A stretch of 43,764 bases of DNA from a virus, in the IMG/VR virus record IMGVR_UViG_3300037069_001238, positions 1 through 43,764 of that record; one strand, given 5' to 3'. Every line of letters begins with the position of its first letter. The first letter of the stretch is position 1. The position numbers were made by a program, and so were the translations under genes. Under the pieces are notes generated by a model that saw only the letters and a list, made by a program, of their open reading frames with translations, was not told the DNA's origin and searched no databases. Positions 1 to 43,764 of the stretch are shown piece after piece.

Positions 1-80
1 TGACCGTCGCGCTGGTTCAGGGTATCCCTATCTACACCGAACTGGGTCGTAAACTCTACATTGTTGCGATACAGTTTCAT
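1..80 (-). CDS. Partial: N-terminal part of the 95-aa protein encoded at 43430-43717
   Basis: The start codon at 80-78 and the following codons duplicate the beginning of the leftward gene at 43717-43430. The reading frame simply runs off the window edge, so this is the circular-join copy, not a second gene. The start overlaps the TGA of the upstream gene (77-79) in an ATGA arrangement, with an AGGGGAG SD-like run just before it. Confidence 0.85.
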   Translation of the reverse strand, partial: MKLYRNNVEFTTQFGVDRDTLNQRDG

Positions 81-126
81 ACATCTCCCCTCTTACTTGC
101 CACGGTGCCGCTGTCTGTGATGGCTT
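1..126. repeat. Terminal direct repeat (circular join), copy 1
   Basis: Bases 1-126 are identical to 43638-43763; the next base differs (g at 127, c at 43764). A repeat of this size at both contig ends is what a circular genome gives when an assembler leaves a k-mer-length overlap, although a true short terminal repeat of packaged DNA would look the same. One copy should be removed when the genome is circularised. Operon structure, with one gene cut at the join, favours a circular or permuted map. Confidence 0.93.
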
Positions 127-379
127 GCTGGATGACGGAGACGGGGACAGCCGGGAGCACATGTACTGTTTTATGGAATGAGCCTGTGGGTACTTGGGTA
201 GTAGCTTGTTTCAGCACCTTTTCCAGCGCTTCCCGTACCTGTCGGGCGGTGTAGTGCTCGATAGCGGCTTTGGCTTTGTCGAAGTCTGGCCTGTAGTCTA
301 GGTTGTCACGCTCATAGGTATCCCATACCAAATTGCTTAGTATCTCGCCTATCTCATCTCCTGCATTGCGTGAGGTCAT
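77..379 (-). CDS. Hypothetical 100-aa protein, leftward operon
   Basis: I do not recognise a family. The protein is soluble, moderately acidic at its N-terminus, with a helical middle (residues about 35-65) and no membrane segment. It starts with ATG overlapping the TGA of the preceding gene (ATGA at 376-379) and its own stop overlaps the next ATG in the same way. It is therefore translationally coupled on both sides. Confidence 0.7.
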   Translation of the reverse strand: MTSRNAGDEIGEILSNLVWDTYERDNLDYRPDFDKAKAAIEHYTARQVREALEKVLKQATTQVPTGSFHKTVHVLPAVPVSVIQQAITDSGTVASKRGDV

Positions 380-567
380 AGCTTCGGCCTCGTCGCTTTG
401 AAATAAGCCGTTTCAAATTCTCGCAATGTGGTTTTCAGCTTACGTTCGACCTTCGCCAGGGGGTTGCTCTCTTGTTCTATTACCGCGAGGTTGCTAAGCA
501 TATCGTCCGGTATGGTGATAGACAGCTTACTGAACGAACCCTTAGCTATTAATACTTCTTTACTCAT
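376..567 (-). CDS. Hypothetical 63-aa protein, leftward operon
   Basis: The start at 567 is chosen because AAGGAGG lies 5-6 nt before it; a longer frame runs on upstream through the repeat tract, where it reads only Ala-Thr and has no SD. The product begins MSKEVLIAKG and has a KLSITIPDDMLSNL segment resembling the strand-plus-helix start of ribbon-helix-helix proteins, then a charged helix. An RHH-like DNA-binding role is possible but unproven. Confidence 0.7.
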   Translation of the reverse strand: MSKEVLIAKGSFSKLSITIPDDMLSNLAVIEQESNPLAKVERKLKTTLREFETAYFKATRPKL

Positions 568-598
568 AGTTCCTCCTTCGTTTCTTGGTTCGTGGTGG

Positions 599-868
599 TC
601 ATAGGATGCCGCCGTTGCCGTAGCCGTTGCCGTCGCCGTTGCCGTTGCCGTCGCCGTTGCCGTTGCCGTAGCCGTCGCCGTCGCCGTAGCCGTAGCCGTC
701 GCCGTCGCCGTAGCCGTCGCCGTTGCCGTAGCCGTAGCCGTCGCCGTAGCCGTTGCCGTCGCCGTCGCCGTAGCCGTAGCCGTTGCCGTAGCCGTTGCCG
801 TTGCCAGTAGAGTGGAGCGCAACCGGCTGTATCTCATCAGCTGTATTGGGATTTCTGGTATACGACAT
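599..868 (-). CDS. Gly-Asn/Tyr/Asp dipeptide-repeat protein, 89 aa
   Basis: After a 24-residue unique N-terminus, about 64 residues are alternating glycine and Asn, Tyr or Asp, ending in GGIL. The start ATG at 868 is preceded by GGAG; a GTG at 877 is in frame but overlaps the upstream gene. The repeat is encoded by 32 perfect hexanucleotide units (611-802). All three leftward frames stay open through the tract, but only this frame has an SD-linked start, a unique head and a natural end before the next SD. Function unknown; a flexible, low-complexity chain is the only structural inference. Confidence 0.6.
   Translation of the reverse strand: MSYTRNPNTADEIQPVALHSTGNGNGYGNGYGYGDGDGNGYGDGYGYGNGDGYGDGDGYGYGDGDGYGNGNGDGNGNGDGNGYGNGGIL
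611..802. repeat. 32-unit degenerate hexanucleotide tandem repeat (GCCGTN)
   Basis: 32 uninterrupted units of GCCGT plus one variable base. The variable base is T in 11 units, A in 11 and C in 10, and never G. On the coding (minus) strand each unit is AAC, TAC or GAC followed by GGC, so it specifies Asn, Tyr or Asp and then Gly; the missing base would give His. The other five positions do not vary at all. Confidence 0.97.
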
Positions 869-870
869 TT

Positions 871-1197
871 CTACCACTCCACAATGTCGATAGTGGCAAT
901 CACGCCCTCATTCGGGAACGATACCTGTCCTACCTCATCGAGTTTATAGTCAGATTTGGAGTCTATCTTGCAGAGACCGCCAATACCTTTGCCATTTGAC
1001 CATGAGCGCACTACATTGGCGTTTAAGAGCTGGATTTTATCGGTAACGTTTTTGTCCCTATGCCCCTCGAATATCCAACCTCGTTGAGCAATAACAATGA
1101 TATGGTCAGTCTCAACCGCTGGCTTTAGTTCTTTATTCGATGGGTCGTACTCAACATAAGTCTTGCCGTTTAATGTGATAGTTTCTTGCTTTGTCAT
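871..1197 (-). CDS. Hypothetical 108-aa protein, leftward operon
   Basis: Strong SD (AAGGAG, 6 nt before the ATG). The N-terminus reads ETITLNGKTYVEY, then beta-rich segments; this resembles small phage proteins of unknown function whose first strand carries an LNGKTYV motif. No membrane segment. The stop lies just before the GNGYG-repeat gene. Confidence 0.8.
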   Translation of the reverse strand: MTKQETITLNGKTYVEYDPSNKELKPAVETDHIIVIAQRGWIFEGHRDKNVTDKIQLLNANVVRSWSNGKGIGGLCKIDSKSDYKLDEVGQVSFPNEGVIATIDIVEW

Positions 1198-1212
1198 ATA
1201 AATCTCCTTAAA

Positions 1213-1272
1213 TTATTTACTTTGGTTAGTGCTGCTGGTGGCTACCTTGGCTCGTCGTTCGTCTGCGGTCAT
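1213..1272 (-). CDS. Possible 19-aa leader or coupling peptide
   Basis: Tiny frame (begins MTADERRAK) whose ATG overlaps the TGA of the upstream gene as ATGA and which ends shortly before the SD of the 108-aa gene. It may be a coupling ORF or the 5' remnant of a lost gene; its first codons resemble the DHTADS leader seen twice at 41652-41809. Confidence 0.3.
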   Translation of the reverse strand: MTADERRAKVATSSTNQSK

Positions 1273-1457
1273 GATGCCCGCTCCTCTTTCTCTATCTCAT
1301 CTTGAATGTTCCGTAGGTAATAGAGGGGGGCGCTGAGGGTATTAAATGCCCTGTCAAAACGCCCGTCCTGTAGAATGGCGGTGTAGCGCATGACTAGCTC
1401 CCCGATAATCTGCTCACGCCGTTCCAGTGTCGTTAGTTCTTCTGGGTTCCGTTCCAT
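1269..1457 (-). CDS. Hypothetical 62-aa protein
   Basis: Charged, largely helical protein (begins MERNPEELTTLERREQ). No SD is evident; the start follows the previous stop by one base, so re-initiation by coupling is likely. No family recognised. Confidence 0.6.
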   Translation of the reverse strand: MERNPEELTTLERREQIIGELVMRYTAILQDGRFDRAFNTLSAPLYYLRNIQDEIEKEERAS

Positions 1458-1458
1458 G

Positions 1459-1584
1459 TTAGTGGTCTTTCTTGCCTAAGCAGATGCGGTTCCGACAGGC
1501 ATAGCCTATCTCTTGCCGCATACAGTGGTTATAGTTATAGAGTTCCTCGAACCAGCACCGGAGGTTTCGTAAAAGGCGTTTCAT
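1459..1584 (-). CDS. Hypothetical 41-aa Cys-rich protein
   Basis: Small gene whose ATG overlaps the preceding TGA (ATGA) and which ends one base before the next ATG. Four cysteines (residues 10, 21, 30 and 35) and many basic residues suggest a small metal-binding or nucleic-acid-associated peptide, but no family is recognised. Confidence 0.5.
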   Translation of the reverse strand: MKRLLRNLRCWFEELYNYNHCMRQEIGYACRNRICLGKKDH

Positions 1585-1862
1585 TTCTTCGCCCCGCATC
1601 GTCGGCACTCCGTCCATACGCCCTCGTTCCGCCAGCCCTTATGGTGGGAGCAGGCTGTCCACGACCCGTATTCCGCCAGGTTGTTGACTCTTACGGCAAG
1701 CGCCAGATAATATCTTCGGCAAGCATCGGATACAAGGCGAGTAAAACTGCCACCCCATAACCGAACACCGCTAGGATAGCAACGGCTGAACCGAGTAATC
1801 TTGATGTCTTCATAGTCGAGATATTTTTCCTTTTTCCCTCTCGGAGGTTTAGTTGTTTTCAT
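1581..1862 (-). CDS. Hypothetical 93-aa zinc-finger-like protein
   Basis: Starts at the ATG at 1862 (a GTG directly precedes it), with AGGGG upstream inside the end of the previous gene. The C-terminus has a CxHH...CxxC arrangement (ACSHH, then ECRRCG), a plausible zinc site; the N-terminus is strongly basic. Possible nucleic-acid-binding protein. The tight overlap with both neighbours supports expression in the operon. Confidence 0.6.
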   Translation of the reverse strand: MKTTKPPRGKKEKYLDYEDIKITRFSRCYPSGVRLWGGSFTRLVSDACRRYYLALAVRVNNLAEYGSWTACSHHKGWRNEGVWTECRRCGAKK

Positions 1863-2019
1863 CACTCAGCCCCTTCCTATACTTTGCCCATTTCGCCTTA
1901 GCCGCTTCCGAGGCCCTCCGGCTACGCTCTTCGGGGGACTGCCTGGCTTTCACTTTCTTGCCGCTCTCGCTGGCTAGTTTTGGATTAGTCGCAAACCCTT
2001 GCTTCTTCTGTTCCATCAT
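1849..2019 (-). CDS. Small basic 56-aa protein
   Basis: Begins MMEQKKQGFATNPKLASESG and ends in Ala-Lys-rich repeats (AAKAKWAKYRKG). This resembles small KGG-type stress or conidiation-like basic proteins (GFA..P...SE.GKK), which are common in phages and bacteria. An SD (AAAGGAA) precedes the first ATG, and the start overlaps the upstream TGA. Highly charged and probably disordered. Confidence 0.65.
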   Translation of the reverse strand: MMEQKKQGFATNPKLASESGKKVKARQSPEERSRRASEAAKAKWAKYRKGLSDENN

Positions 2020-2267
2020 CTTCCTTTCATTCCTTTATATAACTCGCTCATTCCGTTCGGTTCGGCGAGATTTATCCGTCCCATGTATTTCCTGTATGCA
2101 GGGTTCTTACCGCTTTCCCGTTCCACCATTTCTTTGTACGTTGGGGGCAACGGGCGGGTTGGCGTTTTCTCGCCCAAGCTGGACAGTACGCAGTAGCCAA
2201 GGTGGTCGTCCCTCATTGACCGTCTGCCATAAATGTATTTACAGTTAGGGCACACGTACCGCTTCAT
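2016..2267 (-). CDS. Zinc-finger protein, 83 aa
   Basis: N-terminal CPNCxxxY...HLGYC pattern (residues about 6-28) is a C2HC-type zinc finger. I place the start at 2267, where GAGG lies 6 nt upstream and ATG overlaps the TGA of the DUF1064 gene; an in-frame ATG at 2273 sits directly against the GAGG and is less likely. Role unknown; nucleic-acid binding is the usual job of such fingers. Confidence 0.7.
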   Translation of the reverse strand: MKRYVCPNCKYIYGRRSMRDDHLGYCVLSSLGEKTPTRPLPPTYKEMVERESGKNPAYRKYMGRINLAEPNGMSELYKGMKGR

Positions 2268-2644
2268 CGCCATCCTCGTGAACGCTGCTTTACTACTTCA
2301 TAGGTGTAATCGGGGTTGGCGGGTAAGAAGATGTGCTCCAGGAACTTCCGCCGCCAGAGGTAGTCAGTAGTTTCCTGGCCCTTGGCTTCGATGAGCGTGT
2401 AGCTGCCGTCCTTGTTCGTAACCCGAAAGTCTACCTTATGGCCGACCTTGAAAGCGGGTAAGCCGTTCTCCCTATAGCACCACATCTCCAACTTGTACTG
2501 GGGGATAATCTCGGTGATATCTCCAGCCTTGAGCCGTAAGTCCAGTTCCTGGGCGACTCCCGCCTCAAATTTAGAGTCGTATTTGCGCCCGTTGAACTCG
2601 GTCTTCTTCGCGCCGTATTTGTTTCCATACCGTTGCGTAAACAT
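2264..2644 (-). CDS. DUF1064 family protein (PD-(D/E)XK nuclease-like)
   Basis: 126 aa. The opening NKYGAKKTEFNGRKYDSKFE and the later KVDFRV...TLIEAKG pattern are typical of DUF1064, a phage family with the restriction-endonuclease-like core (E in the first helix, D of VDF, E-x-K of IEAKG at about residues 86-88). These proteins sit in replication and recombination modules and are suspected resolvase- or endonuclease-like enzymes. Here the gene lies in an operon with an SSB-like gene, which fits a DNA-processing role. Confidence 0.82.
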   Translation of the reverse strand: MFTQRYGNKYGAKKTEFNGRKYDSKFEAGVAQELDLRLKAGDITEIIPQYKLEMWCYRENGLPAFKVGHKVDFRVTNKDGSYTLIEAKGQETTDYLWRRKFLEHIFLPANPDYTYEVVKQRSRGWR

Positions 2645-2645
2645 A

Positions 2646-3005
2646 TCATGCGGCTTCCCGGAGGTTACGCTTGTATGTTACCGGCCGCCAGACAGCTAAC
2701 GGTCGGCGGTGGCTCTCTTTCCTGATCGACTTGCGATATGTCCCCACCGAATAGATACGTCCGTCTCTGGCGTACTTGGTGATGATGGCTCCGAGCGCTC
2801 TCGGCTCTTCGGTTTCCACTCCGGTACCTTCCAGCAACTTCCAGATGTCGTCACCTGTAAAGTCGTTACCAATCTTGCAGAGCAGCTCCAAAGCCGCTTC
2901 CGCCTGTTGCTTCCATGAGGTGTCGGAAAACGCTCCGGCTGCGTTTATTGCGCGGTCTTTTATTCTCTCTAAAGTCCGTATATTAACTGACGTTGACTGG
3001 CTCAT
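2646..3005 (-). CDS. Winged-helix-like phage protein, 119 aa
   Basis: Start placed at 3005 because GGGG lies 6 nt upstream; an ATG at 3011 is also in frame. The middle (residues about 45-85: FTGDDIWKLLEGTG, then ALGAIITKYARDGRI and a following strand) looks like a winged-helix fold, as in small phage proteins that accompany recombination genes. The C-terminus is strongly basic. Probable DNA-binding protein; exact role unknown. Confidence 0.7.
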   Translation of the reverse strand: MSQSTSVNIRTLERIKDRAINAAGAFSDTSWKQQAEAALELLCKIGNDFTGDDIWKLLEGTGVETEEPRALGAIITKYARDGRIYSVGTYRKSIRKESHRRPLAVWRPVTYKRNLREAA

Positions 3006-3195
3006 CACCATCCCCTTCGATTCTTAATAGTAGTTTCCGACCGTCTTTCACCGCTTCCAGCAGGGTACTTGCTACCGCCATGCAGAGTTGCTGGTCATCA
3101 TCAAACTCCACTGAGTAGAAGTCGCGGGTCGCCCGTGCCCCCTCGTTCGGTTCGCCCCATTCCAGATCCACATGCACGAAATAATCCTGAGTCAT
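2983..3195 (-). CDS. Hypothetical acidic 70-aa protein
   Basis: Small acidic protein (pattern of Asp/Glu at residues 9-40). It is coupled upstream by ATGA and overlaps the next gene by about 23 nt. No family recognised. Confidence 0.65.
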   Translation of the reverse strand: MTQDYFVHVDLEWGEPNEGARATRDFYSVEFDDDQQLCMAVASTLLEAVKDGRKLLLRIEGDGDEPVNVS

Positions 3196-3569
3196 GCTAT
3201 TCTTCCACCTTGCTTGTATTCAGTATTGATATGGTTGACGCGCGATTGCGCCACCCCGATGATTGACCACGAGCTGTTGACGTAGCGCTTCAGTTTGGCT
3301 ATTTGGCCCTTAATGGCCGATACCTCTTGCTTCGCCATCGCCTCCGCCTGATTAACGGACTTTCCCTCGGTCATCCAGCCGTTAAAGCTGTTATGCTCCT
3401 CAACCTCGATCCGCTCTTCCAGCTCCGCCAGATGCTCTTCGACTGCCCCCGTGAACTGGGTGAGGCGCTGCATCTGTACGGATATGAATGAGGGGTCGGT
3501 TATGCCTTCCGTTGAGCGCAGTTGCGACCGCGCGTCCATCATCCCCTTAACCGCTTGTTGTAAGTCCAT
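3192..3569 (-). CDS. Coiled-coil protein, 125 aa
   Basis: Long heptad-rich helices around residues 28-60 and 75-95 with no membrane segment. It lies directly downstream of the SSB-like gene and upstream of the DUF1064 gene. Proteins of this size and position often accompany phage recombination proteins, but I cannot assign a family. There is no clear SD; the start lies about 5 nt after the SSB stop. Confidence 0.7.
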   Translation of the reverse strand: MDLQQAVKGMMDARSQLRSTEGITDPSFISVQMQRLTQFTGAVEEHLAELEERIEVEEHNSFNGWMTEGKSVNQAEAMAKQEVSAIKGQIAKLKRYVNSSWSIIGVAQSRVNHINTEYKQGGRIA

Positions 3570-3573
3570 GACG

Positions 3574-4152
3574 CTAAAATGGGATGTCGTCTAGGTTGAT
3601 AGGCTCCTCACGAACGGGGAATACCTCATCGGCCGCCGTAATCGGAGCGCCCTGCCGCTGCTTGTATTGGGCGCTTAATGACTGTGAAGTGTCCGGCTGC
3701 TGTTCTGCTACCGCCTCCGCTGGCGTAAGATCACCCTTGGTATAGAGTGCCGCTGCGTACTCGTGTACCATATCCGCCCATTGCGTAGCGGTCATGGAAT
3801 TAGCGGCATTTTGAGCGGTAATGAAAGCTGCCGCGTTGTTGATGCACATGCCTTGCCGCTGACCAGCCGAATTGTCTTTCCACGGCCGCCCCTCGGTCGG
3901 GGCAGTAGTTGCGCTTTGACCTTCTTCCGGCGGTTGTTGCTTATAGAAGCGCAGGTAAGGTTTACCAGCCTTACTGGTCGCGTCCTTTATCTCGCCGTAA
4001 TAGGTTTGCCCCTCCTGAACCCGCATCGGATCTTTCAGTACCCACTTGACGGGTTCACTGACTCCCTCGAACGCGGCGGTACACCAGTAATTGCCATGCA
4101 TGTCCTGAAAGTCACTTTTCTCTAAGCTCCGAACCGTGTATTTCTGCGCCAT
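3574..4152 (-). CDS. SSB-like single-stranded DNA-binding protein, 192 aa
   Basis: The N-terminal 75 residues are beta-rich (YTVRSLEKSDF...WCTAAFEG...KWVLKD...YYGEIKDATS) as in OB-fold phage DNA-binding proteins. A low-complexity middle follows. The last residues are NLDDIPF: an acidic tip ending in DDIPF is the hallmark through which bacterial SSB recruits its partners. I infer that it coats ssDNA and calls host replication and repair proteins to phage DNA, which would suit a phage with no polymerase of its own. SD AGGAGGGG precedes the start. Confidence 0.75.
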   Translation of the reverse strand: MAQKYTVRSLEKSDFQDMHGNYWCTAAFEGVSEPVKWVLKDPMRVQEGQTYYGEIKDATSKAGKPYLRFYKQQPPEEGQSATTAPTEGRPWKDNSAGQRQGMCINNAAAFITAQNAANSMTATQWADMVHEYAAALYTKGDLTPAEAVAEQQPDTSQSLSAQYKQRQGAPITAADEVFPVREEPINLDDIPF

Positions 4153-4169
4153 CTTACCCCTCCTAACCC

Positions 4170-4394
4170 TTATTTGTTAAAGTGCCTTACGAGCAGCACG
4201 AACGCCTGCAACGCGATGACCAAACCCGCAAAAAGTAGCACCCCGTATAACCACCCTTTGTGGCGCAAACTCTCGTAAATCGCGTAGGTGCTCACCGCCG
4301 TGAGGCAGCTGGCGTCTAGAAACTCTGCGAAATTTTTGCAGATTATTTTGGCCGCGCTCCAGTCTTTGACTGCTTGCGCTTTTACGTTTTTCAT
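4170..4394 (-). CDS. Small membrane protein, 74 aa
   Basis: A strong hydrophobic segment near residues 49-70 (GVLLFAGLVIALQAFVLLV) and a weaker one at 29-44 suggest one or two membrane spans. SD AAAGGAGGG precedes the start. It is coupled by ATGA to the zinc-ribbon gene upstream. Function unknown. Confidence 0.72.
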   Translation of the reverse strand: MKNVKAQAVKDWSAAKIICKNFAEFLDASCLTAVSTYAIYESLRHKGWLYGVLLFAGLVIALQAFVLLVRHFNK

Positions 4395-4564
4395 TCAAGT
4401 GACCCTCCTTTGGTTGTTTCGATTGGTTCCGACCGTGCCTCCGCCTTGGCTTCGCACTCAGCGCAGACGTACAGATAATTGGTGTTGATCGCTCCGCAGT
4501 CGAGACAAACGTATATCCCGTCCGGTTGTTCCGCTAGAGCAACGCGCCATTCGTTCACCAGCAT
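4391..4564 (-). CDS. Zinc-ribbon protein, 57 aa
   Basis: Two CxxC knuckles spaced by about 13 residues (CLDC at 20-23, CAEC at 34-37) form a clear zinc ribbon. The ATG lies one base after the stop of the upstream gene and the TGA overlaps the next ATG. Small phage zinc ribbons usually bind nucleic acid or act as adaptors; the specific role is unknown. Confidence 0.7.
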   Translation of the reverse strand: MLVNEWRVALAEQPDGIYVCLDCGAINTNYLYVCAECEAKAEARSEPIETTKGGSLE

Positions 4565-4565
4565 C

Positions 4566-4757
4566 TTAGAAAGGCGGCAGTTCTTGCCACACCCCGTTAA
4601 TCAGCTGATAAGCGCTCCCGAAATCAACCACGCTAATATGTGTCACTTTCCGCTCCGGCAGGGGCGGTTTAACCTCTGGTAATGCGCCGCCCGTTGCCTG
4701 TACGATCGCCTCAGCCGCCAGCTCGTGTATGCCTAAAACCGTGTCTATCAAATCCAT
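4566..4757 (-). CDS. Hypothetical 63-aa protein, first gene of the leftward operon
   Basis: Opens the operon; a GAGGG SD lies about 8 nt before the ATG. A short helix is followed by a Pro-rich linker and a beta segment. A -10-like TATAAA (4788-4783, minus strand) lies about 26 nt upstream of the start, with no good -35, so the operon promoter is probably nearby but weak in sequence. No family recognised. Confidence 0.68.
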   Translation of the reverse strand: MDLIDTVLGIHELAAEAIVQATGGALPEVKPPLPERKVTHISVVDFGSAYQLINGVWQELPPF

Positions 4758-4982
4758 CTTTTACCCTCTTTCCCCCGATATTTTTATAAGTACCCTGTGG
4801 CTAATTAAGGGCGCACTTAACACGGCTGCTATTAGGTATCTAATAGGCCATTTACCCCCTTTCTTAACTTCTCTCCACCTCAGTCATATATCTCTCAAGC
4901 TAGTGGCTGCGATAGCAGGTTGATTAACCCGTATTCGGAGCGTTCACTCGGAGCAGGGTTGTTTACCCTGGGAAGTCACAAA

Positions 4983-5002
4983 AAGATCCTTGTCATGGCC
5001 TC
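4983..5002 (+). repeat. 20-bp direct repeat, copy 1
   Basis: AAGATCCTTGTCATGGCCTC occurs here and, identically and in the same orientation, at 5296-5315. The pair flanks the tRNA-like attP core, as integrase arm-type sites do, but could also reflect a duplicated small RNA or terminator unit. Confidence 0.9.
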
Positions 5003-5010
5003 CGTTGGTA

Positions 5011-5042
5011 ATAAAAAACCGCTGTCCTAAGTGACAACGGTT
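5011..5042 (-). terminator. Rho-independent terminator, leftward
   Basis: On the minus strand AACCG, TGTC, a 6-nt loop, GACA and CGGTT form an interrupted 9-bp stem followed by TTTTTT. It would end transcripts that read leftward out of the attP region, insulating the leftward early operon. Confidence 0.8.
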
Positions 5043-5047
5043 ACGGT

Positions 5048-5153
5048 GCTTCTACGAGTCTCTTTGGCTAGGGCGGAGGGATTCGAACCCCCGAATGCAA
5101 TTACCGAATTGTATCTGTTAATTGCGTCCCCCGATAAGAGAAACGGTAGAAGC
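5048..5153. repeat. Nested inverted repeat enclosing the tRNA-like fragment
   Basis: GCTTCTAC (5048-5055) pairs with GTAGAAGC (5146-5153), and TCTCTT (5059-5064) with AAGAGA (5136-5141). Inside, GCAATTA and TAATTGC (5097-5124) are also inverted. The symmetry suggests recombinase binding arms around the crossover core, or a structured RNA on the minus strand that ends at the 5011-5042 terminator. Confidence 0.75.
5065..5098 (-). other. tRNA-Gln-like 3' fragment: probable attP core
   Basis: On the minus strand the sequence reads GCATTC, a 5-bp T-stem GGGGG/CCCTC around the loop TTCGAAT, then CGCCCTA, discriminator G and CCA. That is the variable loop, T-arm, acceptor strand and encoded CCA end of a tRNA. 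An A at position 72 (so U1-A72) and G73 are typical of bacterial tRNA-Gln, whose variable loop also commonly reads GCAUUC. No matching 5' acceptor strand (TAGGGCG) is present nearby, so this is a fragment. A tRNA 3' end next to an integrase gene is the classic form of an attP site. Confidence 0.72.
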
Positions 5154-5261
5154 AACGCTAGTCGTTGTCTTCAATTATTCCGTTTGTAAATGTACTAATT
5201 GAATGTTAGCAATTATTGTAAGGAAATGCAATAGCGTAAGCACATTTTTTAATAAATCCTA

Positions 5262-5385
5262 TTGTAAAGCTGTGTATAAGTGGTATGATGTAAGTAAGAT
5301 CCTTGTCATGGCCTCTGCAAAGGGGCCTTTTGGCTTTACAGAAGCCCCTAAAAAGTTGAAAAACTTGTACGGGGCTTTTTCTTTT
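5262..5385 (+). ncRNA. Candidate small RNA with promoter and terminator
   Basis: TTGTAA (5262-5267), a 16-bp spacer and TATGAT (5284-5289) resemble a sigma70 promoter. About 50 nt later comes a strong terminator: AAGCCCC (5342-5348) pairs with GGGGCTT (5371-5377), enclosing a second hairpin AAGTTGAAAAACTT, then TTTCTTTT. The roughly 90-nt transcript would start with the 20-mer repeat. No SD-linked frame fits inside, hence the RNA call. Confidence 0.4.
5296..5315 (+). repeat. 20-bp direct repeat, copy 2
   Basis: Second exact copy of the 20-mer at 4983-5002, 313 bp away and on the other side of the tRNA-like element. Confidence 0.9.
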
Positions 5386-5402
5386 GTCAAGTACAAAAAT
5401 GA

Positions 5403-5465
5403 AAAACCTGTCTGGAAAACGCTCTTTAGAATCTCGAAACTATCATTTTTCCAGGTAGGTTTTTG
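5403..5465 (+). terminator. Terminator-like inverted repeat
   Basis: AACCTGTCTGGAAAA is nearly complementary to TTTTTCCAGGTAGGTT, giving about 13 pairs across a 26-nt loop, followed by TTTT. Both strands end in T-rich runs, so it may act in both directions. Confidence 0.5.
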
Positions 5466-5533
5466 CCCATAACTCCGGTTGTGGGTAATAAAAGTCTAGG
5501 CTAAAGGGTTGGAAGCTGTAAGCTGTAACTCGC

Positions 5534-5562
5534 TTACATAGTACCCCGGGACTGACTATAAA
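5534..5562 (+). promoter_or_regulatory. Candidate promoter toward the integrase
   Basis: TTACAT, a 17-bp spacer and TATAAA. It would drive a leader of about 400 nt before the integrase start, containing hairpins at 5742-5755 and a terminator-like GCCTGT/ACAGGC stem with TTCTTT at 5785-5823, so integrase expression could be attenuated. Confidence 0.45.
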
Positions 5563-5784
5563 TGTACCCTTTCACAAACTTCACTTGGCTAGCTGGCAGC
5601 TTGTTGCGAGCCGGACTCAGGAATTGAACGTTACAATTCTGTTCATTAACAAATGTGAGGGTACTTAGCTTTTAGCTACGTCTTTGTTCGTGTGAACGAA
5701 TATCGGGTAAAAGGTGAGGCAACCCCACTTAGAAACAACGCGGTTTTCGGAAACCAATTCCTAGATCCGCGCATATGTGAGGTA

Positions 5785-5823
5785 GCCTGTACGCGGAGCG
5801 TTAAAAAAAACACAGGCTTCTTT
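5785..5823 (+). terminator. Possible attenuator in the integrase leader
   Basis: GCCTGT (5785-5790) pairs with ACAGGC (5812-5817), followed by TTCTTTG. The stem is short with a 21-nt loop, so strength is uncertain. Confidence 0.35.
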
Positions 5824-5976
5824 GTAGTGGGAAGAAAATATCTACAAACTTTAATCATACCAGTAGGGGTATGTGTCCCGATATGGTGTATTCCACAGTA
5901 TGCAAACCGTCACTATAACCATTACAATTATCCTAGCTGAGGTAGAGAGAAACTACGGAAGTTTGGGGGTAGCGCA

Positions 5977-6837
5977 GTGAACATAACAGAGGCGTTCGCG
6001 GCCTATGACGCTGATGTGCTGTATTGCAACGGCAGCGCCTTAAAGACAAGGAAGAACTATAGGGCCTCCCTCCATTCGTTTGCCCGTTCCGCTGATGATG
6101 AATTGCCCGTGCAGCTTATAACCTATTCCCATATCATCGGCTGGAAACAGTCCATGGCTCAGTTCGGGATGCAGCCCTCAAGCATGGCCTCTAATCTCAG
6201 CCGTTTCCGTGAGGTTATGAAATATCTCAAGAAACACGGCTATGACGTACTCGATTGGCGCGACATAGAGCGCCCTAAGGTGCCCTCAAGAGTCCCCGTG
6301 TGGCTGGATCTTGCGGAAGTCCGTCACTTCCTTGAATCCATCGACAGCCCCCGTGATAGGGCCATATTCGCTTGCCTGTTCGCTTCTGGTGCCCGTATCA
6401 GCGAGTTACTACAGCTTGACAGGGATTCGATTATAAACGGGGAAGCTGAGATTATCGGCAAGGGCGACAAGCCCGGCAAACTGAGCTTTGATGATACCTG
6501 CCTGAGCATCCTCAAGCACTACACCGATAGCCGTACCGACAAGCAGCGCCCCCTGTTCTTAAGCGGCCAACACAGGCGCATTACCGTGTCCAGAGTCGAA
6601 CAGCTATGCCATGAGTACGCTGATAGGGCAGGGATAGATAAGAATGTGACGCCCCATGTCTGGCGCCATACGTTCGCGACCGATCTAAAGAACAACGGTA
6701 TGGATCTATACGACCTCAGCAAGCAGCTCAGGCACTCCCGTCTCAGTTCGACAATGATTTATGTTCACGCTGATGCAAAGAAACAAGCGAATTATCGGCA
6801 ATACCACTCTCCCGTTCCCATCCCTCATGCTTTGTAA
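5977..6837 (+). CDS. int: Tyrosine recombinase / phage integrase, 286 aa
   Basis: Catalyses site-specific integration and excision, presumably at the tRNA-Gln-like attP just upstream. The N-terminal SAM-like core-binding domain covers residues about 1-95. The catalytic domain shows Arg140 (GARISELL), a lysine in the beta-hairpin (GKGDKPGK, about 162-168), His227-x-x-Arg230 (PHVWRH), His253 (LRH) and the nucleophile Tyr262 (MIYVH). At 286 aa it is of the short, XerC/D-like size with no arm-binding N-terminal domain, so arm sites may not be needed. The GTG start at 5977 has GGGGGTAG upstream. Its 3' end overlaps the convergent repressor gene by 95 nt. Confidence 0.93.
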   Translation: MNITEAFAAYDADVLYCNGSALKTRKNYRASLHSFARSADDELPVQLITYSHIIGWKQSMAQFGMQPSSMASNLSRFREVMKYLKKHGYDVLDWRDIERPKVPSRVPVWLDLAEVRHFLESIDSPRDRAIFACLFASGARISELLQLDRDSIINGEAEIIGKGDKPGKLSFDDTCLSILKHYTDSRTDKQRPLFLSGQHRRITVSRVEQLCHEYADRAGIDKNVTPHVWRHTFATDLKNNGMDLYDLSKQLRHSRLSSTMIYVHADAKKQANYRQYHSPVPIPHAL

Positions 6838-7165
6838 GCTCTTTTGCCGTATCGTAGTAACCTAGCATGATGAGCGCATGGGCAAGCAACTGTAAGTCCT
6901 CCTGCGTGGCCGTTTCCGCCGCCCTGAGCGCCCTAGTCGTTATATCACCGCCGTCTATAGGTAGTATCTCTAGCGACCTAGCAGCGTTCGGTACTTTCCG
7001 CAAGTACCCCTTATCAATGAGGCTGTCCACATGCAGCGCTACGGTAGCGGTAGAGTTATAGCCTAATTTATCCATCATCTCGCGGTATGACGGCGTATAA
7101 CCTCGTTTGTTCGTGAAACTGATAATAAACCGCAATAACCGGCTTTGGTACTTTGTTAGGGACAT
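6743..7165 (-). CDS. LexA-type winged-helix repressor without protease domain, 140 aa
   Basis: Residues about 1-68 match the LexA DNA-binding domain in layout: LTKYQSRLLRFI, GYTPSYREMMDKLGY (turn and recognition helix region), ALHVDSLIDKGYLRK and a wing ending in SLEILPI. Normal LexA continues with an S24 self-cleaving protease domain using Ser and Lys; here there are only about 70 helical residues without it. It is a good candidate for the lysogeny repressor or another master regulator. A TATAAT at 7179-7174 puts the transcript start a few bases before the ATG, so the mRNA is probably leaderless, as for lambda cI. It faces, and overlaps, the integrase. Confidence 0.78.
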   Translation of the reverse strand: MSLTKYQSRLLRFIISFTNKRGYTPSYREMMDKLGYNSTATVALHVDSLIDKGYLRKVPNAARSLEILPIDGGDITTRALRAAETATQEDLQLLAHALIMLGYYDTAKELTKHEGWERESGIADNSLVSLHQREHKSLSN

Positions 7166-7173
7166 AAGGGGAC

Positions 7174-7205
7174 ATTATACGCCTAGTGTTAGCATAATAG
7201 TGTAA
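7174..7205 (-). promoter_or_regulatory. Promoter of the repressor gene (leaderless)
   Basis: Consensus -10 TATAAT at 7179-7174 on the minus strand, 8 nt before the ATG at 7165. The -35 is poor (TTACAC at 7205-7200 has a 20-bp spacer), as expected for an activator-dependent or autoregulated repressor promoter. Direct repeats TAGTGT at 7184-7189 and 7199-7204 lie in the promoter and may be operator sites. Confidence 0.6.
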
Positions 7206-7221
7206 GATTTATGATAGTATG

Positions 7222-7270
7222 AAAAAACGCCCCTCAGTTCCATCTCTCGATGGTTTTTCCCTGAGGGGCG
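7222..7270 (-). terminator. Strong rho-independent terminator, leftward
   Basis: CGCCCCTCAG (7228-7237) and CTGAGGGGCG (7261-7270) form a perfect 10-bp stem, with an inner CCATC/GATGG hairpin, followed on the minus strand by TTTTTT (7227-7222). It ends the leftward operon that starts near 9074, and isolates the repressor gene downstream. Confidence 0.93.
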
Positions 7271-7275
7271 CATTA

Positions 7276-7440
7276 TTATTTAGTTTTTCGCTTATCCAGG
7301 TTCTCCAGCACGATCTTACCACGGGGAAGTCCCTTCCAGTGACCGCGCTTTATCATCTCGCGTTTAACCAACCGGAAGGGGATAGATTGTTCGCCCATCG
7401 TCTTTAGTATCTGTTCAAACTCTGCGTAGTTCTTTAGCAT
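7276..7440 (-). CDS. Hypothetical basic 54-aa protein
   Basis: Last gene of the second leftward operon, directly before its terminator. It is basic (begins MLKNYAEFEQILKTMG, later KRGHWKGLPRGK). GTATAAT lies about 10 nt upstream of the ATG, so an internal promoter is possible. Family unknown. Confidence 0.6.
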   Translation of the reverse strand: MLKNYAEFEQILKTMGEQSIPFRLVKREMIKRGHWKGLPRGKIVLENLDKRKTK

Positions 7441-7447
7441 GTTAGCA

Positions 7448-7612
7448 TTATACCTCGTCTATGCTCACTGTGCCTTTAGGTTCTAAACGGTTATTGAACA
7501 GCGTTGAGGTCATGTACTCGCAATCCCCGCTTACTAGCCGCTTGTATGCGTCCTCTAGCAAGTCTTTCAGTTCAATCTCGTTGTTAGCTTTCAGTTTTAT
7601 AGTAATTTCCAT
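7448..7612 (-). CDS. Hypothetical 54-aa protein
   Basis: Start at 7612 chosen because GGAG lies 7-8 nt before it and the longer frame (to 7636) overlaps the upstream gene. Begins MEITIKLKANNEIELKDLL, a strand followed by a helix. Family unknown. Confidence 0.65.
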   Translation of the reverse strand: MEITIKLKANNEIELKDLLEDAYKRLVSGDCEYMTSTLFNNRLEPKGTVSIDEV

Positions 7613-7617
7613 TGTAT

Positions 7618-7833
7618 TCACTCCGTTAATCCGCAAGTCTTAAGAAAGTCATGCTTTGCGTCCTCGTTGTTCCTGAACAGCGTTCCCGATAGGTCGCTTG
7701 CAGCTAGCCGTAGGGCATTTAACTTGGCCTGCTTCTTAATCTGGTTCTTCTCTAAAAACTCCGTCACTTGAATAGTGCGCCGTATGCTTCCGGCTATATC
7801 ACTTGCCGTAACCGTGTCTATTGTTGTTTCCAT
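7618..7833 (-). CDS. Hypothetical helical 71-aa protein
   Basis: SD AAGGAA about 9 nt before the ATG. Mostly helical and charged, no membrane segment. It lies in the immunity-side operon between the 190-aa and 54-aa genes. Family unknown. Confidence 0.68.
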   Translation of the reverse strand: METTIDTVTASDIAGSIRRTIQVTEFLEKNQIKKQAKLNALRLAASDLSGTLFRNNEDAKHDFLKTCGLTE

Positions 7834-7845
7834 CTCATTTATTCC

Positions 7846-8418
7846 TTATCGTCCGTTATATGCGGTGTATTCGTTCTGTTCCGCATAGCGATTACTATTC
7901 TGGCTATATTCCGTGTCTAAATGTGCCGTGATAACATCGTCAATCTTGATAGATGGTCGCCCATACTTCTCATTGACCAAGCACCGCTTAACGCCCTGCA
8001 CAATTTTTACTCGTTGGTTTAGTTTCCAGTCTATATCGCTCCGTACTATCTGGCCGTTGTCCAGCTCCCATACATACGTCCAGCTCTTGCCGTCAATTCG
8101 GTTCATTTTCTTTATGGTGCGCACGGGTGCATTATTTTCTGCCTCATCGTTCATATGGCGGTTATATCCCCAGCGGTCAAAACCACGGCTAGACCAGTCT
8201 GCTTGTTCCTCTGGCGTTAGTTGCTCCCATGTCTTAACATTGAAAACTTTTACCTTTGACCCTGGTGCTAAGTCGTTAGCATCTAGACCGCTCCAGCCGT
8301 TCATACCCTCAACGAACACAAACCGGCCTTTTACGTCCACCACGTTGTATATGCTGTATTGCGTCTGATCATAACCCCAACAGGCCACGAACTTATTTCC
8401 GCGCTTAATCTGTGCCAT
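7846..8418 (-). CDS. Hypothetical 190-aa protein
   Basis: Soluble, Trp- and Tyr-rich. The N-terminal 55 residues (KFVACWGYDQTQYSIYNVVDV...FVFVEG) look like a small beta-barrel such as an SH3-like fold, followed by a hydrophilic, repeatedly WxxR/N-containing middle and a second strand-rich part. It is the largest product of the second leftward operon. The SD is weak. I cannot assign a function. Confidence 0.7.
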   Translation of the reverse strand: MAQIKRGNKFVACWGYDQTQYSIYNVVDVKGRFVFVEGMNGWSGLDANDLAPGSKVKVFNVKTWEQLTPEEQADWSSRGFDRWGYNRHMNDEAENNAPVRTIKKMNRIDGKSWTYVWELDNGQIVRSDIDWKLNQRVKIVQGVKRCLVNEKYGRPSIKIDDVITAHLDTEYSQNSNRYAEQNEYTAYNGR

Positions 8419-8475
8419 TTCGTGCTCATTTCTAGCCGGTTATAATGCCACCGGCTGAGGCGTTTATATAGTTGC

Positions 8476-8688
8476 TTATAGTGAATGTGCAAGTAAACTT
8501 GGTAAGAATGGCAAGAAGTAAAAAGCGGTTAATATAACTGCATAGGTTGTGATTAAACCTAGCTTATGCCGCTTCACTACGTGCCAGAGGATACGGCCGG
8601 TGCTGAAATTATCCAGCACCTTACCAGCTTCCTTTTTTACCGCGTGTTTACTAACCTTGCCGCTTACCGGCGTTTCTTCATATGTCAT
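8476..8688 (-). CDS. Small membrane protein, 70 aa
   Basis: A basic N-terminal half is followed by a single strong hydrophobic segment, LITTYAVILTAFYFLPFLPSL split by prolines (residues about 44-66). SD AAAGGAAA precedes the start. Its position next to the repressor side of the phage suggests expression in the lysogen or early in infection; superinfection exclusion is one possibility but only an inference. Confidence 0.68.
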   Translation of the reverse strand: MTYEETPVSGKVSKHAVKKEAGKVLDNFSTGRILWHVVKRHKLGLITTYAVILTAFYFLPFLPSLLAHSL

Positions 8689-8709
8689 AGCTTTATTTCC
8701 TTTTTTTGT

Positions 8710-8784
8710 TTAGTTAAGAATCAGTACACCCTCATAAAAGAAGCCGTATACTGTCGTTGATAGGTCTTTAACTTGAATGTTCAT
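8710..8784 (-). CDS. Possible 24-aa peptide
   Basis: Short frame beginning MNIQVKDLSTT, with GGTGGG upstream, ending just before the SD of the membrane-protein gene. It may be a leader peptide; evidence is weak. Confidence 0.25.
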   Translation of the reverse strand: MNIQVKDLSTTVYGFFYEGVLILN

Positions 8785-9073
8785 ATCCCACCCCTCGATC
8801 TGCTCATAACCTCACGGCTAGCACTCTAAAGAAGTTAAGCCGTTATTCTCGACCAGTACCACTAATGAGTAGTACCGCTTCCAGCATTGCCAGCAGAGAG
8901 GTTACAAGCGTTTATTCTTGTAATCGTCATTGCTTCACTTGAATTGTTAATGTGCTGTTTCTTACGTTTTCCGTAGCTCTTCACCGGAGCGTCATTGTCG
9001 TAAGTCTTATTCTTTAAATGTGCCTGTCATCGTTCGTTCATATTTCCTTTACGTACGATTGATGATACCTATG
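8785..9073 (-). other. Untranslated leader of the second leftward operon
   Basis: About 290 nt between the promoter at 9074-9102 and the first plausible gene. It holds only tiny frames (a 22-aa frame starting near 8933 is the longest noticed). A symmetrical hairpin GTACCACT-AATG-AGTAGTAC lies at 8856-8875. A structured leader or a small RNA is possible. Confidence 0.5.
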
Positions 9074-9102
9074 ACTATACGCCGGTATACTGATGATGTC
9101 AA
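9074..9102 (-). promoter_or_regulatory. Consensus sigma70 promoter of the second leftward operon
   Basis: On the minus strand TTGACA (9102-9097), a 17-bp spacer and TATAGT (9079-9074): a near-perfect vegetative promoter. A degenerate copy of the phage-wide GAACA element lies 19 nt upstream at 9123-9139. Confidence 0.88.
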
Positions 9103-9122
9103 TAGGTTATGCACTATTTCGT

Positions 9123-9139
9123 GAAACATAATACGAACA
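9123..9139 (+). promoter_or_regulatory. Degenerate GAACA-type operator (GAAACA-N6-GAACA)
   Basis: Same N6 (TAATAC) and second half-site as the exact elements at 21311 and 30229, but with one extra A in the first half-site. It lies in the divergent control region between the leftward promoter (9074-9102) and the rightward block. Confidence 0.65.
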
Positions 9140-9814
9140 TCCAACAGGGACACCCCCCAAGTTATCTATTAGAAGCTATATAGAGGTACTTAATAATTGC
9201 CACATATATACGCATATTCATAAATGAGAGAGTAGGGAAGATATATATGCGTGTAGCTCATTGGTAATGCATAGAATCCACGGGGATCACCACGCATAGG
9301 CTAGTCAACAATCCACGGGGACTACCCATAAACAATCTGTTGCTAGTACTCATTACATACTCATCAATACTAAGACTACATACAGTAGATATAGACACTG
9401 AAGGTTGTTTAGGAGCATTGTAATTGTTTTGAATACTGTAGGTTATGGTCACAGTTCTTTAAAACAACCATAATCGCATTGAATAACAGATACCAACACC
9501 TAAAATGTACGCTATATATGGTGTAGGTATTATAAGAAGTGAGAAGTAAAACGATTAACAGGGGTGAACAGTGTCGCACAAGATACATTGTACGACGTAC
9601 CTATCACCACCACCTCTTATTGATACCCACCCGACCAACTCACCACCCCCGTTGACAACCCCAACAACCCCAAGAGGCAACCTAGGCACCGAAGGCAAGG
9701 GGTGCTGGGGTGTTTTATTCTGCCTACTGCTGCCCCATACCCGCTTTCACCCTCCTCCTATTCGTAAACACCTTTGGTTTATACCCCTCCTACACATAAA
9801 AAGCATCAGAAGTA
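9140..9814. other. AT-rich non-coding region before the rightward block
   Basis: About 680 bp with no supportable gene. It contains two near-identical TCCACGGGGA sequences (about 9278 and 9311), an inverted repeat ATACCAACACC/GGTGTAGGTAT (9490-9500 and 9520-9530), and a strong rightward terminator (9658-9719). A 93-aa Pro-rich frame at 9571-9852 runs through the terminator and is rejected. A non-coding transcript or replication origin could lie here. Confidence 0.55.
9658..9719 (+). terminator. Rho-independent terminator, rightward
   Basis: ACCCCAACAACCCC (9658-9671) pairs with GGGGTGCTGGGGT (9699-9711), followed by GTTTTATT. It would stop rightward transcripts entering from 9140-9650, leaving the RHH gene under its own promoter. 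Confidence 0.8.
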
Positions 9815-9843
9815 TATACATGTTCGTAATATGTTCGTATAAT
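9815..9843 (+). promoter_or_regulatory. Promoter of the first rightward unit, with operator in the spacer
   Basis: TATACA (9815-9820), a 17-bp spacer and a perfect TATAAT (9838-9843). The spacer is filled by an exact element in inverse orientation, TGTTC-GTAATA-TGTTC (9821-9836). A protein bound there would block RNA polymerase directly. The first gene downstream is the RHH protein, suggesting autoregulation. Confidence 0.75.
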
Positions 9844-9871
9844 GATATATAAGGAGCATATCTTAACAGGG

Positions 9872-10117
9872 ATGAAAAAGCTTTTAGTAACGCTAGATGA
9901 TGACATGGCTAAGGTGTTAGACAAGTACCCGAATAAGTCTCAAGTCATTCGTGAAGCGTTAAAGATATATAACGAGCATATCTCAACAGATACGATTGAG
10001 GGATTACGCATGTCTTATAAACATCTTCTGAAGAACATGGATGAACACTTCAATCACTATGACGAGTGTTTCGAGCGTATGGATAAGTTAATAAGTGTCT
10101 TAGAAACGAGGATGTAG
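9872..10117 (+). CDS. Ribbon-helix-helix (RHH) DNA-binding protein, 81 aa
   Basis: Residues 1-35 (KKLLVTLDDDMAKVLD, then NKSQVIREALKIYNEHI) have the beta-strand, helix, helix pattern of Arc/MetJ/CopG-type regulators. A helical tail of about 45 residues follows. An upstream ATG at 9842 is in frame but lies inside the -10 box, so translation must begin at 9872. RHH dimers commonly bind tandem short half-sites about one helical turn apart; the phage-wide element has half-sites 11 bp apart and one copy lies in this gene's own promoter. It is therefore a prime candidate for the binder. Confidence 0.78.
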   Translation: MKKLLVTLDDDMAKVLDKYPNKSQVIREALKIYNEHISTDTIEGLRMSYKHLLKNMDEHFNHYDECFERMDKLISVLETRM

Positions 10118-10120
10118 GTG

Positions 10121-10432
10121 ATGACCAACCGGAAGATAATAACGAAAGCTATTAAAAAGGCTGAGTCCAATGGGTATGAGAGCGAAGTTTATTTCCGGTG
10201 GGAGGACTATGATGGCGAAGTGGACTTTGCTGATTGGGAATACCATGAGCATATTTATGAGCTTATATATGATCATGACTTCGCCAAGGCTTTGTGGGGA
10301 GAAGCTGTGTACGGAACACTGGCAGAACTACGAGGTGATGCCCCACCAAACAAGCTCCCTCACTGGAAATACCACCTACAGCAGATGGTTATAGCTGATG
10401 ACCCAATTAAATATCTAGGGGAGAACATGTAA
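10121..10432 (+). CDS. Hypothetical acidic 103-aa phage protein
   Basis: Aromatic and acidic protein with an EYHEHIYELIYDHDFAKALWG stretch (about residues 40-60) and a C-terminal KLPHWKYHLQQMV...DPIKYL. This resembles a phage protein of unknown function often found near terminase genes. GAGG lies 9 nt before the ATG at 10121; a GTG at 10118 is also in frame. The stop shares bases with the next ATG (TAATG). Confidence 0.72.
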   Translation: MTNRKIITKAIKKAESNGYESEVYFRWEDYDGEVDFADWEYHEHIYELIYDHDFAKALWGEAVYGTLAELRGDAPPNKLPHWKYHLQQMVIADDPIKYLGENM

Positions 10433-10710
10433 TGCCTATCAATACAGAGATTAGGGAGACGCTGACGCCCAGAGAAAGGGCGGAGCTTGATTGGGAGAAA
10501 GAGTCGGCACGTATGCAGATGGAGTATGCCGAGAAGGTACAGGCATTAGAGCTTGAGGTGCGGAGGCTGGAAGTGAAGTGGACGCAGTTATTCAGGCTTC
10601 CCTTAGCCATCCTTACCCTGCCTATTAAGCTCATTATGGCTTTAGCCATACCCATTAGTGTTATTACCAAGAAAGACCTCCCTGAGGCCTTCTGGAGTTT
10701 CATGAAATGA
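10432..10710 (+). CDS. Coiled-coil membrane-anchored protein, 92 aa
   Basis: Residues about 8-50 form a charged heptad-rich helix; residues 55-80 are hydrophobic (LPLAILTLPIKLIMALAIPIS), a likely membrane anchor. The 3' end overlaps the following two-span membrane protein gene. Function unknown; the pair could act together at the membrane. Confidence 0.65.
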   Translation: MPINTEIRETLTPRERAELDWEKESARMQMEYAEKVQALELEVRRLEVKWTQLFRLPLAILTLPIKLIMALAIPISVITKKDLPEAFWSFMK

Positions 10711-10868
10711 GCAAACTAACCAAGCGTGAGGAAGCATACTTGTACTTCGTGATTTTGGTGATGATCCTCCTACTAGTAACCATGGGCTGGAAAGTTATGC
10801 TTATTTGTTTCCTAAGCATAGGTATCGCGGGGCAGATAGTTAAGTTCGTAAGGCATTGGAGGGATTGA
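10707..10868 (+). CDS. Small membrane protein, 53 aa
   Basis: The ATG overlaps the TGA of the upstream gene. After a basic start (MSKLTKREEAY) come two hydrophobic segments (LYFVILVMILLLVTMG, then VMLICFLSIGIAG) and a basic tail, so two membrane spans. Function unknown. Confidence 0.6.
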   Translation: MSKLTKREEAYLYFVILVMILLLVTMGWKVMLICFLSIGIAGQIVKFVRHWRD

Positions 10869-10871
10869 GCA

Positions 10872-11090
10872 ATGACTGACGATATACCCGAAGAGGATAA
10901 ATGGCTGGTTCCGCCATCGAAGCCGATACTGAAGCACTGCGAACATGACTACGTTGATTTCTACTGTGGATGGGGACCCGCTAAGGATGACCACCAATCA
11001 CGGCTTGTGTGGGTGTTCTGCAAGAAGTGCTTAAACACAAGACAGTTACGGCTCAATATGCATAACGTCGAACAGGAGGATGAAGAATGA
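10872..11090 (+). CDS. Small zinc-site protein, 72 aa
   Basis: Contains HCEHDY...FYC and VFCKKCLNTR, a CxH...C...CxxC arrangement that could bind zinc. Acidic at both ends. AGGAGG inside its 3' end serves as SD for the HAD gene, and its TGA overlaps that gene's ATG. Function unknown. Confidence 0.65.
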   Translation: MTDDIPEEDKWLVPPSKPILKHCEHDYVDFYCGWGPAKDDHQSRLVWVFCKKCLNTRQLRLNMHNVEQEDEE

Positions 11091-11482
11091 GCCTCCAAGA
11101 CTTGAGAGACGAGGGTATGAACGGCAAGAAGGTAATCGGTACTCCCCAACGGATAGCCATAGACCTAGACGGCACCATCCATGACCCGTTAAACAGACTC
11201 CCGAAGTATAAGATGGGGCAGCCGGTACCAGGAGCAGCGGAAGCCATACGGAAACTCAGGTTAATGGGTAACCAGATAATCATATTCCCCACCTGGGCGG
11301 ATAATCAGCAGAAACGGAAGGCCATAACCGACTGGCTGACCTACTTCGGGGTGGAGTTTGATGACATCACCAGCGTGAAACCCGATGCCGATGTCTATTT
11401 AGACAACCGTGGCTTACGTTTTACCTCCTGGGATAAGGCATTAGTCGATATGGAGAGGATTTATCATGTTAGCCTACCGTAA
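11087..11482 (+). CDS. HAD-superfamily phosphatase-like protein, 131 aa
   Basis: Motif I is DLDGT (residues 26-30), giving nucleophile Asp26 and Asp28; motif II is the Thr of IIIFPTW; motif IV-like acidic residues are in VKPDADVYLDNRG (about 104-116). There is only a minimal cap. Small phage HAD proteins of this kind resemble polynucleotide-3'-phosphatase or 5'(3')-nucleotidase domains, so a role in nucleic-acid or nucleotide processing before packaging is plausible. The gene overlaps the terminase small subunit gene by 17 nt. Confidence 0.8.
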   Translation: MSLQDLRDEGMNGKKVIGTPQRIAIDLDGTIHDPLNRLPKYKMGQPVPGAAEAIRKLRLMGNQIIIFPTWADNQQKRKAITDWLTYFGVEFDDITSVKPDADVYLDNRGLRFTSWDKALVDMERIYHVSLP

Positions 11483-12029
11483 GAACTGCAAGATATGCCG
11501 GGAAGTGAAGTCCAACTCGCGTTTACTAAAGCGCATATACGACAGTTCGTACTTCATACCCCACTCCAAGGACTCGTTGCACCAGATTTACGAGGACTGC
11601 AAGCAGGAAAACCCCGATTGCTTCAGTTACATATCCCTGCTGAACCACGTGAAGAAGCACCAGCACCTCAATGCCGAGGACTACAACAAGAAAATGCTGG
11701 TATTAAAGGCGAAAAAGGCTGAAGCGAGCATTATTGCCGACCGGTTTGAAGCCCAGAACGTCCAAGACGCCGTTATTAACCGGGCCATGGAGAAGTTAGA
11801 GGCCGGGGAGATGAAACTGGACGCCAACCATTTGCTCAGGGCCGCTAAAGACAAGCAAGACGCCTTAGCCAAGGTGCGTGACCAGCAGATACAACTGGCC
11901 GAGATGGTGGCGTTTTATACCAGCGGCGAAGATAAACTAGGAAGCGAGAAAATCTATGATCGACGGCACATCGCTCTTGAAGAATATGATCCTGCCATCC
12001 CGATTACGGAAAATCCTGATATTGGGTAG
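11466..12029 (+). CDS. terS: Probable terminase small subunit, 187 aa
   Basis: Lies directly before the large subunit and overlaps it by 74 nt. The N-terminal region has CKIC (about residues 8-11) and a basic helical segment (KSNSRLLKRIYD) that could bind pac/cos DNA; residues 75-160 are helical and probably form the oligomerisation core (INRAMEKLEAGEMKLDANHL). Family is inferred mainly from position, size and helical make-up. SD GAGAGGA precedes the ATG. Confidence 0.68.
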   Translation: MLAYRKNCKICREVKSNSRLLKRIYDSSYFIPHSKDSLHQIYEDCKQENPDCFSYISLLNHVKKHQHLNAEDYNKKMLVLKAKKAEASIIADRFEAQNVQDAVINRAMEKLEAGEMKLDANHLLRAAKDKQDALAKVRDQQIQLAEMVAFYTSGEDKLGSEKIYDRRHIALEEYDPAIPITENPDIG

Positions 12030-13479
12030 AACCGACCCCGTAGTTTTTATTAACCACCTCTTGGGAGTACCCCTGCACCCCGGCCAGGTACGGTACTTGC
12101 GGGAAACGACGGCCAAGGGGAACAAGATAAACCTGCTCGTGCCCTCGAACCGCTGGGGCAAGTCCTCGATGATTGCCTGTAAACATATCTGGAAGCACTT
12201 TTACAAGATAGGCATACCCCAAGGGAACCAGGATGCCTGGGCCAAGGCCGATTACCGGACGGCCAACATCGCTCCGCATACCTCGTTGGTCGAGCCGGTG
12301 TTCAATTACATCGACCAGATCATGACTTCGCGCTACCTTATCCGCCTCCCAGATGGCAGGACGGTGACGAACAAGTGCCAAATCCCGTGGTTTTACCTCA
12401 AAGACCGTACCCTATCCAGTCCGCCTCTAAAGCAGTTCTTTTTATACAACTCCTACATCGAACACCGGACTATCGGGGCTACCGCTGCCGATTCGTTGGA
12501 AGGCAAGCCGTGGGGCTACATATCGTATGACGAGGGCGGCAGAAGCGACCACCTTGAGGACGAAATCAACGGCACCTTACTCGCTCGTCTGTTCGATTGG
12601 GACGGCGAGCTGGACATACCCTCTACCCCCGATATGACTTCGGCCTCCATCCTCTATCACTACAAGCTGTACCAGGACGGCTTATTGGGATTAAACGACA
12701 CCTACACCATGGAAGGCAGCCTGCGGGACAACATCTTCTTTGCTCAAAGCCAAATAGAAAAGCAATACAAGCTCTATGAGACCAACCCATTAAGGGATCA
12801 GGTCTTAGAGGGCAAGTTCGTGTTCGCCGGAGACAACATCTTCCCGGCATCAGATATCTTAGCGGCTCAGGACAGGGATCTGGATGACGGCGTGACGTAC
12901 CAGGAAGGCCACAGCTATGTTATCGGGACGGACACGGCTATCGGTTCGGATGAGATGGTACACACGGTTTTAGATACCACCACGAAGCCCTACCGCCTCG
13001 TCAGGTTAAAGGCTTGCAAGGGCAATTCCAAGTCTCCCCAGATGCACTTAAACGACTTCGTGGATTTAGTGCTGGCCTACTGCAACCCGGAGCGGAGCAA
13101 CGTGCGCCACATGCTGGAGACGTGGAACGGCGAGAGCGCCCGCTTCTACATGGATCTGCCGTACTGGATACAGATAATCACCAAGTGCTACGGAGCCTGG
13201 CAACCGGACGGCAGGCAGACGGAAAACCAGAACCCGGAACGCCCCAAAACCTCGGAAGTCAAGAAAGCCGACCTCATCCTGTCGTTGTCTAAGCTTCTGT
13301 CTTCCCATGAACTGAAAATACCGGAAAACAACCCGAAGTTAGTCCAGCAGCTCAGCATTTACCGGGAAAAGGACAAGAAGCTCTCCAACGACCGGGTGAT
13401 ATCCCTCGGTTTGGCCTGCTGGCTGGCGACGGAGGGCAAAGACTTCCTCACCGACTCCTTGAGTTTGATAGACATGTAA
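11956..13479 (+). CDS. terL: Terminase large subunit, 507 aa
   Basis: Packaging motor ATPase and nuclease. The ATPase domain shows an atypical Walker A (SNRWGKSS, residues 64-71) and Walker B with catalytic acid (YISYDE, 188-193). The C-terminal RNase H-like nuclease begins with GTDTAIG (Asp326) as in the Terminase_6C group. Length is normal for a tailed-phage TerL. The first ATG at 11956 is used here; an internal ATG at 11986 is possible. A promoter for the next unit lies in its last codons (13459-13488). Confidence 0.92.
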   Translation: MIDGTSLLKNMILPSRLRKILILGRTDPVVFINHLLGVPLHPGQVRYLRETTAKGNKINLLVPSNRWGKSSMIACKHIWKHFYKIGIPQGNQDAWAKADYRTANIAPHTSLVEPVFNYIDQIMTSRYLIRLPDGRTVTNKCQIPWFYLKDRTLSSPPLKQFFLYNSYIEHRTIGATAADSLEGKPWGYISYDEGGRSDHLEDEINGTLLARLFDWDGELDIPSTPDMTSASILYHYKLYQDGLLGLNDTYTMEGSLRDNIFFAQSQIEKQYKLYETNPLRDQVLEGKFVFAGDNIFPASDILAAQDRDLDDGVTYQEGHSYVIGTDTAIGSDEMVHTVLDTTTKPYRLVRLKACKGNSKSPQMHLNDFVDLVLAYCNPERSNVRHMLETWNGESARFYMDLPYWIQIITKCYGAWQPDGRQTENQNPERPKTSEVKKADLILSLSKLLSSHELKIPENNPKLVQQLSIYREKDKKLSNDRVISLGLACWLATEGKDFLTDSLSLIDM

Positions 13480-13518
13480 CCGTACAATAAGTGTAGACAG
13501 GTGAACAAAAACCGAACA
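13459..13518 (+). promoter_or_regulatory. Portal-unit promoter with GAACA operator
   Basis: TTGAGT (13459-13464), an 18-bp spacer and TACAAT (13483-13488), then the element GAACA-AAAACC-GAACA at 13503-13518. The operator would cover the start of the transcript, 15 nt before the portal ATG. Confidence 0.75.
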
Positions 13519-13532
13519 CTTATAAGGTGAAC

Positions 13533-15647
13533 ATGGACGTATCTCCAACCAATCCGCAACAGGCAATTTATTATAACGCCGCCAGCCCCGGCCCAACCCC
13601 CACTCCGTCCGATGTATCTAAGACGGGCGGTTACGAGGAACTGACCCGTGAACTCTGGAACGATGTCCGCTCGAAACTCCAGGAAACCCAGGCCGAGGTA
13701 GTCACCCGCAACAGTTGGGTCATCGACAATGACGCCTACGTCTACGGCGACAAGCTATCGAGATCGCTTGACGTCCCTATCGGCCACGACTTCACCCCCG
13801 TGAACTGGCTGAGGCGTGTCGTCGAGATCCACAAGACGCAGTTTATGGGCCGCCCCTTCCAACTGGTCTCCACCTACCACGTCAAAGACATAGACAACTC
13901 CAATCCCATGCAACCGCAGCAGGGCATGGCGCAGTACTACGGCATGGGCGACGATTCCCAGAAAGCGGAGATCGAGAATAAGAAGCAGAAGACGACCGCA
14001 CAGCTCCGGATGAACACGGTTAAGGACATCATCCGCGACAATGGCGGACATGCATTATTCATTGACGGCGCCGAGAGCGCTTCCGTCACCGGCTCGTGGG
14101 TCGTCAAGACCTGGTATGACGAAGATGAGAAGAAGTTTGTTATCTCTCCGGTAGAGACTATCGAAAACTGTTATGCCGTCTGGTCGCGCGACGACTTCAG
14201 GCAATACGACCTGTTCGGTTATGTCCACCAGATAAGCAAACTGGACGCCATAGACAAGTACGGGGTTAGCGAGAGCGTCCCGACTAGTCCCATGGGTTCG
14301 CCCTTGAGTATAATCAGCGCCTCAACACCTCCGGCGACTATCGAGAGTCAGCCAATGGTATCAGTTATCGAAGCCACGGGCAAAGTAGACGGCTGGTGTT
14401 CCAAGGACGGCCGTATCAAGCGCTGTCCGTATGGCGATGAAACTGAGATGAATGTTAAGTTCGTGGGCAACAAACTTGTCCAGATTATCGACAAGAAGAA
14501 CCGCCTCCCTAAGTACTACATTTTCCCGAACAAGAAAGCTCGCCGCCGCGCCTGGGGCTTGCCGGATATTACCGAGGGTGCCATTATGCTCAACCTAGCC
14601 TACATCGAAGCCCTGAGCGACTGGCGTACCGTGGCTTCCAAGGTCAATTTCCCCAAGTTCAAGTTGTTCAACTTCGGTGTCGGTGCCCCTATTCCAAAGT
14701 TTAAGTCCCGCCAGATCCAGGGTATTGCCCTCGGCTCTAACCAGGACATCGCCAATATCCCGATGGGTGACGGCGGTTCTGTGGACTTCCGCGCTCAGTT
14801 GCTTGAAATTAAGCAGGAGTTCAGCCGTGAAACCGCTACCGCCTCTATCCTCTTAGACAACGACGGCCAGAGCAACTCCAACCAGGCGCTTATCACTTCA
14901 ATGAAACCGACAACGGACGTGGCCGAGATTAAGAAGGAACTATGGGGGCCGATCCTCGCCCAGATGTTCTCCGACGCCCTCGATACCTTAGCTGCCTTTG
15001 AACCCGACACCTATAAGGACTTAGCCGACCAATCCGACCCGTGGCACTTCAAAGTCCAGTGGCCGTCAATGATCCAAAAAGAAGATCCCGTATACCAGCA
15101 GATGCTACTCAACCGCTGGAACGCCGGTACGATCTCGCTGCAAAGCTTCTTAGAAGCCGAGAACGAGAGTTACGAGGAAATAGACCGCATCAGGGACGAG
15201 ATGACCGACCAGATTACCGCCGCTATTCACGGCCGCGCCCTCGGCGACCTCTTCCAACTCCACTTCCTGCCACCTCCGTCACAAATGCCGCCGAAGGTCA
15301 ATGTCAACCTCCGTGGCGACCTCGATCCGGGTCAGGTTGGCGACATTGCATTCGACCGTGGCTTCAATGGCGGCCCAGCCGAACCGAACGCTCCGTTCCC
15401 GACTTCAGCCGGGCCTGTGGGCTATGCCGGACAGAAGGCTAACGATGCCACCATGAACCAGGGCATGATTAACGGCGAAACATCAAAGCCGCCTATGGGC
15501 GTGGAACGCGGCCCTAATGGTCAACCCATAGCCACTCAAGCCAATAACCAACCAGGGCAGGGCGTTATGAGCCAACCGGGATCAGGCGCACCAGCCGTTA
15601 CCCCCCAAGGCGCGGTCAACCAACAGAACCAAAACCAAGGTAGGTAA
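13533..15647 (+). CDS. Portal protein, 704 aa
   Basis: Forms the dodecameric ring at the packaging vertex. The position directly after TerL, the size, and features such as the N-terminal part with WVIDNDAYVYGD, a long helical stem region (about residues 395-500, with the alternating IKQEFSRETATASILL and KPTTDVAEIKKELW helices) and a Pro/Gln-rich C-terminal tail fit a large podovirus- or SPP1-like portal. I choose ATG 13533 because AAGG lies about 6 nt before it; a GTG at 13527 is in frame. Confidence 0.83.
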   Translation: MDVSPTNPQQAIYYNAASPGPTPTPSDVSKTGGYEELTRELWNDVRSKLQETQAEVVTRNSWVIDNDAYVYGDKLSRSLDVPIGHDFTPVNWLRRVVEIHKTQFMGRPFQLVSTYHVKDIDNSNPMQPQQGMAQYYGMGDDSQKAEIENKKQKTTAQLRMNTVKDIIRDNGGHALFIDGAESASVTGSWVVKTWYDEDEKKFVISPVETIENCYAVWSRDDFRQYDLFGYVHQISKLDAIDKYGVSESVPTSPMGSPLSIISASTPPATIESQPMVSVIEATGKVDGWCSKDGRIKRCPYGDETEMNVKFVGNKLVQIIDKKNRLPKYYIFPNKKARRRAWGLPDITEGAIMLNLAYIEALSDWRTVASKVNFPKFKLFNFGVGAPIPKFKSRQIQGIALGSNQDIANIPMGDGGSVDFRAQLLEIKQEFSRETATASILLDNDGQSNSNQALITSMKPTTDVAEIKKELWGPILAQMFSDALDTLAAFEPDTYKDLADQSDPWHFKVQWPSMIQKEDPVYQQMLLNRWNAGTISLQSFLEAENESYEEIDRIRDEMTDQITAAIHGRALGDLFQLHFLPPPSQMPPKVNVNLRGDLDPGQVGDIAFDRGFNGGPAEPNAPFPTSAGPVGYAGQKANDATMNQGMINGETSKPPMGVERGPNGQPIATQANNQPGQGVMSQPGSGAPAVTPQGAVNQQNQNQGR

Positions 15648-15649
15648 AT

Positions 15650-17296
15650 ATGGCAGGAACAAGCAGCCTACTCAAGAGCGCGGCCAGCATCCGCAACCAG
15701 TTAGCGACGTACCAAGACTCGCTGATGGCGTATGACTATTCCCAATCGGCCTATACGGACAGTGCCTTTTCTCAGTATTCAGCCTACCTCCAATCCCGGA
15801 TCGCCCAGGAGAGTAACACCCCCTCAATCGCCGCCGCTTCCCGCGCACTATCTCTCACCAAAGCCCTGACGGGAGCCATGAAGAGCAACGTCTCAGCGAC
15901 TATCCAACGGGAGAATATACAGGTCCTATCCGGCAATGCCACGCTGACAGACAAGTACAATATCATAAGCCAGCAGTTCGTCCGTGCCCAGGCCAACGGC
16001 GACCTGACTCTCGCCCAATCTCTTGAAGGTCAATCCTACACCCTCAGCAAACAGATACAATACCAGCAGCAGCAATCCTACACCGCCCAAGCCGCCAATG
16101 ACGGCAAGAGTTGGGCATTAACCGCCAAGGACTTTGAAGCCAGCCTCAAGCAGTTTAATACTGACTACGTGAACGCCGGGCGGACATCAGCCCAATCTAT
16201 CGCTGCTGACTTCGTGAAACAGATGGAACCGCAACTAGCTAAGGCGGGGATTTATAATGTCCAGCCTAACTACTTCGACATCGTAGATGGAATAAACCGG
16301 GCAATCTACAACTCGTACTCTAACGCCGCCACTGTAATCGCTCCCTATGACACCACCGGTGCGGCAGCCCAAGGTTATGCCGACAAAGCCAACACCGCCG
16401 TCAATACCATACATACCATCTATGGGGATATGAATGCCCAGCAGCTTGCCCAGGCACAGGCCAACCCCCAAATGTACAGCTACAAGGAAGACCCGCAGTT
16501 CGTCAGCAAGAACCCGAACGACGCCAGCGGCAGCCTGAACCCGCAAACGGGTTACAGCTACTCATCGGGCAACGTCATTGCCCCGACGTTCGCCAAGACC
16601 CCGATGATCACCATCGCCCCGACCATAAATAACCAGATCCAGGCGCTTAAGCTTAATGTGGTGTCCAAACCTGCCGACGGTAATGGTATAGAGGTGACAA
16701 CATCCGCCGACTCCCCGGCCTGGATACAGAAGATACTCCCTGGCGACGCCACGGCGCACATCTTATCCGATGCCGCTGATACCAGCGGTAAGAGTACTCT
16801 ACAGTTCGAGGCAGACTCCCAGAGCGGTACGGGCAAAGCCGTCTACACATTCGCTAAAGATGGAACCGTATGGGAAAGCAGCAACCTTGGCGACAAACTG
16901 ATAAACGGTACTCCTCCCGTCCCGCCGATGAGCGTTATGGGTACTATAGGCGCTGCCTTCCAATATGGCGCCCGTCAAGTAGAATTGCTCCTCGGTACTC
17001 CGAAGGCGTTTGCTGCCACCGTACCCGGTATGGTTCAAAACGGGACTAACCACTTTACCCTCCCACCATTACCTGTCGCTAAACCATTGCAATTGCCAAG
17101 TCTTAACGTGGCTCCTCCACAAGCGCAACCAGCTCTTACGGCTAAACCTGCGATTAACCCATACCCGGCTGCCCCAACTGTCTCTCCACAAACTACTGCC
17201 CCATCTACGGCAATTCAGGGCGGTAGTAGCGGCATACAACTGCAAGGCGGTGGTATGAGCCTGCAAGGCGGAGGTGGGGGCGGTATCAGCCTCTAA
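15650..17296 (+). CDS. Large virion-associated protein, 548 aa
   Basis: Not recognised by family. Residues 1-240 are Ala/Gln/Ser-rich and helical; 350-420 form a beta-rich region (AWIQKILPGDATAHILSDAAD..., FAKDGTVWESS); 470-530 are Pro-rich; the C-terminus is a Gly-rich repeat (GIQLQGGGMSLQGGGGG). SD AGGTAGG precedes the ATG. Lying between the portal and scaffold genes, it is probably an internal head, ejection or minor structural protein. Few hydrophobic spans. Confidence 0.7.
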   Translation: MAGTSSLLKSAASIRNQLATYQDSLMAYDYSQSAYTDSAFSQYSAYLQSRIAQESNTPSIAAASRALSLTKALTGAMKSNVSATIQRENIQVLSGNATLTDKYNIISQQFVRAQANGDLTLAQSLEGQSYTLSKQIQYQQQQSYTAQAANDGKSWALTAKDFEASLKQFNTDYVNAGRTSAQSIAADFVKQMEPQLAKAGIYNVQPNYFDIVDGINRAIYNSYSNAATVIAPYDTTGAAAQGYADKANTAVNTIHTIYGDMNAQQLAQAQANPQMYSYKEDPQFVSKNPNDASGSLNPQTGYSYSSGNVIAPTFAKTPMITIAPTINNQIQALKLNVVSKPADGNGIEVTTSADSPAWIQKILPGDATAHILSDAADTSGKSTLQFEADSQSGTGKAVYTFAKDGTVWESSNLGDKLINGTPPVPPMSVMGTIGAAFQYGARQVELLLGTPKAFAATVPGMVQNGTNHFTLPPLPVAKPLQLPSLNVAPPQAQPALTAKPAINPYPAAPTVSPQTTAPSTAIQGGSSGIQLQGGGMSLQGGGGGGISL

Positions 17297-17301
17297 TAGT
17301 T

Positions 17302-20300
17302 ATGAACCCTAGCGCAATGCCGTCATATGACGAGGCAGCCGGTAATCTTTCTAATACGGGGAATGCGGTTGGCAATCTTCGGAATGACATCAACCAACTT
17401 GCGCCCCTTGCCACGACATACCACTCTGTCGAAGCCCCACCCGCTCCAGCCCCCTACATCCCTCAGAAGACCGCTGGACAAGGCTGGCTGCCTGCTTTCT
17501 GGAACAAGGTCACATCTGTCGCCAGCCAGAGCGGGAATCTTGCCGAAGAAGCCGGTTCATGGATAGGCACCCAATTCGGCCATATCGCCAATGATTTCGT
17601 CGGTTTTGGGCAGGGGCTAGGTAACGCCGCTTTCGCTGAAAAACAATCCAGCAGTCTAATGGCCCAAAGCAACACCCTGGATAATCAACTAAACAGTATC
17701 ATGGGGGCGTATAAGAGCGGCCAATTAGATAAGCAGGGGTATATCAAATCGCTCAACGACTGGAGCCAGCAGAACATGAGCCTCCAGAAGCAACTGAGCG
17801 ACTTTCAGAGCCAGACATCAATAGAGCAAAAGAACATGGTGAAATCGGCTATAGGTGTTGGAGTCACCGTCGCGTCTCTATTGGTGGGCGGGGCGGCGGA
17901 AGGGCTGCTAGGGGCTGTCGGCGAAAGACTCGGCGCCGGTTTTACCTCGGGTGCGCTCATTGATGGCAACCTTGCTGCGGCTGCAACTCTCAGCAAATCG
18001 GCGGGACTCGTCCAGGCCGCAAACATCATCGAGCATTTAGCTTCTTCCGAGGCTGATTGGGCTTCTCTTTCCCCCCTAGCCCAGAACGCCATGCGCGTCG
18101 CAACGACCGAAGTGATGGGTGTAGCCAGCGGTGTAGCGACCGGAGGGCAGATTACCCGTGCCGTGGCCGCAGACTTATTACTCAAGTTTCCGCTCTATTA
18201 CAACGCCATGTCTGGCACCGGCAATCAAGTTTATGACGAACTGAACCAGAACAAATACGGCGACGCCGTGAAGACTATCGGTTTCAACGCCGCATTGCTC
18301 TTCTCTGGCGGCCCGATAGGTTGGGGGCTAAAACAGGCCAAGGGCTTGTTCTCTGATGCGGTAGTGGCTATGGGGCTACGCCCCGGAAGTATCCTGGACG
18401 AACTCAGCTCGCGCGTCGGCAACGGCGACAGATTGGCGTTAGGTAAAATCGCCCAGGATCAGATCAGACAGGGCAATACCGCCGACGTGAAAGCCATGAT
18501 TGTCGGGTTGGAAAGCAACCTCCGTGCCGAGAAAGGCAACGCCGCTTCAGCCGTCAACCGTATCACCGACCACTTGTCCAACTACGTCGGCTGGGGCGAC
18601 CTCAAGAATATGACCCACCAAGAAATGTGGGACAACATGGTCAGCTATTGGAAGCATTCCGTAGGTCTCCAAGACCTCAAGGCGCAGGGTAAGATCGAAG
18701 GCATGGCGGCAGATGATACCCGAACCGTCGTACCGGGACGCTTTAGTACCAGAGATAAAAATGGCATAGCTACCGCCGTCACCAAAGGCGATCTCTCTCT
18801 ATCCACTGGCAATCTGGAGGCAGGGAACCAGACAGTACAAGACAGACTCCAGGCATGGGAAAAATACAAGGCCGCCAACCCGAACGCCGCATTCGCTAAT
18901 AACGTCAACGTCGATAAACAGATACAGCACCTCATCACGACAATCCAAGACCCACAGGAACTCCACACGGCCATAAACAACATTGCTACCCAGTTCGGAT
19001 TGAGCGGCATACCCGCCGATTATGCGGCGAAGATGGCGAAGGACGGTTATATTGCGATTGTCCCGACTAGCCACAACCTACCGCTTGCATCGTTCGAGCA
19101 AACGTCAGGCAAGCTTGCCACCAATTCAGTATCGGAAGGCTCCAATTTCTTCACGAAAGCTGCCCAACCCGTGCCGGTATTACAGTCTATCGGCACGATG
19201 CTTACCAAGATGGGTCTGTCTCCCGAAGTTGCCCAACAGCGCGTCCAGGACGTTTTCACGCAGAAGTTCACGGCAGCAGCAGGAGAGTTCGGATTTCTGC
19301 ACCTCCAAGGAGATACAGCAGCCCAGACTGGTCAGGATACTCTCTCTAAACTCTATGATTACATGAAGAACCCGACAGGGGGCATAAAGGTATTCGGGCA
19401 CTACCTCCCTATCACCGATATGCGCCAGATGACAACAGGCGACATACAACGGGCGCTCGGAGTCAATAAGCAGGAGGCGCAGAAAGTGGGCGACGCCATT
19501 ATGCAAGCGTACCTAGACGTTCCGGCTTCGGTGGCAGGGCTTGGTAACAAGATTATGGACGCCAACTTCAAAATAAACCCAACCGCTGGTATCTACACGC
19601 GCATCCAATCGGCCGGGCACTTTACTTGGAACCCCGTATTCACGCAAGCCAGGTTGCCGTATAAGTTGGAAATGCTGGCGCAGATGCAGACAGGCGGCAA
19701 GTTCCCGACCATAGCCGGGACTAACCGTTTTATGTCTATGTTCTTCCCCGACCAGTACAAGGCGCTGAACGACATTATCGACAACCCCGACTTCAGGAAT
19801 CTCGTGGGCGGTGGTATGGGCGGCGAAGCTGATGCTGCCGCTACGGGCGCATTTGCCGACAGAGGTGCTAATTCGCCCCCGAAGACGTCTCTACTGCCTA
19901 TCGCCGGTCTGGTTAAGAGCATGGCGGATAACGCCGGGCTAGATACGGCCACGTTCATGCAACAATTTCCGAATGCCGTCAGCGATGCTACCCACGCACT
20001 GCTTCACTACGACCGCAATAACAGCTTCTTAAACTCACCGCTCGCCAGGACGCTCAATATGGCATTCTTCCCATTCCGCTTCAATGTCAAAGTCTCGTCA
20101 TATATGGCTAACTTCCTCGCTAAGCAGCCTCCGGCTATCCAATACGCCGCCGTTAAGGGGGTAATGAACGCCCAGACCTTCCTGAAGAGTCCCCAGGGAC
20201 AGGCATGGTACGCCCAGCACTCCGACGCGATCACCTTATTCAAGTACCTATCACCCCTGGAGACTATCGGCACCATCTCAGCTGTCCTAACCCACCCCGG

Positions 20301-20832
20301 TAATATATCCTCGTACGGCGAGTTAGGCGGCCTGCCGTTCGGATGGATACCGCAAATGACCGACGCGGTAGGATTGACTCATTTCGCTCAGGCGTATGTC
20401 AACCCGAAGACGGGCGTCATCGCTAAAGATTACGTGCCAACCAGTATGTACGGTGCCATGAACACGGCGCTCCAAGACCTACTAGGCAGCCTATTCTCGT
20501 ATCCAGGTGCAGAGATCGGCCTACCGAGCAAAGGCAGTATAATGCGAGGATTGACGAGTGGGTTGCCTGGAGCTAAGGACACGCAAGCCGTAAACAACCC
20601 CAATCTCACACCGCAAGACCTTCAGTTCTCGCAGATTGCTCGGCAGGCTAATGGAGGAGGATCGGCGCCTGCACCTCAGTCTCCGCAACAGTCCTCACAA
20701 AGCACACAAGTACCCGCACAAAAGTCACCGCTTGAAACGCCTCTTCCAAAGAAGGTAGGTGGCGGAAAACTGAAGAAAGGCCAATTCAAACCGGCATTAC
20801 TACCGGGCCAGTCGCAGTACGGTCAGCTCTAG
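17302..20832 (+). CDS. Very large virion protein, 1176 aa (internal/ejection or tape-measure candidate)
   Basis: Largest protein of the phage. Mostly helical, with a hydrophobic Gly/Ala segment near residues 180-215 (VGVTVASLLVGGAAEGLLGAVG) and further apolar patches near 315-335, and a Pro/Gln/Lys-rich C-terminal tail. It could be a tape measure, but those normally follow the major tail protein; here it precedes the scaffold and capsid genes, a place more consistent with an internal virion protein ejected with the DNA. No lysozyme or transglycosylase motif was recognised. The 3' end abuts the convergent moron cassette. Confidence 0.7.
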   Translation: MNPSAMPSYDEAAGNLSNTGNAVGNLRNDINQLAPLATTYHSVEAPPAPAPYIPQKTAGQGWLPAFWNKVTSVASQSGNLAEEAGSWIGTQFGHIANDFVGFGQGLGNAAFAEKQSSSLMAQSNTLDNQLNSIMGAYKSGQLDKQGYIKSLNDWSQQNMSLQKQLSDFQSQTSIEQKNMVKSAIGVGVTVASLLVGGAAEGLLGAVGERLGAGFTSGALIDGNLAAAATLSKSAGLVQAANIIEHLASSEADWASLSPLAQNAMRVATTEVMGVASGVATGGQITRAVAADLLLKFPLYYNAMSGTGNQVYDELNQNKYGDAVKTIGFNAALLFSGGPIGWGLKQAKGLFSDAVVAMGLRPGSILDELSSRVGNGDRLALGKIAQDQIRQGNTADVKAMIVGLESNLRAEKGNAASAVNRITDHLSNYVGWGDLKNMTHQEMWDNMVSYWKHSVGLQDLKAQGKIEGMAADDTRTVVPGRFSTRDKNGIATAVTKGDLSLSTGNLEAGNQTVQDRLQAWEKYKAANPNAAFANNVNVDKQIQHLITTIQDPQELHTAINNIATQFGLSGIPADYAAKMAKDGYIAIVPTSHNLPLASFEQTSGKLATNSVSEGSNFFTKAAQPVPVLQSIGTMLTKMGLSPEVAQQRVQDVFTQKFTAAAGEFGFLHLQGDTAAQTGQDTLSKLYDYMKNPTGGIKVFGHYLPITDMRQMTTGDIQRALGVNKQEAQKVGDAIMQAYLDVPASVAGLGNKIMDANFKINPTAGIYTRIQSAGHFTWNPVFTQARLPYKLEMLAQMQTGGKFPTIAGTNRFMSMFFPDQYKALNDIIDNPDFRNLVGGGMGGEADAAATGAFADRGANSPPKTSLLPIAGLVKSMADNAGLDTATFMQQFPNAVSDATHALLHYDRNNSFLNSPLARTLNMAFFPFRFNVKVSSYMANFLAKQPPAIQYAAVKGVMNAQTFLKSPQGQAWYAQHSDAITLFKYLSPLETIGTISAVLTHPGNISSYGELGGLPFGWIPQMTDAVGLTHFAQAYVNPKTGVIAKDYVPTSMYGAMNTALQDLLGSLFSYPGAEIGLPSKGSIMRGLTSGLPGAKDTQAVNNPNLTPQDLQFSQIARQANGGGSAPAPQSPQQSSQSTQVPAQKSPLETPLPKKVGGGKLKKGQFKPALLPGQSQYGQL

Positions 20833-21011
20833 CACTCAGATTGTACATAGCATGGGTAAGGAGTCGCATCCGGCTCTGGGTCGTGATAGTTAGCCGCTGC
20901 TATCCACACGATGGCTATGCCTATGATGGCGGCGAAGATAACCTCGCCCCCATGCTCTTCCCACCAGGACTTTTTACCGTCTATCTGCGCCACCAAGACT
21001 TCTCTCGCCAT
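20829..21011 (-). CDS. Moron membrane protein B, 60 aa
   Basis: One hydrophobic segment near residues 24-40 (VIFAAIIGIAIVWIAAA), charged N-terminus and a C-terminal part with two cysteines. It overlaps the 77-aa gene by 31 nt and is antisense to the virion operon, ending against the stop of the 1176-aa gene. Probably co-transcribed with its partner from the promoter at 21225-21253. Confidence 0.7.
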   Translation of the reverse strand: MAREVLVAQIDGKKSWWEEHGGEVIFAAIIGIAIVWIAAANYHDPEPDATPYPCYVQSEC

Positions 21012-21214
21012 TTCTTTAGCCGCTCAGCATCAGTATGGATCCATACCACATAAGATAAATACGCCCATATAGCCAGTCCGAGAACCCCGATAGAACTCCC
21101 CGACCCGTTTCCATTCACCAACACACCGATCAGGTAATTTATTGCTGCTATCGCAAAAAATATTCCAACAATCTGTAGAACAGCATTAGTCTTGCTTATT
21201 ACTTTAGGTTCCAT
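20981..21214 (-). CDS. Moron membrane protein A, 77 aa
   Basis: Starts at ATG 21214, a few bases after the predicted transcript start, so it is probably translated from a leaderless mRNA. Two membrane segments are clear (residues about 12-34 and 40-60) with a basic C-terminal tail (ERLKKWREKSWWRR). A longer frame to 21490 extends past the promoter and is not used. An antisense cassette with its own promoter inside late genes is typical of lysogenic-conversion or superinfection-exclusion genes. Confidence 0.75.
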   Translation of the reverse strand: MEPKVISKTNAVLQIVGIFFAIAAINYLIGVLVNGNGSGSSIGVLGLAIWAYLSYVVWIHTDAERLKKWREKSWWRR

Positions 21215-21224
21215 AATGCCCTCA

Positions 21225-21253
21225 CTTATACACTCTGCTAGCATAACTGTCAA
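21225..21253 (-). promoter_or_regulatory. Consensus promoter of the moron cassette
   Basis: On the minus strand TTGACA (21253-21248), a 17-bp spacer and TATAAG (21230-21225), 10 nt before the ATG at 21214. No GAACA element lies between it and the gene, so it should be active in the lysogen. Confidence 0.88.
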
Positions 21254-21260
21254 CAGGGTA

Positions 21261-21326
21261 AGGGGTTGTTGACTTGTACTGACCAACCCCTCGATAATTA
21301 GAGTAGAGGTGAACATAATACGAACA
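21261..21326 (+). promoter_or_regulatory. Scaffold/capsid-unit promoter with GAACA operator
   Basis: TTGACT (21269-21274), an 18-bp spacer and GATAAT (21293-21298), then GAACA-TAATAC-GAACA at 21311-21326. An inverted repeat AGGGGTTG/CAACCCCT (21261-21268 and 21284-21291) brackets the -35 box and may be a second regulatory site. The promoter diverges from the moron promoter. Confidence 0.78.
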
Positions 21327-21355
21327 CCTAGTAAGCAAGAAAGCGAGAAACAGAT

Positions 21356-21979
21356 ATGGCAGACACACCCGTAAACGGTGAAACTGTTACCCCTGAGGCA
21401 CTCGAAAACAACGCTAATCCAGTTACGACCCCCGCGGTCAACGCAACTGACAACGCCGAAGTCGAACGCCTCAAAAAAGAAACGGAACAAAAAGAGCTAA
21501 GGATTCGTCAACTAGAAAACGAAGCCAATGCCCGCAAAAAAGCCGAAGAAGAGGCCGAAGCTAAACGGCTGGAAGAACAGAACCAATATAAAACTTTGTT
21601 CGAGCAGGAAAAGGCCAAAAGGGAAGCCATCGAAGCCGCCCAAGCCGAAGCCGAACGGACAGCCGCCCTCAAAGCGGAATCCGACAAACTGTTCGCCCAA
21701 TACCCGGAACAAGTCCGTGACCTCGCCCTAGAAGCAGGCATGGCGCTCTCCGATACGGACGAGCAAGCGGTAGAAGCATTCAAGGCAAAACTTGATAAAG
21801 TAAGCAGCCTCGTGAAGCAACCCAAAGTCACGGCTAACAACCCCGGCGAGATGTCTGCCCCAGCGCAGATAGCCCCCCAGGAATTGCACGACCTCATGAA
21901 AGACCCGATGAAGTTCCAGGATTACCTCAAAAAGAATAACCCCGGCATCGCTTCCATGATGAACAAGACAGCCGAATAA
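21356..21979 (+). CDS. Scaffold protein, 207 aa
   Basis: Acidic, highly charged protein with one long coiled coil (residues about 25-115, rich in Glu, Lys, Arg and Ala) and a short C-terminal domain ending in a helix (ELHDLMKDPMKFQDYLKKN). This, and its place right before the major capsid gene, are characteristic of assembly scaffolds, which guide capsid formation and leave before DNA packaging. No protease motif is seen. Confidence 0.82.
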   Translation: MADTPVNGETVTPEALENNANPVTTPAVNATDNAEVERLKKETEQKELRIRQLENEANARKKAEEEAEAKRLEEQNQYKTLFEQEKAKREAIEAAQAEAERTAALKAESDKLFAQYPEQVRDLALEAGMALSDTDEQAVEAFKAKLDKVSSLVKQPKVTANNPGEMSAPAQIAPQELHDLMKDPMKFQDYLKKNNPGIASMMNKTAE

Positions 21980-22025
21980 GACTGCACGAACAAACACAGA
22001 GACATATACATAAAAGGAAAATGAC

Positions 22026-22922
22026 ATGCCAATCGGACTCATCACCGTCAACGACCAGACGATGCGGGAAGATGTCACGAACTTCATTACCAACATCGAC
22101 TTTGAAAGCACACCTTTCTACTCGAATCTTGGCGAAGCTCAAGCGACAAACACCCTGCACCAATGGTTGACTGACACCCTCGCAACCCCCGCTGCGAATG
22201 CCCAGCCAGAAGGTTACACAACAACCTATACTGACCGGACACCTCCAGTACGTTCAACAAACATTGTTCAGCTATTCGGCAAGGACGTTCGCGTATCGAA
22301 CACGGAAGCTCGTGTCTCGCATTACGGCCCAGATCCTTATGCCTACCAACTGAACAAGCGCATGAAGGAACTAGCTCGCGACATCGAGTTGGCCCTCATC
22401 GCCGGTACCCGCGCTTCAGGCGCTTCGGGCGTCGCCCGGCAGCTTGACGGCGCTATCGCCCTCATCTCTACTAACAAGACGGCTCGTGCTTCAGGCACCA
22501 CCTTCTCTGAGACTGAGTTCAACGATATGCTCCAGAACATCTTTGACAACGGTTCAGACGTATCCATCGACCGCGTGTTCACAGGTGCCTTCCTCAAGCG
22601 AGCCATCAGCGGCTTCACAGGTCAGAACACAACGAAGTTCACCGACGCTACGACTGGAAAAGTCTACAACTCGGTTAGCATCTATGAATCTGACTTCGGC
22701 ATCACCATGGTACACCTCGAACGAAACGTGCCTTCAACGGCAGGTTCACGAGGCATCCTCGGTGTTGACTCTAGCAAGTGGCGCGTAGCCTACCTCATCG
22801 ACGGCAAACCGCAGCACATCCCAATGGGTCTGCAAGGTTCTGCTAAGGTCGGCATCGTGGAGACAGAATTGACTCTCGAAGCTTTGGCTGAGAAGTCCAG
22901 CTGTTACCGCTCAGGCTACTAA
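22026..22922 (+). CDS. Major capsid protein, SU10-like (DUF5309), 298 aa
   Basis: The N-terminus (VTNFITNIDFESTPFYSNLG, then ATNTLHQWLTDTL) and the middle (KRMKELARDIELALIAGTRA, GVARQLDGAIALI) follow the DUF5309/SU10 pattern of HK97-fold capsid proteins. Relatives are best known from podoviruses such as SU10. SD AAAGGAAA precedes the start. A structured 108-bp intergenic sequence follows. Confidence 0.87.
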   Translation: MPIGLITVNDQTMREDVTNFITNIDFESTPFYSNLGEAQATNTLHQWLTDTLATPAANAQPEGYTTTYTDRTPPVRSTNIVQLFGKDVRVSNTEARVSHYGPDPYAYQLNKRMKELARDIELALIAGTRASGASGVARQLDGAIALISTNKTARASGTTFSETEFNDMLQNIFDNGSDVSIDRVFTGAFLKRAISGFTGQNTTKFTDATTGKVYNSVSIYESDFGITMVHLERNVPSTAGSRGILGVDSSKWRVAYLIDGKPQHIPMGLQGSAKVGIVETELTLEALAEKSSCYRSGY

Positions 22923-22954
22923 AAAACAAAACCAAGTAACAAACAGGAGTGGCC

Positions 22955-23006
22955 CAGCCCCACCGATAGCGCAGGTTCACCGCCGGAACGCTACGGGGAA
23001 GGGCTG
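22955..23006 (+). other. Nested stem-loop after the capsid gene
   Basis: CAGCCC (22955-22960) pairs with GGGCTG (23001-23006); inside, TAGC (22967-22970) pairs with GCTA (22990-22993) and GTTC (22975-22978) with GAAC (22986-22989). There is no T-tract, so it is more likely an mRNA-stabilising, processing or attenuating structure than a simple terminator. It separates the highly expressed capsid gene from the fibre-like genes. Confidence 0.55.
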
Positions 23007-23030
23007 CTCCCCCCAACCTAGGATTACACG

Positions 23031-23381
23031 ATGACGAAAATAGTAATGAAGCAGGGCACCTCCCGCACAGTCAACCTCACCTTTTTACAGAGCGATGGCG
23101 TTACGCCTATCGACCTGACCGGGGGCAAGGTGTACTTCACGGTGAACGCCAGCAACGCGCCGTCAAACGACACGTCGGCTGCCTTCCAAAAAACTATCAC
23201 TTCGTTTGTTAACCCTACTTCCGGCGCAGTCACCGTCAGCATAGTACCCACAGACACGTCGGGTCTCACGGCTGGAATCTATTATTACGACGCAAAGGCT
23301 ATCGAGGCGAGCGGCACGGAAGTCGCTAACGATACCGATGTTTTCCAGCTTAAACCCGCTATCACAAGGAGTATCTCATGA
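23031..23381 (+). CDS. BppU-like immunoglobulin-fold virion protein, 116 aa
   Basis: The pattern MKQGTSRTVNLTFLQSDG, IDLTGGKVYFTVN, then TSGLTAGIYYYDAKA resembles the N-terminal domain of baseplate upper proteins (BppU_N) and similar Ig-like domains on phage heads and tails. A single domain after the capsid gene may be a capsid decoration protein. Entirely beta-strand, no membrane segment. Confidence 0.72.
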   Translation: MTKIVMKQGTSRTVNLTFLQSDGVTPIDLTGGKVYFTVNASNAPSNDTSAAFQKTITSFVNPTSGAVTVSIVPTDTSGLTAGIYYYDAKAIEASGTEVANDTDVFQLKPAITRSIS

Positions 23382-23431
23382 TGCAGGAAGTAGACATAAC
23401 AGTAATCCCAAAGGAACAAGACAATGGCTAA
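23378..23431 (+). CDS. Possible 17-aa coupling peptide
   Basis: Begins MMQEVDITVIPKEQ, preceded by AAGGAG, with ATG overlapping the upstream TGA and its end overlapping the next start. It may serve only to couple translation. Confidence 0.35.
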   Translation: MMQEVDITVIPKEQDNG

Positions 23432-23780
23432 ATCAACTTACGCGATTAACGCGACCCTAAACGTATTCTTACGCAACACGGCGTACACGACCCCAACCAC
23501 GGTATATGTCGGTCTGCTCAGCGGCACGACTGAAGCCAGCGGCGGCTCGTATGCCCGTCAAGCTATCACCTTCGGCGCCCCATCGGGCGGCGTCTGTACC
23601 AGCACTAACGGCCAGACATTCACCAACATGCCTGCTATGACAGTAGACCACGTCGGCATCTACGATGCTTCCAGTGCTGGCAACCAGCTATACAACTCGT
23701 CAGTGACGACCTCTAAGACCACCAACGCGGGTGACACGGTTACAATCGCCACCGGCGGCATAACCGTAACCGAGAGCTAA
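23424..23780 (+). CDS. Tail-fibre-like small virion protein, 118 aa
   Basis: The pattern TTVYVGLLSGTTEASGGSYARQ, ITFGAPSGG, TFTNMPAMTVDHVGIYDASSAGNQLY, NAGDTVTIATGG is typical of a widespread family of phage fibre or head-surface proteins whose exact role is not settled. SD AAAGGAA lies inside the preceding short frame. Beta-rich, likely trimeric or decoration-type. Confidence 0.72.
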   Translation: MAKSTYAINATLNVFLRNTAYTTPTTVYVGLLSGTTEASGGSYARQAITFGAPSGGVCTSTNGQTFTNMPAMTVDHVGIYDASSAGNQLYNSSVTTSKTTNAGDTVTIATGGITVTES

Positions 23781-23781
23781 C

Positions 23782-24279
23782 ATGGCCTTCTTATATAAAG
23801 CCTTTAACGGCCCTAGTCCGACGACAGCAGCATTAGCTAAGGTGACGACCGGCACGGCGATAAAGACGCTGATGCAGATAGCCACCCCAAGTACTGAATC
23901 ACTCCGTATCGTGGAATGGGGCATCAGCTTTGACGGCTCCGCAGCGGCGACCCCGATTGAAGTTGAGCTGATTGACACGAACGTCGCGGCGACAGTCACA
24001 GCCTTTGTTGCGGCCGATATTGTGAAGCTGAACGCCCCGAACGACGTCGGCACGCTTATGACGCTCGGCACGGCAGCGTCGGGCTATACTTCCACGGCGG
24101 AAGGAACAATCACGAGTGCGCGTTTGCTGGATTACCAACTCATAGCCCCAACAGGTCAGTATATTATCCAGTACCCGTTAGGCCGTGAACCGGCAGTGGC
24201 CGCCTCACGCTTCCTGCGTATCCGCGTCACCGCTCCCGCAGCGGTCAATGCCGTGGCGTATATTTGCTGGGAAGAATAA
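23782..24279 (+). CDS. Hypothetical beta-rich virion protein, 165 aa
   Basis: Sits between two surface-type genes with 1- and 12-nt gaps. The protein is a beta-sandwich-like sequence (IVEWGISFDGSAAATPIEVEL, FLRIRVTAPAAV) of a type common in phage structural blocks. Probably a capsid- or fibre-associated protein; no enzymatic motif. Confidence 0.68.
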   Translation: MAFLYKAFNGPSPTTAALAKVTTGTAIKTLMQIATPSTESLRIVEWGISFDGSAAATPIEVELIDTNVAATVTAFVAADIVKLNAPNDVGTLMTLGTAASGYTSTAEGTITSARLLDYQLIAPTGQYIIQYPLGREPAVAASRFLRIRVTAPAAVNAVAYICWEE

Positions 24280-24291
24280 GGGTAGCCAGTA

Positions 24292-24993
24292 ATGGCACTT
24301 TCAGTCGTTCAATCGACCAGTTATAGTTCCGACACTAACACGTCTGGTACGGGGACGCTTGTTTTCAGCACGACCCCGACGCAGGGCAACTTGTTAGTCG
24401 TCGCCATGGGCTACGCCGGACCGAAACACCCATCCAGCGCCCCCTCCGGCTGGACGCAGCTCGACGACCTCGAAAACGGCACGAGCGCCTGGCTGACAAC
24501 TTACTACCATGTTGTCGGTGCGAGCGAAGCCAACAGTTATGCCTTCAACACGACGGGTGGAGACTTCCTCAGCGTCGTCGGCTATGAGATAACCGGTCAA
24601 GCCAGCAGTAGTTTCATCAACCAGCACGCCGTCGCAGCAGATAGTGCCGTTCCTCAAGCCACCCCATCGGTGACCCCAAGTGTGATGGGCTGTTTAGCGC
24701 TCGCTTTTGTGGCCTACAACGACGGGACGGGCATGAGTTCCACGCCTGCGACGATCGGCTCTGGCTGGACGATGGACCAAGATCCCTTACCGACCTACCA
24801 CTCGACGGTCGGGGCGCATATGAACAGCCTCACGACCGACACGACTACCCCTATCAGCGCGTCAGTAACATGGGGGACGGGTGATACTGATATTTCAAGC
24901 ACAATCCTGATTGCTCCCTCCGCCACTTCCTCATTCATCGCCCCCAAGCCGCTAATACTCCGCCAAGCCGTGAAGCGGTCTAACTTTTTCTAG
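24292..24993 (+). CDS. Beta-sandwich surface protein, 233 aa
   Basis: The opening (TGTLVFSTTPTQGNLLVVAMG, APSGWTQLDD, YEITGQASS) follows a repeated beta-jelly-roll pattern found in phage fibres and bacterial surface proteins and thought to bind carbohydrate. The C-terminus is basic (AVKRSNFF). The place in a run of surface genes supports a virion decoration or receptor-binding role. Confidence 0.68.
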   Translation: MALSVVQSTSYSSDTNTSGTGTLVFSTTPTQGNLLVVAMGYAGPKHPSSAPSGWTQLDDLENGTSAWLTTYYHVVGASEANSYAFNTTGGDFLSVVGYEITGQASSSFINQHAVAADSAVPQATPSVTPSVMGCLALAFVAYNDGTGMSSTPATIGSGWTMDQDPLPTYHSTVGAHMNSLTTDTTTPISASVTWGTGDTDISSTILIAPSATSSFIAPKPLILRQAVKRSNFF

Positions 24994-25002
24994 GAGTAAC
25001 CC

Positions 25003-25932
25003 ATGGCACGTCTCGGCAGAAGCCAACCATTCAGACCGCACATCGGCAAGTTCCGTTACGGGAACACCTATATCATCACTGCTACTATTACCGGCTCTTC
25101 CTCTGCTACCGGCGTTATAGCCGATAAAGAGATAATCACGGCGGGTATAACCGGCGGGAGTGCCGTCACCGCCGCTATTCTTGATACCGAAGCCGTCGCC
25201 TCAGCCATTACCGGCACCAGTTCTGTCACGGCAGTTATTCTTGACAAGGAGATTATCACCGCTTCCGTAACTGGCTCCAGCTCGATGACCGGAGTGATAA
25301 CCGATGCCGAGATCATCACGGCATCTATCACGGGCACGGGTAGCGGTACGGCCGTTATTAGCGACACCGAGATCATTACTGCCGCGATAGCAGGCAGTTC
25401 GTCCATGACCGGCAGCGTGGCGGCAATCTACCAGGTCGGCGCCCCCATATCTGGTAGCAGCTCAATGACTGCGGCCATTGGTGACACTGAAGCACTGGCG
25501 TCTTCCGTAACCGGCAGCAGCAGTCTGACTGCGGGCGTTGCTGACACTGAGTTAATCGCTGCTGTGATAAGTGGCTCTGCTTCCTTTAGCACCGTTATAT
25601 CTGACATTGAACAGATACTCGCTACCGTATCAGGGAGCAGTTCGATGACGGGGGCGATTGGTATAAGCGGCATGAGCGCCACCGTCTCTGGTTCCAGCAG
25701 CATGACGGGTGTCGTTTACATCCCGTTTATCCCAATAACCAACCTGGTAGTCATAGCTCCTCCAACGTCTACATTGCCGATAGTGGATACCCCACAGGTG
25801 GCAGAGAGCGTCATAGCGTCCCCCACGTCGCTCTCCGTAAGCCAAAGTCCTCCTATAGCTCTGACCGTCAGCGACCTACCGCCAGCTGGTATAACTGTCA
25901 TCCAACAGGCAGCCATTCCGGTCGCGGCCTAA
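25003..25932 (+). CDS. 20-residue-repeat virion surface protein, 309 aa
   Basis: After 28 residues, about eleven tandem units of 20 residues follow (residues 29 to about 250), each with the pattern (I/V)-S/T-G-S-S-S-M-T-x-x-I-x-D-x-E-I-x-x-A. This regular period suggests a beta-solenoid or fibre shaft. The final 60 residues are hydrophobic and Pro-rich. Such 'GSSSMT' repeats are known in phage structural proteins of unknown function. Codon choice varies between units, so the duplications are old. Confidence 0.75.
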   Translation: MARLGRSQPFRPHIGKFRYGNTYIITATITGSSSATGVIADKEIITAGITGGSAVTAAILDTEAVASAITGTSSVTAVILDKEIITASVTGSSSMTGVITDAEIITASITGTGSGTAVISDTEIITAAIAGSSSMTGSVAAIYQVGAPISGSSSMTAAIGDTEALASSVTGSSSLTAGVADTELIAAVISGSASFSTVISDIEQILATVSGSSSMTGAIGISGMSATVSGSSSMTGVVYIPFIPITNLVVIAPPTSTLPIVDTPQVAESVIASPTSLSVSQSPPIALTVSDLPPAGITVIQQAAIPVAA

Positions 25933-25938
25933 TTAACC

Positions 25939-25995
25939 TTTACAACTTTGTAATCGAGAGTTATATTGCAGATAGTAAGTGTTCGTAATTTGTTC
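25939..25995 (+). promoter_or_regulatory. Glycosylation-unit promoter with inverse GAACA operator
   Basis: TTTACA (25939-25944), a 17-bp spacer and TATATT (25962-25967), then TGTTC-GTAATT-TGTTC at 25980-25995 (the element on the other strand). Position relative to -10 matches the other units although the orientation is reversed, which argues for a DNA-level rather than RNA-level element. Confidence 0.75.
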
Positions 25996-26004
25996 ACCAT
26001 TACC

Positions 26005-26424
26005 ATGAAAAAAGCCAAGCAGGACGGGTTCACGCAAGACTTCCTTCAGGAAGCCAAGCACAAGGGAAGTGTTAAGTCGCTAGGCGAAGTCGTGGGACTA
26101 CCCGACAAAGAAGATTGGGTGAACATCTGCAACATGATCTCTATCTTTCGTATGGAGAGCGTCAAACACTACGGCTTCGACATTTTGGTGGATTGTATCG
26201 CCACTGGCAAGCGTGATTATGAACTATACGGCGGTAGGTACGATACCCAAGCCCCAGGCTACAACCTCGTAAATAAAGACTCGGCTATGCGCTACCACTT
26301 CGAATTGCCTGAAAGTTTTGTCCACTACATCGAACGGGCGTACCCATTAATGTTCACGAACAAAGACCACTACCACTGGTTTACAAAGAACTTTAGCGAA
26401 CTGAGCATCGCAGAACGGATATGA
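26005..26424 (+). CDS. Hypothetical 139-aa protein of the glycosylation unit
   Basis: Start at ATG 26005, because the longer frame (TTG at 25966) begins inside the -10 box and runs through the operator. Aromatic- and His-rich C-terminus (FVHYIERAYPLMF, DHYHWF). No family recognised. As first gene of the unit encoding a glycosyltransferase and a methyltransferase, it may take part in surface or virion modification. Confidence 0.6.
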   Translation: MKKAKQDGFTQDFLQEAKHKGSVKSLGEVVGLPDKEDWVNICNMISIFRMESVKHYGFDILVDCIATGKRDYELYGGRYDTQAPGYNLVNKDSAMRYHFELPESFVHYIERAYPLMFTNKDHYHWFTKNFSELSIAERI

Positions 26425-26428
26425 AGCC

Positions 26429-28813
26429 ATGCCAAATATGCCGCAAACACCACGAGCGGGGAACGCCATGCCTGTGAAACTAGCTCTCGCCATGATTGTC
26501 AAAGGGTCGGATGACGAGGCTGACCACCTCAAGCACTGCCTCACCAATGTCGCCCCATACGTGGACGGCATTTTTCTTAATATCAACACCAAGCCAGGGC
26601 ACAAGCCATCGGCAAAACTGATGCGTATCGCCAAGAGTTTCGAGGCGAACATTATCACGACGGAGTGGCACGACAACTTTGGAGAAGCGCGGAACGCAAA
26701 CCTCGACCAGATACCAGAGTTCTTTACATGGTGTATTTGGTGCGACACAGATGACACAATCGACAACCCGGAAAAGCTGAAAGAAGTGGCGCAGTCCTGC
26801 CAGAACTACGACGTGGTCATGGCCGATTACCTGTATGACACCGATGAAGAAGGCAACCCAACGGTTATCCATATGGTCGGCCGCATGTTCAAGAACAACG
26901 GCTCACAGGTTTGGAAAGGTAGAATACACGAAACGTTGATAGACACCCGTGCCTCCTCCCGTGCCGCCACCAAGGACTTTACCGTTATCCACCACGCCGA
27001 GAACGAACGCAAGGAGCGGAGCTTGGAGCGGAATATCAAGCTGCTCAAGGCGGAATTAGAAGACGAGGGGAATACCCCCGATCCCCGCACCCTCTACTAC
27101 CTAGGCAACACCTACCTCGACTACGGGGACTACGAGAACGCCAAGTTACTGTTAACCACCTACTTAGGTTTATCTGGCTGGGACGAGGAGCGCTGCGGCG
27201 CCGAGACGAAGCTGGGCCGTATCTACCTACAGGAGAACAACCACCTCGAAGCCAAGCGTCACTTCATGCTGGCTATCGGCGAGGACAACAGCGATCCCGA
27301 GCCGAGGGTGGAGATGGGGAGTTTGGAACTGGAGCTTAAGCAATTCCATAAAGCCCGGCGGTGGCTGGAAGAAGTGGAAAAGATGGAGCTGTCGCCCGGC
27401 GTCCTGGAACGCTGCCCCCTGACGACCACTTTCCGCACCTACCTGTTGCTGGCCGATACCTACGTCAACCTGGGCGGTTCGTTCTTAGAAAAAGCCCTGG
27501 TCTATGCCAAAAAAGCCGCCAAGTATAAGAAGAAGAACAAGCACATCAAAGAGTACGTGCAGATGATTGAGGGCGTCTTGGAGCAGAAGCGCCTGACCGA
27601 GTGCGTGGTTGAACTGGTTAAGCGCCTCAAGACCGACAAAGAAGACGACAAAGTAAAACCCTTGCTGGAAGCCCTGCCGAAAGTCCTAGAGGATAACCCT
27701 CTGATTATCCGTATGCGTGATACCGAACCGTTCGACTGGCCGGAGAAGTCCATAGTTATCTTCTGCGGTAACTCGGCCGATGAGTCGTGGGGGCCATGGA
27801 GTTTAGAGACGGGCATCGGCGGATCAGAAGAGGCGGTCATCCGATTAAGCAAACACCTCACCACCCAAGGGTATAAGGTGGTGGTCTATGCGAAACCAAT
27901 GGAACGAGCCGGGTTCATCGACGGCGTTATGTGGCGCAACTATTGGGAAGCCAACTTAAACGACAACTTCGACATCTTCATCGGCTGGCGTAATCCTGGC
28001 TTATTCGACCGGAAGTTCAGCGCCCATAAGACGTACTTATGGATGCACGATGTCGCTTCTGGCGGAGAGTTCACCAAGGAACGCCTCAGCCACATTACTA
28101 AGGTTATTCTGTTAAGCCAGTACCACCGTTCGCTTTTCCCGATGATACCCGACGAGCAAGTATTATTAAGCGCCAACGGCGTCGACCCCGAACAGTTTAC
28201 GCTATTCGACGGCACGGTAGAGCGTGACCCGCACAAGGTTTTCTACGGCTCCTCCCACGTCAGGGGATTACAGAACCTATACGATATATGGGAAGACGTG
28301 CGTAAGGCAGTCCCCGACGCCACATTAGATGTCTACTACGGACGTGGTACATACGACACCATCAATGCAGGGAACCCTGAACGGCTGAAATGGATGGACA
28401 ATATCCAGCAACGGGCCAAAGAACTGCCCGGCGTGACCGACCACGGCAAGGTAGGGCAAGATGAACTCGTAAGGCATATGTTTGAAAGCGGTGTGTGGGC
28501 TTACCCATGCCCATTCCCTGAGATATACGCGATTACCGCAGTCAAAGCTCAAGCCGCAGGATGCATCCCCGTGTGTACTGATTTTGCCGCACTCAATGAA
28601 ACGGTACAGTTTGGGTCGAAGTTACATATTCAGAGCGAGAATGGCAGTGGTATCATCGATGATCGCTTTATCGAAGATTACAAAAAGGCACTCATAGACA
28701 TACTCCTAGACCCCGAAAAGCAGGAAAGCCAACGTCGTAAAATGATGGAGTGGGCGAGGACTAACTCATGGGAAAGTGTGGCGTCCCAATGGGCAGTGGA
28801 ATTCGAGGCATGA
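26429..28813 (+). CDS. Two-domain glycosyltransferase, GT2 - TPR-like - GT-B, 794 aa
   Basis: Residues about 15-130 are a GT-A (family 2, SunS/TPR-associated) domain: LALAMIVKGSDD, EWHDNFGEARNANLD and the metal-binding DTDD (106-109). Residues about 215-410 are TPR-like helical pairs (LYYLGNTYLDYGDYENAK, LGRIYLQENNHLEAK). Residues about 440-794 are a GT-B domain of the GT4 type: TGIGGSEEAVIRLSKHL in the N-lobe, then CPFPEIYAITAVKAQAAG, the donor-site E...E region. One protein could add two sugars in succession. Likely targets are virion proteins encoded around it or host surface glycans. A second ATG at 26468 is possible as start. Confidence 0.87.
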   Translation: MPNMPQTPRAGNAMPVKLALAMIVKGSDDEADHLKHCLTNVAPYVDGIFLNINTKPGHKPSAKLMRIAKSFEANIITTEWHDNFGEARNANLDQIPEFFTWCIWCDTDDTIDNPEKLKEVAQSCQNYDVVMADYLYDTDEEGNPTVIHMVGRMFKNNGSQVWKGRIHETLIDTRASSRAATKDFTVIHHAENERKERSLERNIKLLKAELEDEGNTPDPRTLYYLGNTYLDYGDYENAKLLLTTYLGLSGWDEERCGAETKLGRIYLQENNHLEAKRHFMLAIGEDNSDPEPRVEMGSLELELKQFHKARRWLEEVEKMELSPGVLERCPLTTTFRTYLLLADTYVNLGGSFLEKALVYAKKAAKYKKKNKHIKEYVQMIEGVLEQKRLTECVVELVKRLKTDKEDDKVKPLLEALPKVLEDNPLIIRMRDTEPFDWPEKSIVIFCGNSADESWGPWSLETGIGGSEEAVIRLSKHLTTQGYKVVVYAKPMERAGFIDGVMWRNYWEANLNDNFDIFIGWRNPGLFDRKFSAHKTYLWMHDVASGGEFTKERLSHITKVILLSQYHRSLFPMIPDEQVLLSANGVDPEQFTLFDGTVERDPHKVFYGSSHVRGLQNLYDIWEDVRKAVPDATLDVYYGRGTYDTINAGNPERLKWMDNIQQRAKELPGVTDHGKVGQDELVRHMFESGVWAYPCPFPEIYAITAVKAQAAGCIPVCTDFAALNETVQFGSKLHIQSENGSGIIDDRFIEDYKKALIDILLDPEKQESQRRKMMEWARTNSWESVASQWAVEFEA

Positions 28814-29286
28814 TAATCCAGCTCACGCAAGGAAAGCAAACTTTAGTCGATGACGAAGACTATCCCTTCCTCTCTCAGTGGAAATGGCAATACGGTGCTA
28901 ATGGTTACGCTGTCCGTGACGAGTATTTAGGCAAGGTAAGTAATAGGTATATTAACCGTACCATCCTGATGCATAGGGTTTTGCTTAATGCCCCTCTGGA
29001 CATGGACGTAGACCACAAGAACCGTGACAAGCTGGACAATAGGAGGGCAAATCTTCGTCTAGCCACTAGGAGTCAAAACAGGGCGAATGTCAAACATGTA
29101 AGAAAGACTAATAGCGAACTCCCGATGGGCGTAACCTATAACCCCTCGGTAAGAAGTAAGCAGCCGTTCATGGCTCGCGTATGTTGTAACGGCAAGTCAT
29201 TCTTTCTGGGGAACTTCTACAGTGTTGACGAAGCATCAGCTGCATATCAGAAGAAGAAGGCGGAGCTTTTCGGAGAGTTCGCATGA
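28810..29286 (+). CDS. HNH homing endonuclease with AP2-like domain, 158 aa
   Basis: The start overlaps the stop of the glycosyltransferase (ATGA); a longer in-frame start at 28768 is less likely. HNH core: LMHRVLLN...MDVDHKNRDKLDNRRANLR. The C-terminal GVTYNPSVRSKQPFMARVCC...GNFYSVDEASAAY is an AP2-like DNA-binding module. Free-standing HNH-AP2 proteins are selfish elements that cut alleles lacking them. It is a paralogue of the protein at 30837-31334. Confidence 0.87.
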   Translation: MIIQLTQGKQTLVDDEDYPFLSQWKWQYGANGYAVRDEYLGKVSNRYINRTILMHRVLLNAPLDMDVDHKNRDKLDNRRANLRLATRSQNRANVKHVRKTNSELPMGVTYNPSVRSKQPFMARVCCNGKSFFLGNFYSVDEASAAYQKKKAELFGEFA

Positions 29287-29891
29287 GTTTCAATCGTGAA
29301 CTAGTCGCGCCCTTTGCCGACCACCTTGATTCGCTTGAGGAAGTGTATGAAGCAGCCCTAACTGCCAGCCAGGAACTACCAGAAGACTATATATTCCTTG
29401 AAACCGGAACCCGGGCAGGGGGTTCGGCGCTCGCCATTCTCCAAGCCATTAAAGATTCTGGTAAGGATAGGTGGTTCTTCACGGTAGACCCCTACGGCAT
29501 GAAACCGTATAAGACGGGGGAAGTAACGGCCAATACCCTCGATTACGGCGAAGACCACTACCGTTCAGCCATGAAAGCATTGGCGGATTACGCCTACGAT
29601 AACCGACTCTTACATTCCCACTTCCGTATGAAGTCGCTGGACTGGATGCGGGGTTTCGACACGAGCGAGTTTTGGTATGCGGGAAAGCTGCTGCAACCCA
29701 AGTTCGGTTTCGCCTATCTGGACGGCGACCATGACTCAGGGACAGTGGACGGGGAATATAAGTGGCTCACGGCGCACTCCCCAGAGTGTATGGTAGTGGT
29801 TGACGACGCACACTACCTGAACCGGCAAACCCTGTCCCTCGGAACCGTCCACAACGACCGTTTGTTTATAGGCGCCCCCCATGACGTATAA
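29283..29891 (+). CDS. Class I SAM-dependent methyltransferase (Methyltransf_24-like), 202 aa
   Basis: Motif I is FLETGTRAGGSALAIL (about residues 37-52), a glycine-rich SAM loop; VDPYG near residue 70 matches the acidic residue binding the ribose; AYLDGDHDSGTVDGEYKWL and VVVDDAHY (about 146-180) match the Methyltransf_24 pattern. Such enzymes often methylate sugars (O-methyltransferases), so with the glycosyltransferase upstream the pair could build methylated glycans. ATGA coupling with the HNH gene. Confidence 0.78.
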   Translation: MSFNRELVAPFADHLDSLEEVYEAALTASQELPEDYIFLETGTRAGGSALAILQAIKDSGKDRWFFTVDPYGMKPYKTGEVTANTLDYGEDHYRSAMKALADYAYDNRLLHSHFRMKSLDWMRGFDTSEFWYAGKLLQPKFGFAYLDGDHDSGTVDGEYKWLTAHSPECMVVVDDAHYLNRQTLSLGTVHNDRLFIGAPHDV

Positions 29892-30204
29892 CATGCACCC
29901 GACCCCCCAGGACATCCTGGTCAAAAAACTCTACCGCGTCTTTTACCTGCAAACGGAGCAGTACCTCATCACTTACAAACTGCTCTATATCTACAACTCC
30001 CTTGAGGCACCCGAAGCCGAACGGCTTGAGACTTTGAAGAAACTGCGCCGGGATTTCAGACGCTATTCCAACAGCCGTATCGTCGATCGGCTCTACGCAC
30101 GGGCTGAACACGAGAAACTGCTCGCAGGCGGCAGGTACGCCCCGCCGTCAGAGCGCCCCCCCATGCAGGAGCAGCAATACATTAGAGGTTGGAAGCTAGC
30201 CTAA
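29881..30204 (+). CDS. Hypothetical basic 107-aa protein
   Basis: Starts within the end of the methyltransferase gene. Helical and rich in Arg, Tyr and Leu (KLYRVFYLQTEQYLITYKLLYIYNSL split, then KKLRRDFRRYSNSRI). No family recognised. It is the last gene before the head-tail unit. Confidence 0.6.
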   Translation: MTYNMHPTPQDILVKKLYRVFYLQTEQYLITYKLLYIYNSLEAPEAERLETLKKLRRDFRRYSNSRIVDRLYARAEHEKLLAGGRYAPPSERPPMQEQQYIRGWKLA

Positions 30205-30244
30205 TATGGCTTTATAATGAGAATAGACGAACATAATACGAACA
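30189..30244 (+). promoter_or_regulatory. Adaptor/tail-unit promoter with GAACA operator
   Basis: TTGGAA (30189-30194), an 18-bp spacer and a perfect TATAAT (30213-30218), then GAACA-TAATAC-GAACA at 30229-30244, 13 nt before the ATG at 30258. The N6 is identical to that at 21311. Confidence 0.8.
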
Positions 30245-30257
30245 TAGACAGAAATAC

Positions 30258-30833
30258 ATGGACACAAACGCGGCACTTGTTACCCTCGATACTATCCTTG
30301 GCGATTCGGGCGATATAACTTTCTCTCCGGCAGAAAAGAACAGGGCTTTAAGCAAAGCCTGGAACGACTCATATGTCGTGGCTGACGTCTGGGACACGTC
30401 GCTTACCTATACGCAGGGCGTTTACCAATATACGCTTCCGGCTGCTCTATCGAGCCTGATGGATATCTATATATCCCCCTCCGGTGCAACGCAGCCATTC
30501 CCCGAACCTATCAACAGCGACATGTGGGAGCTGGTCAGCGGAAAAATCCAGTTCAACCAACGGGCAGACAATACCATCCCCAATGGCTACACGCTGTACC
30601 TCAAGGGGCGGTACAAGCTCCAGACAACCGACACCATCGACGACCCGACCATGCAGGAATACGTGCTGGCCTTGGCTGGGCTTAATACCCTTACCATGTT
30701 AGGGCATAAGAAAGCTAACCTGTTCGTGAAGAACGACACTACTATGGCTGAGCTTATCGGCTTACGCCGCGAATTGCTGGCCGAAGTCAACGAGTACCGC
30801 CTGCGCCTGCCCAAACAATACGAAAGCGCCTAA
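30258..30833 (+). CDS. Head-tail adaptor-like protein, 191 aa
   Basis: Helical N-terminus (ALVTLDTILGDSG...SPAEKNRALSKAWNDSY), a beta-rich centre (LSSLMDIYISPSG, TIPNGYTLYLKG) and a helical C-terminus (MAELIGLRRELLAEVNEYRLR). This arrangement matches adaptor/connector proteins that attach to the portal in podo- and siphoviruses. The assignment is structural inference from pattern and position. Confidence 0.55.
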   Translation: MDTNAALVTLDTILGDSGDITFSPAEKNRALSKAWNDSYVVADVWDTSLTYTQGVYQYTLPAALSSLMDIYISPSGATQPFPEPINSDMWELVSGKIQFNQRADNTIPNGYTLYLKGRYKLQTTDTIDDPTMQEYVLALAGLNTLTMLGHKKANLFVKNDTTMAELIGLRRELLAEVNEYRLRLPKQYESA

Positions 30834-30836
30834 GCC

Positions 30837-31334
30837 GTGAAATATATATGTCTCACAAAAGGAAAATCCGCCAAGGTGGACGATGTGGATTACGAGTGGC
30901 TGAACCAATGGAGATGGCATGTTATCGGCGGAAAGTATGCAGCCCGAAGGCAATACTACTCAAGCCATGGTGAGAGAAAGAGCCGTTATGTATATATGCA
31001 TCGTGTTATAGCAGGTACCCCTCCGGAACTCGACACGGACCATAAGAATGGTGATGGCCTTGATAACCGAAGGGAAAACATCAGGATTTGTACGACAGCG
31101 CAAAATGTAGCGAACAGGAGCAAATTGAACCGTAATACAACGGGTTTTAAGGGTGTTACCCTTGACCGTAAGTCCGGCAAATATGTCGCTCAGATTGGAT
31201 ATCATCGTGAGGGTATCCGTAAGAATAAAATACTGGGTAGTTTTTCAACCGCGCTGGAGGCAGCCGTTGCCTACGAGAGAGAAGCTCGAAGTCAATATGG
31301 TGAATTCGCAAGGCTAGAATTATTGGAGGCATGA
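30837..31334 (+). CDS. HNH homing endonuclease with AP2-like domain, 165 aa
   Basis: GTG start right after the adaptor stop. HNH core: VYMHRVIAG...LDTDHKNGDGLDNRRENIR; AP2-like C-terminus: GFKGVTLDRKSGKYVAQIGY...GSFSTALEAAVAY...YGEFA. Clearly paralogous to the protein at 28810-29286. Its insertion appears to have left the next gene without a normal start codon. Confidence 0.88.
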   Translation: MKYICLTKGKSAKVDDVDYEWLNQWRWHVIGGKYAARRQYYSSHGERKSRYVYMHRVIAGTPPELDTDHKNGDGLDNRRENIRICTTAQNVANRSKLNRNTTGFKGVTLDRKSGKYVAQIGYHREGIRKNKILGSFSTALEAAVAYEREARSQYGEFARLELLEA

Positions 31335-31335
31335 C

Positions 31336-32238
31336 ATTAGCGTTTACGACCTATCCTATTTGGGCGCTCCCGACAACCGCGTTACCTTCAACGGCACTTC
31401 TTTCCCCCTGTTCCGAGTCGTGTCCCGCGCTCCACAGAGCCGTCAGTTCCGGCAAGAGGACGAGCCGATACCGTTTGAGGACGGCATAACCGATTACCTG
31501 ACGCTAGAAAGCGGCTCAAACTATGTCATCCAGGGTGTTATGTACCCCGGCTCCGAAGCGGATTATGATAACGGCTTGGCAGCGCTCCGCAAGCTAGCTT
31601 CTCTCGACATTTCCCAGGACGACAACACGACCGACATGGGGTATGTCCCGTATATCTATACCGAGTATAACCAGACCAAGCAGATATTCATGAAGGTCAT
31701 GTACGTTGACGTGCCGGAAACGACCCGCAAGGGGCTAGTCCAACCCTTCCGCCTGTTCTGCAAGGTGAAGAACCCGATGATTTTCGGTACCTCCATACTG
31801 ACCGCCACAACCCAAGGCTCCAACCCCACCACTTCGGGCGGCTCCGCCCTTTTCCCCGTGGGCTTCCCGGTGCTTATCGGTGCATCTACCTATTCCGCCT
31901 CCAGCGTGGCAAACAACAGCGGCGACAGCGAAGGCTACCCGATAAGTATCAAAGTCTACGGCCCGATCAATAACCCGACGATTACCAACACCGCCACCGG
32001 GGAATACATAACGGTCAATACCAACGTCCTCCTGAACAGTATCCTCACCATCGCCTATGATGCCGACTCGCTCAGCGTCGATGTGGACGGGGTATCGGTT
32101 TTGTCCAGCGTTTCCGCCAGCTCGACCTTCTTCAAACTCCAGCCGGGAGCCAACAACATTACCCTCAACGGTTCCTCGTTCAGTTCCGGCGCCTACGTCA
32201 CGCTGTCGTATTACAGCGGTTACTGGCCGCTTTCATAA
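31336..32238 (+). CDS. Distal-tail-like protein, 300 aa (unusual start)
   Basis: The sequence VTFNGTSFPLFRVVSRA, GITDYLTLESGSNYVIQGVMYPG and FRLFCKVKNPMIFG is like siphovirus distal tail (Dit) proteins, with a C-terminal beta-sandwich. It precedes a Gp37-like tail gene, the usual order. No ATG or GTG starts this frame: the only options are an ATT at 31336, ideally spaced (6 nt) after GGAGG, or TTG at 31360 without an SD. I use ATT 31336. The reading frame cannot extend further because of a stop inside the HNH gene. Confidence 0.65.
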   Translation: MSVYDLSYLGAPDNRVTFNGTSFPLFRVVSRAPQSRQFRQEDEPIPFEDGITDYLTLESGSNYVIQGVMYPGSEADYDNGLAALRKLASLDISQDDNTTDMGYVPYIYTEYNQTKQIFMKVMYVDVPETTRKGLVQPFRLFCKVKNPMIFGTSILTATTQGSNPTTSGGSALFPVGFPVLIGASTYSASSVANNSGDSEGYPISIKVYGPINNPTITNTATGEYITVNTNVLLNSILTIAYDADSLSVDVDGVSVLSSVSASSTFFKLQPGANNITLNGSSFSSGAYVTLSYYSGYWPLS

Positions 32239-32252
32239 GGGAAAGGAGAACT

Positions 32253-32429
32253 ATGAAGCCAATAAAGATCAAGAAGGCCAACAAGGGTAAGTTTACTTCC
32301 AAGGCATCCAAGGCTGGCATGAGCGTTCAATCGTATGCCAAGAAAGTCCTGGCTAAGGGCAGTAAGGCGTCAGCCGCTACCCGCAAAGAAGCCAACTTCG
32401 CCCGCAACGCCGCTAAGTGGGGTAAGTAA
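32253..32429 (+). CDS. Small basic KGxF-type viral protein, 58 aa
   Basis: Begins MKPIKIKKANKGKFTSKASK and continues AGMSVQSYAKKVLAK...RKEANFARNAAKWGK. This matches a family of very short basic proteins found in many large DNA viruses and phages (K-G-x-F-T...A...G-M-S-V-Q...ANFARNA-KW). Strong SD AAAGGAG; the stop overlaps the next ATG. Possible DNA-binding virion protein; role unknown. Confidence 0.75.
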   Translation: MKPIKIKKANKGKFTSKASKAGMSVQSYAKKVLAKGSKASAATRKEANFARNAAKWGK

Positions 32430-33619
32430 TGCCTCGAACCGCCGTCGAGATACTGGACGCCAACCTCAACAAAGTCGCTGAGGTTAAGGCGCTAGTACCT
32501 CTCGACAAGGCGGGGCAGGTGCTCCGGTATTCAAAGATACTGTCAAGTTACGGTTTCTGCTCGTTCCGCATTGACGTCCACGACCCGTTGCTCACGAGGT
32601 ACGGCGACATTACCGTCCCCCATGCTTACCACGTCCGGCTCATGCGTGGCGGGGTGAACATCTGGCAGGGGGCTATCGTTGACAACCCCCAGCGTAATAA
32701 GTACTTTATCGAAGTCAAAGCGGCGACCTACCTATATTACCTGGCCCATGTATTAGTCAACCGCACCTCTATGGTAGGGTACGGAGAGGTCGCTCCGACT
32801 ACGAACATCGGCAACCATTACCGGATATTCAGTTCCGGCACGATGGCGAGCGCCGTTTCTACTATTATCACCGAGACGCAGGCCAAACTTGGCGGGGCAC
32901 ACCTCATGAAGAACCTTGCCCCAGGCGTTATCACCAACCCCAATTATCCTGTCGGTTTCACTAATTCGCTGGGAGCAGAGCTGACGGGAGCGTGGAACTT
33001 CTCTTCCGACGTGGTCATGCAGTTCGACTACCAGAGCGTCTTATATGTCATGAAGTCCTTTGGGGTGAACGCCCGCTGCGACTTCCGGCTGAATGCTGAC
33101 TCGACGTTCGACTTCCAGCCGTTCCTCGGCAATAAGCACCCTGGCATCGTCTTCACCTACGGGCAACGGGGGAACGTCCTCAACTACAACGCCCCACGAT
33201 TAGGGTCGAAGATAATCAACGATTACTACGGTATCGGCACCGATCCGAACGGCACGATTCTCCATAAGGAACTGACCGATGAACCCTCGAAAGCCAAGTA
33301 CGGACTCATGGAAGGAGCGATAGCGTTCACTGATGTCAAAGACCAAAACGCCCTAGTCGCTCGGCTATCCGCTGACTTATTCCTCATCAAAGACCCCGAT
33401 GCTGACTCACCCTTGGCGCTCATCTTAGACGAGAAGGGTTATTCACTCGGTCAGTACGACGTGGGCGACCTCGTAAGCGTGAAGATCGTGGACGGGGCGA
33501 TTAACTACAGCGCCATAAAGCGTGTGGTAGGGATAACGGTCAACGTGCATAGCACGGGCAAGGAATTGACCACAGTACAAACGAATAACCCCCAACAAGT
33601 AGATTTGGTCGGATTATGA
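32429..33619 (+). CDS. Siphovirus Gp37-like tail protein, 396 aa
   Basis: The opening (VEILDANLNKVAEVKALVPLDK, YSKILSSYGFCSFRIDVHDPLL, YHVRLMRGGVNIWQGAIVD) is the ReqiPepy6 Gp37-like family pattern, a baseplate hub or tail-associated protein. The C-terminal part (DEKGYSLGQYDVGDLVSVKIVDGAI) has the OB-like strand pattern found in tail hubs. Forms the tail tip together with the distal-tail-like protein. Confidence 0.82.
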   Translation: MPRTAVEILDANLNKVAEVKALVPLDKAGQVLRYSKILSSYGFCSFRIDVHDPLLTRYGDITVPHAYHVRLMRGGVNIWQGAIVDNPQRNKYFIEVKAATYLYYLAHVLVNRTSMVGYGEVAPTTNIGNHYRIFSSGTMASAVSTIITETQAKLGGAHLMKNLAPGVITNPNYPVGFTNSLGAELTGAWNFSSDVVMQFDYQSVLYVMKSFGVNARCDFRLNADSTFDFQPFLGNKHPGIVFTYGQRGNVLNYNAPRLGSKIINDYYGIGTDPNGTILHKELTDEPSKAKYGLMEGAIAFTDVKDQNALVARLSADLFLIKDPDADSPLALILDEKGYSLGQYDVGDLVSVKIVDGAINYSAIKRVVGITVNVHSTGKELTTVQTNNPQQVDLVGL

Positions 33620-33645
33620 TATGGCGCTTAATAAAGGAGTTTTTC

Positions 33646-33921
33646 ATGACACTCATTAACGTAGACCCGCAACCCCAAGGCGGCATTTCCCCAAGTATTG
33701 ATGCGGTAGATATAAATAACAACCGAATGGCACATGCTACGCATGGAATATCCTACAGGGCGGTGGGAACGCAAACTGGCCCAAGGATCACTCAAAAGAA
33801 CGACATCATAACGGTTAATGACGGCACTTACGACAGAATCGTTATCGGTAGACTCCCTGATGGATCATATGGGTTCGCAGTCTCTAAGCCAGGTCACGAC
33901 GTGTCAGAAATATTCATATAG
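33646..33921 (+). CDS. Hypothetical tail-associated protein, 91 aa
   Basis: I choose ATG 33646 because AAAGGAG lies 6-7 nt upstream; a longer frame from 33616 starts inside the previous gene. The protein has a GTYDRIVIGRLPDGSYGFAVSKPG beta pattern (split by turns) often seen in phage tail-fibre-linked proteins and siphovirus fibre adaptors. Confidence 0.68.
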   Translation: MTLINVDPQPQGGISPSIDAVDINNNRMAHATHGISYRAVGTQTGPRITQKNDIITVNDGTYDRIVIGRLPDGSYGFAVSKPGHDVSEIFI

Positions 33922-33936
33922 GAAGGAGCAGTTCTT

Positions 33937-34596
33937 ATGTCGTCACAAGCAAAGACCTACACCTCCAATGACACTATAGACATGGTTATAGCAGCCGGTA
34001 CTATCCAGCCATCGGTTTCCAACGCTACGTATGATACTGGCGTTGGTCAATACGGTTATCCCTTAGGCGTTTATTCCACGGACGGAGGCTCGACGTGGAA
34101 CGATTGCTGGGGAGCAGGTCAGTTATTCGACAATAGCTTCCTGGGTGTAAATATCTCATGCGATTCTTCGGGAGTCCTTCACTTCAATAACGGCCCATCG
34201 AACATAATCAAGTTCGTACTACTGGCGACTGATTCGCCCTCTCCCCTGAACGCTCCTACGAGTACGACCTTGGGTGGTAACGTGGTCGCCTACCAGACTG
34301 GAAATGTAGCATACCGAGAAATCTTGGCTTCAGCCACAATTAACGGTATCAATGACGGCGTAGAGCGCATTATCGCTCACGGGCAGAGCGGCGTTCCGGT
34401 GGTGGCTGCATGGACTAAGGGATTCACCGGCTCAAACAATATCACGCCATTCGTCACGGCGGTACAACTTAAAAGCAGCCCGACGATAGATACGGACTAC
34501 TTCCTGGAAGACGGCACTAATCTGTATATACATTCCCCAGCAGGCGCTACTACATATAACACAGCCTACTATCGGCTATATGACGAGGTATTGTAG
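33937..34596 (+). CDS. Tail fibre/appendage protein, 219 aa
   Basis: Strong SD (GGAAGGAG). Beta-rich with low charge, typical for fibre or appendage domains: DMVIAAGTIQPSVS, GVYSTDGGSTWND, FLEDGTNLYIHSPAGA. Position after the tail hub supports a peripheral tail role. Confidence 0.68.
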   Translation: MSSQAKTYTSNDTIDMVIAAGTIQPSVSNATYDTGVGQYGYPLGVYSTDGGSTWNDCWGAGQLFDNSFLGVNISCDSSGVLHFNNGPSNIIKFVLLATDSPSPLNAPTSTTLGGNVVAYQTGNVAYREILASATINGINDGVERIIAHGQSGVPVVAAWTKGFTGSNNITPFVTAVQLKSSPTIDTDYFLEDGTNLYIHSPAGATTYNTAYYRLYDEVL

Positions 34597-34598
34597 CA

Positions 34599-35027
34599 AT
34601 GATTGACATAACTAAGCTTCAAGCAGGCATCTTCGCAGGTCTATCTAGGCTAGGGCCACCCCTAGACAAGCAGTTTGCTATATCGTCATTCAGTTTACCC
34701 GCTCAAGCCACTAACACATTGACGTTCTTCATCGCTACTCCAGACACTAGCGGAGCGGTGCTGAGCAATATGCGCGTACAACTGACAGGTTGTTCTTCGC
34801 AATTGTCGAACTACTGGTATCCCATAAACGGAGGGGCGCTGACAATCCTTGACCAAAATACGGCAGGGACGGGTACGGCAGGGTGGGTTTACACTTTCTC
34901 GGTGCAACCGGCGTCCGGCGGACGGAACCTTAAATTGCGTCTCCTGAACAATACCGTAGGGGCTACATTGACTTTTCCGAACGCCACACTCTATACACAT
35001 ACCAATTTTTATACGTATCCATGGTAG
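34599..35027 (+). CDS. Small fibre-like protein, 142 aa
   Basis: Beta-rich (LPAQATNTLTFFIATPDTSG, GWVYTFSVQPASGGRNLKLRLLNN). No charged catalytic cluster. Likely a further tail appendage or receptor-binding domain. The next unit's promoter starts just after its stop. Confidence 0.62.
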   Translation: MIDITKLQAGIFAGLSRLGPPLDKQFAISSFSLPAQATNTLTFFIATPDTSGAVLSNMRVQLTGCSSQLSNYWYPINGGALTILDQNTAGTGTAGWVYTFSVQPASGGRNLKLRLLNNTVGATLTFPNATLYTHTNFYTYPW

Positions 35028-35045
35028 CTCATACGCTTTCCGTGC

Positions 35046-35105
35046 TTGAGTTTGAGACGACTTCTGGTACACAATAAGAGTAGGGAACTGAACAAATTAC
35101 GAACA
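35046..35105 (+). promoter_or_regulatory. Fibre/lysis-unit promoter with GAACA operator at the start codon
   Basis: TTGAGT (35046-35051), an 18-bp spacer and CACAAT (35070-35075), then GAACA-AATTAC-GAACA at 35090-35105, ending one base before the ATG at 35107. The -35 and spacer equal those of the portal unit. Because the element sits where an SD should be, the gene has no normal SD. Confidence 0.72.
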
Positions 35106-35106
35106 T

Positions 35107-36036
35107 ATGGCTATTTATACATCTGTCCTCACCGCAGGCACCAACTCTCATGCGGAAACATCTGAAAACATCAATGGCCTAGCCACTGATTTTGTTTCAC
35201 AAGGAATAATCGGGCCATTCACCAACACTGGTGGCGTAGCCCCTATGACCGGCGCTTTTGCTGTCAATGCCCAAGGTACTCCGAACATGACCGTCGCCGT
35301 CAGTTCAGGTGTCGCCTACGTTACCGCGACACCTGCCAGCCAAGACAGCCAGACTCTCCGTGTCCGGATGACCGCCAACCAGAACGTGACTATATCGGCC
35401 AATACGTCAGGCTCTACCAAGTACGACTGGCTGTATATCGCACTCGATGCTTCAAAAGCCGCCAACCCCGCTTCGGACGCTTCTGATGTCGCCACACTCT
35501 ATGTATCACGCTCCTCTAGTAGCACATCAGATAATGGGACTCCTCCTGCCTTTGGTTATAACATTGCGGTTATCACCGTGTCTAATGGTGCGGCTAGTAT
35601 CACGAATGGGAATATAAAAGATAACCGAGGCTACCCCTTGGTGAGCAGTATGAGCATTGGCGGCGGCAATAATACGCTGACAAACGTACCGGCCTCTACT
35701 CATCGCTCTAACAACGGCGCAACCGTGAACGAAACAGCAGCCAAAATCCAGACGGGGTGGGGAGCGGTCACTGTCGGTAGCACGGTCAACCAGGTGTCGA
35801 CTAGCATTACCTTCCCTGTCGCCTTTACGAACATACCTATGATTACTGTATCTTGTGGCGGAGACCAGGCGTCCGGTACTGTTGCACTCGGCAATGGCGG
35901 CAACATAATCCAGGGGTTAGTCGCCGCCAAACACGTCATTGACACGACGACAGGTACGCTGATCTACTTGAGCGCCATTGGTAACTGGACAGCCGGAAAC
36001 ATCGTCTACTTTACATGGATAGCGATAGGCGTCTAA
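35107..36036 (+). CDS. Tail fibre protein with lectin-like C-terminus, 309 aa
   Basis: The N-terminal region (MAPYTSVLTAG-like start MAIYTSVLTAGTNSH, NGLATDFVSQGIIG, FAVNAQGTPNMTVAVSSGVAYV) is a common fibre/baseplate attachment pattern. The C-terminal 90 residues (STSITFPVAFTNIPMITVSCGG, FTWIAIG) have the H-type-lectin-like 'ITFP..F...P.V' pattern of receptor-binding tips. Probably the main host-recognition protein. Confidence 0.75.
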   Translation: MAIYTSVLTAGTNSHAETSENINGLATDFVSQGIIGPFTNTGGVAPMTGAFAVNAQGTPNMTVAVSSGVAYVTATPASQDSQTLRVRMTANQNVTISANTSGSTKYDWLYIALDASKAANPASDASDVATLYVSRSSSSTSDNGTPPAFGYNIAVITVSNGAASITNGNIKDNRGYPLVSSMSIGGGNNTLTNVPASTHRSNNGATVNETAAKIQTGWGAVTVGSTVNQVSTSITFPVAFTNIPMITVSCGGDQASGTVALGNGGNIIQGLVAAKHVIDTTTGTLIYLSAIGNWTAGNIVYFTWIAIGV

Positions 36037-36055
36037 TAACCACAGCGAGCAGTTT

Positions 36056-36382
36056 ATGCCAACTAAAGACTTTAACTTCGAGAGCTACGCCATCCAACAG
36101 CTAGACGCCATCAACAAGAAACTGGACGGTTTAAACGTACAATACATGCCCCGCGAGGAGATTTACCTTCGTCTGACGGAAGTAATGAAAACACTCGCTA
36201 CTTTGACCGATACGGTTGCCCAGCACACCAGCCTGTTGAGCGCCCTGAAGTCTACCGACGACAAGCAGCAAGGTTCGATAGACGCCTCTCGCCGTACAGT
36301 AACGACCGGCTGGACAATCGCAGGGCTTCTACTTACCAGCCTGTTTATATACGTCTCCTGGCGAGTGGGTGCAGGGAGATGA
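36056..36382 (+). CDS. Coiled-coil membrane protein, 108 aa (lysis region)
   Basis: Residues 10-75 are helical with heptads (YLRLTEVMKTLATLTDTVAQH); a single C-terminal membrane segment follows (TIAGLLLTSLFIYVSW, about residues 85-102). This layout resembles holin-associated or XhlA-like proteins placed before lysis genes. Confidence 0.62.
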   Translation: MPTKDFNFESYAIQQLDAINKKLDGLNVQYMPREEIYLRLTEVMKTLATLTDTVAQHTSLLSALKSTDDKQQGSIDASRRTVTTGWTIAGLLLTSLFIYVSWRVGAGR

Positions 36383-36714
36383 ACTTCAGCGACAGATCAG
36401 CCGACAAGATGAAACGGGCTATGGCGACTTGGACGGCTCTTTTCTCCATGCTGTTCTTCATTCTTGCCTGGATTCTTATGCGTAACGTGCTCCAGATACC
36501 ATTGGACAATCCCCAACTGACTATTCTCAATCTTATATTATCCTCTCTTGCCGGCCTCCAGTGCTTCATTCTCCTCATAGCCGCCAAACGGGGAGAAGCC
36601 CAAAACGAACTGCTCGTTACCAAGATCGCTCTTGAGACTGACGAGATAGACGCGCTTATTAAGGAAAATACTGAACTAACTAAAGCTATCCATGCGTTAG
36701 TGAGTAAAACATGA
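36379..36714 (+). CDS. DUF1003-like membrane protein, 111 aa
   Basis: Two membrane segments (about residues 17-36 and 49-68) and a charged helical tail (ETDEIDALIKENTELTKAI). The pattern ...W...N.L..P.DNPQLTILNLILSSLAGLQ... is like DUF1003 inner-membrane proteins. In a lysis module it may be a holin or antiholin. ATGA overlap on both sides. Confidence 0.68.
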   Translation: MNFSDRSADKMKRAMATWTALFSMLFFILAWILMRNVLQIPLDNPQLTILNLILSSLAGLQCFILLIAAKRGEAQNELLVTKIALETDEIDALIKENTELTKAIHALVSKT

Positions 36715-36923
36715 AACTTCCGGCCTACGACTGGCTGTGGGTGTTCTGGGTGGCCTACTTCGTGATAGTAGAGGGCTTCGGTTTATGGCACGAGTTCCAC
36801 TTCCACGGGAACGACGACCTGACATTTACCCATTTTGCTGCCGTCATTATACCTATCGGACTACGGGCAGCGTTTATCGCGTGGCTCGCTTTCCACTTTC
36901 TCGTTGAACACAAAGTAAGTTAA
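36711..36923 (+). CDS. Small membrane protein, 70 aa
   Basis: Two hydrophobic segments, near residues 8-27 and 42-65, joined by a His-rich loop (WHEFHFHGND). Candidate holin component between the DUF1003-like and lysozyme genes. Confidence 0.65.
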   Translation: MKLPAYDWLWVFWVAYFVIVEGFGLWHEFHFHGNDDLTFTHFAAVIIPIGLRAAFIAWLAFHFLVEHKVS

Positions 36924-36934
36924 GGGGGCTTTTC

Positions 36935-37765
36935 ATGGCAATTACCTTTAAGGACATCAGCTACGCGCAGGGTGTCTATAACATGGCGGCGAACACCGAC
37001 CCGATGGTAATGATGAAGGCGTCAGGGTTTTACACTGGCAGCCTCCAGCCCTACATTGACGCCCAACTCGACCGCAACTACGCCGATGCGCTGCAATGCC
37101 ACAAGATACCGTTCATGTACCACTTCTTCGTGCCAGCAGTTGACCCTCTTGTACAAGCTGCGTGGTTCCTGCGCTGCGTTATGCCTTTGGCAGTCGGTGA
37201 CGGCTACGCCCTCGACGTTGAGATAGACGGCGTGGACTTAGTGAATAAAGTACTGGCCTTCGTTACGGAACACCACAGCAGTACGGGTTGTTACCCGTGG
37301 GTCTACCTTGACCGCTCACTGCGCCAGAAGTACGACTGGACGCCTGTCTTTGCCCTCTGTAGCGAGTGGATTGCTGCTCCAGATATATCCTTTGACGCCA
37401 ATATCCCGAACGTGGGCGTGTATGTCGCCCAGCAAGGCCCCATCGTCAACGGGGTAGACACCGATGAGTTTTTTGGGTCGCTCGATAGTCTTAAAAAGTA
37501 CACCTACCAAGGAGTACAGGAGGTTACGAATGTTCCTACGCCAACTAATCCGACGCCATCGCCAGAAGCGCCTGCGCCAAGTCAACCAGCGGTTACGCCA
37601 CCTGTACCCCCTGCACAACCTGACCTACAAACACCTCCACCAGTTGTTCCGCCTCAAGCGCCAACAGGAGAAGTTACACCGCCAGCTCAGCCAACGAAAC
37701 CGCAAAACCAGAGCCTTCTTGCGCTGGTTCTAGCCTTCATTAAGAGATTACTCAGGATTAAATGA
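36935..37765 (+). CDS. GH25-type lysozyme (endolysin), 276 aa
   Basis: FKDISYAQG at residues 5-13 and LDVEIDG with acidic pair Asp94/Glu96 match the catalytic signature of GH25 muramidases, which cleave peptidoglycan between MurNAc and GlcNAc; YHFFVPA...QAAWFLR and VDTDEFFG complete the barrel pattern. A Pro-rich linker (about residues 205-255) ends in an amphipathic hydrophobic-basic tail (LALVLAFIKRLLRIK) that may bind membrane or act in place of a cell-wall domain. Confidence 0.85.
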   Translation: MAITFKDISYAQGVYNMAANTDPMVMMKASGFYTGSLQPYIDAQLDRNYADALQCHKIPFMYHFFVPAVDPLVQAAWFLRCVMPLAVGDGYALDVEIDGVDLVNKVLAFVTEHHSSTGCYPWVYLDRSLRQKYDWTPVFALCSEWIAAPDISFDANIPNVGVYVAQQGPIVNGVDTDEFFGSLDSLKKYTYQGVQEVTNVPTPTNPTPSPEAPAPSQPAVTPPVPPAQPDLQTPPPVVPPQAPTGEVTPPAQPTKPQNQSLLALVLAFIKRLLRIK

Positions 37766-37766
37766 C

Positions 37767-38285
37767 ATGGACGCCGATACCCATAAAACAGGCGGCTTCT
37801 TAGCGGGCTATCCGCAGAATATCCGCAATTACTACGCGCCCGTTGATGATGTCCACGGAGCGATCCTTGACGCAATCAAAGCTGCTAGACATTCGTTAAT
37901 TATTGCCATGTATGGGTATGACGACCCTGATTTCCAGGCAGCTATCTTAGACAAGATGCAAGACCCGAATATTTACGTGCAGTTGACGCTTGACTCATCT
38001 CAGGCTGGCGGAACGCACGAAAAAGAACTCTTGTCCCAGGCGAATTATCCTGCCACTTCTATCGCCGTCGGACGGAGCGAAGACCACGCCATCATGCACC
38101 TCAAGTGCCTGGTGGTAGACAATGCCGTGCTCGTCACCGGCTCTACTAACTGGTCAGCTTCCGGCGAAGACAAGCAGGACAACGCCTGCGTCATCATTTC
38201 GGATGCATACGTCGCTGGCGAAGCAGTCTCGCGTATCAGCGCCATCCACACCGACATGGTTAATAAAGCGAAAGGGAAGGCATGA
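37767..38285 (+). CDS. PLD-superfamily protein with one HKD motif, 172 aa
   Basis: HLKCLVVD (His111, Lys113, Asp118) with GSTNWS (Asn128) is a complete HxK(x)4D motif of the Nuc/PLD family, which works as a dimer; length is normal for the Nuc-type nuclease. It may be a nuclease or phospholipase. There is no signal peptide. Placed right after the endolysin gene, a role in lysis (membrane attack) or in DNA breakdown are both possible; I favour nuclease on size. Confidence 0.82.
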   Translation: MDADTHKTGGFLAGYPQNIRNYYAPVDDVHGAILDAIKAARHSLIIAMYGYDDPDFQAAILDKMQDPNIYVQLTLDSSQAGGTHEKELLSQANYPATSIAVGRSEDHAIMHLKCLVVDNAVLVTGSTNWSASGEDKQDNACVIISDAYVAGEAVSRISAIHTDMVNKAKGKA

Positions 38286-38497
38286 AGTACGAGAACGTAT
38301 CCGAGGAGTACGCCGACCAACTCCACGAGCTGGCTAAGCTATTGGTCACGCCGGAGCGGTTCGGCCGTATCGCCGTGGAGGCGGTTACCGAGGAGGAATA
38401 CCCTTGGGAGCCGAACATCGTGGTCGTTGACGGCGAAAGCCCCGAAGTCAAATTAACGCGCGACATTTATGCCGCATTAGGAGAGATTTATGAGTAA
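38282..38497 (+). CDS. Hypothetical acidic 71-aa protein
   Basis: Acidic protein (EEYADQLHELAKLL, EEEYPWEPNIVVVDGE). It overlaps the PLD gene by ATGA and the holin gene by 8 nt. No family recognised. Confidence 0.65.
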   Translation: MKYENVSEEYADQLHELAKLLVTPERFGRIAVEAVTEEEYPWEPNIVVVDGESPEVKLTRDIYAALGEIYE

Positions 38498-38678
38498 AGT
38501 ACAGCTCGCATTATCGGTCTTACGCAAGCACATCGTGCCGGTCATCGGCATCGTGTTAATAGTCCTGAACGCCTTGATCGCCAACGGCGACATCAGCCTG
38601 AGCGCCCATACCGTCGATCTACTGAACGCAGTATTGGCCGCCGCCGGTCTCGGCATACTCCACAAGAGGACGGTCTAG
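38490..38678 (+). CDS. Probable holin, 62 aa
   Basis: Two hydrophobic segments, about residues 14-32 (IVPVIGIVLIVLNALI) and 40-57 (VDLLNAVLAAAGLGIL), with a basic C-terminus (HKRTV). Size and topology are typical of small class II holins that open the membrane at the end of infection and let the endolysin act. SD GGAGAG lies 8-9 nt upstream. Confidence 0.72.
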   Translation: MSKVQLALSVLRKHIVPVIGIVLIVLNALIANGDISLSAHTVDLLNAVLAAAGLGILHKRTV

Positions 38679-38680
38679 CC

Positions 38681-38947
38681 ATGGAACGGCAAGCGTGTGG
38701 ATACCAAGATATTTGCCCGCTTGCCAACACCAAGCGAGGCTGCTTCGAGGATATACATCACGAGTTTTGGCCGAAGCGTCATTACCAGACGCCGTTAGAA
38801 AAAGAGTTCCGCGAACTGGACGAAAACAAAGTCCAGATGTGCCGGTGGGAACACGAAGACTTGCATCGGTATGAACAACCCCCCGAAAAACCCTCCAGAG
38901 AAGAAATGATAAACGCTCTAGCCAGCCTAGCGGTACAGGAGGCATAA
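38681..38947 (+). CDS. HNH-like zinc-site protein, 88 aa
   Basis: Three cysteines (residues 6, 12 and 21), then DIHHEFWPKRHY and CRWEHEDLHRYE: the spacing of C-C-C...DxHH...H...H resembles a small family of phage HNH-like proteins that carry a structural zinc ion. The catalytic His pair of a real nuclease may be HH at 26-27. Activity is uncertain. Confidence 0.62.
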   Translation: MERQACGYQDICPLANTKRGCFEDIHHEFWPKRHYQTPLEKEFRELDENKVQMCRWEHEDLHRYEQPPEKPSREEMINALASLAVQEA

Positions 38948-38950
38948 GTT

Positions 38951-39628
38951 ATGAGCGAACGGTTACCGGATGACGAAGATCCTTACATGCGGTTGGAAAT
39001 GGGGGACGGCGAGTTCTTTGACGCCAGCCCCGCTAACACTTCCGCCTACTTATACACGGCAAAGTATTTAGAGTTCAGCCATATTGAATTGGATTTGGGC
39101 GAAACCGAAGAAGGCGCTCGCCGTGTCATGTGCTTTTTCCCCGACCATGAACAGTACGAGGCGATGGCGGCATTCATAGCGAGGTATGGCTTCCCGATAC
39201 TGGTGAACCTCCAGCATGTTGATGATTACGTCATAGACGCCTATATCGAATGGCATGACCGGAACGGGGCGGAAGAATCTGCCCCACCGCGGATTATGCC
39301 CGAACCGTTGCTATTGCCTCCTCCCGAAGAAGGCCGGGGAGAAGCTACCGAACTCAGCGGTAAGGAAATGGAAGGCTTAACCGCCGTGAAAGCTAAATAT
39401 GAGGCCGAACAGACGGTGTTGGCTAATCTACCTATGGACGAACGCAGCGTATGCCTGCGAGCCTTAGCGGCAGCCAGAGAGGAATGGCTGCCCTACCACA
39501 TTGAGGATATGCGGGCCGACCGCCGCTCCATGAAACATCGATTAGGAGCTGCCGAGTTATTGCAGCCAATCGACATATTGCTAGACCAATTATATAAGAT
39601 TGACCACCCAGAGGAGGCGCAGCAATGA
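38951..39628 (+). CDS. Hypothetical acidic 225-aa protein
   Basis: Acidic, soluble, with a beta-rich N-terminal half (about residues 10-110), a Pro-rich linker near 115-135 and a helical C-terminal half. No family recognised. It overlaps the DUF1599 gene by ATGA, so a shared transcript is clear. Confidence 0.65.
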   Translation: MSERLPDDEDPYMRLEMGDGEFFDASPANTSAYLYTAKYLEFSHIELDLGETEEGARRVMCFFPDHEQYEAMAAFIARYGFPILVNLQHVDDYVIDAYIEWHDRNGAEESAPPRIMPEPLLLPPPEEGRGEATELSGKEMEGLTAVKAKYEAEQTVLANLPMDERSVCLRALAAAREEWLPYHIEDMRADRRSMKHRLGAAELLQPIDILLDQLYKIDHPEEAQQ

Positions 39629-39924
39629 TGATGAATAGTTTTGAGCAGGCAGCCCATACTGCGGCGCTGGAGGCCGCAGAATTGGTCGTTCGGAAGCAGC
39701 GGGATTACGGTGAGGGGAACATCTTACACTCTGTGGTGCTCCCGGAAATCGCTATCGCGGTACGCCTGACAGACAAGATAGCCCGGCTTGTCAATTTAGT
39801 CGAAAAGGGCGTTACCCCCAAAAATGAGAGCCTACAGGACACCGCCAGCGACATTATCGGCTACGGTCTCATCTTGAAAATGGTTCTGGACGGGACATTT
39901 ACGCTCCCCATGGAGGACAAGTGA
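39625..39924 (+). CDS. Nmad1/DUF1599 family protein, 99 aa
   Basis: The pattern KQRDYGEGNI, AVRLTDKIARLVNLVEKG and ESLQDTASDIIGYGLI is the nucleotide-modification-associated domain 1 (DUF1599), a MazG-like helical fold with conserved acidic residues. Such proteins are tied to nucleotide metabolism or modified-base pathways in phages. Three ATG codons open the frame; the first is used. Confidence 0.83.
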   Translation: MMMNSFEQAAHTAALEAAELVVRKQRDYGEGNILHSVVLPEIAIAVRLTDKIARLVNLVEKGVTPKNESLQDTASDIIGYGLILKMVLDGTFTLPMEDK

Positions 39925-40982
39925 TGGAAGAACAGGGACGGCTCACGGGATATTCAGAATATGAAATGATAACCAAGAACGCCGAGGGGGAGGCGGAACG
40001 TCATCTCTTACACGCCAAACGCTACACGATAGACCAGCCGATAACTGAGAACGACATACGGGGCACGTTCGTTACCCAAGCCCATCCGACAGTCATTAAC
40101 CACTCCGAGTATGAACCCATCCAACGCAACCACGAACTGATAGGGGTTATCCCCGACTTGCAGTACGGCTTCCGGCGGATAACCGAGGAAGTATTCGAGC
40201 CCCTGCACGACCCTAGGGCCTTACAGGTGGCACGTTTGGTACTGGCTGACCTCAGACCCGACACCATTATTCTCCAAGGGGATTTATTAGATTTTTCGGA
40301 GTTATCTAAGTATGAAGCGGACAGCAAACATTTTGGCGATACCCTCCAAGTCAGTATCAACGGGCTACACCGTTACCTTGCAAGTCTCAGGGCAGACAAT
40401 CCAGATGCGCGTATGGTCGGACTCGCCGGGAATCACGAAGCTCGCCTGGCTAAGTCAGTCCTCCGCCACAACGCCCAGCTTGCCAACATCAAACGGGCAA
40501 ATATGCCTGAAGAATGGCACGTCAATTCCGTTCCCTTCTTACTAAGAATGGACGAACTGGGGATTGAGTGGTACGGAGGCTATCCGGCGAACGAGTATAG
40601 GCACTCCGACACCTTAACCTTCATACACGGGCAGCAGGTGCGCTCAGGAGGCTCGACGGCAGCGTTATACAGCAAACAGCACCCCGATACCAACGTGGTG
40701 TTTGGGCACATACACAGGCTTGAGGCACATAGCCGTACCGACAGGGACGGCAATCAGTACTCGGCTATATCCTTTGGGGCTTTATGCCGCAATGACGGCT
40801 CAGTACCGAGTTACTACAACGGTATTGATGAAAAGGGGCACGTCGTCAAGCGCTACGAGGATTGGCAGGTCGGCATGGGGCTGCTTCGAGAGTACCCCGA
40901 CGGCTACCTAGAAGTACAGCCTGTCCTTATTAAGAACGGCGTGGCACGAATTAACGGCAAGGAATACGACGGGAACGCCTGA
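39924..40982 (+). CDS. Calcineurin-like metallophosphoesterase, 352 aa
   Basis: All key motifs of the two-metal phosphoesterase core appear: IPDLQYG (residues 77-83), QGDLLDF (118-124), AGNHE (168-172), FIHG (233-236) and FGHIH (260-264). Such enzymes hydrolyse phosphodiesters of nucleotides or nucleic acids (SbcD/Mre11- and DR1281-like relatives). ATG 39924 overlaps the upstream TGA; a GTG at 39921 is also in frame. Last gene of the rightward block; a hairpin terminator follows. Confidence 0.87.
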   Translation: MEEQGRLTGYSEYEMITKNAEGEAERHLLHAKRYTIDQPITENDIRGTFVTQAHPTVINHSEYEPIQRNHELIGVIPDLQYGFRRITEEVFEPLHDPRALQVARLVLADLRPDTIILQGDLLDFSELSKYEADSKHFGDTLQVSINGLHRYLASLRADNPDARMVGLAGNHEARLAKSVLRHNAQLANIKRANMPEEWHVNSVPFLLRMDELGIEWYGGYPANEYRHSDTLTFIHGQQVRSGGSTAALYSKQHPDTNVVFGHIHRLEAHSRTDRDGNQYSAISFGALCRNDGSVPSYYNGIDEKGHVVKRYEDWQVGMGLLREYPDGYLEVQPVLIKNGVARINGKEYDGNA

Positions 40983-40999
40983 CCGAACCACATATAGTA

Positions 41000-41023
41000 A
41001 AGAGACCCCTGATGAGGTCTCTT
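41000..41023 (+). terminator. Terminator at the end of the rightward block
   Basis: AAGAGACC (41000-41007), loop CCTGATGA and GGTCTCTT (41016-41023): a perfect 8-bp stem 18 bp after the stop of the metallophosphoesterase gene. The T-run is short. It separates convergent transcription. Confidence 0.65.
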
Positions 41024-41047
41024 ATCGGCGTCGCTACCTTAAGTATA

Positions 41048-41143
41048 CTACTTTTCCCAATAGAACGGTCTGAACCAGTAGGGGTGTATGCCCATCAGTT
41101 CGGATTCAGGGTAATCATAAAACGACAGTTGTTGTGACTTCAT
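41048..41143 (-). CDS. Small 31-aa aromatic peptide
   Basis: Strong SD (AAGGAG, about 8-9 nt before the ATG). The peptide is rich in Tyr, Phe, Trp and Pro (MKSQQLSFYDYPESELMG, ending FYWEK). The next 180 bp upstream (41144-41323) hold no gene but include a minus-strand TTGACA (41299-41294) with no good -10. Good SD and isolation make it a plausible microprotein. Confidence 0.5.
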   Translation of the reverse strand: MKSQQLSFYDYPESELMGIHPYWFRPFYWEK

Positions 41144-41323
41144 ACTTACATCTCCTTCGTGGGAGCGGAGTGTACGCTATGTGTGGCGTAGGGGCTATAA
41201 GGTATCTCACATATTATGCGTTAATAGTACGTGGAGCTGGTACCCCGTTCGGTCGAAACCTTAAGGGGATATATCAATACCAGCTTCATCTACTGTCAAC
41301 GGGTTTCCCACTTATATTATACC

Positions 41324-41677
41324 TCAATGCTTAATACCGTCTATCTGCCCATCTATGTAGCCTTTTTTATAAGCTTCTACTTGTTCTTCGTGGTTGGCGC
41401 TGTCCTGGCGCTGGAGAGTACTGAGACGGTCACTGATATGGCGCTGACTCACAACTTGTATGCCAGGCAAAAAGCCACCGGCGTCACCCGCCACTAACCG
41501 CAACTTTTTCAGCTCATCTATCACTGCCTCATTCGTCTCCGATGCGATGCGGGCGAGCACCTTATCAGTCTTCTCGGGGTACGCATCGAACCCAGCAGGC
41601 GACCACCATCCCATTGTCTTGCTGATATGCTCGCGCTGCTTCCGCTCCGCTGCGCTGTCTGCGGTATGGTCATTCAT
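41324..41677 (-). CDS. Hypothetical 117-aa protein under a LexA-type box
   Basis: Begins MNDHTADSAAERKQREH and is helical, with a VLARIASETNEAVIDELKKL segment and a C-terminal GYIDGQIDG. It is the only gene whose upstream region carries a palindromic CGAAC-N4-GTTCG box (41694-41709), which suggests DNA-damage control. The first 8 codons are near-identical to those of the short frame at 41809. Function unknown. Confidence 0.7.
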   Translation of the reverse strand: MNDHTADSAAERKQREHISKTMGWWSPAGFDAYPEKTDKVLARIASETNEAVIDELKKLRLVAGDAGGFLPGIQVVSQRHISDRLSTLQRQDSANHEEQVEAYKKGYIDGQIDGIKH

Positions 41678-41693
41678 GATATAATGTCCTTAG

Positions 41694-41709
41694 TCGAACG
41701 AAAGTTCGA
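41694..41709. promoter_or_regulatory. LexA/SOS-type palindrome
   Basis: TCGAAC-GAAA-GTTCGA is a perfect 6-bp-arm palindrome matching the Gram-positive (DinR-type) LexA box CGAAC-N4-GTTCG with one deviation in the centre. It lies 17-32 bp upstream of the ATG at 41677. Its half-site CGAAC is the same as in the phage-wide GAACA element. Confidence 0.7.
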
Positions 41710-41716
41710 ATGCTAA

Positions 41717-41809
41717 TCAGGCCAAAAAAGCACCGATAAACCGGTGCTTTTTTGTTGGTTCATTAAAGTAGCCTTTTCGATTTAAGCTGTCTGCGGTATG
41801 GTCGGTCAT
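41717..41809 (-). pseudogene. 30-aa frame: duplicated gene start running into a terminator
   Basis: Starts MTDHTADSLNRKG by ATGA coupling to the previous gene; its first 8 codons copy those of the gene at 41677. The rest is encoded by the terminator hairpin itself. It looks like a 5' remnant left by a deletion between repeated gene starts. Confidence 0.5.
41724..41753. terminator. Bidirectional terminator ending the leftward operon
   Basis: AAAAAAGCACCG (41724-41735), 6-nt loop, CGGTGCTTTTTT (41742-41753): 12-bp perfect stem with T-runs on both strands. It ends the long leftward operon that begins near 4757 and crosses the join. Confidence 0.93.
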
Positions 41810-42063
41810 AACTGCTCCTCGCTGTCTATAAGTTTCTTGGGGATACGCTCTATCATTCCGAATGATTGCCCATATTCTTCGCTGGGGGTGCTGAGTCGGG
41901 AAGCTAGAACTATACACAAGTCATCTTCATAAACTTTGTAGCCAACCTGCGTAACGTGGTAAGCCTCGTCCTTGCCAAAGCTCTCCAATTCTTCCTGACT
42001 TACCCACGACCCCTGATTATTATGTGCGTCAACCCAAGTAATCCTTAACAGGTCATAGCTCAT
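41806..42063 (-). CDS. Hypothetical 85-aa protein
   Basis: Pattern SYDLLRITWVDAHN...GSWVSQEELESF...VTQVGYKVYEDDLCIVLAS resembles a small beta-rich phage protein of unknown function often found in early operons of actinobacterial and firmicute phages. The start shares bases with the preceding stop (TAATG). Confidence 0.72.
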   Translation of the reverse strand: MSYDLLRITWVDAHNNQGSWVSQEELESFGKDEAYHVTQVGYKVYEDDLCIVLASRLSTPSEEYGQSFGMIERIPKKLIDSEEQL

Positions 42064-42311
42064 TACAATAGCCCCTTCGCTTTTAGACTCGCCTCAATCT
42101 CACTGATGGCGGCGTTGTAGCCCTCTTCCCAGTCATATTTATCTGCCCCATAGATGATTTCTTTCTTCTCCGGCATCCCCGACTGGATGGCGGCGCGGAT
42201 GAGGGACATGATTTCGTCAAGCTTCTTATCGGTAATCCAAACATTACATGCAGCGCCAATTTTCTCCCGCAATCCATCGTCATGGGCGCTGTCAGGCAGG
42301 GAGGGGGTCAT
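42063..42311 (-). CDS. Hypothetical 82-aa protein with repeated leader
   Basis: Begins MTPSLPDSAHDDGL; the segment SLPDS is encoded by a sequence repeated at 42690-42713 and 43405-43432. The rest is helical (KKLDEIMSLIRAAIQSG). ATGA coupling upstream. No family recognised. Confidence 0.7.
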   Translation of the reverse strand: MTPSLPDSAHDDGLREKIGAACNVWITDKKLDEIMSLIRAAIQSGMPEKKEIIYGADKYDWEEGYNAAISEIEASLKAKGLL

Positions 42312-42661
42312 GCCGCTACCTCCGACCAGTTGCCGTTCTCAGCTAGCTCCAGGTTGCTCTTGATTTTGCCTGCCAGCGTTGCCATCTGCTCAATAAAGTA
42401 CGCCGGAACTGGCTGCGTCGCGTTCGCAGACTCCTCATTCATCAGCCCGGCAATATGGAGCAAGATTTCAACGGTCTTCAGCTCCCCCTGCAGCTCTGCG
42501 ACTCGCACGACATTGGCGAACTGCTTCTCAACAACTACCCACAAGTCATCGAGCACCTGCTGGCTGGCGATATCACCCAAGCTGCGGCCGGTGTGCTTTA
42601 ACGCCGCCTCATCTAATGCGTACCGCAACTCTTCGTTTCTGCTTACCCAGTCTATTCTCAT
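42308..42661 (-). CDS. Hypothetical helical 117-aa protein
   Basis: Start at ATG 42661 is chosen because GGAG lies 5 nt upstream; a GTG at 42667 overlaps that SD. Helical (LRYALDEAALKHTG, VRVAELQGELKTVEILLHIAG). No family recognised. Confidence 0.7.
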   Translation of the reverse strand: MRIDWVSRNEELRYALDEAALKHTGRSLGDIASQQVLDDLWVVVEKQFANVVRVAELQGELKTVEILLHIAGLMNEESANATQPVPAYFIEQMATLAGKIKSNLELAENGNWSEVAA

Positions 42662-42663
42662 AC

Positions 42664-42714
42664 TCACTCCTTTCCCTCATTACTCGTTATTAAGCTGTCA
42701 GGTAGGGAGATCAT
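42664..42714 (-). pseudogene. 16-aa frame: remnant with SLPDS leader
   Basis: Begins MISLPDSLITS and starts by ATGA coupling to the repeat-protein gene upstream. Its first codons are shared with the genes or frames at 42311 and 43433. Probably a coupling frame or 5' gene remnant. Confidence 0.4.
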
Positions 42715-43373
42715 GCCGCCTCAAGCAGTTCGATGAGCTCATCAGCACATAGTTGGTACTCTGCCGACCATGCCGACCGTGCCGCCGACTCTGCCGCCGA
42801 CCATGCCGCCGACTCTGCCGACCATGCCGCCGACCGTGCCGCCGACTCTGCCGCCGACCGTGCCGACCATGCTGCTGACTCGTCCCATACGCCTGTCTTA
42901 ATAGCATTCTCGTGAAGAGTTAATACTCCCCGGATGGCACTCACCACTTGTTCTTTCAAGCTATCGGCTATGTCCAGCGCTAGCACCCGGTCGATGTTCT
43001 GCGACAGGATGAAGGCGCAAAACTTATATTTCACCGGCCCCAGGTCGGCTCCCACGGGAACCGCTTGGCTGAACCGCAGCGGCCACTTCTTAGCTTCTGC
43101 AACAGGCAAGCCTTCAAAGATTGTGTCTTCCAGTCTGGCCAGCCACTCCGGTATGCCTAACTCCGTCTCATAGACTGCATGGTCGGAGGTGCTGTACCGC
43201 TTATGGTGCAATCGGTTCAGGGAGCGGACGGAACACCCCACCGCACAACCCTTCCAGTTCTTGCCTGTGCCTTTGCCGTACGTACCTTGTAATATCTGGT
43301 CGGCTTCCTGGTGCTTCTTGATTTCGCACACAAAATCCTCTTTAAGTTTGGTATCTCCTAAATATGCTTTCAT
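42711..43373 (-). CDS. Phage protein with Ser-Ala-Ala repeat tail, 220 aa
   Basis: The N-terminal 160 residues (NWKGCAVGCSVRSLNRLHH, GIPEWLARLEDTIFEGLP, FSQAVPVGADLGPVKYKF) match a conserved but uncharacterised phage/bacterial family. Residues about 165-206 are repeats of SAAxSA with W, E or R in the variable place (SAAWSARSAAESAARSA), a tail that commonly follows this domain; it should form a long amphipathic helix. SD GGAG precedes the ATG. Confidence 0.78.
   Translation of the reverse strand: MKAYLGDTKLKEDFVCEIKKHQEADQILQGTYGKGTGKNWKGCAVGCSVRSLNRLHHKRYSTSDHAVYETELGIPEWLARLEDTIFEGLPVAEAKKWPLRFSQAVPVGADLGPVKYKFCAFILSQNIDRVLALDIADSLKEQVVSAIRGVLTLHENAIKTGVWDESAAWSARSAAESAARSAAWSAESAAWSAAESAARSAWSAEYQLCADELIELLEAA
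42758..42884. repeat. Degenerate GCCGAC/GCCGCC tandem repeat inside the 220-aa gene
   Basis: Short units of GCCGACNNT and GCCGCCGACNNT alternate, with NN giving Trp, Arg or Glu codons on the minus strand. It is the second low-complexity, GCCG-based repeat in the leftward operon, but less regular than the one at 611-802. Confidence 0.8.
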
Positions 43374-43385
43374 ATTCTTCTCCTT

Positions 43386-43433
43386 TTACTTAGTGATTAG
43401 TGGGGCGCTGTCAGGCAGGGAGGGGGTACTCAT
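43386..43433 (-). pseudogene. 15-aa frame: remnant with SLPDSA leader
   Basis: Reads MSTPSLPDSAPLITK, starts by ATGA coupling to the stop of the 95-aa gene and ends before the SD of the 220-aa gene. Shares an 18-bp sequence with the start of the 42311 gene. Confidence 0.4.
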
Positions 43434-43717
43434 ACTGCATCCTCTCTGTCCCACAGAGGCATAAATCCCCCTCTAGCACGTTCTACAAGTTCTTTGATTT
43501 CAGAGTCGGTCAGTACCCATAGATGCTGCCTAAAGAGAATGATATTGCCTTCCGGCTGCATCACCCATTCCTTCTTCGCAGAGAGCATCAGGCCCATATC
43601 TATAGCTCTCTGTGCCTTTTGACGGTCAATCATCTTCTGACCGTCGCGCTGGTTCAGGGTATCCCTATCTACACCGAACTGGGTCGTAAACTCTACATTG
43701 TTGCGATACAGTTTCAT
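43430..43717 (-). CDS. Hypothetical 95-aa protein spanning the circular join
   Basis: Soluble, beginning MKLYRNNVEFTTQFGVD; RQKAQRAIDMGLMLSAKKEW and a following strand-rich stretch suggest a small winged-helix-like or adaptor fold. The gene start is duplicated at 80. An AGGGGAG SD precedes the ATG, which overlaps the stop of the upstream gene. Family not recognised. Confidence 0.72.
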   Translation of the reverse strand: MKLYRNNVEFTTQFGVDRDTLNQRDGQKMIDRQKAQRAIDMGLMLSAKKEWVMQPEGNIILFRQHLWVLTDSEIKELVERARGGFMPLWDREDAV

Positions 43718-43763
43718 ACATCTCCCCTCTTACTTGCCACGGTGCCGCTGTCTGTGATGGCTT
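43638..43763. repeat. Terminal direct repeat (circular join), copy 2
   Basis: Second copy of the 126-bp sequence at 1-126. It covers the start codon and first 26 codons of the leftward gene 43430-43717 and the last codons of the gene at 77-379. Confidence 0.93.
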
Positions 43764-43764
43764 C

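Follow-up and report, generated by a model that had tools for sequence, protein, structure and literature searches.

Within the virion genes of an uncultivated virus, two short overlapping open reading frames (ORFs) are read against the late operon, and the question that this locus raises is whether the pair is real and, if so, what it could do for the phage. The virus corresponds to IMG/VR record IMGVR_UViG_3300037069_001238, a 43.8-kb sequence analysed over its whole length of 43,764 nt and called the window hereafter. Besides a tyrosine integrase and a LexA-like repressor, it encodes an SU10-type capsid protein, an SPP1-type tail component and a GH25 endolysin, and from this gene content it is read as a temperate siphophage. 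A preliminary description had interpreted the pair as a membrane-protein moron cassette with its own promoter, active when the rest of the phage is silent and serving superinfection exclusion or another form of lysogenic conversion. The features of the window on which the discussion rests are the following:

5977-6837: tyrosine integrase
6743-7165, minus strand: LexA-like repressor gene
17302-20832, plus strand: virion-module gene for a 1176-aa protein, left boundary of the slot
20791-20806, minus strand: weak terminator-like hairpin just beyond the P60 stop codon, within the 3' end of the 1176-aa gene
20829-21011, minus strand: P60 (60 aa), ATG at 21011, stop codon ending at 20829
20981-21214, minus strand: P77 (77 aa), ATG at 21214, stop codon ending at 20981
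21225-21253, minus strand: cassette promoter, TTGACA-17-TATAAG, divergent from the scaffold promoter
21269-21298, plus strand: scaffold promoter, TTGACT-18-GATAAT, right boundary of the slot
21311-21326, plus strand: element GAACATAATACGAACA, of the form GAACA-N6-GAACA, which belongs to the scaffold promoter and not to the cassette
21356-21979, plus strand: scaffold gene, right flank of the slot, with a weak PHROG head scaffolding match
36379-36714: DUF1003 membrane gene, candidate holin, adjoining the endolysin gene
36935-37765: GH25 endolysin

Both membrane ORFs were found where they had been described, antisense to the late operon, and the coordinates agree with a cassette flanked directly by the 1176-aa gene and the scaffold promoter. 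P77 and P60 overlap by 31 nt, and P60 also overlaps the final 4 nt of the 1176-aa gene. When the 523-nt gap was shuffled 2000 times and searched for ORFs with a strong membrane segment, one of at least 60 aa appeared in 0.25% of the shuffles and one of at least 77 aa in 0.05%; two such ORFs together were seen in 0/2000. The codon usage of P77 is atypical for the phage (its synonymous score falls below 97% of chance antisense ORFs) and its GC content is 44%, versus 52-55% in the neighbouring genes. P60 has a good overall codon score, within the top 4% of chance antisense ORFs, and a GC content of 54%, like the flanks. The frame of P77 is open upstream across the promoter, to 21490, so the call of its start codon depends on the promoter.

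P77 is predicted to be a helical-hairpin membrane protein, with membrane segments at residues 15-33 and 41-59, a basic C-terminal tail and both ends in the cytoplasm; AlphaFold2, run on the single sequence, gave helices at 8-34 and 40-76 (pLDDT 75, pTM 0.39). P60 is predicted to cross the membrane once and to expose an acidic extracytoplasmic tail, DPEPDATPYPCYVQSEC, which ends in C-x5-C; its AlphaFold2 model, based on two sequences, consists of one helix at 2-41 (pLDDT 74, pTM 0.37). The models are in agreement on the helices, and their pTM values are low. Searches of Pfam, NCBIfam, PADLOC, PHROGs, PDB and phage/plasmid records gave no match for either of them, in line with the earlier remark that they resemble no familiar family. 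A near-repeat, AAGTC(T/C)TGGTGG (window 20955-21003, minus strand), is read in two frames and gives KSWW in both proteins, C-terminal in P77 and close to the N-terminus in P60; it is possibly a short duplication.

The cassette promoter is composed of TTGACA (21253-21248), a 17-nt spacer and TATAAG (21230-21225), an 11/12 match to the consensus; the window contains 2 such sites versus 0.45 expected. The standard promoter scan skipped it because that scan demands a -10 box ending in T. TATAAG lies 10 nt from the ATG of P77, with GAGG located 5 nt upstream of this codon, and the expected 5' leader of the cassette mRNA is about 3-4 nt long. The first gene had been considered probably leaderless; near-leaderless is a fair term for it, and the layout is like that of the phage's own repressor gene (TATAAT, 8 nt, ATG). 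In the latter (window 7165-7185, minus strand) there is no Shine-Dalgarno sequence, and the repressor mRNA is probably leaderless. Related to the other end of the cassette, the number of terminator-like hairpins found in the window, including the weak one at 20806-20791, is not above the shuffle expectation.

Late promoters are marked by a different signature. Allowing one mismatch at most, GAACA-N6-GAACA is found at 11 sites in the window versus 2.2 expected, and at late promoters it begins 10-12 nt past the -10 box (13503, 21311, 30229 and 35090; reversed at 25980). This element is probably a DNA operator. One copy (9821-9836, minus strand) lies inside the promoter spacer ahead of the gene at 9842-10117, whose product reads as a ribbon-helix-helix-like protein and is perhaps the protein that binds the operator. 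The element is also present at window 9124, and its sites occur in both orientations. The cassette promoter region (21200-21300) contains no GAACA half-site, the one nearby being at 21178, within P77, and the repressor promoter has no GAACA element either. At the level of sequence, the promoter and its lack of a GAACA element are both as first described, and consequently the cassette should be transcribed while the late promoters are off, which supports an expression independent of the late genes.

Relatives were sought in viral contigs by means of capsid, portal, terminase and 1176-aa gene searches. Five records share the gene order of the window, namely G001 (L090), G002 (L089), G003 (L088), G005 (L092) and G006 (L095), and a sixth, G004, ends short of the slot. 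No relatives of the terminase or of the 1176-aa protein were found in 50,697 phage records, nor of the portal or terminase in 84,980 bacterial and archaeal genomes. The 1176-aa protein (17302-20832), encoded between portal and scaffold, has no family match; it shows 26-35% identity in the five relatives, and the scaffold protein is 38-40% identical in G001-G003 and G006. Promoter-like sequences at the position of the scaffold promoter are also found in G002, G005 and G006. The counterparts of the 1176-aa protein range from 1130 to 1516 aa, the C-terminal part being conserved. A purine-rich leader (AAGAAAGNGAGAAAC-like; window 21330-21355) precedes the scaffold start codon, replacing a canonical Shine-Dalgarno sequence, and it is conserved at the corresponding place in L088, L089, L090, L092 and L095.

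From the big-gene stop codon to the ATG of the scaffold gene, the distance is 524 nt in the window, 178 in G001, 240 in G002, 527 in G003, 101 in G005 and 92 in G006. The slot is empty in G006, where the big gene has its stop codon overlapping the -35 box of the scaffold promoter, and in G005, where the big gene ends about 20 nt ahead of that promoter. The other three relatives carry different cargo:

G001, L090 17079-17230, antisense: 34-aa ORF with one membrane segment
G002, 28052-28192, sense: P46, a 46-aa membrane ORF
G003, L088 13135-13405, minus strand: antisense unit with promoter TTGACT-17-TACTAT

The G003 unit comprises a stretch of about 200 nt with a more stable fold than its shuffles (z = -2.95), followed by a terminator made of a strong hairpin and a U-rich tail. 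It may be an RNA gene (a possible new small RNA) or a leaderless 33-aa ORF; the search for RNA families in the window and its relatives gave no match. The start of the G001 ORF adjoins a palindrome, CCATAGACTATGG, which also occurs within the likely divergent scaffold promoter. In the four occupied slots (window, G001, G002 and G003) a -10 box lies 6-10 nt before the slot ORF. As a rule for every slot ORF this was rejected, given that the boxes of G001 and G003 match at 4/6 positions, a level seen at 20-32% of all ATGs; the -10 box alone is notable in the window and G002 only, and a good -35 box accompanies it in the window and G003 only.

The comparison with relatives that had been suggested as a check thus showed a cassette that is not conserved throughout. 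The slot, variable among six phages with common flanks, is very probably a cargo (moron) site: the cassette is present in one phage and missing at the same place in its relatives, and it has, at the sequence level, its own promoter (11/12). As for a terminator of its own, the window has the weak hairpin, and a clear one is found only in the G003 slot.

P60 does not stand alone, and an antisense orientation is not a requirement, as a probable relative, P46, is found in sense at the same slot of G002. The C-terminal 35 residues of the two proteins can be aligned without a gap, up to the final one, with 31% identity; the similarity is short, and the alignment score is 45 versus 26.6 ± 6.7 for block-shuffled sequences (P = 0.017). 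When either protein is compared with 11,697 ORFs, the other is among the highest-ranked matches, with weak E-values (1.5-1.7). A C-terminal C-x3-S-[D/E]-C followed by the stop codon is found in 2 of the 11,697 ORFs, P60 and P46, a count that overstates its weight somewhat because the motif was spotted in these proteins before counting. Taken with the common slot location, the tail motif makes common descent likely; hence the P60 gene is probably real and independent of orientation. Other matches were discarded: that of P60 in L003 is just a KKSWWEEH stretch within a 695-aa portal-like protein and is attributed to chance, and those of P46 to photosystem PsbI reflect membrane-helix similarity and fall below the cut-offs. 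No relatives of P77 were found in viral contigs, in the whole records of the relatives or in phages.

The relatives also bear on lifestyle. Searches for a tyrosine integrase, a serine recombinase and a LexA-like repressor were negative in all five; they were positive for the integrase and LexA-like domain of the window and for each family in control genomes. The five records may be incomplete, but four of them are 42-45 kb, the size of the window. Among the six records, integrase and LexA-like repressor are thus found in the window only, and slot cargo is nonetheless present in 3/5 relatives, so cargo in this slot also occurs in phages that apparently do not integrate. The lysogeny module of the window may be a separate acquisition. 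With regard to lysogenic conversion, the accessory, self-promoted nature of the cassette stands, but it is not safe to confine its role to the lysogen, since three apparently non-integrating relatives carry cargo. Exclusion can serve virulent phages too, so that exclusion or host takeover gains weight and lysogenic conversion loses it.

Several known systems resemble the cassette in part. A gene that runs antisense to prophage lytic genes under a promoter of its own is a characteristic form of moron locus (PMC7067206). STMMW_20121-type genes of Salmonella ST64B have this arrangement, and their expression was shown by RNA-seq; they belong to a different phage, and the likeness is one of arrangement. 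Membrane-protein morons such as HK97 gp15 block DNA injection, and gp15, Sie2009 and Ltp are membrane-protein exclusion systems that bar the DNA of other phages from entry (summarised in PMC10883804). Like the cassette, gp15, a predicted inner-membrane protein, is a predicted membrane-protein moron of a long-tailed temperate phage, but it is a single gene, whereas the cassette is an overlapping pair of putative function. Database searches revealed no relationship of P77 or P60 to known superinfection-exclusion families, gp15 not having been aligned directly. The RexAB-like defence of Butters, Sbash and CarolAnn (PMC7542560) also involves two adjacent prophage genes and a membrane component; nevertheless, it combines a cytoplasmic sensor with a four-span protein, while P77 and P60 are both predicted to be small membrane-spanning proteins, with two spans and one, respectively.

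From the ORFs, the promoter sequence, the variable slot and the probable relative of P60, all of them observed, we infer expression, topology, a complex and exclusion as follows. The sigma-70-type promoter, lacking GAACA, would be transcribed while the late promoters are off, giving a near-leaderless mRNA from which P77 would be made as a membrane hairpin with both ends inside; coupled translation would then yield P60, a single-span protein with its tail outside and able to close the C-x5-C disulfide. Both proteins would form a small membrane complex that blocks the DNA entry of other phages, in which the outer tail of P60 would meet the incoming tail or channel and P77 would anchor P60. Such a two-protein membrane moron, excluding other phages at the membrane, is the favoured model, at somewhat below an even chance, and superinfection exclusion as the function of the cassette is proposed with slightly less assurance still. 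The atypical codons of P77 and its lack of relatives count against it, as does the absence of a convincing terminator past P60; the other slot cargos (a 34-aa peptide and an RNA-like unit of about 200 nt) give no single common function.

The same proteins could instead act on the host's envelope, its membrane potential or its division, as a moron or host-takeover pair in lysogenic or lytic growth without phage exclusion. This is a possible explanation of distinctly lower probability: a P60-type protein occurs in G002, without integrase or LexA-like repressor, and small membrane proteins have many possible targets, but nothing specific, family match included, indicates which. It is improbable that the cassette is a toxin-antitoxin-like or addiction module, in which a peptide or an antisense RNA would be the partner of a small membrane toxin. 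The slot peptides, hydrophobic, short (34-60 aa) and under their own promoters, would suit it, as would the structured, terminated G003 unit; on the other hand, there was no RNA family match and PADLOC was blank. A two-span protein paired with a one-span protein would be an unusual layout for such modules.

Equally improbable is that the antisense transcript itself is the effector, acting as antisense RNA or by promoter interference on the big gene or the scaffold. STnc6030 of prophage BTP1, an antisense RNA transcribed in the virion region that causes superinfection exclusion, is a precedent (PMC7067206), and the cassette converges on the 1176-aa gene with only a weak terminator, next to the example of the RNA-like unit in G003. 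However, the cassette is protein-coding, with two long membrane ORFs that are unexpected by chance, the fold of its transcript is no more stable than that of shuffles (z = -0.07), and the G002 cargo is in sense. That the ORFs arose by chance in a non-coding gap would agree with the codon usage of P77 and its lack of close relatives, and is rated slightly lower again, considering the shuffles, the strong promoter directly upstream of the pair and a P60/P46 tail motif unique to two ORFs at one slot. Least probable is a late lysis accessory (antiholin or spanin-like) outside the lysis cluster: one- and two-span proteins of small size would fit, but holins and antiholins are late-expressed genes beside the endolysin, and the cassette is antisense to the late operon, distant from the endolysin and without a late promoter element. 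The candidate holin adjoins the endolysin, so lysis is covered outside the cassette, and a 62-aa membrane ORF is encoded there too.

Returning to the favoured exclusion model, P60 and P46 could conceivably found a new family of membrane-tethered exclusion proteins, with a short anchor and an extracytoplasmic tail that a C-x3-S-[D/E]-C ring closes at its C-terminus, in a siphophage clade whose slot is refilled with small membrane genes or RNAs under their own promoters, on either strand and in integrating phages or not; this broader proposal is speculative. Antisense self-promoted genes amid lytic genes are an arrangement already known, and what appears to be new is the unnamed protein family and the clade-wide cargo slot, in a clade set apart from the phage records searched by its terminase and its big virion protein. 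Prophage-encoded resistance to phages has one of its sources in morons with membrane products, many of which family searches miss. The comparison of six phages pinpoints a slot repeatedly filled with small self-promoted genes, and thus a place to seek exclusion factors.
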